NCBI GenBank assembly: GCA_021324595.1
Contig: JAJPIV010000077.1
Location: 1 to 36,821 of the forward strand
Length of the DNA: 36,821 nt
Origin: Actinomycetota bacterium
GTDB taxonomy: Bacteria; Actinomycetota; Actinomycetes; Streptosporangiales; Streptosporangiaceae
Direction of reading: 5' to 3'
In this document: one piece after another, positions 1-36,821 of the stretch
Layout of the letters: the number at the start of each line of letters is the position of its first letter
How positions within the stretch are numbered: position 1 is the stretch's first letter
Translations under genes and position numbers: made by a program
Notes under the pieces: model-generated
Told to the model about the DNA's origin: nothing
Databases searched by the model: none
What the model saw: the letters and a program-made list of their open reading frames with translations, nothing else

Positions 1-11
1 CCCGGGACGGG

Positions 12-1694
12 TCACAGCTGGTGCGGCTGGCACACCGCGCCGCGGTCCGCGCCGGTGACCAGCGCCGCGTACTTGGCCAGCGCGCCGCTGGCATAGCGCG
101 GCGCCGGGCGCTTCCAGCCGGCCCGCCGGCGCTCCAGCTCGGCCTCGTCGACGAGCAGCTCGAGCCGGCGCCCCGGCACGTCGACCAGGATCTTGTCGCC
201 GTCTGCCGCGAGCGCGACCGGGCCGCCGTCGAACGCCTCGGGCGCGACGTGCGCGATGCACGCGCCGAACGTGGCCCCGGAGAACCGCCCGTCGGTGACC
301 AGCACCACGTCCTTGCTGATCCCGCTGCCCTTGAGCGCGGCGGTGACCGCGAGCATCTCCCGCATGCCCGGGCCCCCCTTCGGCCCCTCGTACCGGATCA
401 CCAGCACGTCGCCCGCGGCGACCTTGCCCTGGGTGATCGCCGCGAAGCAGTCCTCCTCGCGGTCGAACACCCGGGCCGTCCCCTCGAACCGCAGCGTCTC
501 GATGCCGGGCACCTTGACGACCGCGCCGTTCGGGGCGAGGCTGCCGCGCAGCACGGCCAGGCCGCCCTCGCGGCCGAACGGGTCGGAGGCCGGCCGCACC
601 ACCGTGCCGTCCGGCTCCGGGGCGCCCGCGACGTTCTCCGCGAGGGTCCGGCCGTTCACCGTCATCGCGTCGCCGTCGAGCAGGCCGGCGCCGAGCAGCT
701 CGCGGAGCACCACCGGCAGCCCGCCGACCTGGTCGAGCTCGCTCATCACGAACCGGCCGGCCGGGCGCATCGAGGCGATGTGGGGGGTGCGGCGGCTGAT
801 CGCGTCGAAGTCATCCAGGGTCAGCTCGACCCCGGCCTCCGCAGCGATCGCGAGCAGGTGCAGGACGGCGTTCGTCGAGCCCGCCGTCGCCATCACGACC
901 GTGGCGGCGTTGAGGAACGCGGCCCGCGTCAGGATGTCGCGCGGCCGGCGCCCCGCGGCCAGGGCGGCGACCGCCGCCTCGCCCGTCGCCCGGGCGAGCG
1001 CGGCCCGCTCGGCGGTCACGGCGGGCGGGCTGGCGGAGCCCGGCAGCGCCATGCCGAGGGTCTCGGCGCAGGCCGCCATGGTGTTCGCGGTGTACATGCC
1101 GGCGCACGAGCCGGCGCCCGGGCAGGCCGCCCGCTCGATGGCGAGCAGGTCGGCGTCGCTCATCTCCCCGGCCGCCTGGGCGCCGACCGCCTCGAACACG
1201 TCCTGGATCGTGAGCGTCCGCCCGAGCGCGCGGCCGGGCAGGATCGTGCCGCCGTACAGGAACGCGGCGGGCACGTTCAGGCGCGCGCAGGCCATGAGCA
1301 TGCCGGGCAGCGACTTGTCGCACCCGGCGATGGCGACCAGCGCGTCGAACCGCTCCGCGTGCACCATCAGCTCGACGGAGTCCGCGATGACCTCGCGGCT
1401 GACCAGGGACGCCTTCATCCCCTCGTGGCCCATCGCGATGCCGTCGGAGACCGCGATCGTGCCGAATTCCAGCGGGACCGCCCCGGCCTGCCGCACGCCC
1501 TCCTTCGCCGCGACCGCGAGCGAGTTCAGGTGCAGGTTGCACGGGGTCACCTCGTTCCACGAGGACGCGACGGCGACCTGGGGCAGGCCCAGGTCCTCCT
1601 CGCTCAGGCCGACCGCCCGCAGCATCGCGCGCTGCGGGGCGCGGGCCGGTCCGGTGGTCAGCGGGCCGCTGCGCGGCCGCGGCAGTGTGCTCAT
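12..1694 (-). CDS. ilvD: Dihydroxy-acid dehydratase
   Basis: Dehydrates 2,3-dihydroxy-isovalerate and 2,3-dihydroxy-3-methylvalerate to the 2-keto acids that precede valine/leucine and isoleucine; cytosolic Fe-S enzyme. The 560-residue product has the normal length for the IlvD/Edd family. It shows the three expected cluster cysteines: C52 in [11 protein letters not shown]125 in AGCDKSLPG, and C197 in [11 protein letters not shown]. The C-terminal half carries [12 protein letters not shown], also typical of the family. ATG start at 1694; an AAGG stretch lies about 13 bases upstream, so the ribosome binding site is only fair. It is the last gene seen in the minus-strand ilv block, 61 bp after cimA, and the window ends just past its stop, so any distal gene is out of view. 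Confidence 0.97.
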
Positions 1695-1755
1695 CGCGGG
1701 TTCACACCTTCCAGGAGAACGGATTCTTCGTGCTGATCGCGGGCCGCCGGGCCGG

Positions 1756-3402
1756 TCACGTCGCGGCGGGGACGAGCGCCCGCGCGCCCGCCCGGAGCAG
1801 CCCGTAGCTGATCCCGTCGGCGAGCGCCTCCCAGGACGCGGTGACGATGTCGTCGGAGACGCCCACGGTGGTCCACTCGCCGGCGCTGTCGGCCGAGGTG
1901 AGCATGACGCGGGTGACCGCGCTGGTCGCGGCCCGGCCGTCGAGGATGCGGACCTTGTAGTCCACCAGGCGGATGGAGGCCAGCTCGGGGTACAGGTCCT
2001 CCAGGGCCCGGCGCAGCGCCTGGTCGAGCGCGTGGACCGGGCCGACTCCCTCGCCGACCGCGACGACCCGCTGGTCCCGCAGGAGCAGCCGGACGATCGC
2101 CTCGCTGCGGTCGGTGGGCCCCGAGGGGCCCTCGGACCGCTCGATCACGACCCGGTAGCCCTCCAGCTCGAACCAGGTCGGGCTGGGATCCGGCCCAGTC
2201 CCGGCCGGCCGTCGCCGGGCGGCCACGCGCCGGACCAGGAGCTCGAACGAGGCGTCCGCGGCCTCGAACGCGTAGCCGCGGTGCTCGGCGGCCTTGACCT
2301 CGTCCAGTACCTCGCTGGCCAGGGCCGGATCGAGCTCGATGCCGAGCTCGGCCGCCCGGGCCAGCACGTTGCTGCGCCCGGCGAGCTCGCTGACCAGGAC
2401 GGCCGCCTGGTTCCCCACCGCGGCGGGGTCGACATGGGAGTAGGCGTCGGGGCGGCGGGCGATGGCCGAGGCGTGCAGCCCGGCCTTGGTGGCGAACGCT
2501 GACGAGCCGACGTACGGCTGGCGGGCCTCGAACGGCAGGTTCGCCACCTCCGCGACCAGCTTGGCGACCGACGACAGCTCGGCGAGCCTGCCCGGCGGGA
2601 GCAGCTCGTGCCCCCGCTTGAGCTCCAGGCCCGCGATCACGGCGAACAGGTCCGCGTTGCCGCAGCGCTCCCCGTAGCCGTTCGCCGCGCCCTGCACGTG
2701 CCTGACCCCCTCACCGACCGCGACTAGCGAGTTCGCGACCGCGCAGGCCGAGTCGTTGTGGCAGTGCACGCCGATCCGCAGCTGCCCGAACCGGGCCGTG
2801 ACGTCCCGGACGACCCGGACGATGTCGTCGGGGAGCGTGCCGCCGTTGGTGTCGCACAGCGCCAGCGTGTCCGCCCCGGCCTCGGCGGCCGCGGCGAGCA
2901 CGGCGAGCGCGTAGCCGGGGTCGGCGGCGTAGCCGTCGAAGAAGTGCTCGGCGTCGAAGACGACCCGCCGTCCCTCGCGGGCGAAGAACCGCACCGAGTC
3001 GGCGACCATCGCCAGGTTCTCCTCCCGGGTGGTGCGCAGCGCCTCGTCGACGTGGAGCGTCCATGCCTTGCCGACCAGCGTCACGACCGGCGTGCCGGCG
3101 GCGAGCAGCACGGCCAGGTCCGGGTCGCCGTCGGCCGACCGGCCGGGACGGCGGGTCGCGCCGAACGCCGCGAGCGCCGCGTGCCGCCACGGCAGCTCCC
3201 CGGCCCGGGCGAAGAACTCCTTGTCCTTCGGGTTGGAGCCGGGCCAGCCCCCCTCGACCACGTCCACGCCGAGCGCGTCGAGTGCTGCGGCGATCCGGAG
3301 CTTGTCCTCGACGGTCAGGTCGAGGCCGACCTGCTGGGCGCCGTCGCGGAGCGTGGTGTCGTAGATCTCGACCCGGGCAGGCCCCGGCTCAGCGCCGCTC
3401 AC
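1756..3402 (-). CDS. cimA: Citramalate synthase
   Basis: Condenses pyruvate and acetyl-CoA to (R)-citramalate, the first step of the threonine-independent isoleucine route. The 548-residue protein has the HMGL-like TIM barrel with [14 protein letters not shown] near residues 14-27 and the metal motif [13 protein letters not shown] in the middle. An [12 protein letters not shown] motif follows, and the C-terminal half matches the LeuA-type allosteric dimer domain. The early motif and overall length fit CimA rather than 2-isopropylmalate synthase or homocitrate synthase. Its GTG start overlaps the leuB stop as GTGA, so translation is probably coupled. Placement with leuB and the ilv genes supports the isoleucine role; feedback by isoleucine is known for the family but is not shown here. 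Confidence 0.93.
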
Positions 3403-4451
3403 GCCCTATCACCTGCCTGGCCGAGCCTGGTGCTCAGGGCGTCGGCCCACCCGCGGGTGGACGTGGCGCCGCCGGAGGCGAGCACCGCGTCGACGGCGGA
3501 CTCCAGCTCCCCGGCGGCCGCCCGCTCGCCGAGGTGGTCGAGCATGAGGGCGGCGGACAGGACGGCGCCGGCCGGGTTGGCCGTGCCGGTGCCGGCGATG
3601 TCCGGGGCCGAGCCGTGGACCGGCTCGAACATCGACGGGCCGGTCCGGGCCGGGTTGAGGTTCCCGCTCGCGGCCAGGCCGAGGCCGCCGGTCAGGGCCG
3701 CGGCCAGGTCGGAGAGGATGTCGCCGAACAGGTTGTCGGTGACGATCACGTCGAACCTGCCCGGGTCGGCGACCAGGTACAGGCACGCGGCGTCGACGTG
3801 GGCGTAGTCGAGCACGATGCCCTGCTCGGCGGCGACCTCCTCGGCGACCCGCTGCCAGAGCCGGCCGGCGTGGGTGAGCACGTTGGTCTTGTGGACCAGG
3901 GTCATCCGGCCGCCGCGGCGGGCGGCGAGCCCCGCGGCGTACCGGACGCAGCGCTCGACCCCGGCGCGCGTGTTCAGCGACTCCTCGGTCGCCGCCTCGA
4001 ACGGGGTGCCCGCGTGGACGGTGCCGCCCGCCCCTGCGTAGAGCCCCTCGGTGTTCTCCCGCACCACCACCACGTCCAGGCCCGTCCCCTGGCGCGGGCC
4101 GGCGACGCCGGGGCGGAGCCTGGCCGGGCGCAGGTTCACGTAGAGGTCGAGCTCGGATCGCAGCCGCAGCAGCAGGCCCCGCTCCAGCACCCCGGGAGGG
4201 ACCGACGGGCTGCCGACCGCTCCCAGCAGGATCGCGTCGGCCTTGCGCAGGGCGGCCAGGGCGTCGTCGGGCAGCAGCTCGCCGGTGCGCAGGTACCGCT
4301 GCGCGCCCAGGTCGGCATCGCGCCAGTCGATGCGGAAGCCGTGCCGGGCGCCGGCCTGGTCGACGAGGGCGCGGGCGACCGCGGTGACCTCGGGGCCGAT
4401 GCCGTCGCCCGGCAGGTGCGCGACGACGTGGGTTCGTACGCCGGCCTCCAT
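3399..4451 (-). CDS. leuB: 3-isopropylmalate dehydrogenase
   Basis: Oxidises and decarboxylates 3-isopropylmalate to 2-ketoisocaproate with NAD+ in leucine synthesis. In organisms with cimA it can also act on the methylmalate analogue in the citramalate route, which fits the adjacency to cimA (inference). The 350-residue product has the isocitrate/isopropylmalate dehydrogenase signatures: [13 protein letters not shown], the catalytic-region LVHKTNVL, the metal-binding [14 protein letters not shown], and the NAD-binding [19 protein letters not shown] start at 4451 with GGAG seven bases upstream, inside the end of ilvC; only one base separates it from the ilvC stop. It overlaps cimA by four bases. 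Confidence 0.96.
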
Positions 4452-4452
4452 C

Positions 4453-5523
4453 TCAGGCTCCGTCCTCGCCGTGGCCGGCCGCGTCCTGGTCCCGGCCGCC
4501 GGCCGGCGCGTCCTGGCCCTCGCGGTCGGTGGGCGCGTCCAGCCAGCTCATCATCTGGCGCAGCGGCCGCCCGGTCCGCTCGATCAGGCTGTTCGCCGCG
4601 GCGGCGCGCAGCCGCTCGAAGTTCGGCCGGCCGGCGTCGTCCTCGGCGATCCACTCGCGGGCGAACTCGCCGGAGCGGATGTCGTCGAGGAGTTGCGCCA
4701 TGGCCTGCCGGGTCGGCTCGCCGATCACCCTCGGGCCGCGGGTCAGGTCGCCGTACTCGGCGGTGTCGCTCACCGAGTAGCGCATCCAGCCCATGCCCCC
4801 CTCGTACATCAGGTCCACGATCAGCTTGAGCTCGTGCAGGCACTCGAAGTAGGCGACCTCCGGCTGGTAGCCGGCGTTCACGAGGGTCTCGAAGCCCGCG
4901 TTGACCAGCGCGGTCACCCCGCCGCAGAGCACCGCCTGCTCGCCGAACAGGTCGCTCTCGGTTTCCTCCTGGAAGGTCGTGACCAGCGCCCCCGCCTTGG
5001 TGCCGCCGATCCCCTTGGCGTAGGAGCGGGCGAGGTCCCACGCCTTGCCGGTGGCGTCCTGGGCGACGGCGACCAGCACCGGGGTGCCCTGGCCTGCCTC
5101 GAACTGCCGCCGCACCAGGTGCCCCGGCGCCTTCGGCGCGACCATCGCGACATCCACGTCACCGGGCGGGGTGACGTAGCCGAAGTGGATGTTGAACCCG
5201 TGCGCGAAGAACAGCGCGTCGCCCGGCTCGAGGTTCGGCGCGATCGCCTCCGCGTAGAGCCGTCGCTGCCCCGTGTCCGGGGTGAGCACCATGATCACGT
5301 CGGCCCAGCCGCACACCTCCGCGGGCGTGCCGACGCTCAGCCCGGCCTCGAGCGCCTTCGCGCGGGACCGTGACCCCTCGGGCAGCCCCACCCGGACGTC
5401 GCACCCGGAGTCCCGCAGGTTCAGCGCGTGCGCGTGGCCCTGCGACCCGTACCCCAGGACCGCGATCTTCCTGGACTGCGCCAGCGTGAGGTCGGCGTCC
5501 TCGTCGTAATACACCGTCGCCAT
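4453..5523 (-). CDS. ilvC: Ketol-acid reductoisomerase (NADP+)
   Basis: Isomerises and reduces acetolactate or acetohydroxybutyrate to the dihydroxy acids, using Mg2+ and NADPH. The 356-residue protein is a short class I enzyme. The N-terminal Rossmann motif is [19 protein letters not shown], with a basic/serine-rich loop ([10 protein letters not shown]) that fits [22 protein letters not shown] and the acidic metal-binding region around [14 protein letters not shown] are the usual active-site segments. The last roughly 25 residues are a Gly/Asp/Gln-rich tail beyond the conserved core. ATG start with a GGAAGG site upstream; ilvN ends only six bases before. It sits in the ilvBNC order common to actinobacteria. 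Confidence 0.97.
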
Positions 5524-5529
5524 GGAAAG

Positions 5530-6084
5530 CTACCTTCCGAGTAGAACTTGTTCTTCCTGCCTGGCGGCGCCGGGAGCGCGCGCCGGGTCGTCGTCGGTGA
5601 TCGTCCCGGCGCCGCGGCCGATCGCGATCAGCCCGGTCCGCACCAGCTCGCAGGTCCCGTGCGGCTCGAGCGCCGCCAGCAGCGCGTCGAGCCGGCCCGG
5701 GCTGCACACCGCCTCGAGCACGATCGTCCGCGGGTCCAGGTCCACCACGGTGGCGCGGAACGCCGCGGCGGTGTCCAGCAGCCGCGCCCGCAGGGCCGGG
5801 TGCACGTGGACCTTGATCAGGGCGAGCTCGCGCTCCACTGCGGCGTCCGCCTCGAGCTCCACCACCTTGAGCACCCGGACCAGCTTCTCCAGCTGCTTGT
5901 GGACCTGGTCGACGGGCGTGGAGGCGCCGTCCACCACGATGGTCATCCGGCTCACCCGCTCGTCGGCGGTCGGGCCGACGGAGAGGGAGGTGATGTTGAA
6001 CGCCCGGCGGGAGAACAGCCCGGCCACGTGCGCGAGCACGCCTGGCTTGTTCTCCACCAGCACCGACAGGGTGTGGGTGCTCAC
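5530..6084 (-). CDS. ilvN: Acetolactate synthase small (regulatory) subunit
   Basis: Regulatory subunit that activates IlvB and confers valine feedback inhibition in this family. The 184-residue product starts with [20 protein letters not shown], the hallmark ACT-domain entry of IlvN/IlvH, followed by [17 protein letters not shown] second ALS small-subunit C-terminal domain runs from about residue 80 to the end ([36 protein letters not shown]). I chose the GTG at 6084 because it overlaps the ilvB stop as GTGA, a translational coupling seen repeatedly in this operon. The reading frame stays open upstream to 6801, but that stretch lies antiframe to ilvB and is not coding. Confidence 0.96.
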
Positions 6085-7835
6085 GGCACGATCACCTCCT
6101 TGCGCGCGGCCGCCTCCTGCTCCGCGGCGGTGAACTCGGGCCCGAGCACGATGTCGTCGTTCGCCGCACCGGCCGGGACCATCGGGAAGACGCCCTCGGC
6201 GTCGTGGGTGCGGAAGTCGACGACGACCGGAACGTCGGTGCTGGCCAGCGCCTTCTCCAGCACCGTGTCCACGTCGGCCGGGCTCTCGCAGCGCAGCCCG
6301 GCGCATCCGTAGGCCTCGGCGAGCTTGACGTAGTCGGGGATGGCCGTGCCGAGGTGAACCTCGGAGTAGCGCTCCTCGTAGAACAGCTCCTGCCACTGCC
6401 TGACCATGCCGAGGAACCCGTCGTTGAAGATCATCACCTTGATCGGCAGCCCCTCGATCGCGCAGGTGGCGAGCTCCTGAGCGGTCATCTGGAAGCACCC
6501 GTCGCCGTCGATCGCCACCACCAGCTCGCCGGGCCGGCCGATCTGGGCGCCCATGGCGGCGGGGACGGCGAAGCCCATCGTGCCCAGGCCACCCGAGTTG
6601 ATCCAGCTGCGCGGCCTGGTGAACGTGTAGTGCTGGGCGGCGTGCATCTGGTGCTGGCCGACCCCCGCGACGATGATCGCCTCGCCCCCGGTCATCGCCG
6701 AGAGCCGCTCGACGACGTGCTGCGGCTTCAGCGGCCCGTCGGGCCGCTGGGTGTAGCGCAGCGGGTAGCTGCGCCGCCAGCCGGCGGTGGTGGCCAGCCA
6801 CTCGCCCGTGCCGGGCGGCCCGGAGCGGCCGGCCAGCTCCCGCACGGCGATGGCCAGGTCGGGCAGGACGGTCCGCAGGTTGCCGATGATCGCGACGTCG
6901 GGGACCCGGTTCTTGCCGATCTCCGCCGGGTCGATGTCGGCGTGGACGACCTTGGCCTTCGGGGCGAACGCCGCGAGCTTGCCGGTCACCCGGTCGTCGA
7001 ACCGGGCGCCGAGCGCGACGATCAGGTCGGCCTCCTGCAGCGCGGCGACCGCCGCGTAGGTGCCGTGCATGCCCGGCATGCCGAGGGCGAGAGGGTGGGA
7101 GTCGGGGAAGGCGCCGCGCGCCATGAGCGTGGTGACCACCGGTGCCTGCGCAGCCTCGGCCAGCTCGCGCAGCGCCTCGTGCGCGTCGGCCTTGACGACC
7201 CCGCCGCCGACATACAGGACGGGGCGGCGGGCCGCGTGCAGCATCCGCGCGGCCCGGGCGATCAGCGCGGGGTCGGGCGGGCCGGGCACCCGGTAGCCGG
7301 GCAGGTCGAGCTCGGGCGGCCAGCTCCAGGTGGTCGTGGCCTGCAGGACGTCCTTGGGCAGGTCCACCAGGACCGGGCCGGGGCGGCCGGTGCTCGCGAC
7401 GTGGAACGCCTCGGCGATCGCCGCCGGGATCCGCGCCGGATCGGTGACCAGCTCGTTGTGCTTGGTCACCGGGCTGGTGATCCCGGTGATGTCGGACTCC
7501 TGGAACGCGTCGGTGCCGATCATGCGGGTCGGCACCTGGCCGGTGATCGCGACGACGGGGACCGAGTCCATGTAGGCGTCGGCGAGGGCGGTCACCAGGT
7601 TCGTCGCCCCGGGCCCGGACGTGGCCATGCAGACCCCGACCCGGCCGGTGGCCCAGGCATAGCCCTCGGCGGCGTGCCCCGCTCCCTGCTCGTGCCTGAC
7701 CAGCACGTGCCGCAGGGACGAGGAGCGCAGCGGATCGTAGGCGGGCAGGATGGCCCCGCCCGGCAGCCCGAAGACGATGTCGACGCCCTGGCGTTCAAGG
7801 CTGCGGACGAGCGCCTGGGCTCCGGTCACATGCAC
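6081..7835 (-). CDS. ilvB: Acetolactate synthase large (catalytic) subunit
   Basis: Thiamine-diphosphate enzyme that makes 2-acetolactate or 2-acetohydroxybutyrate from pyruvate and a second keto acid. The protein contains [26 protein letters not shown], the catalytic-glutamate segment [15 protein letters not shown], the SGPGATN loop, and the C-terminal TPP motif with [14 protein letters not shown] and [13 protein letters not shown]. Total length of 584-591 residues is normal. Two starts are possible. GTG at 7856 has no visible ribosome binding site. GTG at 7835 has AAGGAG six bases upstream, so I prefer it. Expression should be controlled by the leader peptide and terminator at 7934-8034. 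The stop overlaps the ilvN start by four bases. Confidence 0.96.
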
Positions 7836-7933
7836 GAGATGCTCCTTCTTCGTCACGACGATGCGCCGCCAGGAGGCGTCCCGGCCGCGGCGGCGGGCGC
7901 CGCCGCGCGGGCCCGCCTGGTGGCCCGGCTAAC

Positions 7934-7963
7934 AAAAAACCTCCTGGCCGCCGGCCGAGGAGG
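7934..7963 (-). terminator. ilvB attenuator: intrinsic terminator
   Basis: Read on the minus strand, CCTCCT, then GGCC, a three-base loop, GGCC and AGGAGG form a strong GC stem (7940-7963 with one bulge), followed by six T residues (7939-7934). This is a textbook Rho-independent terminator lying between a branched-chain-rich leader peptide and ilvB, so it most likely ends transcription when charged Ile/Val/Leu tRNAs are plentiful. It is one of very few T-tailed terminators in the window. Confidence 0.88.
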
Positions 7964-7964
7964 G

Positions 7965-7996
7965 GTAGCGCGAGCCCGTCGCCGGGCTCGCGCTAC
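7965..7996 (-). promoter_or_regulatory. ilvB leader hairpin overlapping the leader-peptide stop codon
   Basis: A perfect 13-bp stem (7965-7977 with 7984-7996) closes a six-base loop. Its 5' arm in the transcript contains the UAG stop of the leader peptide, so a ribosome finishing the peptide would keep it open and a ribosome stalled on the Ile/Val/Leu codons would not. It lies directly upstream of the terminator stem. I infer that it is the pause or alternative stem of the attenuator; I did not find a clear long antiterminator pairing by eye. Confidence 0.7.
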
Positions 7997-8034
7997 ATGA
8001 TGAGGAGTACTCGGAACTGGATGATCTTGCTCAT
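7993..8034 (-). CDS. ilvB leader peptide (Ile/Val/Leu-rich)
   Basis: A 13-codon ORF encoding MSKIIQFRVLLIM then TAG. Six of its 13 residues are Ile, Val or Leu, including Ile-Ile and Val-Leu-Leu-Ile runs, which is the expected sensor composition for attenuation of ilvB. The ATG at 8034 has GGAG seven bases upstream. Its stop lies inside the following hairpin, and a T-tailed terminator comes next. Leader peptides with terminators have been predicted upstream of ilvB in several actinobacteria, so this is the same arrangement rather than a chance ORF. Confidence 0.85.
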   Translation of the reverse strand: MSKIIQFRVLLIM

Positions 8035-8134
8035 CGCGATCTCCGTTGCGGGTCGGCCTTCGGGATGATGTGGCACGGTGAGGATCGTGTGCCGTGGGAG
8101 GCGACGCTGCCCGCCGCCCCCACCATACGGCACG

Positions 8135-8749
8135 TCAGGCCATGGCGTGCTCGCCGGGGCGGACCGATGGCAGCCAGGATGGCCTGCGCCGCTCGAAGCT
8201 GGCGATCGCGTCCGCGTGGCGGAGCGTGATGCCGATGTCGTCGAGGCCCTCGAGCAGGCGCCAGCGCGCGTAGTCGGGGAGGGCGAACGGGGCGCTCAGC
8301 CCGGCCGCCGGGACCGTGATCGTCCGCTCCGCCACGTCGACCACGACGCGCGCGCCCGGATCGGCGGCCAGCGCGGCGGTCAGGGCGGACACGGCGTCCT
8401 CGCCGGCCTGCGCGGTCACCAGGCCCGCGCCGATGCTGTTGTTGCGGAAGATGTCCGCGAAGCTCGGCGCGATCACCGCCTCGAACCCGAAGTCCTGGAG
8501 CGCCCAGACCGCGTGCTCGCGCGACGAGCCGCAGCCGAAGTTCGCCCCGGCGACCAGGATCCTCGCCCCGCTGGCACCGGGCGCGTTGAGCGGAAAGCCC
8601 GGGTCGGCGCGCCAGGCCTCGAACAGGCCCGCGCCGAAGCCGGTCCGCTCCACTCGCTTGAGCCACGACGCCGGGATGATCTGGTCGGTGTCGATGTCGC
8701 GGCGGTCCACCACGACCGCGCGGCCCTCGACCCGCCGCACTGCGCGCAT
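8135..8749 (-). CDS. leuD: 3-isopropylmalate dehydratase small subunit
   Basis: Small swivelling-domain subunit of isopropylmalate isomerase, which converts 2- to 3-isopropylmalate together with LeuC. The 204-residue product has the LeuD signatures DIDTDQIIPASWLKRVERTGFG, GANFGCGSSREHAVWAL, and APSFADIFRNNSIGAGL. The final segment RLLEGLDDIGITLRHADAIASFE is also typical. ATG at 8749 is chosen because AAGGAGAG lies eight bases upstream; the frame stays open further upstream through leuC but without leuD homology. It follows leuC after 59 bp, and about 100 bp separate it from the ilvB leader peptide. Confidence 0.96.
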   Translation of the reverse strand: MRAVRRVEGRAVVVDRRDIDTDQIIPASWLKRVERTGFGAGLFEAWRADPGFPLNAPGASGARILVAGANFGCGSSREHAVWALQDFGFEAVIAPSFADIFRNNSIGAGLVTAQAGEDAVSALTAALAADPGARVVVDVAERTITVPAAGLSAPFALPDYARWRLLEGLDDIGITLRHADAIASFERRRPSWLPSVRPGEHAMA

Positions 8750-8808
8750 CTGGCGCTCTCCTTTCCTCGCGGCCCGGCGCCGCCGGGCCTTCGGCTTCCC
8801 CGGGGCGG

Positions 8809-10209
8809 CTACAGGTCCGACGGCGCCGCGAACCGGCCGGCCACCGCGGTCGCTGCGGCGACCGCGGGGGACACCAGGTGGGTGCGGCCGCCCGGCCCCT
8901 GCCTGCCCTCGAAGTTCCGGTTGCTGGTCGACGCGCTCCGCTCCCGCGGGGCGAGGATGTCGCCGTTCATGCCCAGGCACATCGAGCAGCCGGCCGAGCG
9001 CCACTCGAAGCCGGCGGCGGTGAACACCGCGTCGAGGCCCTCGGCCTCGGCCTGCGCCTTCACCCGGGCCGAGCCGGGCACGGCGATCGCGCGCACGCCC
9101 GGGCTGACCTTGCGGCCCCGCAGCACGCCAGCCGCGGCCCGCAGGTCCTCCAGCCGGCCGTTCGTGCACGAGCCGATGAACACGGCGTCCACCGCGATGT
9201 CGCGGATCGCCGTGCCGGGCGCGAGGCCCATGTACTCCAGCGCGCGCCGGGCCGCCTGGCGTTCCTGCGGGGTCTGGAAGGAGTCCGGGTCGGGCACGGC
9301 CCCGTCGATGCCCGCCGACTGCGCCGGGGTGGTGCCCCAGGTCACCGTGGGGGTGATCGCCGAGGCGTCGATGCGCACCTCCCGGTCGAACGCCGCGCCG
9401 TCGTCGGTGGCCAGCGAGCGCCAGTCGTCGAGCGCCCGCTCCCAGTCCGCGCCCTTCGGCGCGTACCGCCGGCCCTCCAGGTAGGCGAAGGTCACGTCGT
9501 CCGGCGCGATCATCCCGGCCCGGGCGCCCGCCTCGATCGACATGTTGCAGACGGTCATCCGGCCCGCCATGTCGAGCCCGCGGATCGCCGCGCCGCGGTA
9601 CTCGATCACGGTCCCCGTGCCGCCGCCGGTGCCGATCCGGGCGATGATCCCCAGGATGAGGTCCTTGGCGCTGACCCCGGGGGCGAGCTCGCCGTCCACC
9701 GTCACCGCCATCGCCTTCGGCTTGGCCTGGCGCAGCGTCTGGGTGGCGAGCACGTGCTCGACCTCGGTGGTCCCGATGCCGAACGCGAGCGCGCCGAACG
9801 CCCCGTGGGTGGAGGTGTGGCTGTCGCCGCACACCACCGTCATGCCGGGCTGGGTGAGCCCGAGCTGCGGGCCGATGACGTGGACGACGCCCTGGTCGGC
9901 GCTGCCGAGCGGGAAGAGCGTGATCTGGTGCGCCTCGCAGTTCTTGCGCAGCCGGGCGATCTGCTCGGCGGCGAGCGGGTCGGTGATCGGGCCGAGCGGG
10001 TTGACCGTCGGCACGTCGTGGTCCATCGTCGCCACCGTCAGGTCGGGCCGCCGGACCGCGCGGCCGGCGAGCTCCAGGCCCTCGAACGCCTGCGTCGAGG
10101 TGACCTCGTGGATCAGGTGCAGGTCGATGTAGAGCAACGGCGGCTCGCCGTCGGGGCTGGCCACCAGGTGGCGCTCCCAGACCTTGTCGAACAGGCGGTG
10201 GGCGCTCAC
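8809..10209 (-). CDS. leuC: 3-isopropylmalate dehydratase large subunit
   Basis: Fe-S catalytic subunit of isopropylmalate isomerase in leucine synthesis. The 466-residue protein belongs to the aconitase family. It begins with the characteristic [12 protein letters not shown], has [30 protein letters not shown] in the middle, and supplies three [4Fe-4S] ligands: C348 in [13 protein letters not shown], and C408 and C411 in [18 protein letters not shown] lies near the end. The GTG start at 10209 overlaps the stop of a 45-codon ORF as GTGA, and GGGA lies seven bases before it. Upstream lie a Leu-rich leader peptide and a pseudoknot-like element, so control by leucine supply is likely. Confidence 0.96.
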
Positions 10210-10343
10210 GCGCGGTCCCTGGCGGCGCCCGCATCGCCTCCGTTGTCCCGGCGGTCAAGCGCGACCTGGACGGCGGCCAGCGCCATCATGCCCGTTTCGC
10301 TGGAGTCAGGCTGGTGGGCCTCGGATCCGGTCTCGGCCTTCAT
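10206..10343 (-). CDS. Small 45-residue ORF coupled to leuC
   Basis: I do not recognise this product. The ORF starts with ATG at 10343, has GGGAG about five bases upstream, and ends in TGA that overlaps the leuC GTG start by four bases. The peptide begins [15 protein letters not shown] and has a short hydrophobic stretch, [12 protein letters not shown], followed by a charged tail, [16 protein letters not shown]. No signal peptide or known motif is visible. The good ribosome binding site and the exact GTGA junction argue for real translation. It may be a coupling cistron that feeds ribosomes to leuC, or a small accessory protein. It stands about 240 bases downstream of the leu leader element. 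Confidence 0.55.
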
Positions 10344-10581
10344 GACGTCTCCCTGTCGCTTCTGCTGCTGGGTGATCTGCCAGGCGTTCCAGCGTGGGGC
10401 CGGGCCGCCGCCGCGCCGCCCGCCCTGCCGCGTCCGCCGGGGGACGGCGCGGCCGGGGGCGGATGCCCTCCGTGATCGCGGAGCCCAGGGTCCGGGACGT
10501 CGCGTGCCGGGCCGTGCGCGGATCGATCGCGCGGATCGGGGGTGAGATCTGGGATCGGCTCGCGGGACCTAGGGGCGATGC
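10344..10581 (-). other. Long untranslated stretch between leu leader element and leuC cistrons
   Basis: About 240 bases with no convincing gene. A 69-codon plus-strand frame crosses it but has Arg/Ala/Gly-biased composition and no ribosome binding site. On the minus strand no start codon with a good site appears until the 45-codon ORF. The stretch is GC-rich and probably part of the leuC transcript leader. Confidence 0.5.
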
Positions 10582-10639
10582 GGCCAGCGCCTCAACTCCG
10601 TAGCGGGTTGCTGGCCTGCCTGATCAGGTCCCGCTACGG
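10582..10639 (-). promoter_or_regulatory. Pseudoknot-like leucine leader element (LEU-element type)
   Basis: Two perfect stems cross each other. Stem A pairs 10598-10607 with 10630-10639 (10 bp). Stem B pairs 10582-10588 with 10610-10616 (7 bp), and one arm of B lies in the loop of A, which makes a pseudoknot. The loop also holds the palindrome CCTGATCAGG (10619-10628). The 5' arm of stem A is made of codons 9-13 of the Leu-rich leader peptide, so ribosome position would control folding. A conserved pseudoknot called the LEU element has been predicted upstream of leuA in many actinobacteria; this one is followed by leuCD. No T-tailed terminator is seen. Confidence 0.7.
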
Positions 10640-10668
10640 CAGCTAAGAATGAGTACGAGGTGCCGCAT
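10624..10668 (-). CDS. leu leader peptide
   Basis: A 14-codon ORF encoding MRHLVLILSCRSGT then TGA. Residues 4-8 (LVLIL) give a compact branched-chain run with three Leu codons. The last codons form the 5' arm of stem A of the following pseudoknot. There is no ribosome binding site, but a TACAGT -10-like hexamer ends ten bases before the ATG, so the transcript would begin only a few bases upstream and translation may be almost leaderless. This fits a leucine-sensing leader for the downstream leuC-leuD genes. Confidence 0.72.
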   Translation of the reverse strand: MRHLVLILSCRSGT

Positions 10669-10678
10669 GTCGCTGACC

Positions 10679-10684
10679 ACTGTA
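10679..10684 (-). promoter_or_regulatory. Possible -10 box for the leuCD transcript
   Basis: TACAGT on the minus strand fits the actinobacterial TANNNT -10 pattern and would start transcription about four bases before the leader-peptide ATG. No good -35 is visible in the GC-rich DNA upstream, so this is a weak call. Confidence 0.35.
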
Positions 10685-10751
10685 CCCCGCCCGCGCGGGA
10701 GCGCGCACCCGGGGCCGGGATATCGCAGTGGCGCCGTGCGGCACGCCGGGC

Positions 10752-13700
10752 TCACAGCAGCCCGAGCCGGCTGCCGTGGGCGATCGCCTGCCGCCGGGTG
10801 GCCACCCCGAGCTTGCGGTAGACCGCGCGCAGGTGCGTCTTGATCGTGTTCACCGACAGGAACAGCGCCTCGGCGATCTCCTGGTTGGTCATGTGCGAGG
10901 GCAGGAACCGCAGCACCGCCAGCTCGCTCGGGGTCAGCCGGGCCGCGTCCCGGGCCGGCGGCATGGCCGGTCGCCATGCCGAGCCGTCTAGCCGGCGCAC
11001 GATGGCGGCGGCGAACGAGGCGCCAGGACCGTCCGGGCGGATGAGCGCGGTCAGCGCCGACCGGGCCGCGGCGCCGTGGTCCAGGAAGGGCCGCAGCAGC
11101 CCGGCCGGCTCGGCGAGGGCCAGGGCCGCGGCCAGGTGGCCGGCCGCGGGCCCGGGCTCACCCAGCCGGCGGTGCGCGATGGCGGCGGTGATCAGTGCCC
11201 CGACGTGCTCGCTCAGGGTGAGGCGCCCCGGCGGCGGGTCGAGCCAGGGGCCGAGGATGGCGAGCGCGCTGCGGCCGTCACCGGCGGACAGCAGCACCCG
11301 GGCACGGGCCAGGCGCAGGCCGGGATGGCCCGAGGCGCCGCGGCGGGGACCGGCACCGCCCGGCCCGGCCAGCCCGGGCCCGCCGGCTGCCCCGGCTGCC
11401 CCGGCTGCCCGGGCGGGCCCGGCTGGCATGAGTGGTCCGGCTACGGCTCGCTCGGCTGCCTCGATCGCGGCCATCGCGCTCGCGGTGTCGCCGTCCTGGA
11501 GCGCGACGTCGGCGTCGAGCACTGCCAGCTCCGGGCCGAGGGGGATCGCGCGGCCGGCTGCGGCCGCCGGGCAGCCGTCCGGTGCGTGCCCGGCGGTCAC
11601 GGCCGGGCCCGCCGCCCCGGCCAGGCCCGCCGCCCCGGCCAGGCCCGCCGCCCCGGCCAGGCCCTGCCCGGCGTCGCGGCGGAGCCTGGCGAGCAGGGCC
11701 CGTGCGCTGGCACGGTCCCCGCAGCACAGGGCCAGCCTCGCCCGGGCAGCGGTGACCAGCCAGCCCGCCACCTGCTCCTCGGGCCCGGCCTGCGCGAACC
11801 GGGGGCCGTGGCCGGGCGGTGAGCCCGGGCCGGCCCCGGCGCCGGCCATCGGCTCGGCGTGCCCCCCGGCCGTGCGGGGCGCGCCAGCCGCGCTCGCGGC
11901 ACAGCGGTCGAGTGCCCGGGCCGCCCCGGCCAGATCGTCCCTGGCCAGGCAGGAATGAGCCGTGGCCAGGTCGGCGAGCAGCCCGGGCAGCGCGTCGGCG
12001 TCCTGGATCCGCGGGCCGCCGGCCCCGCCGGCATCGTGCGCAGCGTCCGGCCCGGTCGTGATGGCGCCGCGGATCCGGTGCGAGATCGCGCCGGCCGGCC
12101 AGGAGCCGCGCGCGCCGCGCTCGGGTGCCATGCCGCCCGGATCGGATAGCTGGCCGTGCAGCGAGCCGGCGAGAAAGGGCTGGCCGTGCAGCGAGCCGGC
12201 GAGAAGCTGCCACGCGGCGACCCGCGCGAGCAGCCCCTCGCTGCCCGCGTGCCCGAGCTGCCCGCGTGCCCGGCTGAACGCGGCGAGCGCGTCTGAGGGC
12301 CGCCCGCGGACCAGCGCGGCGACGCCGAGCGCGGACCACAGCAGGCCGGTTGCCCGCCGCCAGGCCGTTCGGCCCGGGTCCGGGCCCTGGCCAGCCGCCG
12401 GGCGGGCTGGCCGCGCCTCGCCGTCGCCCGGCCCGGCGCCGCCGCCACCCAGGCCGGCCTGGCCGGCACCGGCCGCCTCGCCGGCTGCGGAACGGGCCGC
12501 CGTGATCCAGCGGGCCGGCTCGGCGCAGGCCGCGGCATGCAGCACCCGCAGGGCGAGCAGCCACGGCGCCATCTCCGGGCGCCGGCCCGGCCCGCGGCGG
12601 GCAGCGGCCCGCTCGGCGTCGTCCAGGTGCGACCCGGCGGCGATCCAGTTCCCCGCGCGCAGCGCTGACGCCGCGAGCGCGCACGCGACCGCCGGGTCGT
12701 CGCGCCCGTCCTCGGGGAACGCCGCGAGCGCCGCCTCGGTGCGGGCGCCCGGGGCGGGCAGCAGCAGCACCGGGCCAGCCAGGCCGAGCATCTCGGCGGC
12801 CAGGTCCCAGTCACCCGCCGAGGATGCGGTCCGCACGGCGTCCGCGGCCATGCCGTGGGCCGCCAGCCACCGCGCGGCCCGGGCGGCGAGAGCGGCTGCC
12901 TCCGCCGGCCGCTCCCGCCGCAGCCGCCAGTGCAGCAGGTCCCGCAGCAGCGGGTGAACGCGGTACCAGGCCGCTGCGGCAGGCGGCGAGGTCACGTCGT
13001 CGCCGGTGATCACGGTGACCATCGCGTTCTCCCGGCTGAGCTGGTCGAAGAGCGCCGCGCCCCCGTCCCCGCCCGTGATCGCATCGGCCAGGTCACCGCA
13101 GGTCACTTCGGTCACGCTGGTGCGCTCCAGGAACAGCCGCGTGCCTGCGGGGAGGGCGGCGAGCACCTCGTCGCTCAGGTAGTCGGCGGCCGGCGGCTGG
13201 TCGCCGCGGAGCCGCCAGGCCGCCGGAGCGTGGCCCGGGCCGGCCGCCAGCGCCGCCAGGCGCAGCCCGGTCATCCAGCCCAGCGTGCGGGCGAGCAGCG
13301 CGTCCAGCTCGCCAGGGGGCGGGCGCATGCCGAGCATCGTGAAGTAGCCGTCCGCCTCCTGCGCGGTGCAGGCCAGCTCGCCGGGCCCGATCTCGGCGAG
13401 GTCGCCGTCCACCCGCAGCCGAGCGACCGGCAGGCCCGCGGCGTGCCGCCCGGACAGCAGCCACCGCAGGCCACGCGGCCCGCGCCGGACCAGGTGCTCC
13501 AGCTCGGCCACGGCGGCGCTGCCCGTGAGCTGCTCCAGCCCGTCGACGATCAGCGTGACGGGGACGGCTCGCTCCCCCGCGCGCCTGCCGGGGGACGGCG
13601 CGGCCGGGCCGGCGCCCGGGTCCGCCCGGGTCCCGCCGCGCGCGGGAGCCATCCTCGCGCCGGGCCGGGCGAAGATGCCGTCGGGGCCGGGCAGGCTCGC

Positions 13701-14030
13701 GAGGGCAGCGTTCAGGCGCGCCCTGAGCTGGCCGGGATCCCGGTCGCCGGGGCCGAGGCCGAGCCAGGCCGCCGGTCCCGGCCAGGATGCGGCCCACTGG
13801 GCGCACGCGATGGTCTTCCCCGCCCCGGCCGGCGCGGTCATGAGGGTGACCCGGTGCCGCACCGCGCGGCTGATCAGTTCGGTCACCCGAGGCCGCGGCA
13901 GGATGGGAGCGCCAGGCAGCGGGACGGCGAACCCGGCCCCCGTCGGCCCGCGCCGGCCGCCACCGTGCGGCTGGCGGCGCTCCTGGCTGGTCCGGTGCCT
14001 GGCCGACGGCGCGATGGTCGTGCTCGTCAA
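10752..14030 (-). CDS. LuxR-family STAND/LAL-type transcriptional regulator
   Basis: Large regulator of the MalT/LAL class. Near the N terminus is the P-loop APAGAGKT (about residues 66-73 from the start used here), followed by a Walker B-like LIVDGLEQL. A long helical, TPR-like Ala/Gly-rich middle comes next. The end is a LuxR helix-turn-helix: LTPSELAVLRFLPSHMTNQEIAE and LSVNTIKTHLRAVYRKLGV. Such proteins bind DNA after ATP- and ligand-dependent assembly; the ligand is unknown. The start is uncertain. The frame opens at GTG 14108, but a TACGGT -10-like box overlaps that codon, so I use the TTG at 14030. Two in-frame tandem repeats lie inside. It ends about 80 bp upstream of the leu leader peptide on the same strand, so a regulatory link to leucine genes is possible but unproven. 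Confidence 0.88.
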   Translation of the reverse strand: MTSTTIAPSARHRTSQERRQPHGGGRRGPTGAGFAVPLPGAPILPRPRVTELISRAVRHRVTLMTAPAGAGKTIACAQWAASWPGPAAWLGLGPGDRDPGQLRARLNAALASLPGPDGIFARPGARMAPARGGTRADPGAGPAAPSPGRRAGERAVPVTLIVDGLEQLTGSAAVAELEHLVRRGPRGLRWLLSGRHAAGLPVARLRVDGDLAEIGPGELACTAQEADGYFTMLGMRPPPGELDALLARTLGWMTGLRLAALAAGPGHAPAAWRLRGDQPPAADYLSDEVLAALPAGTRLFLERTSVTEVTCGDLADAITGGDGGAALFDQLSRENAMVTVITGDDVTSPPAAAAWYRVHPLLRDLLHWRLRRERPAEAAALAARAARWLAAHGMAADAVRTASSAGDWDLAAEMLGLAGPVLLLPAPGARTEAALAAFPEDGRDDPAVACALAASALRAGNWIAAGSHLDDAERAAARRGPGRRPEMAPWLLALRVLHAAACAEPARWITAARSAAGEAAGAGQAGLGGGGAGPGDGEARPARPAAGQGPDPGRTAWRRATGLLWSALGVAALVRGRPSDALAAFSRARGQLGHAGSEGLLARVAAWQLLAGSLHGQPFLAGSLHGQLSDPGGMAPERGARGSWPAGAISHRIRGAITTGPDAAHDAGGAGGPRIQDADALPGLLADLATAHSCLARDDLAGAARALDRCAASAAGAPRTAGGHAEPMAGAGAGPGSPPGHGPRFAQAGPEEQVAGWLVTAARARLALCCGDRASARALLARLRRDAGQGLAGAAGLAGAAGLAGAAGPAVTAGHAPDGCPAAAAGRAIPLGPELAVLDADVALQDGDTASAMAAIEAAERAVAGPLMPAGPARAAGAAGAAGGPGLAGPGGAGPRRGASGHPGLRLARARVLLSAGDGRSALAILGPWLDPPPGRLTLSEHVGALITAAIAHRRLGEPGPAAGHLAAALALAEPAGLLRPFLDHGAAARSALTALIRPDGPGASFAAAIVRRLDGSAWRPAMPPARDAARLTPSELAVLRFLPSHMTNQEIAEALFLSVNTIKTHLRAVYRKLGVATRRQAIAHGSRLGLL
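11607..11660 (-). repeat. Three tandem 18-bp units inside the LuxR regulator
   Basis: The unit gcccgccgccccggccag occurs three times head to tail at 11607, 11625 and 11643 and encodes three Ala/Gly/Leu hexapeptides (GLAGAA type). It keeps the frame. Such units can expand or contract by slippage, so length variation between strains is likely. Confidence 0.9.
12149..12205 (-). repeat. Tandem 30-bp duplication inside the LuxR regulator
   Basis: A 27-base block is repeated exactly with a 30-base offset (12149-12175 and 12179-12205). It gives two in-frame copies of a decapeptide containing LAGSLHGQ. Both copies are intact, so the duplication is recent or maintained. Confidence 0.9.
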
Positions 14031-14270
14031 TTCCCCCCCGACGGGCGGCCGTGCCCCGGGCCGCCGGTCCCCCTCCGGTCGGCGCGCGCTGCCGCAGCCC
14101 GGTAGCACCGTACCCGCGGGCCGCGCAAGCCAATCCTGCCGCCGGGCCGGCGGGAACTGGCGGCCGGGAGGATGGCAGGCGGGAACTCACCCCGCGCAGG
14201 TGACGACCTCGCGGCTGCGGGCGGTTCTACTGGATGGCGAGGACGACCGGACGCACCGAAGGAGGACGCC

Positions 14271-14588
14271 ATGCCCGCAGCCACTCCCGTGCTCGACACG
14301 CTCGCCGACATCAACCTGGCCTCGATCGAGCACACCCGCCTGCAGCCGCGCGAGCTGATGCTCGCCAGGATCGCGGCCCTGGTCGCCGTGGACGCGCCGC
14401 CCGCGTCCTACCTGGCGAACGCCGGGTCCGCGCGGGACAGCGGGATCACCGAGCAGGACGTGCAGGACGTCCTGATCGCGATCGCGCCGGTGGTCGGCAC
14501 CGCGAAGGTGGTGGCCTCGGCCGGCAACATCATGAAGGCGCTGGGGTTCGCCATCGCGGTCGCGGAGGGGGAGGAGACCCCGGGCTGA
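14271..14588 (+). CDS. Carboxymuconolactone decarboxylase-like small protein
   Basis: The 105-residue helical protein resembles the AhpD/carboxymuconolactone decarboxylase superfamily. It has ELMLARIAALVAVDAPPASYLAN, then SGITEQDVQDVLIAIAPVVGT and ASAGNIMKALG, the usual second-helix and proton-relay region. The redox CxxC of AhpD is absent; the protein has no cysteine at all, so a peroxidase role is unlikely and the substrate is unknown. ATG at 14271 has an excellent GAAGGAGG six bases upstream, which rules out the earlier in-frame start at 14172. It is divergent from the LuxR regulator and stands alone. An inverted repeat spans its stop codon. Confidence 0.82.
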   Translation: MPAATPVLDTLADINLASIEHTRLQPRELMLARIAALVAVDAPPASYLANAGSARDSGITEQDVQDVLIAIAPVVGTAKVVASAGNIMKALGFAIAVAEGEETPG

Positions 14589-14624
14589 GCCCGGGCGAGG
14601 GGGAGCGAGCCGCCGGCCGGCGGC
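14579..14624 (+). terminator. GC-rich hairpins at the end of the CMD-like gene
   Basis: A 7-bp stem (14579-14585 with 14589-14595) has the TGA stop codon as its loop, and a 16-base perfect palindrome follows at 14609-14624. There is no T tract. Such U-less hairpins often end transcripts in actinomycetes, but this is inferred from structure only. Nothing else is recognisable between here and 14858. Confidence 0.4.
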
Positions 14625-14858
14625 AACCGTCGTGGCACTGCCCGCCGGCCGGCGCGCACCGCGCGCGATCTGGCCGGGCTGCTCCCGGCCGCCGGGCTAC
14701 GGCTGATCAGCGGCGCTGGTCATCGGCTACCGCTGCGCGCCTGCGGCGGTCGCCAGCCGCCTGGCCGCGTTCACCGGTTCGCTGGAGCCCGCCTGACCGC
14801 GTCGCCCCGGCGGGACAGCACGGCCAGGCGGGCCCGCGCGCGCATTGGCGGACAGGCG

Positions 14859-15062
14859 TCAGACCGGGCGGACCTGCTCCGCCTGCGGGCCCTTGGCGCC
14901 CCGCCCGGCCACGAACTCGACGCGCTGGTTCTCCTCCAGCGTGCGGAACCCGTCGGCGAGGATCGCCGAATGGTGGACGAAGACGTCCGGCCCGCCATCG
15001 TCGGGCGCGATGAACCCGTACCCCTTCGTCGCGTTGAACCACTTCACAGTGCCCTGAGGCAT
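14859..15062 (-). CDS. Cold-shock domain protein (CspA family)
   Basis: Single-domain RNA/DNA-binding protein of 67 residues, the normal size for the family. It acts as an RNA chaperone that melts structures in the cold or during growth transitions. It shows [19 protein letters not shown] with RNP1 (KGYGFI), then VFVHHSAI (RNP2), and ends with the usual AEQVRPV-type strand. ATG at 15062 has GGGAG eight bases upstream; the frame stays open to 15236 but the extension has no csp homology. The leader RNA just upstream carries three consecutive hairpins, a trait shared with many csp genes whose long leaders respond to temperature. Confidence 0.95.
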
Positions 15063-15090
15063 CTTCCGTACTCCCAGATGAGCGATCTTC

Positions 15091-15164
15091 GGGATCCACG
15101 GTCGCGGATCCCGGCGAGGCGACCCGCTCGTCCGGAGAGTCGCTCCGGAAGGGCGCAGGCGCCC
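15091..15164 (-). promoter_or_regulatory. Structured 5' leader of the cold-shock gene
   Basis: Three inverted repeats follow each other upstream of the csp ribosome binding site: 15091-15097/15106-15112 (7 bp, GGATCC-containing), 15131-15137/15143-15149 (7 bp, TCCGGAG), and 15151-15156/15159-15164 (6 bp). The nearest lies about 16 bases upstream of the ribosome binding site. A role in temperature-dependent translation or mRNA stability is inferred by analogy with csp leaders. Confidence 0.45.
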
Positions 15165-15282
15165 GCTGTCAGGTTGCGCGGGCGCTGTCACACGTACACG
15201 AACCTTCCCTAGGCCATCTAACACCATCGCGGGCACCAGGCGGGCCAGGCCGCGGGCACGCGCCCCGGGCGGCGGGACCTCG

Positions 15283-16080
15283 TCAGCTCAGGCGCTCGGC
15301 GTACAGGGCGTCGACCCGGTAGGGGATGCCGAGCGCCGTCCGGCCCCTGGTGTCCGGGTGCCCGTCCAGGATCGCGGCGACCTCGGCGAGCACCGCGCGC
15401 TGGCGGGCCGGCGGCAGCGCGGCGATGTGGCTGACGCTGCGGAACCGGTCGATCACCTGCTCTCGCGTGCACCGCTGGACGTGGAAGAACGTCGCCTCCG
15501 TCCACGGGGACCAGCCGTCGCGCCCGGCGAGGCCCCGTTCGCTCCAGCTCTCGCCGGGGCCGCCCCGGCCGTCGCGGTGGTCGCGCCAGGGAGCGCGCCG
15601 CTCGACCCGGTCCATGACCGACCAGACCGCATCGACCCAGGCGTGGCTGCGGTCGCGCTCGTTCCAGATCAGGCCGAGCCGCCCGCCGGGCCGGACGACC
15701 CTGGCCAGGTCGGCCATCGCCCGGCGCGCATCGAACCAGTGGAAGGCCTGGGCCACCGTCACCGCGTCGGCGGATGATGCGGCGAACGGGAGCGCCTCGG
15801 CCACCCCGGCGACCACCGGCACGTCCGGCAGCCGGGCGCGGAGCACGTCGCGCATCGCGCCTACCGGCTCGACCGCGACCAGGTCAGCGCCGGAGCCGGC
15901 GAGCAGCGCGGTGAGCTTGCCGGTCCCCGCGGCCAGGTCGATCACGCGCCGGCCCGGCCCGATCCGCAGGCGCGTGACCAGCCAGCGGACCGCGTCCGGC
16001 GGATAGGAGGGCCGGCCCCTGTCGTAGGCCGCCGCCTGCGCGCCGAAGCCGCGCGCGGCGATCTCGTGGACCTCGCTCAC
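15283..16080 (-). CDS. SAM-dependent class I methyltransferase
   Basis: A 265-residue protein of the Methyltransf_11/UbiE-like group. It begins with [20 protein letters not shown], a common opening of this family. The SAM-binding motif I is [19 protein letters not shown], with the acidic end VAVEP, then [26 protein letters not shown] and [17 protein letters not shown]. The substrate is unknown; close relatives are annotated only as methyltransferases. The GTG start at 16080 overlaps the stop of an upstream 46-codon remnant as GTGA, which sets the start. Confidence 0.88.
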
Positions 16081-16217
16081 CGGCCCGGGGTGGTCCAGCC
16101 GGGGCACGACGACGCCGGCGCGCCAGGCGCGGCGGCGTCGATGACGTCCGCGAACCGGCCGGGCTCCCTGGCCAGGTGGTCCAGGCGGCCGAGGCCGCAG
16201 GCGGCGTGAGCGGTCAT
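16077..16217 (-). pseudogene. Truncated N-terminus of an MDMPI (mycothiol-dependent maleylpyruvate isomerase-like) protein
   Basis: A 46-codon ORF with ATG at 16217 and GGAGG six bases upstream. Its product contains LDHLAREPGRFADVIDAAAP followed by SSCPGWT. This closely matches the first 40 or so residues of MDMPI N-domain / DinB-like mycothiol-dependent proteins, where SCPGWT is normally followed by a metal-binding helix with the pattern W-H-L. Here the match stops right after CPGWT; four unrelated residues and a stop follow, overlapping the methyltransferase start. It therefore looks like the stump of a larger gene, deleted at the methyltransferase junction. It may still be translated and feed ribosomes into the methyltransferase. 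Confidence 0.62.
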
Positions 16218-16336
16218 GACGGGCCTCCGGGGAGCCGGGCGCGCGGGCGCGGCCGGGCCCTGCCATTGTCGCGCACGCGCGCGCCCCGCGCAGCCGCCTG
16301 CCCGGCGCCCGGCGCGAGGATCTCAGCTCAGGCCGG

Positions 16337-16342
16337 TAATCT
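16337..16342 (+). promoter_or_regulatory. -10 box for a likely leaderless transcript
   Basis: TAATCT ends six bases before the ATG at 16349, so transcription would start at or very near the start codon. No ribosome binding site precedes that ATG. Leaderless mRNAs of this form are common in actinobacteria. No clear -35 is visible. Confidence 0.45.
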
Positions 16343-16348
16343 CGGTCA

Positions 16349-16924
16349 ATGAGGAACCTCCAGCCGCCCGTCGTCGCCATGCACGCCGTCGCCATGCACA
16401 CCGAGCCCATGACCCCCAGTCACGCCGAGCAGGTGCTGGCCATCTACCAGGCCGGCATCGACGAGGGCAACGCGACGTTCGAGACGAGGGCCCCGGGCTG
16501 GGCCGAGTTCAGCGAGTCCAGGCTGCCCGATCACCGCTACGTGGCGGTCGCCGCGCCGGAGCCGGGTGACGGCGGGCCCGGGCCGGGGGGCCTGCCCGCC
16601 GGAGCGGTGCTGGGCTGGGTGGCCGTGTCACCGGTCTCCAGCCGGTGCGCGTACGCCGGCGTCGTGGAGCATTCCGTCTACGTCCACCCGGCGTCGCGCG
16701 GCCGTGGCGTCGGGCGGCTGCTGCTGTCGGCGCTGATCGCCTCGACCGAGGCGGCGGGGATCTGGACGATCCAGTCCGGCGTCTTCCCGGAGAACGTGGC
16801 CAGCATCGCGCTGCACCGCTCGGCCGGCTTCCGCGTGGTGGGCACGAGGGAGCGGATTGGCCGGCATCATGGCAGGTGGCGCGACATCCTGCTGCTCGAG
16901 CGGCGCAGCCCGGTGATCGGGTAG
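16349..16924 (+). CDS. GNAT acetyltransferase, phosphinothricin N-acetyltransferase-like
   Basis: A 191-residue GNAT protein. After a short Met-rich start it shows PMTPSHAEQVLAIYQAGIDEGNATFET, the typical opening of Pat/YncA-like N-acetyltransferases. The middle has VLGWVAVSPVSSRCAYAGVVEHSVYVHPASRGRGVG, whose RGRGVG is the acetyl-CoA pyrophosphate loop. The end has SGVFPENVASIALHRSAGFRVVGTRERIGRHHGRWRD. Relatives acetylate phosphinothricin, methionine derivatives or other amino compounds; the substrate here is unknown. A Gly/Pro-rich loop (around residues 71-85) is longer than usual. Four ATG codons occur within the first 21; the first sits where a leaderless start is expected. Confidence 0.9.
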   Translation: MRNLQPPVVAMHAVAMHTEPMTPSHAEQVLAIYQAGIDEGNATFETRAPGWAEFSESRLPDHRYVAVAAPEPGDGGPGPGGLPAGAVLGWVAVSPVSSRCAYAGVVEHSVYVHPASRGRGVGRLLLSALIASTEAAGIWTIQSGVFPENVASIALHRSAGFRVVGTRERIGRHHGRWRDILLLERRSPVIG

Positions 16925-16950
16925 GCGATCCCGGCGGCTGGAGCGGGCCC

Positions 16951-18144
16951 GTGATCACGATGAACAGGTGGGTGGTGCTGGCCGGCTACGGGCTGCTGGC
17001 CGCGTGCACGCAGCTGCTGTGGCTGTCCTATGCGTTCATAGAGACGCAGGCGCACGGCGTCCTGGGAGTCTCGGTCGCCGGCGTCGGTGACCTGGCCGCG
17101 ATATTCCCGCTGCTGTACGTGGTCCTCGCGCTGCCGTGCGGCCGCTGGCTGGACGCGCGGTTCGAGCGCGCGCTCGGCACCGGGGCCGCCCTGACCGGCG
17201 CCGGCGGCCTGCTGCGGCTGGCCGCGCCGACGTCCTTCATGGTGGCGCTCGCCGGGCAGCTCGTGATCGCGGCCGGGCAGCCGCTCGTGCTCAACGCGAT
17301 CACGAAGGTGGCGGCGCGGTACTTCCCGCAGCCGGAGCGGACCACCGCGATCTCGATCGGCAGCGCGTCGCTCTACCTGGGCATCCTCGCCGCAGCGCTC
17401 TCCGGCGGGCCGCTGTTCGGCGCGGGCGGCCTGCGGCTCCTGGTGCTCGTGCAGGGCGGGATCGCGGCGTTCGCGGCGGCCTGGACGCTGCTCGCGCTGC
17501 GCACCAGGCCGGCCTACCCCGGCGACCCGTCCGTCGCAGTCTCGCTCGGCTGGCTGCGCCGCGACCGGTTCACCTGGGTGCTCGCCGGCCTGCTGTTCAT
17601 CGGCATGGGGATCTTCAACGCCGTCGCGACCTGGCTCGACGCGATACTGGCCCACTTCGGGCACGGACCGGCCGCGGGCAACCTGTTCGCGGTCCTCACG
17701 GTCGCCGGGATCGCCGGGGCCGCCGTGCTGCCCGGGGCCGCGGCGGCCCGGGATCGCCGGCGCGCGATGTTCAGGCTCACACTCGGAGTGACGGTGGCGG
17801 CGTTCGCGGTCATGGCCGCCTGGCACTCGGTGCTCGTGGCCGGAATCGCCCTGGGCGCCGAGGGCTTCGTCCTGCTCGCCGCGCTGCCGGTCGCCCTCGA
17901 CTGGTCCGAGCTGCACTCCGGGCCCGAGCGCGCCGGCGCGGCCGTGGGCTTCCTGCTGCTGGCCGGCAACCTCGGCGGCGTGGTCATGCTGCTGGCGGTC
18001 CAGGGGGTGATCGGCAGCCCGTACCTGTCGCTCGCCGCGCTCGCCGCGGCGGCGGCAGCCGGCCTGGCGCTGTCCGCCGCGCTGCCAGCCCGGCTCGCGG
18101 AGGCGCCGGCCCGGGCAGGGGCGCCGGGCCGGGGCGGGACCTGA
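16951..18144 (+). CDS. MFS transporter
   Basis: A 397-residue integral membrane protein with about 12 hydrophobic segments. After TM2 the loop CGRWLDARFERALGTGA matches the D/R-containing loop 2-3 of the major facilitator superfamily. The sequence resembles FLVCR/DIRC2-like or general drug/metabolite MFS carriers (LNAITKVAARYFPQPERTTAISIG), but the substrate cannot be told. GTG at 16951 has GGAG seven bases upstream; an ATG three codons later is the alternative. It is 26 bp downstream of the GNAT gene and probably co-transcribed, so export of a compound related to the acetylation step is conceivable, though only a guess. It converges on the lysozyme gene. Confidence 0.85.
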   Translation: MITMNRWVVLAGYGLLAACTQLLWLSYAFIETQAHGVLGVSVAGVGDLAAIFPLLYVVLALPCGRWLDARFERALGTGAALTGAGGLLRLAAPTSFMVALAGQLVIAAGQPLVLNAITKVAARYFPQPERTTAISIGSASLYLGILAAALSGGPLFGAGGLRLLVLVQGGIAAFAAAWTLLALRTRPAYPGDPSVAVSLGWLRRDRFTWVLAGLLFIGMGIFNAVATWLDAILAHFGHGPAAGNLFAVLTVAGIAGAAVLPGAAAARDRRRAMFRLTLGVTVAAFAVMAAWHSVLVAGIALGAEGFVLLAALPVALDWSELHSGPERAGAAVGFLLLAGNLGGVVMLLAVQGVIGSPYLSLAALAAAAAAGLALSAALPARLAEAPARAGAPGRGGT

Positions 18145-18199
18145 CGGCCGGATGGCGCCCCGGACTCGCCTGAGGGCGGGTCCTGCTCAGGGATACCGG

Positions 18200-20212
18200 T
18201 CAGCCGAATCGCCAGGCTAGGCGGGCAGATCCGGACCGGCAGTAGGCGAGCGCGGTGGCCGGCCGGCCCGGCCGGACCTGCGCCGGCACCGCCAGGCACA
18301 GGCCGGAGGCCGGGTTGACCAGGAACGAGCCGCCGATCCCCGGCATCGGCCGCCACACCTGCCCCGGGGCGGTGCGCTGGCACGGGGACAGGCCGACCGC
18401 GGCCCCGGGGTCTGCGGCGCCCCGCGCGACCGCCAGGCAGCGGCCGGGAACGTGCAGCACGCTGACCGCGCCGGCTGGCGTGACCGTCCAGGCCTGGCCG
18501 GCCGCGGCGGCCCGCGCGGCGATCGCGCACCGTGCGAGGACCACCCGGGGCGTCCGGCTCCGCCGGCCGGGCAGCGCGGCCAGGCAGCGGCCCGGCAGGC
18601 CGGCTGCGAGCGGCCCGGCCGGCAGCGTCCAGGCCTGGTCGGCCGCGCCGGCGCAGGCGGCCAGCCCGGCCGCGGTCCCCGCCCGGCCGCGCGGGCCGGC
18701 CAGGCACTGACCGGTCAGCGCGTTGACCAGCGCGCCGCCGGCCTCCGGCTGCCACTGCTGGGCCGGGGCGCGGTCGCACGCTTGCAGCGCGAGGACCGCG
18801 GGCCCGGCCGGCGGCTCCGCCACGGCCAGGCAGCGTCCGCGAAGCCGCAGCGTGCCGTTCGCGGCCCACTCCCAGACCTGGCCATCCGAGCGGCGGCAGG
18901 TCCATAGGCCGATGATGCGCGCGGCCGGCGGGTATGCCAGGCACAGGCTGGCGAGCGCGAGGCGGACCCGCCCGGAGGGGCCGGCGGGCGGCGGGCCCAC
19001 CTGCCAGGGGAACGTGGTCCGGCCCGCGACCCGCCCGGTCGAGTCGGCGCCGCCGGGCGCGGCCACGGTCACCGCCACCGGGTAGCGTCCCGGGGTGTCG
19101 GCAAGCCGCCCGTAGATCTGGCCGGATGCCGCGCCGATGGCGAGCCCCCGGGGCAACCCGGCGGCGGTGAACGTCAGGGATTCCCCGGCGGCGGCGTTGA
19201 GCGCGTGGACGCCGTCGAGGACGGCGGCGCCAGCGGGGAAGCTCTGGGTCCCGGGGCGGGCGACCGTCAGGTACGCGGCGTTGAAGTAGCTCAGGTCGAC
19301 CTTGCCGGGTATCCCCGGAACCGTGCCCGAGCTGGTGTACTGCCAGTACGCCCAGTTCGGCCAGCCGGCCGGCAGGCTCGGGCCGGCCGGGGCGTAGTCC
19401 GCGATCCAGAGCCGGTCGCGGGCGAACGCCGTGCTGCCGCCCGTGCAGGCGCTCCACCAGCCCGCAGTGGTGTAGATCACGGGGGGCTCGCCCGTGCGGC
19501 GGAGCACCTCCGAGGTGAACGAGCCGATCCACGACACCATGGCCGCCTGGCTGAGGCCATAGCACTCGTTGGTGTGGTCCAGGCTCACGTACGGGTCGTA
19601 CTCGATGTCGAGGATGAGCGGCAAGGTGCCGCCGTCCGGTGTGGTCCCCGCCATGTTCAGCGCGAAATCCGCCTGCAGCGTCCCGCTCGAGTCGTTCGGG
19701 ATCGCGAAGTGGTAGGCCGCGACCAGCAGGCCCGCGGCCTTGGCCGCGGCGGCGTCGAGCGGGTAGTACGGGTTGGCGTAGTAGGAGCCCTCGGTCGCCT
19801 TGATGAACGCGAACCGGTACCCGGCCGCCGCGACCTGAGCCCAGTCGATCGCCTGCCCGGCCGGATGCTGGAACGAGGCGACGTCGACGCCCTGCACCTC
19901 GCCCGCGGCGGCGGCGGGGCTGACCGCGTGGCCGCGGGCGAGCATGCGAAGCAGGCGCGGCGAGTGGGTGGCGCCGACGTTGTAGCGGCCCGGAGGCGCC
20001 AGTGCGGCCGCGGGCCGCGCCGGGGAGGCGGGCACGGGGACGGGGGCTGGCGCCCGTGGCGCGGCTGCCGGGTCGGCCGGGGCTGCGGCACCGGACCGGG
20101 CCGCCACGGAGGCGGCGGTTGCCGCGCGGGCCGGAGCCGCCGCGGCGGCGAGCGCCACCAGGCCCGCGGCGACCAGCGCCGGAAGGCAGGGCCGGGACGA
20201 AAGGACGGTCAT
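18200..20212 (-). CDS. Secreted GH25 lysozyme with Ig-like domain and ricin-type lectin repeats
   Basis: A 670-residue exported hydrolase predicted to cut peptidoglycan glycan strands (N-acetylmuramidase). A signal peptide with an Ala-rich core ends near APARA (residue 30), followed by an Ala/Pro linker. The GH25 domain spans about residues 106-310: GVDVASFQHP (D110), FAFIKATEGSYY, and the catalytic-type LDIEYDPY (D202, E204), then WWSACTG and YWQYTSSGTVPG. Next is a putative Ig (He_PIG) domain with LPRGLAIGAASGQIYGRL (about 335-390). The last 260 residues hold six QxW-like repeats ending in W (VWEW, QQW, QAW, QAW, QVW, LAW), consistent with two beta-trefoil lectin domains. Carbohydrate targeting is inferred. 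Confidence 0.9.
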   Translation of the reverse strand: MTVLSSRPCLPALVAAGLVALAAAAAPARAATAASVAARSGAAAPADPAAAPRAPAPVPVPASPARPAAALAPPGRYNVGATHSPRLLRMLARGHAVSPAAAAGEVQGVDVASFQHPAGQAIDWAQVAAAGYRFAFIKATEGSYYANPYYPLDAAAAKAAGLLVAAYHFAIPNDSSGTLQADFALNMAGTTPDGGTLPLILDIEYDPYVSLDHTNECYGLSQAAMVSWIGSFTSEVLRRTGEPPVIYTTAGWWSACTGGSTAFARDRLWIADYAPAGPSLPAGWPNWAYWQYTSSGTVPGIPGKVDLSYFNAAYLTVARPGTQSFPAGAAVLDGVHALNAAAGESLTFTAAGLPRGLAIGAASGQIYGRLADTPGRYPVAVTVAAPGGADSTGRVAGRTTFPWQVGPPPAGPSGRVRLALASLCLAYPPAARIIGLWTCRRSDGQVWEWAANGTLRLRGRCLAVAEPPAGPAVLALQACDRAPAQQWQPEAGGALVNALTGQCLAGPRGRAGTAAGLAACAGAADQAWTLPAGPLAAGLPGRCLAALPGRRSRTPRVVLARCAIAARAAAAGQAWTVTPAGAVSVLHVPGRCLAVARGAADPGAAVGLSPCQRTAPGQVWRPMPGIGGSFLVNPASGLCLAVPAQVRPGRPATALAYCRSGSARLAWRFG

Positions 20213-20477
20213 CGGGCTCCCCGGGGTCGGTGGCCACCGGGCCCGGTACGCGCGAAAGATGGCCCGGGCGGTGGCCGGGAGTCGGCGGCGCCACGAGCCG
20301 GGTGGATGTCACGCCGGTCCGTACCATACCGGGCGGCCCGGCATCGCGGGGGTCATCTGCCCCGGATGGGGGCAGGTGCCGGGATCGACGGGCCGTGAGG
20401 CGTGCGCCCGCGGTCGTAGTATTCGCTTGGCAGGTGGCCGTTGGGGCCGCTGGCCCGCTCGCCGGAGGGTGTCGGCT

Positions 20478-21584
20478 ATGCGCGCTCATCGGGTCCTCCG
20501 CCAGGCGCGGGCGTCCTGGGTCGACGTCGCCTGGGTGGCATTCGTCATCCTCAACCTGGTGCTCATGCGCCTGATCCCGGAATGGCAGACCATCCCGTTC
20601 CTCATCATCTGGGTGAGCCTGACGGCGGTCTACGGATTCCGGCTATGGCGCCTCGGATCCACCCTGATCATGGTCGTCACGGTGACCTTGATCACAGGAG
20701 GCCTGATCGGCTGGCAGGTGCTGCGCGGCTACCAGGACGTGGATTACCTCGCCGAGGTGCCGCTGCTCGCGATCATGTTCGTGGTCATGGTCTGGCACTC
20801 CCGGCGCCGGCTGGCGGCGCTGGAGGAGATGAGGCGCACCCATGACCGCAACATGATCCTGCTGGCGCAGCAGCGCCAGTTCCTGCAGGATGCCTCCCAC
20901 GAGCTGGGCACGCCGATCACGATCGCGCTCGGCCACGCCGAGCTGATCGAGCGCGCCGCCGCCGACCGGGCGATCGCCAAGGACGCCCGCGTGGCCGTCG
21001 ACGAGCTGCTCCGGATGCGGCGGCTCACCAGCCAGATGCTCCTGCTCGCCTCCACCGACGCGCCGGACTTCCTGCACCCGGTGCCGCTGGACGTCGATGA
21101 GTTCCTGGTTGACGCGCTCGCCCGGTGGAGCCATGTGCCCCGGCGCTGGTCGGTCGGCGAGCTGGCGCAGACGCGGGTCGTCGCCGACGCCGACCGGCTG
21201 ACCCTGGCGTTCGACGCGCTCATCGAGAACGCGGTGAACCACACCGGCGAGGACGGCTCCATCGAGCTGGGCGCCCGGCTGGACGGCGAGGACATCGTGC
21301 TCACGGTCAGGGACACCGGAGATGGCATCCCGCCCGCCGAGGCGGAGCGGGTCTTCGACCGGTTCACCCGGGTGGACAGCGGGCGGAACCGGTCGGCCGG
21401 GGGTTTCGGCCTCGGCCTGGCGATCGTCAAGGCGATCGCCGAGGCGCACGGAGGCTCGGTCCGGGTCGAGAGCGCGGTCGGCGCTGGCTCGCTGTTCGAG
21501 GTGCGCCTGCCAGGCCCGGCGCCTGCGGCGCTGCCCGCGGCCCGGACCCGTCCCCGGGTCGGCGAGCGGGCCGCGCAGCGGTGA
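20478..21584 (+). CDS. Sensor histidine kinase, orphan
   Basis: A 368-residue membrane histidine kinase. Hydrophobic segments at about 16-32, 39-54, 61-80 and 91-106 give a four-helix membrane sensor without a large extracellular domain. The HisKA box QDASHELGTPITIALGHAEL has the phospho-accepting His at 141. The HATPase has the N box around IENAVNHTG (N251), DTGDGIPPAEAERVFDRF, and GGFGLGLAIVKAI. GGAGG lies nine bases before the ATG at 20478, so the longer frame from 20259 is not used. No response regulator is adjacent, so its partner is elsewhere or it works alone. The stimulus is unknown. Confidence 0.92.
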   Translation: MRAHRVLRQARASWVDVAWVAFVILNLVLMRLIPEWQTIPFLIIWVSLTAVYGFRLWRLGSTLIMVVTVTLITGGLIGWQVLRGYQDVDYLAEVPLLAIMFVVMVWHSRRRLAALEEMRRTHDRNMILLAQQRQFLQDASHELGTPITIALGHAELIERAAADRAIAKDARVAVDELLRMRRLTSQMLLLASTDAPDFLHPVPLDVDEFLVDALARWSHVPRRWSVGELAQTRVVADADRLTLAFDALIENAVNHTGEDGSIELGARLDGEDIVLTVRDTGDGIPPAEAERVFDRFTRVDSGRNRSAGGFGLGLAIVKAIAEAHGGSVRVESAVGAGSLFEVRLPGPAPAALPAARTRPRVGERAAQR

Positions 21585-21585
21585 C

Positions 21586-21634
21586 CGCGCCGCCCGTGCG
21601 CCCCGGGCGGCGCGCCAGCCGCCGCGGCGGCTGG
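21586..21634. terminator. Bidirectional hairpins between histidine kinase and NlpC/P60 genes
   Basis: Two adjacent stems follow the kinase stop codon: 21586-21596 with 21604-21614 (11 bp, seven-base loop), and a perfect 20-base palindrome at 21615-21634. They sit between converging genes, so they can end transcripts from both sides. There is no T tract. Confidence 0.55.
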
Positions 21635-21697
21635 CCAGCGCAGCCGGCGGATGGCCGGGTCCGAGGCCAGCGCACGCGGTGGGCCGGGCCGGCCAGG

Positions 21698-22300
21698 CTA
21701 GCGCACGCGGTAGAAGGCCGTCGGCCGCCAGTCCCCCGAGTAGCGGATCAGGCTCACCGGCTCACCGGAGTCGTGGGCGCCGAACGTGTAGCCCCACTTG
21801 CGGAACAGCTCGACGTGCCCCGGGCCGTAGAAGGCCAGATCCCCCATCCGCGGGTGCACGACCCGGATCAGCAGCGGGCTGGCGAGCATCTCGGTCGTGG
21901 TCCGCGGGAGCAAGACGCCCGCGTGGCGGTACGCCATCATGACCAGGCCCGAGCAGTCGTATCCGGGGCCCGTGCCGCCCCAGACATAGGGATGGCCCGC
22001 CTGGGTGAGCGCCCAGTAGTACGCGCGCAGCCGCAGCGGCAGCCGGGTCCAGCGCTCCGGGTGCCGCGCGCGCCTATGGCGCATGGCAGCGGGTCGCCGC
22101 GGCGCGCCCGGGTCAGCCGTGACGGCCGCCGGCCCGGCCGTCGCGCCCGCCAGCGGCGAGCTGGCCGCCGTCGCCGCGCCCGCCAGCGGCACCGCGTGGC
22201 CTGCCAGGGGCGACAACGCGACGGCCGCAGCCATCCCCGCCGGGACCGCCGCGGCCGTGATCCTGGTGAACGCGCCACGCACACGTATGAGTGGAGACAT
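21698..22300 (-). CDS. Secreted NlpC/P60 peptidoglycan endopeptidase
   Basis: A 200-residue exported cysteine peptidase of the NlpC/P60 family, predicted to cut peptide stems of peptidoglycan. The N terminus is a signal peptide with an Ala-rich core (residues 14-45), then an Ala/Pro/Arg spacer. The catalytic domain starts at LRAYYWALTQAGHPYVWGGTGPGYDCSGLV with nucleophile C116. The catalytic His is likely H162 in GPGHVELF; H176 in GAHDSG is the usual third polar residue. ATG at 22300 has GGAG four bases upstream, slightly close. It converges with the kinase gene. No c-di-AMP (ydaO-type) riboswitch, often found before such genes, was recognised in its leader. Confidence 0.88.
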   Translation of the reverse strand: MSPLIRVRGAFTRITAAAVPAGMAAAVALSPLAGHAVPLAGAATAASSPLAGATAGPAAVTADPGAPRRPAAMRHRRARHPERWTRLPLRLRAYYWALTQAGHPYVWGGTGPGYDCSGLVMMAYRHAGVLLPRTTTEMLASPLLIRVVHPRMGDLAFYGPGHVELFRKWGYTFGAHDSGEPVSLIRYSGDWRPTAFYRVR

Positions 22301-22565
22301 CCAGCTCCGATCTCACGCCGTTCGCGCATCCCCGCGGGGAAAGGCACGGAAATCGCGCCTGACGCGGCGGGAATGCGCCTGACCGTTCTACGCTAGCGAG
22401 CGGCGGGCCAGATGAGCGGTAAGCCGCCGCAAAGAATGCGCACGGCGCCGGCTTATCACGGGTTATGGCCGCCCAATTGCGGCAAACAGCCCCGGGCGAC
22501 GGCCATGGCCCGTGATGTGCGGCCCGCGGGCACGGGGCGTTTCGCGCTCGCGGCTCGCGGTCCGC

Positions 22566-23375
22566 TCACGGCTTCCTGCCGACTCCCGCGCAGGCGAGCC
22601 GGAGCACGGGATTGCTGCTGGCGCGCGGCGTGTCGCGGTCCGGCCGCCAGTCGGGGACGAGGACGAGCCCGGGATCGACCAGCTCGAGCCCGGTGAACAG
22701 CCCGAGGACTTGCTCGCGGGTCCGGAACGTGCCGCGCCCCAGGCTCGCCCGCATCGCCTCCTGCACCTGCGCGACCGCCGGATCGCCGGAATCGAGCAGG
22801 TGGTGGATGAAGACGTGGCTTCCCGGCGGCAGCGCGGCGACCAGCTCGGCGGTGAGCTCGGCCGGGCGCTCCTCGTCAAGAATGTGGTGCAGGATGCCGC
22901 AGAGCAGCAGGCCGACCGGTCGGCTCCAGTCGAGGTGCGCGCGCACCGCCGGGTTGGCCAGGATGCTCGCCGGCCGCCTCAGGTCGCCGCCGGCGACAGT
23001 CGTCGCGTCGTCGCCGGCCAGCAGCGCCCTGGCGTGGGTGAGCACGATCGGGTCGTTGTCCACGTACACGACCCGGGTCGCCGGGTCGATCCGGCGCGCG
23101 ATCTGGTGAACGTTCTCCGCGGTCGGCAGCCCGGCCCCGATGTCGAGGAGCTGCCTGATCCCGCACTCGCCGACCAGGAAGCGGACCACCCGCCGCAGGA
23201 CCGCCCGCTGGGCGAGGACGCCGGCCCGGATCGCGGGCAGGGACGCGATGATCCGGTCCCCCACCTCCCGGTCGGCGGCGAAGTTGTCCTTCCCGCCGAG
23301 CAGGTAGTCATAGACACGGGCGAGGTGCGGCTCGGAGAAGTCGATCGCCGCCCGGCCGCCGTCCTCACCCGACAC
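22566..23375 (-). CDS. DUF574 SAM-dependent methyltransferase
   Basis: A 269-residue protein of the actinomycete DUF574 (Methyltransf_19, PF04672) family. The opening motifs IDFSEPHLARVYDYLLGGKDNFAADRE and the SAM-site QLLDIGAGLPTAENVHQIA are diagnostic, with VVYVDNDPIVLTHARALL as motif II and GLLLCGILHHILDE later. These proteins occur in many copies in mycelial actinomycetes, often next to XRE/DUF397 genes as here. The methyl acceptor is unknown. The start at 23375 precedes the conserved region by about ten residues. It lies about 80 bp downstream of the ATPase gene on the same strand, so the two may be co-transcribed. Confidence 0.9.
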   Translation of the reverse strand: MSGEDGGRAAIDFSEPHLARVYDYLLGGKDNFAADREVGDRIIASLPAIRAGVLAQRAVLRRVVRFLVGECGIRQLLDIGAGLPTAENVHQIARRIDPATRVVYVDNDPIVLTHARALLAGDDATTVAGGDLRRPASILANPAVRAHLDWSRPVGLLLCGILHHILDEERPAELTAELVAALPPGSHVFIHHLLDSGDPAVAQVQEAMRASLGRGTFRTREQVLGLFTGLELVDPGLVLVPDWRPDRDTPRASSNPVLRLACAGVGRKP

Positions 23376-23455
23376 GGCTCAAGCCTAACCGGGTGCATCA
23401 CCGCCGCCGCGGCTGGCCGCCCGCCGCCGGGGCCGCTGGCCCGGGCAGGCGCGGG

Positions 23456-24148
23456 TCAGGGCGGGCCGATCTCGAACCACGCGACCCGGCCGTCCTCGCC
23501 GCCGCTGATCCCCCAGCGGGTGCAGAGCGCGGCGACGATGGCCAGGCCGTTGCCGCGGGCGCCGGGGAACGCCGGGCCGGCGCCGGGCGCCGCGCCGCCG
23601 CCCCGGGGCCGCCACGGGCCGCCGGCGTCGCGCACCTCGACCCGGCACCCGCCTGGCCGCGCGCGGCCCGCCGGGTCCCGCGCGCGAGCCGGGGGCGGCG
23701 GATCCGGGCGCTCCCCGCCAGCCGGGCCCGCGCGGCGGGGCCGTTCCGGGCCGCGAGCCGGGACGGGCTCGCCCGGACGCCCGGCGAGCCGGAGGACGCG
23801 CACGGTGAACACGCCGCCGGGCTCGCCGGACCGGCTGTGGATGATCGCGTTGGCGGCGAGCTCGGACAGGCACAGCACGGCGTCCCCGGCGGCCGGGTGA
23901 CCGCCCAGCACGGCGGCGAGGAAGCGGCGGGCCTCGCCGACCTGGCCCGCGGTCCCGGCGAAGGTGCGTGACCACGCCGCCCGGGATGGCCGCGCGCCCG
24001 CCCCGGCGTTCCCGGGGGTCCCGGCCGGCCAAGGGGCCGGCCGGGCCGGAACGGGTGCACGCGGCGGCGCGGCCGGCGGCGGCGCGGTGCCGCGGGCCGG
24101 GCCCGCCTCGCGGGCGGCGCCCGCCCCGGCGTTCCCGGGGTCGCTCAC
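23456..24148 (-). CDS. RsbW/SpoIIAB-like ATP-binding regulatory protein
   Basis: A 230-residue protein with a GHKL (HATPase_c_2) domain, of the kind that acts as anti-sigma or antagonist kinase in actinomycetes. The N box is LCLSELAANAIIHS (about residues 93-105), the D/G1-like box is EVRDAGGP (about 171-178), and the G2 box is GARGNGLAIV (about 196-205). The first 58 residues are Ala/Pro/Gly-rich, and a 45-residue Pro/Arg/Gly-rich insert separates the N and D boxes where the family normally has a short strand turn. GTG at 24148 is chosen because AAGGAGG lies five bases upstream; an ATG at 24208 has no such site. Divergent from the XRE gene. Confidence 0.82.
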   Translation of the reverse strand: MSDPGNAGAGAAREAGPARGTAPPPAAPPRAPVPARPAPWPAGTPGNAGAGARPSRAAWSRTFAGTAGQVGEARRFLAAVLGGHPAAGDAVLCLSELAANAIIHSRSGEPGGVFTVRVLRLAGRPGEPVPARGPERPRRAGPAGGERPDPPPPARARDPAGRARPGGCRVEVRDAGGPWRPRGGGAAPGAGPAFPGARGNGLAIVAALCTRWGISGGEDGRVAWFEIGPP

Positions 24149-24310
24149 CCTTGCCTCCTTCGCGGACAGGGCAGCCGTGCCGGTCGCGACGGCCTTTACC
24201 GTCGTCATTGTCGGTGCCCGCCGCCTACGATGACCACGAGCGGCAGGGTGCTGTCGGAATGTGTCCGCACGGCATCGAGGCTGTCGGGATGGCCGGAACG
24301 GAGGGCGGCG

Positions 24311-25141
24311 ATGCCATTAGTCCGCGAGCTGGACCCGAGCGCCGGCCCGCGCGAGTTCTATGGCGCGGAGCTCCGCCGCTGGCGAACCGCGGCGGGCCTC
24401 AGCCAGGAGCAGCTCGGCCAGCGGCTCGGGTACTCCGCCGCGCAGGTCGGGAAGGTGGAGACCGGGGAGCGCGCTCCCTCGCGGGACTTCGCCGAGGGCT
24501 GCGACCGGGTGCTCCCCGAGGCGGGCGGGCTCTTCGGCCGCCTGCACCTGCTGGCCAGGCGCTGGGACGGCGGGTCCCCGGCGTGGTTCCGGCCGTGGCG
24601 GGATGCCGAGCAGCGCGCGGTGTCGCTGCGCACGTGGGAGCCGCTGCTGGTCCCCGGCCTGCTGCAGACCGAGGAGTACGCGCGGGCGATCCTCGGCGCC
24701 AGCCCGGAGGCCGACGAGGACCTGGAGGCCCGCCTGGCCGGGCGGATGGAACGGCAGGCCCTGCTCGACCGCGGCCGGCCGCCGATGTTCTGGGTGCTCC
24801 TGGACGAGGCCGTGCTGCGCCGCCGCGTCGGGTCCCCGGAGGTCATGCGGGGCCAGCTCCGCCACCTGGCGGGCCGGGCGGCCCGCCCGAGGATCTCGGT
24901 TCAGGTGGTGCCCGCCCGGGTGGGCGCGCACGCCGGGCTGCTCGGCGCGTTCGTCATCGCGGCGTTCGAGGCCGAATCCGATATCGTCTACCTCGAGACC
25001 TGTTCGGGCGGCCAGACGACCGACCACCCGAAGGTCGTCGCCCAGGTGGCGCTGCAGTTCGACAGCCTGCGGGCGGTGGCGCTGCCCAGGGACGAATCGC
25101 TGCGACTGATCGAGAAGGTGGCTGAGGAGCGATGGACCTGA
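24311..25141 (+). CDS. XRE-family regulator with DUF5753 (WhiJ-like)
   Basis: A 276-residue DNA-binding protein. An N-terminal XRE helix-turn-helix runs over about residues 17-70: GAELRRWRTAAGLSQEQLGQRL and YSAAQVGKVETGERAPS. The DUF5753 domain follows (LVPGLLQTEEYARAIL, then RMERQALLDRGRPPMFWVLLDEAVLRR, and VQVVPARVGAHAGL). This architecture is that of WhiJ and relatives, which repress development-related genes together with a partner DUF397 protein. ATG at 24311 has GGAGGG five bases upstream; an in-frame ATG at 24230 has no site. Its last ten bases overlap the DUF397 start, so the two are coupled. Confidence 0.92.
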   Translation: MPLVRELDPSAGPREFYGAELRRWRTAAGLSQEQLGQRLGYSAAQVGKVETGERAPSRDFAEGCDRVLPEAGGLFGRLHLLARRWDGGSPAWFRPWRDAEQRAVSLRTWEPLLVPGLLQTEEYARAILGASPEADEDLEARLAGRMERQALLDRGRPPMFWVLLDEAVLRRRVGSPEVMRGQLRHLAGRAARPRISVQVVPARVGAHAGLLGAFVIAAFEAESDIVYLETCSGGQTTDHPKVVAQVALQFDSLRAVALPRDESLRLIEKVAEERWT

Positions 25142-25335
25142 ACGGCGCCGTGTGGCGCAAGTCCACCTACAGCGGTCACAACGGAGGGAACTGCGTGGAG
25201 GTCGCCGTGCTGGCGGACGGCGCGCGGGCGGTGCGGGACTCCAAGGACCCGGACGGCCCCGCCCTGGCGTTCTCCGCCGGCGAGTGGCAGGAGTTCGTCT
25301 CCCGCGTCCGGTCCGGGCAGTTCGACCCGGCCTGA
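25132..25335 (+). CDS. DUF397 small protein
   Basis: A 67-residue protein of the actinomycete DUF397 family. It shows the signatures VWRKSTYSGHNGGNCVEVA, then AVRDSKDPDGPALAFSAGEWQEFV, typical for the whole family. DUF397 proteins are encoded beside XRE/DUF5753 regulators and are thought to modulate them. Its ATG lies inside the end of the XRE gene, with GAGGAG upstream, giving an overlap of ten bases and coupled translation. A 16-bp hairpin follows its stop. Confidence 0.95.
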   Translation: MDLNGAVWRKSTYSGHNGGNCVEVAVLADGARAVRDSKDPDGPALAFSAGEWQEFVSRVRSGQFDPA

Positions 25336-25338
25336 CCC

Positions 25339-25373
25339 GCGGCGGGCCGCCCGCGGCGCGGGCGGCCCGCCGC
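25339..25373 (+). terminator. Long GC hairpin after DUF397
   Basis: A perfect 16-bp stem (25339-25354 with 25358-25373) and a GGC loop start four bases after the DUF397 stop. There is no T run, as usual for actinomycetes. It probably ends the XRE-DUF397 transcript before the rhomboid gene. Confidence 0.65.
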
Positions 25374-25419
25374 CTGGACGCCCGGCCAGCCGGGCACGGC
25401 GGAGCGAGGCCAGTCTCCC

Positions 25420-26220
25420 GTGGTGATCCCCGTCCATGACGTCAATCCGCTGCGCCGGACGCCCTGGGTGACGTACGGGCTCATCGCCGCCAACGTGGTC
25501 GTGCTGCTGATGAGCCCGGAGTCGCGCGTCTCGCTGGGCCTGAGCCCGTCGCACGCCATGCTGTGCCACGAGCTGGCGTTCTACGACCGCTACGCCGCGA
25601 TTCCCCGGGAGCTGATCAGCGATCACCCGCTGCGCCTGGTGGCGACCGGGCGGCCGGGAGCGGCGCCGGGCACCTGCGCGCTCGGGCGCCCGGGCTACCG
25701 GAAGATCCCGGCTCTGTCGGTCCTGTTCTCGATGTTCCTGCACGCGGGATGGCTGCACCTGCTGGGGAACATGCTGTTCCTGGCGATCTTCGGCAACAAC
25801 GTCGAGGACCGGCTCGGCCGGATCGGCTACCTCGCCTTCTACCTCGCCTGCGGGTACGCGGCGGCCTACGGGTTCGCGCTGGCCAGCCCGGGCTCGGCCG
25901 TCCCGATGATCGGGGCATCCGGCGCGATCGCCGGGGCGCTCGGCGCCTACCTGGTGCTGTTCCCCCGCGCTAGGGTGTGGAGCCTGGTGCCGTTCCTGTT
26001 CTTCCTGCCGCTGCGGATCCCGGCGTGGATCGTGCTCGGCCTGTGGTTCGTGCTCCAGTGGGCCTACTCGGCCGGGTACGCCGCCTCCGGGGCGGGCTCG
26101 GTGGCGTACCTGGCGCACGTGGTGGGCTTCGTCACCGGCGCGATCGTCGCGCTGCTGGTCCGCGCCGCCAGCCCGCCCCCGCCGCGCCGCCCGGCGCCGG
26201 CCCGCGGGGCCTGGCGCTGA
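25420..26220 (+). CDS. Rhomboid-family intramembrane serine protease
   Basis: A 266-residue polytopic membrane protein. It carries the rhomboid signatures: SMFLHAGWLHLLGNMLFLAIFGNNVED (TM2 region), the nucleophile motif IGASGAIAGALGAY with Ser167, and the catalytic His233 in YLAHVVGFVTGA. About six hydrophobic segments are present. Rhomboids cut transmembrane substrates within the bilayer; the target here is unknown. A roughly 50-residue soluble loop lies between TM1 and TM2 (about 45-95), with CH and TC pairs. The start is a tandem GTG GTG with only a weak, distant ribosome binding site, so it could shift by one codon. Confidence 0.92.
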   Translation: MVIPVHDVNPLRRTPWVTYGLIAANVVVLLMSPESRVSLGLSPSHAMLCHELAFYDRYAAIPRELISDHPLRLVATGRPGAAPGTCALGRPGYRKIPALSVLFSMFLHAGWLHLLGNMLFLAIFGNNVEDRLGRIGYLAFYLACGYAAAYGFALASPGSAVPMIGASGAIAGALGAYLVLFPRARVWSLVPFLFFLPLRIPAWIVLGLWFVLQWAYSAGYAASGAGSVAYLAHVVGFVTGAIVALLVRAASPPPPRRPAPARGAWR

Positions 26221-26369
26221 GCCCGGCGCGCCGGCGGCGGTTCCGCGAGAGGACGGCGGCGATTCCCGAAGGGGCGATGAGATCCCCGGCCGGGGGCCGT
26301 CTGTGATAGGCAGGAGCCGGGGCGGCCGTGCCGAGGTCCCTCACGGATCGCAACGGAAGGGAGCCCTCA

Positions 26370-27485
26370 ATGACCGGAGTCCGAGTCCTGGTCGGAACGC
26401 GCAAGGGCGCGTTCGTGCTCACGGCGGACGCCAAGCGCGCCGACTGGCGGGTCGCCGGCCCGTACTTCGGCGGGTGGGAGGTCTACCACGTCACCGGGTC
26501 GCCCGCCAGCCCGGACCGGCTGTACGCGTCGCAGTATTCCGGCTGGTCCGGCCAGCTGATCCAGCGCTCCGACGACGGCGGCGCGACCTGGGAGCCGGTC
26601 GGCAACGCGTTCGGCTACGCCGGCGAGGTCGGCAGCCACCAGTGGTACGACGGCTCGCAGCGGCCGTGGGAGTTCAAGCGGATCTGGCACCTGGAGCCGG
26701 CCGGCGGCGACCCGGACACCGTGTACGCCGGGGCCGAGGACGCGGCGGTCTTCCGCTCCGGCGACGGCGGCAGGACGTGGCAGGAGCTGCCCGGCCTGCG
26801 GCAGCACGAGTCCGGGCCGCTCTGGCAGCCCGGGGCGGGCGGCATGTGCCTGCACACGATCGTGCTCGACCCGGCCGGCGGCGGCCGGATCCTCGCCGCG
26901 ATCTCGGCCGCGGGCGTGTTCCGCAACGACGACGGCGGCCGGACCTGGCGGCCGAGGAACAAGGGCCTGCGCTCGGGCTCGATCCCCGACCAGGAGGCTG
27001 AGGTCGGTCACTGCGTGCACCGCATCGCCCGGCATCCGTCCCGGCCCGACGTGCTGTTCATGCAGAAGCACTGGCACGTGATGCGCAGCGACGACGCCGG
27101 CGACTCCTGGTACCAGATCAGCGGGAACCTGCCGTCGGACTTCGGCTTCCCGATCGCCGTCCACGCCCACGAGCCGGACACCGTGTACGTCGTGCCGATC
27201 CTGTCCGACACGGAGCACTACCCGCCGGGCGGCCAGCTGCAGGTGTGGCGCAGCCGGGCCGGCGGGCACGAGTGGGAGCCGCTGACCGCCGGGCTCCCGC
27301 AGCGGGACTGCTACGTGAACGTGCTGCGGGACGCGATGGCCGTCGACGGGCTCGACGAGTGCGGGGTGTACTTCGGGACGACCGGCGGCCAGGTCTACGC
27401 CTCGGCCGACGCGGGCGAGCACTTCGAGCCGATCGTGCGCGACCTGCCCGCCGTCCTGTCGGTGGAGGTGCAGACGCTGCCGTGA
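26370..27485 (+). CDS. BNR/Asp-box beta-propeller protein (sialidase-like fold)
   Basis: A 371-residue protein with no signal peptide. It contains at least five Asp-box-type turns: [36 protein letters not shown] and ASADAGEHF, one per propeller blade. [12 protein letters not shown] opens the first blade. These repeats define the WD40/YVTN/BNR-like propeller clan, often annotated as exo-alpha-sialidase, but the sialidase Arg triad cannot be assigned, so enzymatic activity is unproven. ATG at 26370 has GGGAG seven bases upstream. Its stop overlaps the start of the MoaD-like gene as GTGA, so the two are translated together and may act together. Confidence 0.85.
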
Positions 27486-27778
27486 TCCGCCTTGTGCTCC
27501 CGGCCCACCTGCGCACCCTGGCCGGAGTCGACGGCGAGGTCGAGCTGGAGGTGGCGCCTCCGGTCACCCAGCGGGCGGTGCTCGACGCGCTGGAGGCGCG
27601 CTACCCGGTGCTGCGCGGCACGATCCGGGGTCATGGCGGCGGCCCGCGGCGGGCGTTCATCCGGTTCTTCGCCTGCCAGCAGGACCTGTCGCACGAGCCG
27701 CCCGACGCCCCGCTCCCCGGGGCGGTCGCCGACGGCTCCGAGCCGTACCTGATCGTCGGCGCGATGGCCGGGGGGTGA
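27482..27778 (+). CDS. MoaD/ThiS-like ubiquitin-fold sulfur carrier
   Basis: A 98-residue beta-grasp protein. It starts [15 protein letters not shown], continues with [22 protein letters not shown] (the usual helix), and ends ...LIVGAMAGG. The C-terminal Gly-Gly is the hallmark of MoaD, ThiS and related sulfur carriers or ubiquitin-like modifiers, which are adenylated and thiocarboxylated there. No ThiF/MoeB-like activating enzyme, MoaE or rhodanese is nearby, so the pathway is not set. The GTG start overlaps the upstream propeller stop by four bases. The conserved pairing suggests a shared task, for example sulfur transfer or tagging linked to the propeller, but this is inference. Confidence 0.85.
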
Positions 27779-27896
27779 GCCCGCCCGGCACCCGCGCCCC
27801 GCGGGCGGCGCGGCGGGTGATGGCGTCACGAGACCGGGCGGAATACGATCGGCGGTGATCCGGCGAACGCGCCGACCCGGCGTCACAGGAGGTCTC

Positions 27897-29408
27897 ATGC
27901 CCGGGCGTCCGCGCCATCGCGTCGTGATCATCGGAGCCGGCTTCGGCGGGCTCGGCATGGGCGCCGCGCTCCGGCGAGCGGGCATCGAGGACTTCGTCAT
28001 CGTGGAGCGGGCGGGCGGCCTGGGCGGTACCTGGCGGGACAACGTCTACCCAGGCTGCGCCTGTGACGTGCCGTCGAGCCTGTACTCGTACTCGTTCTTC
28101 CCGGGCCGATGGAGCCGGCGCTTCCCTCCCCAGCGGGAGATACTCGCCTACCTGCGGGGCTTCGCCGCGGCCGCCGGGCTGGACCGGCACCTGCGCTTCG
28201 GCTCCGGCGTGGCCTCCGCCGAGTTCGACGACGAGCGAGCCGCGTGGGCGCTCTCCCTGGAGGACGGCACCGTGATCCAGGCGACCGCCGTGGTGTGCGC
28301 CGTCGGGCAGCTCGGCAGGCCCGCGCTCCCCGACATCCCCGGCCGGGACGACTTCGCCGGCCCATCGTGGCACTCGGCGCGCTGGAACCACGACGTCGGC
28401 CTCGCCGGCCAGCGGGTGGCGGTCATCGGCACCGGGGCCAGCGCCATCCAGTTCGTTCCCGAGATCGCCAAGGTCGCCGCGCACGTGGACGTCTACCAGC
28501 GCAGCGCCCCGTACGTGCTGCCGAAGCCGGAGCGGCGCGGCGACGTCGCCCGGCCCGCGGCGCGGCCCGGCCGGCTTCCCGCAGCGCGGAAGGCCGAGCG
28601 GCTGCGGACGTTCCTGTACGGCGAGGTGCTGACCGCGGGCCTGGTCAGGTCCGAGCGCGCTCGCTCGGTGCCGATGCGCATGTGGCGCCGCCACCTCGAG
28701 CGGCAGGTCGCCGATCCGCTGCTACGGGACAAGTGCGTGCCCGACTACGTGATCGGCTGCAAGCGGATCTTGTTCTCGGACGACTGGTACCCGGCACTGT
28801 GCCGCCCGGACGTCGAGCTTGTCACCGACCCGATCGCGCGCATCACGGCTGGCGGCGTCGTCACCGCGGACGGCACCACGCGCCCGGCGGACGTGCTCAT
28901 CTACGGGACGGGGTTCCGCACGCTGGACTTCCTCGCGCCGATCGCGGTGACCGGGTCACGGGGCCGGGCGCTGCGCGACGCCTGGCGGGATGGCGCCGAG
29001 GCGTACCTGGGGATCACCGTCTCGGGGTTCCCCAACTTCTTCATGCTCTACGGCCCCAACACCAACCTCGGCGGCAACTCGATCATCTACATGCTGGAGG
29101 GGCAGATCGGCTACGTCGCCGGCGCCCTGCAGGCCATGGAGCGGGAGCGCCTCGCCTGGATCGACGTGCGGCCCGAGGTGCAGGCGCAGTTCAGCGCGTG
29201 GGTGCGGGCGGCCAGCCGGCAGTCGGTGTGGGAGCGCGGCTGCCACAGCTGGTACACGACCGCCTCCGGGCGCAACACCAACAACTGGCCCGATCTCACC
29301 GTCCGGTACCGCAGGAGGGTGCGCGCCTTCGACCTGTCCCGCTACCGGGTGATGCCCGAGGGCACGGCGGAGGCGGGCGCCACGGCCGCCGCCGGGCGGG
29401 CGGCGTGA
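27897..29408 (+). CDS. Flavin-containing monooxygenase, Baeyer-Villiger type
   Basis: A 503-residue FAD/NADPH monooxygenase. The FAD Rossmann motif is VVIIGAGFGGLGMG (residues 9-22), and GGLGGTWRDNVYPGCACD follows. The Baeyer-Villiger fingerprint FxGxxxHxxxW is present as FAGPSWHSARW (153-163); the residue after W is N rather than the usual P or D. The NADPH Rossmann motif is VAVIGTGASAIQF (175-186). FYG-type segment MLYGPNTNLGGNS lies near the end. These enzymes insert oxygen into ketones to give esters or lactones. ATG at 27897 has a perfect AGGAGGT three bases upstream. Its stop overlaps the hydrolase start, so the ester product is likely handed to a hydrolase. Confidence 0.9.
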   Translation: MPGRPRHRVVIIGAGFGGLGMGAALRRAGIEDFVIVERAGGLGGTWRDNVYPGCACDVPSSLYSYSFFPGRWSRRFPPQREILAYLRGFAAAAGLDRHLRFGSGVASAEFDDERAAWALSLEDGTVIQATAVVCAVGQLGRPALPDIPGRDDFAGPSWHSARWNHDVGLAGQRVAVIGTGASAIQFVPEIAKVAAHVDVYQRSAPYVLPKPERRGDVARPAARPGRLPAARKAERLRTFLYGEVLTAGLVRSERARSVPMRMWRRHLERQVADPLLRDKCVPDYVIGCKRILFSDDWYPALCRPDVELVTDPIARITAGGVVTADGTTRPADVLIYGTGFRTLDFLAPIAVTGSRGRALRDAWRDGAEAYLGITVSGFPNFFMLYGPNTNLGGNSIIYMLEGQIGYVAGALQAMERERLAWIDVRPEVQAQFSAWVRAASRQSVWERGCHSWYTTASGRNTNNWPDLTVRYRRRVRAFDLSRYRVMPEGTAEAGATAAAGRAA

Positions 29409-30373
29409 CGGCTCGACCGGGGCGCGGGCGTGGCCCGCGCGTCCCCGCATGGCTCATGCGCAGGGCAGTCAGGCGCCTGGGCAGGCACGCGCTCGATGCC
29501 GAGCTTCCGTGGGCGGAGCAGCGCCGGCGTCTCGCCCGGCTGGGTGATGCCGCGCGCCTGCCCAGGGGAACGGTTGTCGCCCACCGTGAGCTCGGCGGCG
29601 TGCCCGCCGAGGCGGTGACCACCCGGCCGGGGAGGCCCGACCGGGTCGTCGTCCACTTCCACGGCGGCGGCTACTGCGTCGGCTCGGCGGCCACGGCCCG
29701 GGTTTGGGCGGCGCACCTGAGTGCGGCCGCCGCCTGCACGGTGATCCTGCCGGAGTACCGGCTTGCCCCCGAGCACCCGCACCCGGCGGCGCTGGAGGAC
29801 GCCAGGACGGTCGTGAACGCGCTGCGGGACCAGGCCGGGGGCGGGCTGGTGCTGTCCGGCGACTCGGCGGGAGCCGGCCTGGCGCTCGCGCTGGCCGTCG
29901 CCCTGCGCGACGGAGGCGAGCCGATGCCCGCCGGCTGCGTGCTGCTGTCGCCCTGGCTCGACCTGACCGCCGACCGCGCGGCCGGGCGCGAGCTGGCCCG
30001 CCGTGACGTGATGCTCACGCCGCGCTGGCTGGACGCCTGCGCCCGGGCGTACGCCGACCGGTCCCGGTGGTCCGACCCGGCGGTCTCGCCGCTGCTCGCC
30101 CCGCACCATGGCCTGCCCCCGCTGCTGATCCAGGCGGGTGCCGATGACGTCCTCGCCCCCGACGCGGCGCGCCTGGCCGCGAGCGCCTCCGCCGGCGGCG
30201 TCGAGGTCACCTACACGGTGTGGCCCCGCATGTGGCACGACTTCGCGCTCCAGCCGCGCATGCTCGCCGCCGCCGACAGCGCGCTGGACCAGGCGGCCTG
30301 GTTCGTCACGACGGTGACGGGGCGGCCTCGCGGGTGGGGCGCCTGGGGCTCGAACCCAGAACCCACGGATTAA
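29405..30373 (+). CDS. Alpha/beta hydrolase (HSL/esterase family), 3' end overlapping tRNA-Lys
   Basis: A 322-residue esterase of the hormone-sensitive lipase group. It has the oxyanion HFHGGGYCVGSA (86-89), the EYRLAPEHPHPAAL motif, the nucleophile GDSAG (Ser154), the acid GADDVL (Asp247/248) and the His in MWHDF (His278). The GTG start overlaps the monooxygenase stop as GTGA; an ATG about 17 codons later is possible. The family core ends near WFVTTV. The last 13 residues (WGAWGSNPEPTD region) are encoded by the antisense strand of tRNA-Lys, so the native stop has probably been lost. With the upstream enzyme it could split Baeyer-Villiger esters into alcohol and acid. Confidence 0.88.
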   Translation: MTARPGRGRGPRVPAWLMRRAVRRLGRHALDAELPWAEQRRRLARLGDAARLPRGTVVAHRELGGVPAEAVTTRPGRPDRVVVHFHGGGYCVGSAATARVWAAHLSAAAACTVILPEYRLAPEHPHPAALEDARTVVNALRDQAGGGLVLSGDSAGAGLALALAVALRDGGEPMPAGCVLLSPWLDLTADRAAGRELARRDVMLTPRWLDACARAYADRSRWSDPAVSPLLAPHHGLPPLLIQAGADDVLAPDAARLAASASAGGVEVTYTVWPRMWHDFALQPRMLAAADSALDQAAWFVTTVTGRPRGWGAWGSNPEPTD

Positions 30374-30406
30374 AAGTCCGCTGCTCTGCCATTGAGCTAG
30401 CGCCCC
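30335..30406 (-). tRNA. tRNA-Lys (anticodon TTT)
   Basis: A 72-base cloverleaf. The acceptor stem GGGGCGC (30406-30400) pairs with GCGCCCC. The D arm is GCTC-GAGC, the anticodon loop is CTTTTAA in a GCGGA/TCCGT stem, and the T arm has CTGGG-TTCGAGC-CCCAG. The discriminator is A, and CCA is not encoded. It is antisense to the end of the hydrolase gene by 39 bases. Confidence 0.97.
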
Positions 30407-30525
30407 GGTGGCTTGCGCGGTGCCGCCAAGCCTTCCGCTGAAGCGTACAGACCGTTCCCGCCGCGCGGGCCAGCGTCGCGACCGCACGTCCTGCCCGCCG
30501 CCGGCCCGGCTCGCCTACCGGCCGG

Positions 30526-30531
30526 TAGCAT
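30526..30531 (+). promoter_or_regulatory. -10 box for a likely leaderless thioesterase transcript
   Basis: TAGCAT ends seven bases before the GTG at 30539, placing the transcription start at or beside the start codon. No ribosome binding site precedes it. The -35 is not obvious. Confidence 0.42.
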
Positions 30532-30538
30532 CCGTCGG

Positions 30539-31333
30539 GTGGAGCACGCATTCTACGAGCCCGCCGGCCAGGCCCGCTACGTGGCCACCCCCGCGACCGA
30601 GGGGCCGTGGTCCCCGGGCGCCCAGCACGGCGGGCCGCCATCCGCACTTGCCGCGCAGGTGCTCCGGCGGCACGAGCCCGACGAGACGCTGCGGCTGTCG
30701 CGGGTGGCGGTCGACATCCTGCGCCCGGTGCCGGTCGGCAAGCTCGTCGTGCGCGCGCGGACGGTCCGCCGCGGGCGCAGGGTGGCGCTCGCCGAGGCGG
30801 TGATGGAGGCCGGCGACGTGGAGGTGCTGCATGCCAGGGGCTGGTTCATCCAGCGGGCGGACGGCCAGGTCCCCGAGGTCGGGACTGATCGCCGGCCGGG
30901 TCCGGTGCCGGCGGCCGGCGCCGGCTGGCCGCCGCGCATGATCCAGGCCGAGCCCACGGGTTACCTCGCCTCGATCGACTGGCGGTTCAGCCCGGCAGAT
31001 TGCGCCGGGGCTGCCGCGGTGAGCCCGGGGAGCGCCTGGACCCGGCCGAGGATCCCGCTGATCGCAGGCGAGGAACCCGTTCCCATGGCGCGCGCCCTGC
31101 TGGTCGCGGACTCCGGCAGCGGGGTGGGGGCGGTCCTCCCGGCGAGGCGGTTCCTGTTCATCAACGTGGACCTCACGGTGACCCTGACCCGCGACCCTGT
31201 GGGCGAGTGGCTGCTGCTCGAGCCCGCCACCGCGATCGGCTCCGCCGGCACCGGCCTGACCACTACGCGGCTGTCGGACGAGGCGGGGGAGGTCGGCCAC
31301 GGCGCGCAGACCCTGCTGGTCACGCCCCGGTAG
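30539..31333 (+). CDS. Thioesterase-family (double hotdog) protein
   Basis: A 264-residue protein with the features of acyl-CoA thioesterase-like double-hotdog proteins. TEGPWSPGAQHGGPPSALAAQVL forms the N-terminal hotdog helix, with LSRVAVDILRPVPVGKLVVRARTVRRGRRVALAEA after it. The second half has FLFINVDLTVTLTRDPVGEWLLLEPATAIGSAGTGLTTTRLSDEAGEVGHGAQTLLV, which has the shape of the second hotdog. Substrate unknown. GTG at 30539 is chosen because a leaderless -10 box precedes it. The upstream open frame to 30413 crosses the tRNA promoter region and has no homology. Confidence 0.8.
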   Translation: MEHAFYEPAGQARYVATPATEGPWSPGAQHGGPPSALAAQVLRRHEPDETLRLSRVAVDILRPVPVGKLVVRARTVRRGRRVALAEAVMEAGDVEVLHARGWFIQRADGQVPEVGTDRRPGPVPAAGAGWPPRMIQAEPTGYLASIDWRFSPADCAGAAAVSPGSAWTRPRIPLIAGEEPVPMARALLVADSGSGVGAVLPARRFLFINVDLTVTLTRDPVGEWLLLEPATAIGSAGTGLTTTRLSDEAGEVGHGAQTLLVTPR

Positions 31334-31367
31334 CAGGCGCCCGGCCGGACGGGCGGGCCGGGCCGGG

Positions 31368-31444
31368 CGGCGGATCGGTCACCGAACGGAGGGGCATGAC
31401 ATCCCCCGGCGGATCGGTCACCGAACCGGAGGGGCATGACATCC
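31368..31444. repeat. Two tandem 37/38-bp repeats with a TCGGTCACCGA dyad
   Basis: 31368-31404 and 31407-31444 are the same sequence except for one inserted C. Each starts CGGCGGATCGGTCACCGAAC and ends GGGGCATGACATCC. The core TCGGT-C-ACCGA is a perfect dyad in each copy. They end about 40 bp before the membrane-protein ATG, so they may be paired operator sites for a repressor, or a small recent duplication. Each copy also contains a GAGGGGCATG ribosome-site-like string that opens no frame. Confidence 0.8.
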
Positions 31445-31482
31445 GTGCTGATAGCTGTGCCGGATCGCGCGGAGAGGGACCG

Positions 31483-31989
31483 ATGATGCCGGAACGAGCA
31501 CTGGGCGCCACGCGGGCCGGCGCGCCGCGCGCGGCGCGGCTCACCGGGCTGATCAGGGCGCTGGCCGGCAGGCCGAGGCCGGGCCCGGCCCGGCGTCTCG
31601 TCGCGCTCGTGCTCCGGGTCGGCGGGGCCGCGCTGCTGGCATGGATCGGCTACGTCCACTGGCTGCTCTGGCATGAGGGCTACCGCCTCATCGCGACGGA
31701 CGGCCCGTTCTTCCTCGTCGACGCGATCGCCGCGGGCGTGCTCGCCGTGGTGCTGCTCGCCTGGCCGCGGGCGATCGTCGGGCTGGCCGCGGCGGCATTC
31801 ACCCTGGGCACGATCCTCGCGCTGGTGATCAGCCTCACCGTCGGGCTCTTCGGCTTCACCGAGTCGATCTCGGCCCCGCACGTGGTGCAGGCGCTGGTGC
31901 TGGAGTCGGTCGCGGTGGTCGTGCTGGTGGCCTGGTCGCTGCTCGCCGCGTGGTCGGTGCCGGGCCGGGCTCGCCGGCGCGGCCGCTAG
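31483..31989 (+). CDS. Membrane protein of unknown function
   Basis: I do not recognise the family. The 168-residue product has an Arg/Ala-rich cytosolic N terminus and four hydrophobic helices: about 40-57, 75-94, 98-120 and 135-157. The polar loop WLLWHEGYRLIATDGPFFL lies between the first and second. The tail is RARRRGR. The start is a tandem ATG ATG with GGAG about eight bases upstream. It follows a tandem repeat with a dyad core, which suggests dedicated regulation. It is co-directional with, but separate from, the phosphatase gene. Confidence 0.72.
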   Translation: MMPERALGATRAGAPRAARLTGLIRALAGRPRPGPARRLVALVLRVGGAALLAWIGYVHWLLWHEGYRLIATDGPFFLVDAIAAGVLAVVLLAWPRAIVGLAAAAFTLGTILALVISLTVGLFGFTESISAPHVVQALVLESVAVVVLVAWSLLAAWSVPGRARRRGR

Positions 31990-32091
31990 GCACGCCGCGG
32001 CTCCGGGTGCGTCGGCGACCTCCCCGCTGCGGCTACGCTGGCGATGGTGCCCGCGACCGTCGCGGGCACCGCTGGCCGCAGGAGGAGACCG

Positions 32092-32847
32092 ATGACGGCC
32101 GTGGAGCTCACGGGCGCGTACAACGTCCGCGACCTCGGCGGCCTGCGCACCAGGGACGGGAAGCGGACCAGGCACGGCGTCATATACCGCGGTGACTCGC
32201 TGGATGGCATCACCCCTGCCGACGCCCGGATCCTGTTCGGCAAGCTCGGCATCGGCGCGATCATCGACCTGCGCACCAAGGCGGAGACCGAGCTGAGCGG
32301 GCTGCTCTTCCCGGTGCGGCGGTACCGCTTCTCGGTGCTGCCCGAGGGCGGGCTGGGCTCAGAGCCGTTCCCGTCCGACGACCCGTCCGAGCTCGCCAAG
32401 GTCTACCTCGCGAACATCGACGGCGGCCGCGCCGCCGTCAAGGGGACGTTCGAGGTGATCGCGGCGGACCTGCGGGCCGGCGTGGCGACGCTGTTCCACT
32501 GCGCCGCCGGCCGGGACCGGACCGGCATCATGGCGGCGCTGCTGCTCGGCGCGGTCGGCGTGACCGACGACCAGGTCGCCGTCGACTACGTGCAGAGCAA
32601 CCGGAACGCCCGCCTGGTCACGCGCAAGCTCGCGGAGAACCCGCTCTACGCCAACGGCCGCTCCCGGCCCGAGGTGATCCTGCTGCGCGAGGAGACGATC
32701 CTCGAGTTCATGCGGCTGCTGCGGGAGCGGTTCGGCGGGCCGCGGGAGTTCGCCGTCGCGTCCGGGGTCAAGCCAGAGACGATCACGGTGATCGAGGAGA
32801 ACTTTGTCACGGCGAGAAACGGGATCTACGACCACCGAGCCAGCTGA
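32092..32847 (+). CDS. Tyrosine-protein phosphatase (MptpB-like)
   Basis: A 251-residue protein of the Y_phosphatase3 / MptpB group. Opening motifs are YNVRDLGGLRTRDG and IYRGDSLDGIT. The catalytic P loop is FHCAAGRDRTGIMAALL, giving Cys137 and Arg143 in the C(X)5R signature. DLRTKAE, which precedes it, is typical. The Lys/Asp after the second residue of the P loop, as in CAAGRDRTG, is shared with dual Tyr/Ser/Thr and phosphoinositide phosphatases of this group. ATG at 32092 has GGAGGAG a few bases upstream. Its end overlaps the SLOG-like gene by 44 bases, so expression is linked. Confidence 0.92.
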   Translation: MTAVELTGAYNVRDLGGLRTRDGKRTRHGVIYRGDSLDGITPADARILFGKLGIGAIIDLRTKAETELSGLLFPVRRYRFSVLPEGGLGSEPFPSDDPSELAKVYLANIDGGRAAVKGTFEVIAADLRAGVATLFHCAAGRDRTGIMAALLLGAVGVTDDQVAVDYVQSNRNARLVTRKLAENPLYANGRSRPEVILLREETILEFMRLLRERFGGPREFAVASGVKPETITVIEENFVTARNGIYDHRAS

Positions 32848-33478
32848 GTCCGGCGCGGCACGGGGACCGGACCCCGGCGTAGTCACCGGCCCGGGCGGGG
32901 GGCGGGGCTACGGGACGCGGCCCTGGGTGCGGGACCTCGCCGCCCGGGTGAGGCTCACGCCCGGGCTGGCGGTCCTGACCGGCGGCCAGACCGGCGTGGA
33001 CACGGCCGCGGCGCTCGCCGCGCTGCGGGCGGGCCTTCCGGTTCACGTCGCGTTCCCGGCTGGGCTCCGCCAGGAGGACGGCCCGCTCACGGAGGCGCGC
33101 CGCCGCGCCCTGCGCGGGGCGGTGCTCCACGAGCTCCCCTCGGCCACGTTCGCCGAGCGGACCTGGGCGTGCGTGAGCCTGGCCGACGCGGTCGCGCTGA
33201 TCGACCCGGCGGGCGGCGAGGGCTGCGAGGAGACCGCCCGGGCCGCCGCCGTGCTCGCCCGGCCGCTGCTCCGGCTGGGGGCCGGATCCGTGCGCCCCGG
33301 GGCGGTCGCCGAGTGGCTGGAGCGACAGGACGCGCGGGTGCTGCAGGTCGCCGGATGCCGGGGCAGCCTGCTGGCAGGGTCCGGCACCGAGCCGCTGGCC
33401 AGGTCCTTGGTCGCGGCGATCGTGGCCGGCGCGCGGCTGCGCCACCGCGTGCTCACCGGGGCCGACGCGGCCGGGTGA
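32804..33478 (+). CDS. SLOG-superfamily protein, putative molybdenum carrier-like
   Basis: A protein of up to 224 residues. The core LTGGQTGVDTAAALAALRAGLPVHVAFPAG, followed by EDGPLTEARR and CVSLADAVALIDPAGGEGCEETARAA, matches the putative molybdenum carrier (PF12694) and YpsA-like branch of the SLOG (LOG/DprA-like Rossmann) superfamily. These bind nucleotides or related ligands; function here is unknown. The longest frame starts with TTG at 32804, four bases after GGAG, within the phosphatase gene. The first 50 residues are low-complexity, so GTG at 32927 is a real alternative start. A long hairpin follows the stop. Confidence 0.72.
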   Translation: MSRRETGSTTTEPAESGAARGPDPGVVTGPGGGRGYGTRPWVRDLAARVRLTPGLAVLTGGQTGVDTAAALAALRAGLPVHVAFPAGLRQEDGPLTEARRRALRGAVLHELPSATFAERTWACVSLADAVALIDPAGGEGCEETARAAAVLARPLLRLGAGSVRPGAVAEWLERQDARVLQVAGCRGSLLAGSGTEPLARSLVAAIVAGARLRHRVLTGADAAG

Positions 33479-33529
33479 AAGATCTTGGAGGCTTCCGGTC
33501 ATGCGGCAGCGCCAAGTCTCCAAGGTCTT
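33479..33529. terminator. Bidirectional terminator between SLOG-like and acyl-CoA dehydrogenase genes
   Basis: A 16-base stem (33479-33494 with 33514-33529) with only two G-U type positions closes a 19-base loop and begins right after the SLOG stop codon. It lies between converging genes. The stem is much less GC-rich than others in the window, and both arms contain CTTGGAG / CTCCAAG. Confidence 0.72.
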
Positions 33530-33545
33530 CCGGCCCGCCGGGCGC

Positions 33546-34721
33546 TCAGCGGTAGGCGGACATGCCGGTGAGCGCCTGGCCGATGGCCAGTGCGTGGACC
33601 TCCTCGGTCCCCTCGTAGGTCAGCACCGACTCCAGGTTGTTCGCGTGCCGGATCACCGGGTACTCGAGCGTGATCCCGTTGGCGCCGAGGATCGTCCGCG
33701 CCTGCCTGGCGATGTCGATGGCGGTGCGGACGTTGCTCATCTTGCCGAGGCTGACCTGCTCCGGCGTGATCCTCCCCGACTCCTTGAGCCGCCCGAGGTG
33801 CAGCGCGAGCAGCTGCGCGCGCTGCAGGTCGGCCACCATCCACGCCAGCTTGGCCTGGGTGAGCTGGAACGCGCCGATCTTCCGGCCGAACTGCTCGCGG
33901 GTCCTGGCGTAGTCCAGGGCCGCCTCGACGCAGGAGCGCGCGGCCCCCGTGACTCCCCAGACGATGCCGAACCGTGCCTCGGACAGGCAGGACAGCGGCC
34001 CCTTGAGCCCGGTCACGCCGGGCAGCACCGCGTCGGCGGGGAGGCGGACGTCGTTGAAGTGGAGCTCGGAGGTGACCGAGGCGCGCAGCGAGAGCTTCTT
34101 GTGGATGTTGCGCGCGGTGAACCCGCGCGCCCCCCGCGGGACCAGGAAGCCGCGGATGCCCTGATCGGTCCCGGCCCAGACGACCGCGACGTCCGCGATC
34201 GACCCGTTCGTGATCCACATCTTCGTGCCGGACAGGATCCAGTCCGAGCCGTCGCGGACGGCGCGGGTCTTCATGCTGGACGGATCGGACCCGTGGTCGG
34301 GCTCGGTGAGCCCGAAGCACCCGATCGCCTCGCCCGCCGCCATCCGGGGGAGCCATTCGTTCTTCTGCTCCTCCGAGCCGTACTTCCAGATCGGGAACAT
34401 GGCCAGCGACCCCTGGACCGACACCAGGCTGCGCAGGCCCGAGTCGGCGGCCTCCATCTCGCGGCAGGTCACCCCGTAGGCGACCGGGCCCATCCCGGCG
34501 CAGCCGTACCCGGTCAGGTGCATCCCGAGCAGGCCGAGCCTGCCCAGCTCGGGGGCCAGCTCGCGGGGGAGCGTCCCGGCCTCGAACCAGTCCGCGATGT
34601 TCGGCATGATCTGGTCCGCGGCGAACTTCCGCACCGTGTCGCGGACCAGCCGCTCCTCGTCGGTCAGCTCGTCGTCGATCCTGAGCAGGTCGGGTCCGGC
34701 CGGTTCGGTCGTGCGAGGCAT
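33546..34721 (-). CDS. gcdH: Acyl-CoA dehydrogenase, glutaryl-CoA dehydrogenase type
   Basis: A 391-residue flavoprotein. It oxidises an acyl-CoA and, in true glutaryl-CoA dehydrogenases, also decarboxylates to crotonyl-CoA. Features close to GCDH are GYGCAGMGPVAYGVTCREME, SGLRSLVSVQGSLAMFPI, CFGLTEPDHGSDPSSM and SLRASVTSEL. Near the end are ARQARTILGANGI and the catalytic-base segment LESVLTYEGTEEVHALAIG (Glu370). The high similarity to GCDH rather than short- or medium-chain dehydrogenases supports the call, but a related dicarboxyl-CoA substrate remains possible. ATG at 34721 has AAGGAGG nine bases upstream; the open frame to 34817 is not used. Divergent from the PspC gene. Confidence 0.9.
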   Translation of the reverse strand: MPRTTEPAGPDLLRIDDELTDEERLVRDTVRKFAADQIMPNIADWFEAGTLPRELAPELGRLGLLGMHLTGYGCAGMGPVAYGVTCREMEAADSGLRSLVSVQGSLAMFPIWKYGSEEQKNEWLPRMAAGEAIGCFGLTEPDHGSDPSSMKTRAVRDGSDWILSGTKMWITNGSIADVAVVWAGTDQGIRGFLVPRGARGFTARNIHKKLSLRASVTSELHFNDVRLPADAVLPGVTGLKGPLSCLSEARFGIVWGVTGAARSCVEAALDYARTREQFGRKIGAFQLTQAKLAWMVADLQRAQLLALHLGRLKESGRITPEQVSLGKMSNVRTAIDIARQARTILGANGITLEYPVIRHANNLESVLTYEGTEEVHALAIGQALTGMSAYR

Positions 34722-34905
34722 CGCGGGGTCCTCCTTGTTCAGCTTGCGGTCAGCGTATGCCGGCCGGCCGCGGGCCCGGACGCGGGGCGGCGCGGCCGCC
34801 GGCGTCCGGCCGGTCATGGGCGCATGGCCCGGGCGGGGCTCTCGGCCCGGCGACGAGGGACCTCCGGCTTGTTACCGGGGCACGCGACTGCGGAATGATG
34901 GCGGC

Positions 34906-35160
34906 ATGAGCAACGTGAGCAGTGGCAAGATCCTCGTGCGCGCCCGGGAGAACAGGATCGTGGCCGGAGTCTGCGCCGGGCTGGCCAGCTACCTGGGCGT
35001 GGACGTCAACCTGATCCGGGTGCTGGCCGCGGCACTGACGATCTTCACCGGGTTCGCCCCCGGCGTGCTGGCCTACCTGGTGGCGTGGGCGGTGATCCCG
35101 GAGGAGGGCAAGCCCACCTCGATCGCCGAGGACCTCGTCGGCAGCGCCCGCCACCGGTAG
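34906..35160 (+). CDS. PspC-domain membrane protein
   Basis: An 84-residue protein with a PspC domain: RARENRIVAGVCAGLASYLGVDVNLIRVLAAALTIF, then a single hydrophobic helix GFAPGVLAYLVAWAVIPEE. PspC proteins are inner-membrane partners in phage-shock or envelope-stress responses. Here it stands alone, without PspA or a PspC-type histidine kinase. No strong ribosome binding site precedes the ATG at 34906, so translation may be leaderless or weak. The tail is short and charged. Confidence 0.88.
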   Translation: MSNVSSGKILVRARENRIVAGVCAGLASYLGVDVNLIRVLAAALTIFTGFAPGVLAYLVAWAVIPEEGKPTSIAEDLVGSARHR

Positions 35161-35228
35161 AGCTGGCGGCTGGGCTGACCGGTGACAGGCGCCTGGGCCG
35201 CGGCTGCGCCAGGCCATCCCGAACCGCT

Positions 35229-35258
35229 TTGCCGCGAGCCGTGCCGGTACCCTATGCT
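35229..35258 (+). promoter_or_regulatory. Promoter of the tRNA-Glu-Asp-Phe cluster
   Basis: TTGCCG (35229-35234) and TATGCT (35253-35258) are separated by 18 bases, a good match to a housekeeping actinobacterial promoter. The start would fall near 35265, about 44 bases before tRNA-Glu, as expected for a tRNA operon. Confidence 0.5.
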
Positions 35259-35308
35259 GAGTCGGTCCCCGACGGCGGGCGCCACGGGCAGGCGGCGGTG
35301 GCCGTCGA

Positions 35309-35381
35309 GCCCCCATCGTCTAGCGGCCTAGGACACCGCCCTTTCAAGGCGGCGGCGCGGGTTCGAATCCCGTTGGGGGTA
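35309..35381 (+). tRNA. tRNA-Glu (anticodon TTC)
   Basis: A 73-base cloverleaf. Acceptor GCCCCCA pairs with TGGGGGT, including a G-T terminal pair. The anticodon arm is CCGCC-CTTTCAA-GGCGG, giving anticodon TTC. T arm contains GCGGG-TTCGAAT-CCCGT. Discriminator A; CCA is not encoded (ACCG follows). Confidence 0.97.
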
Positions 35382-35425
35382 CCGCCGGCGCGAGTCGGTG
35401 CGCGGCGTGCCGCGCAGCACAACGA

Positions 35426-35500
35426 GGTCCTGTAGAGCAGCTAGGAGTGCTCGCCACCCTGTCAAGGTGGAGGTCGCGGGTTCAAATCCCGTCAGGACCG
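35426..35500 (+). tRNA. tRNA-Asp (anticodon GTC)
   Basis: A 75-base cloverleaf. Acceptor GGTCCTG pairs with CAGGACC. The anticodon arm is CCACC-CTGTCAA-GGTGG, giving anticodon GTC. T arm contains GCGGG-TTCAAAT-CCCGT. Discriminator G, as expected for Asp. CCA is not encoded. It follows tRNA-Glu by 44 bases and is probably in the same transcript. Confidence 0.97.
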
Positions 35501-35555
35501 CTCGGACCGGGCGACCGGCTCCGGCGAGGAACTGCCGGACGGGCGCACCGGGCGA

Positions 35556-35629
35556 GGTCAGGTAGCTCAGTTGGTACGAGCGTCCGCCTGAAAAGCGGAA
35601 GGTCGGCGGTTCGACCCCGCCCCTGACCA
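35556..35629 (+). tRNA. tRNA-Phe (anticodon GAA)
   Basis: A 74-base cloverleaf. Acceptor GGTCAGG pairs with CCTGACC. The anticodon arm is TCCGC-CTGAAAA-GCGGA, giving anticodon GAA. T arm is GGCGG-TTCGACC-CCGCC. Discriminator A; CCA is not encoded. It is the last tRNA of the cluster; the DNA beyond it has no intact gene, which fits use of tRNA genes as insertion sites. Confidence 0.97.
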
Positions 35630-35761
35630 CCCGATCTGTACTGCTCTGACATGCGTAAACGCCCTTCTTCTCCGCCTGCTGGCGTGCCCTCTGCTGTCCG
35701 TCTTGGACCCGTTGTGACCGCGATTGGCTGCACGTTGGTGCACGCGGGGGGCACGGGGCTG

Positions 35762-35907
35762 GGTCATCCCCTCGGTCGGGCACCTTCCGGGCTGCGCCCG
35801 GTTCTCCGGGGCGGCAAGGGCGTGCCCGCCAGGGCCGAGCGCAGCGAGACCTTGCCGCCCCGGAGGTTCGGGCGTAGGGCCTTGCCTGACCGGGCGAGGG
35901 GATGACC
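35762..35907. repeat. 146-bp imperfect palindrome
   Basis: Two 58-base arms (35762-35819 and 35850-35907) face each other across a 30-base centre. The outer 13 bases (GGTCATCCCCTCG) and the inner 16 bases (CTCCGGGGCGGCAAGG) pair perfectly. About half of the 29 bases between also match. This is the longest inverted repeat noticed in the window. It could be a miniature inverted-repeat element, a structured RNA, or the end of a larger element. Confidence 0.85.
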
Positions 35908-35939
35908 GGTAGCGCCCATCCCCGAGGGAGGGCCGGGGT

Positions 35940-35958
35940 GCGGGGGCAGCGCCCCCGC
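35940..35958. terminator. Hairpin GCGGGGGC-AGC-GCCCCCGC
   Basis: A perfect 8-bp stem with a three-base loop, 33 bases after the large palindrome. It may stop transcription coming from the tRNA cluster. No T tract follows. Confidence 0.35.
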
Positions 35959-36221
35959 CGGCGAGTTCATCGAGGCCGGGATGCCCTTGCCGCCGTCGTT
36001 GCGTTGCGGTGGGCGCGCGGTGACGGGCGGGAGCGGGGGAGCGCTCGCGCGGCAGCCGCCCCGCGCCGTGCGCCCCCGCGCTAAAGGAGCGGGGCCAAGG
36101 CTGCCGCCCAGCGTCGGCGAGATCCCCGGCTATGTCGGCTCGTGCGACATCCGCGCGCTCGTCACCGCTCAACCGCGTGCCGGCCGGCGCATCCGTGGCA
36201 GTTGAGCCCGCGCGGCCCGGC

Positions 36222-36365
36222 CGCGCGAGCTGGCGCGCGGCCCGCACCGCCCGGCGCGGCCGCGGCAGCCTGGTCCTGCACCTGCCCGGATGCTGGCACC
36301 GCCAGGTCGAATGGCACAACCTGTTCCAGGCGGCCTGCGGCCCGCCCCGGGCCCGGGCGGCCTGA
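36222..36365 (+). pseudogene. Possible transposase C-terminal remnant (DDE, IS1380-like)
   Basis: The frame ending at 36365 encodes ARTARRGRGSLVLHLPGCW, then HRQVEWHNLFQAACGPP and a short Ala/Arg tail. The pattern of an Arg-rich lead, a hydrophobic strand, HLPxxW, and W-x-x-LF before a Gly-Pro-Pro end resembles the C terminus of IS1380-type transposases as I know them. No catalytic region is found upstream, so only the tail would remain. The match rests on a short stretch and may be fortuitous. Confidence 0.38.
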
Positions 36366-36767
36366 CCAGCCCAGACCCGGTCACCGCGCCTCCACGGCCC
36401 AGCGCCCCCCGGCATCACGCCACCCACGATCCCCCGGCCAGTTCCCGGACAACCCGCAGAACCCGGTGAGCGGCCGGACACGCACGCCCGCAGAAACCAC
36501 AAGATCACCTTCGCTCTGCCAGACGCCCGGGAAACGATCAGCCGACTTTGCGCGGTGGATTGAGGCTAAGCAAGGGGCGCGAGAAAAACCCGTACTTGGT
36601 AGCGGGGGTTCAGGACCAGCACGCACCTCTGGGCCGCAGACCCGACGAACTCCCTGGTCACCGCCCTGCCCTGTGCAGCCATCTGGGCGGCTGCGCTCCT
36701 CACTCGTCGGCCTACGCCTGCCCCTGTCCCGAGAAACTCGGTCTCACTGGGCGTGCACGCACGCCGG
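36366..36767. other. Gene-free stretch after the possible transposase remnant
   Basis: Around 400 bases without a supported gene. Codon use is unlike that of the neighbouring genes and local GC is lower near 36520-36600. A segment at 36597-36670, read on the minus strand, resembles a decayed initiator tRNA (see findings). No intact element was recognised. Confidence 0.45.
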
Positions 36768-36821
36768 TCAACCCAGCCGTGGCAGCACGTCGAAGTAATC
36801 GCCGTCGAGGGACCGCAGGAC
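36768..36821 (-). CDS. Partial gene, C-terminal 17 codons at the window edge
   Basis: The minus-strand frame entering from the right edge encodes VLRSLDGDYFDVLPRLG followed by TGA at 36770-36768. Its composition is protein-like (SLDGDYFDVLP), unlike the Arg/Pro-rich shadow frames around it, so it is probably the end of a real gene whose body lies outside the window. The family cannot be told. Confidence 0.35.
   Translation of the reverse strand, partial: VLRSLDGDYFDVLPRLG

Follow-up and report, generated by a model that had tools for sequence, protein, structure and literature searches.

A LEU-related pseudoknot leader with valine, leucine and isoleucine codons upstream of leuC in a Streptosporangiaceae genome

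The LEU element, a pseudoknot with a short leader peptide predicted upstream of leuA in actinobacteria, was presented by Seliverstov et al. in 2005 (PMC1262725). In the available portions of that paper, the leucine codons of the leader also pair with the Shine-Dalgarno sequence of leuA as a base stem, and the only carriers named are leuA and one transposase. Since then, the question has been whether these elements sense leucine via the leader peptide or bind a protein. The mutational work of Craster (1999), as told in the same portions of PMC1262725, found no effect of codon mutations in the ilvB leader of Streptomyces coelicolor, and an effect of those in the leuA leader that does not fit classic attenuation. 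For Streptomyces lividans, the accessible part of a later study describes the leuA leader peptide MRFGLLLLSCRGEGL as leaderless and without a typical terminator (PMC8079986); an identical peptide also precedes leuA in genomes found by the model used here.

Other systems close to the one reported here are the classical amino acid attenuators, whose leader codons match the operon product, and the ilvB leader attenuators (the ilvB-II motif, PMC10272879, and ilvB1 of Mycobacterium tuberculosis, PMC13236596), where a leader rich in branched-chain amino acid codons precedes branched-chain amino acid genes. The leuC element described below shares these features with both. However, the ilvB leaders have a terminator hairpin with a U-run, and a pseudoknot is not described in the accessible parts of those two papers, whereas the leuC element has a pseudoknot and, contrary to classical attenuators, no terminator was found before leuC. 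Among the titles and abstract openings listed from the open part of PubMed Central, none described an actinobacterial leader of the LEU type in front of leuB, ilvE or leuC.

The window, i.e., the whole stretch of DNA analysed, comprises 36,821 nucleotides of a Streptosporangiaceae genome (GCA_021324595.1, a draft of 168 contigs), and the features located below lie on its minus strand. The genes concerned are leuC (8809..10209; TIGR00170, 722.5 bits against a cut-off of 560.25) and leuD (8135..8749; TIGR00171, 173.9 bits against a cut-off of 116.25), the start of the latter being placed at 8749 by reading the sequence, within a frame spanning 8135-8806. A citramalate synthase gene (cimA), ilvBNC, leuB and ilvD follow leuCD on the same strand. 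Upstream of leuC, the leader peptide ORF (10624..10668) encodes MRHLVLILSCRSGT in 14 codons before its stop, with LVLIL at codons 4-8 and, within it, Val-Leu-Ile-Leu at codons 5-8. From the last base of codon 10 to the end of codon 13, this ORF also provides the 5' arm of stem 1 (10630..10639, CCGUAGCGGG), which pairs with a 3' arm at 10598..10607 (CCCGCUACGG) in a perfect stem of 10 bp (10639-10630 with 10607-10598). The arms of stem 2, GGCCAGC (10610..10616) on the 5' side and GCUGGCC (10582..10588) on the 3' side, form a perfect stem of 7 bp (10616-10610 with 10588-10582) that crosses stem 1, resulting in a pseudoknot. The peptide, the 10-bp stem entered by its last codons and the crossing 7-bp stem had all been listed in the initial annotation of this DNA, and they are confirmed here on the minus strand. 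Its description of the leader as leucine-rich is incomplete: the run is a mixed one, Leu-Val-Leu-Ile-Leu. The spacer behind the element, first given as about 240 bases, measures 238 nt (10344..10581), its first 78 nt being C-rich and possibly a Rho-loading stretch. It ends at an ORF for a microprotein of 45 aa (10206..10343), whose stop overlaps the GTG start of leuC, suggesting coupled translation.

On the other side of the element, a box resembling a -10 sequence, TACAGT (10679..10684), lies 10 nt 5' of the leader ATG. A TANNNT box 4-13 nt before the leader start (observed at 5-11) is found in 109 of 117 related leaders, compared with 17 of 1499 random ATG or GTG codons. The closeness of this box to the start predicts a nearly leaderless leader mRNA, with transcription in the window implied to begin near 10672. 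A transcription start downstream of 10582 had been named in the initial annotation as a second observation that would refute the element, and the box points instead to one just before the leader. The box is preceded, at a distance of 67 nt, by the end of a gene of the LuxR family that resembles MalT, although with scores under the curated cut-offs.

The relationship with leuA elements was addressed with a covariance model built from 41 leuA leaders, from which the genus was excluded. This kind of search, proposed as a check in the initial annotation, recovered the window element with 43.8 bits (E 5.8e-10, on a rough calibration), the second-best match in the window reaching 12.8 bits. At its gathering thresholds, Rfam matched only four tRNAs in the whole window and nothing at the leuC element, and a bare pseudoknot scan of regions upstream of leuC and leuA was too noisy for use. 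In all four other genomes of the genus that were available, a leader of the same kind with both stems is present, and in all four the element precedes leuC (identified by family search in three and by tblastn in one). Near-identical elements were also found on contigs with names such as Streptosporangiaceae bacterium or Actinomycetes bacterium.

An absence of compensatory changes in the two stems had been named beforehand as the observation that would speak against the element; both stems do show such changes, in counts that, like those of the tail swaps below, are uncorrected for relatedness. For stem 1, 46 aligned sequences (42 leuA and four genus leuC) have one pair as C-G in 42 and U-A in four, another as G-C in 41 and A-U in five, and a further one as G-C in 34, A-U in six and G-U in five, with one broken. 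The U-A change probably represents one event, since its four cases all come from the genus leuC leaders. Of 122 elements parsed for stem 2, 108 remained once four duplicates had been merged and 10 in which no 5' arm could be recognised had been left out. All seven pairs form in 99 of the 108, six in six and five in three, the window element included. Among the 105 with at least six pairs, two-sided changes are seen at pairs 2 (G-C 90, A-U 12), 3 (C-G 84, U-A 6), 5 (G-C 71, A-U 12) and 6 (G-C 65, A-U 7), the remainder being G-U or, rarely, mismatches. Because the 3' arm was picked as the best complement, a control with shuffled tails was needed, and these reach seven of seven pairs in 9.3% of cases. 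An exact Watson-Crick complement to stem 2 is found in 34 of 108 own tails against 476 of 7658 tails taken from elements with a different 5' arm, and in a structure swap covering 122 elements the own tail does better than other tails do on average in 87, and does not in 35. Judged by this comparative evidence, the leuC element is a genuine, conserved regulatory element.

Set against the LEU element, as far as the available text of PMC1262725 describes it, the leuC element has the same pseudoknot layout and a short leader of aliphatic codons, and the leuA-only model supports its homology to leuA elements, so that the relationship suspected in the initial annotation holds. The likeness ends there: the codons are Val-Leu-Ile-Leu instead of leucine codons, valine and isoleucine being present in the LVLIL run in five of five genus genomes; the genes downstream are the microprotein and leuC, not leuA; and the base stem, which the alternative hairpin of LEU elements would also need, is not seen at the window element. 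By these features, it is related to the LEU element but divergent from it, and not a standard member.

Elements of this family are widespread. Model R1, whose training set contains four leuC-leader sequences of the genus, matches once or more in 195 of 200 genomes of the family. Sixty genomes with at least two matches were searched again, and 60 regions were taken from them, mostly second or third elements. A leader peptide of the LEU type precedes leuA in 53 of 54 upstream regions not cut by a contig end, the sole miss being L078, a divergent second leuA; L076 and L098 (contig end) and L096 (a repeat of L073) were left out of this count. The source genome itself has two elements, one before leuA, with the leader MMRRLLLRGRGEAR, and the one before leuC. 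The leuC context, singled out as unusual from the start, is indeed unusual, yet it is one of several, together with leuB and ilvE.

The leader codons were compared with the gene that follows. The codon table comprised 120 element rows, the majority belonging to the family and a small number to named contigs elsewhere; 15 rows had no assignable gene, leaving 105. The assignments to ilvE were made by tblastn, and for L131, L133, L135, L137, L195 and L208 also by NCBIfam. Before leuA (second copies included), the run consists of leucine alone in 49 of 57 leaders, with valine in five and isoleucine in three. Isoleucine is in the run in 23 of 30 leuB, 9 of 9 ilvE, 5 of 5 leuC and 4 of 4 cimA leaders, or 41 of these 48, and two of the seven leuB rows without it are mis-picked ORFs. 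Since many of the leuB, ilvE and leuC leaders share ancestry, these counts are not independent; per distinct peptide, leuA leaders have leucine alone in 40 of 46 and isoleucine in two, and isoleucine is present in 19 of 26 for leuB, 2 of 2 for ilvE, 3 of 3 for leuC and 4 of 4 for cimA. The VLIL run is found in five of five genus genomes and in all nine ilvE leaders. The trend goes in the same direction across families. A model of the mixed type matched 28 of 296 genomes drawn from the phylum (the own genome included, with strict filters), where none of 22 leuA leaders has isoleucine in the run (LLL, LLLL or VLLL), all three leuB leaders do (ALIL, LVVI, LVIL), one leuC leader does not (VVLLL), and two loci have no assigned gene.

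The leader codons thus appear to track the product of the downstream gene. In organisms that use citramalate, the enzymes LeuB, LeuCD and IlvE work for both leucine and isoleucine. In the window, LeuCD and LeuB should serve isoleucine via the clustered citramalate synthase, so that a run of valine, leucine and isoleucine codons fits the pathway. On the question of whether citramalate is the sole route to isoleucine, a search with ilvA_1Cterm gave no match above the cut-off and three weaker ones in the source genome, and a match above the cut-off in one of five genus genomes. Codon changes that follow the downstream gene represent a natural experiment favouring peptide sensing. They suggest that the switch reads amino acids through its leader peptide, and the codon variants found here are ready-made constructs for a direct test of sensing.

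We therefore consider it probable that the leuC element is a branched-chain-amino-acid version of the LEU element with a ribosome-stalling sensor. According to this model, transcription would begin a few bases before the nearly leaderless peptide gene, and poor charging of valine, leucine or isoleucine tRNA would slow the ribosome at the Val-Leu-Ile-Leu codons. The slowed ribosome would cover the 5' arm of stem 1 and keep the pseudoknot open, whereas a ribosome reaching the stop and leaving would allow the pseudoknot to form; the state of the pseudoknot would then determine how strongly the microprotein, leuC and leuD are expressed as a unit. Sequence comparison shows the element, its two stems, their conservation, the promoter-like box and the match between codons and genes; that the element senses by ribosome stalling is what we infer.

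The output is the least certain part of this model. Our guess, made with low confidence, is that within the C-rich spacer the mRNA is either terminated by Rho or degraded, and that the leader ribosome and the pseudoknot block or allow this. In its best 78 nt, the excess of C over G in the window spacer lies at the 95th percentile of random window segments, and C exceeds G in 38 of 38 microprotein-class spacers of at least 60 nt. However, a C-rich spacer is not special to the mixed class, because the mean C skew is no lower in leuA spacers (0.17) than in microprotein-class spacers (0.13). In keeping with the initial annotation, no terminator was seen by eye in the leuC spacer, and a scan of positions 1-11000 for intrinsic terminators found none, which is weak evidence, since the same scan missed an evident one at about 7964-7934. 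With nested folding that leaves out the pseudoknot, masking the leader at 11 loci caused no consistent change in the predicted accessibility of the microprotein Shine-Dalgarno sequence, even though single loci shifted by up to 0.15 either way.

The first gene behind the element deserves attention in its own right. The small ORF between element and leuC had been noted initially as if incidental. Its presence is confirmed, but an incidental ORF was rejected, given a conserved motif across loci linked to leuB, ilvE or leuC. A small ORF with a DRRDNGG-like motif (..ALDRRDNGG..) is found in 20 of 20 chosen spacers between an element and leuB, ilvE or leuC, starting about 30-240 nt behind the element, and the motif is present in 50 of the 58 loci outside leuA and cimA (mixed class plus unassigned). 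The eight loci without it are L138 (a leuA), L155, L189, L194, L200, L209, L210 and L211; ORFs without a Pfam or NCBIfam match at L141, L144, L177, L169, L200, L198 and L189 may be wrong-frame picks. An alignment of 31 microproteins shows seven positions without variation (Q, D, R, R, D, G, G). The copy in the window has no Pfam or NCBIfam match, and no paper on the motif DRRDNGG was found in the open part of PubMed Central, where subscription journals are mostly missing. Searched against 296 genomes of the class (E at most 0.01), a profile of the microprotein has hits in 98, one each in 97 genomes and two in one, the weakest, near 0.004, being possibly false. We regard this microprotein as a new candidate player in the branched-chain amino acid synthesis of actinomycetes, and a feedback or partner role would be our guess.

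Its regular place behind the element raises the alternative that the microprotein alone is the real target, with leuB, ilvE or leuC as mere passengers behind it. Besides the counts above, this is favoured by two loci, L146 and L165, where element and microprotein are found without leuB behind. Still, we find it unlikely, because in 25 of the best 30 loci of the class the microprotein is followed by leuB in the same orientation, because 21 of 29 loci with a recovered motif have no leader that passes the filter, and because its stop overlaps the leuC start in the window. The rest of those best 30 loci comprise one before leuC, in the window, three without an assigned gene and one where the motif was not recovered. 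At L146 and L165, leuB, ilvE and cimA are located kilobases from the element and on the opposite strand.

Beyond the single locus, and rather more tentatively than for the stalling model, we propose that the modular pseudoknot leader may be an interchangeable sensor placed before leuA, leuB, ilvE, leuC and cimA, with codons rewritten for each product, and that its mixed form controls the DRRDNGG microprotein as first gene, which may itself join branched-chain amino acid control; we would put the chances of this wider proposal a little short of even.

A second alternative is that the locus has an ordinary LEU element, where the leader codons pair with the Shine-Dalgarno sequence of the next gene and a stalled ribosome sets it free. 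The covariance model does place both in the same family, and the base stem is apparent at leuA: the duplex has a mean of -18.3 kcal/mol, against -14.6 kcal/mol with shuffled Shine-Dalgarno sequences, and is lower in 33 of 42 cases (p 8e-6), and the leuA element of the source genome has GGCUGCUCCUU against AAGGAGCAGCC. However, even the leuA leaders show no preference for their own Shine-Dalgarno sequence over that of other loci (p 0.28). In the microprotein class, the result is borderline (-12.5 against -11.5 shuffled, lower in 29 of 46, p 0.06) with 46 of the 50 rows, after mis-picked rows had been removed and the right leaders used; the uncorrected set, in which four or five rows carried a leader belonging to an adjacent cimA element and a few starts were mis-picked, had a lower duplex energy in 27 of 50 (p 0.40). 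In the window, the pairing of -10.1 is weaker than that of shuffled sequences (-10.9), a base stem like that of leuA was rejected for leuC on this ground, and the target start codon is about 240 nt away. An ordinary LEU element is thus improbable here, and the output does not appear to work through the Shine-Dalgarno base stem of leuA elements.

Of similarly low probability is the idea proposed in 2005 that the pseudoknot is the site of a regulatory protein, an ML1624-type helicase, which would make the leader peptide incidental. It would account for the strong conservation of the stem sequences and, according to the accessible text of PMC1262725, for published codon mutations having had little effect. 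The seven of 30 leuB leaders scored without isoleucine in the run and the VVLLL leader before leuC in another family also speak against codon sensing. Yet the leaders differ in their codons according to the gene behind them but retain the pseudoknot, and an incidental peptide would not change its codons with the gene, which disfavours protein binding; that the codons track the product favours tRNA sensing over it.

Chance hairpins next to a chance peptide deserve hardly any credence: even though perfect 10+7 pseudoknots are not rare in the GC-rich DNA of the window (eight of 1050 tiles of 140 nt on both strands, two of the eight being the leuC element itself), this one is kept in five of five genus genomes and is found by an independent model, and that conservation refutes chance and makes the element more than its geometry.

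The ribosome-stalling element would not be the only control point of the cluster. Between leuD and ilvB there is a classical ilvB attenuator (7930-8034), with the leader MSKIIQFRVLLIM and two strong hairpins, the second followed by U6, and an MFE z-score of -4.2. As this separate attenuator comes after leuD, there are probably two points of control for leuCD and ilvBNC. A similar hairpin with a U-run is seen at the genus locus L038.

Regarding protein regulators, the accessible part of a study on S. coelicolor reports that NdgR, of the IclR type, adjoins leuCD and binds branched-chain amino acid genes (PMC4340878). In other genera of the family, all of the best 30 leuC loci have a gene of this type no more than 1.5 kb from leuC (by tblastn, with the IclR identity named by Pfam for one locus), and none was found at the genus leuC loci or in the window.

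Several elements occupy other positions. At L231:1501-3064, from another family, a VVLLL leader lies about 70 nt before leuC, apparently as a separate case of a LEU-type element at this gene. Leaders with LLII or LVII are found at L156, L162, L171 and L198 (before cimA) and in the second element of L148. At L148, L156, L162 and L171, the leader is followed by a hairpin and then a T-run, which makes an isoleucine attenuator on a related scaffold likely. L209 and L211 have LEU-type elements whose leaders read VLIL, at distances of about 380 and 470 nt from a gene of the MATE transporter family that lies downstream, possibly an amino acid exporter; the contig of one of them is named Micromonosporaceae. 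Finally, at L256:1501-2040, a LEU-type element with the leader MSRMLVVRRRSGV precedes an ORF of 131 aa whose match is confined to the allosteric domain of LeuA (PF08502, 27.9 bits).
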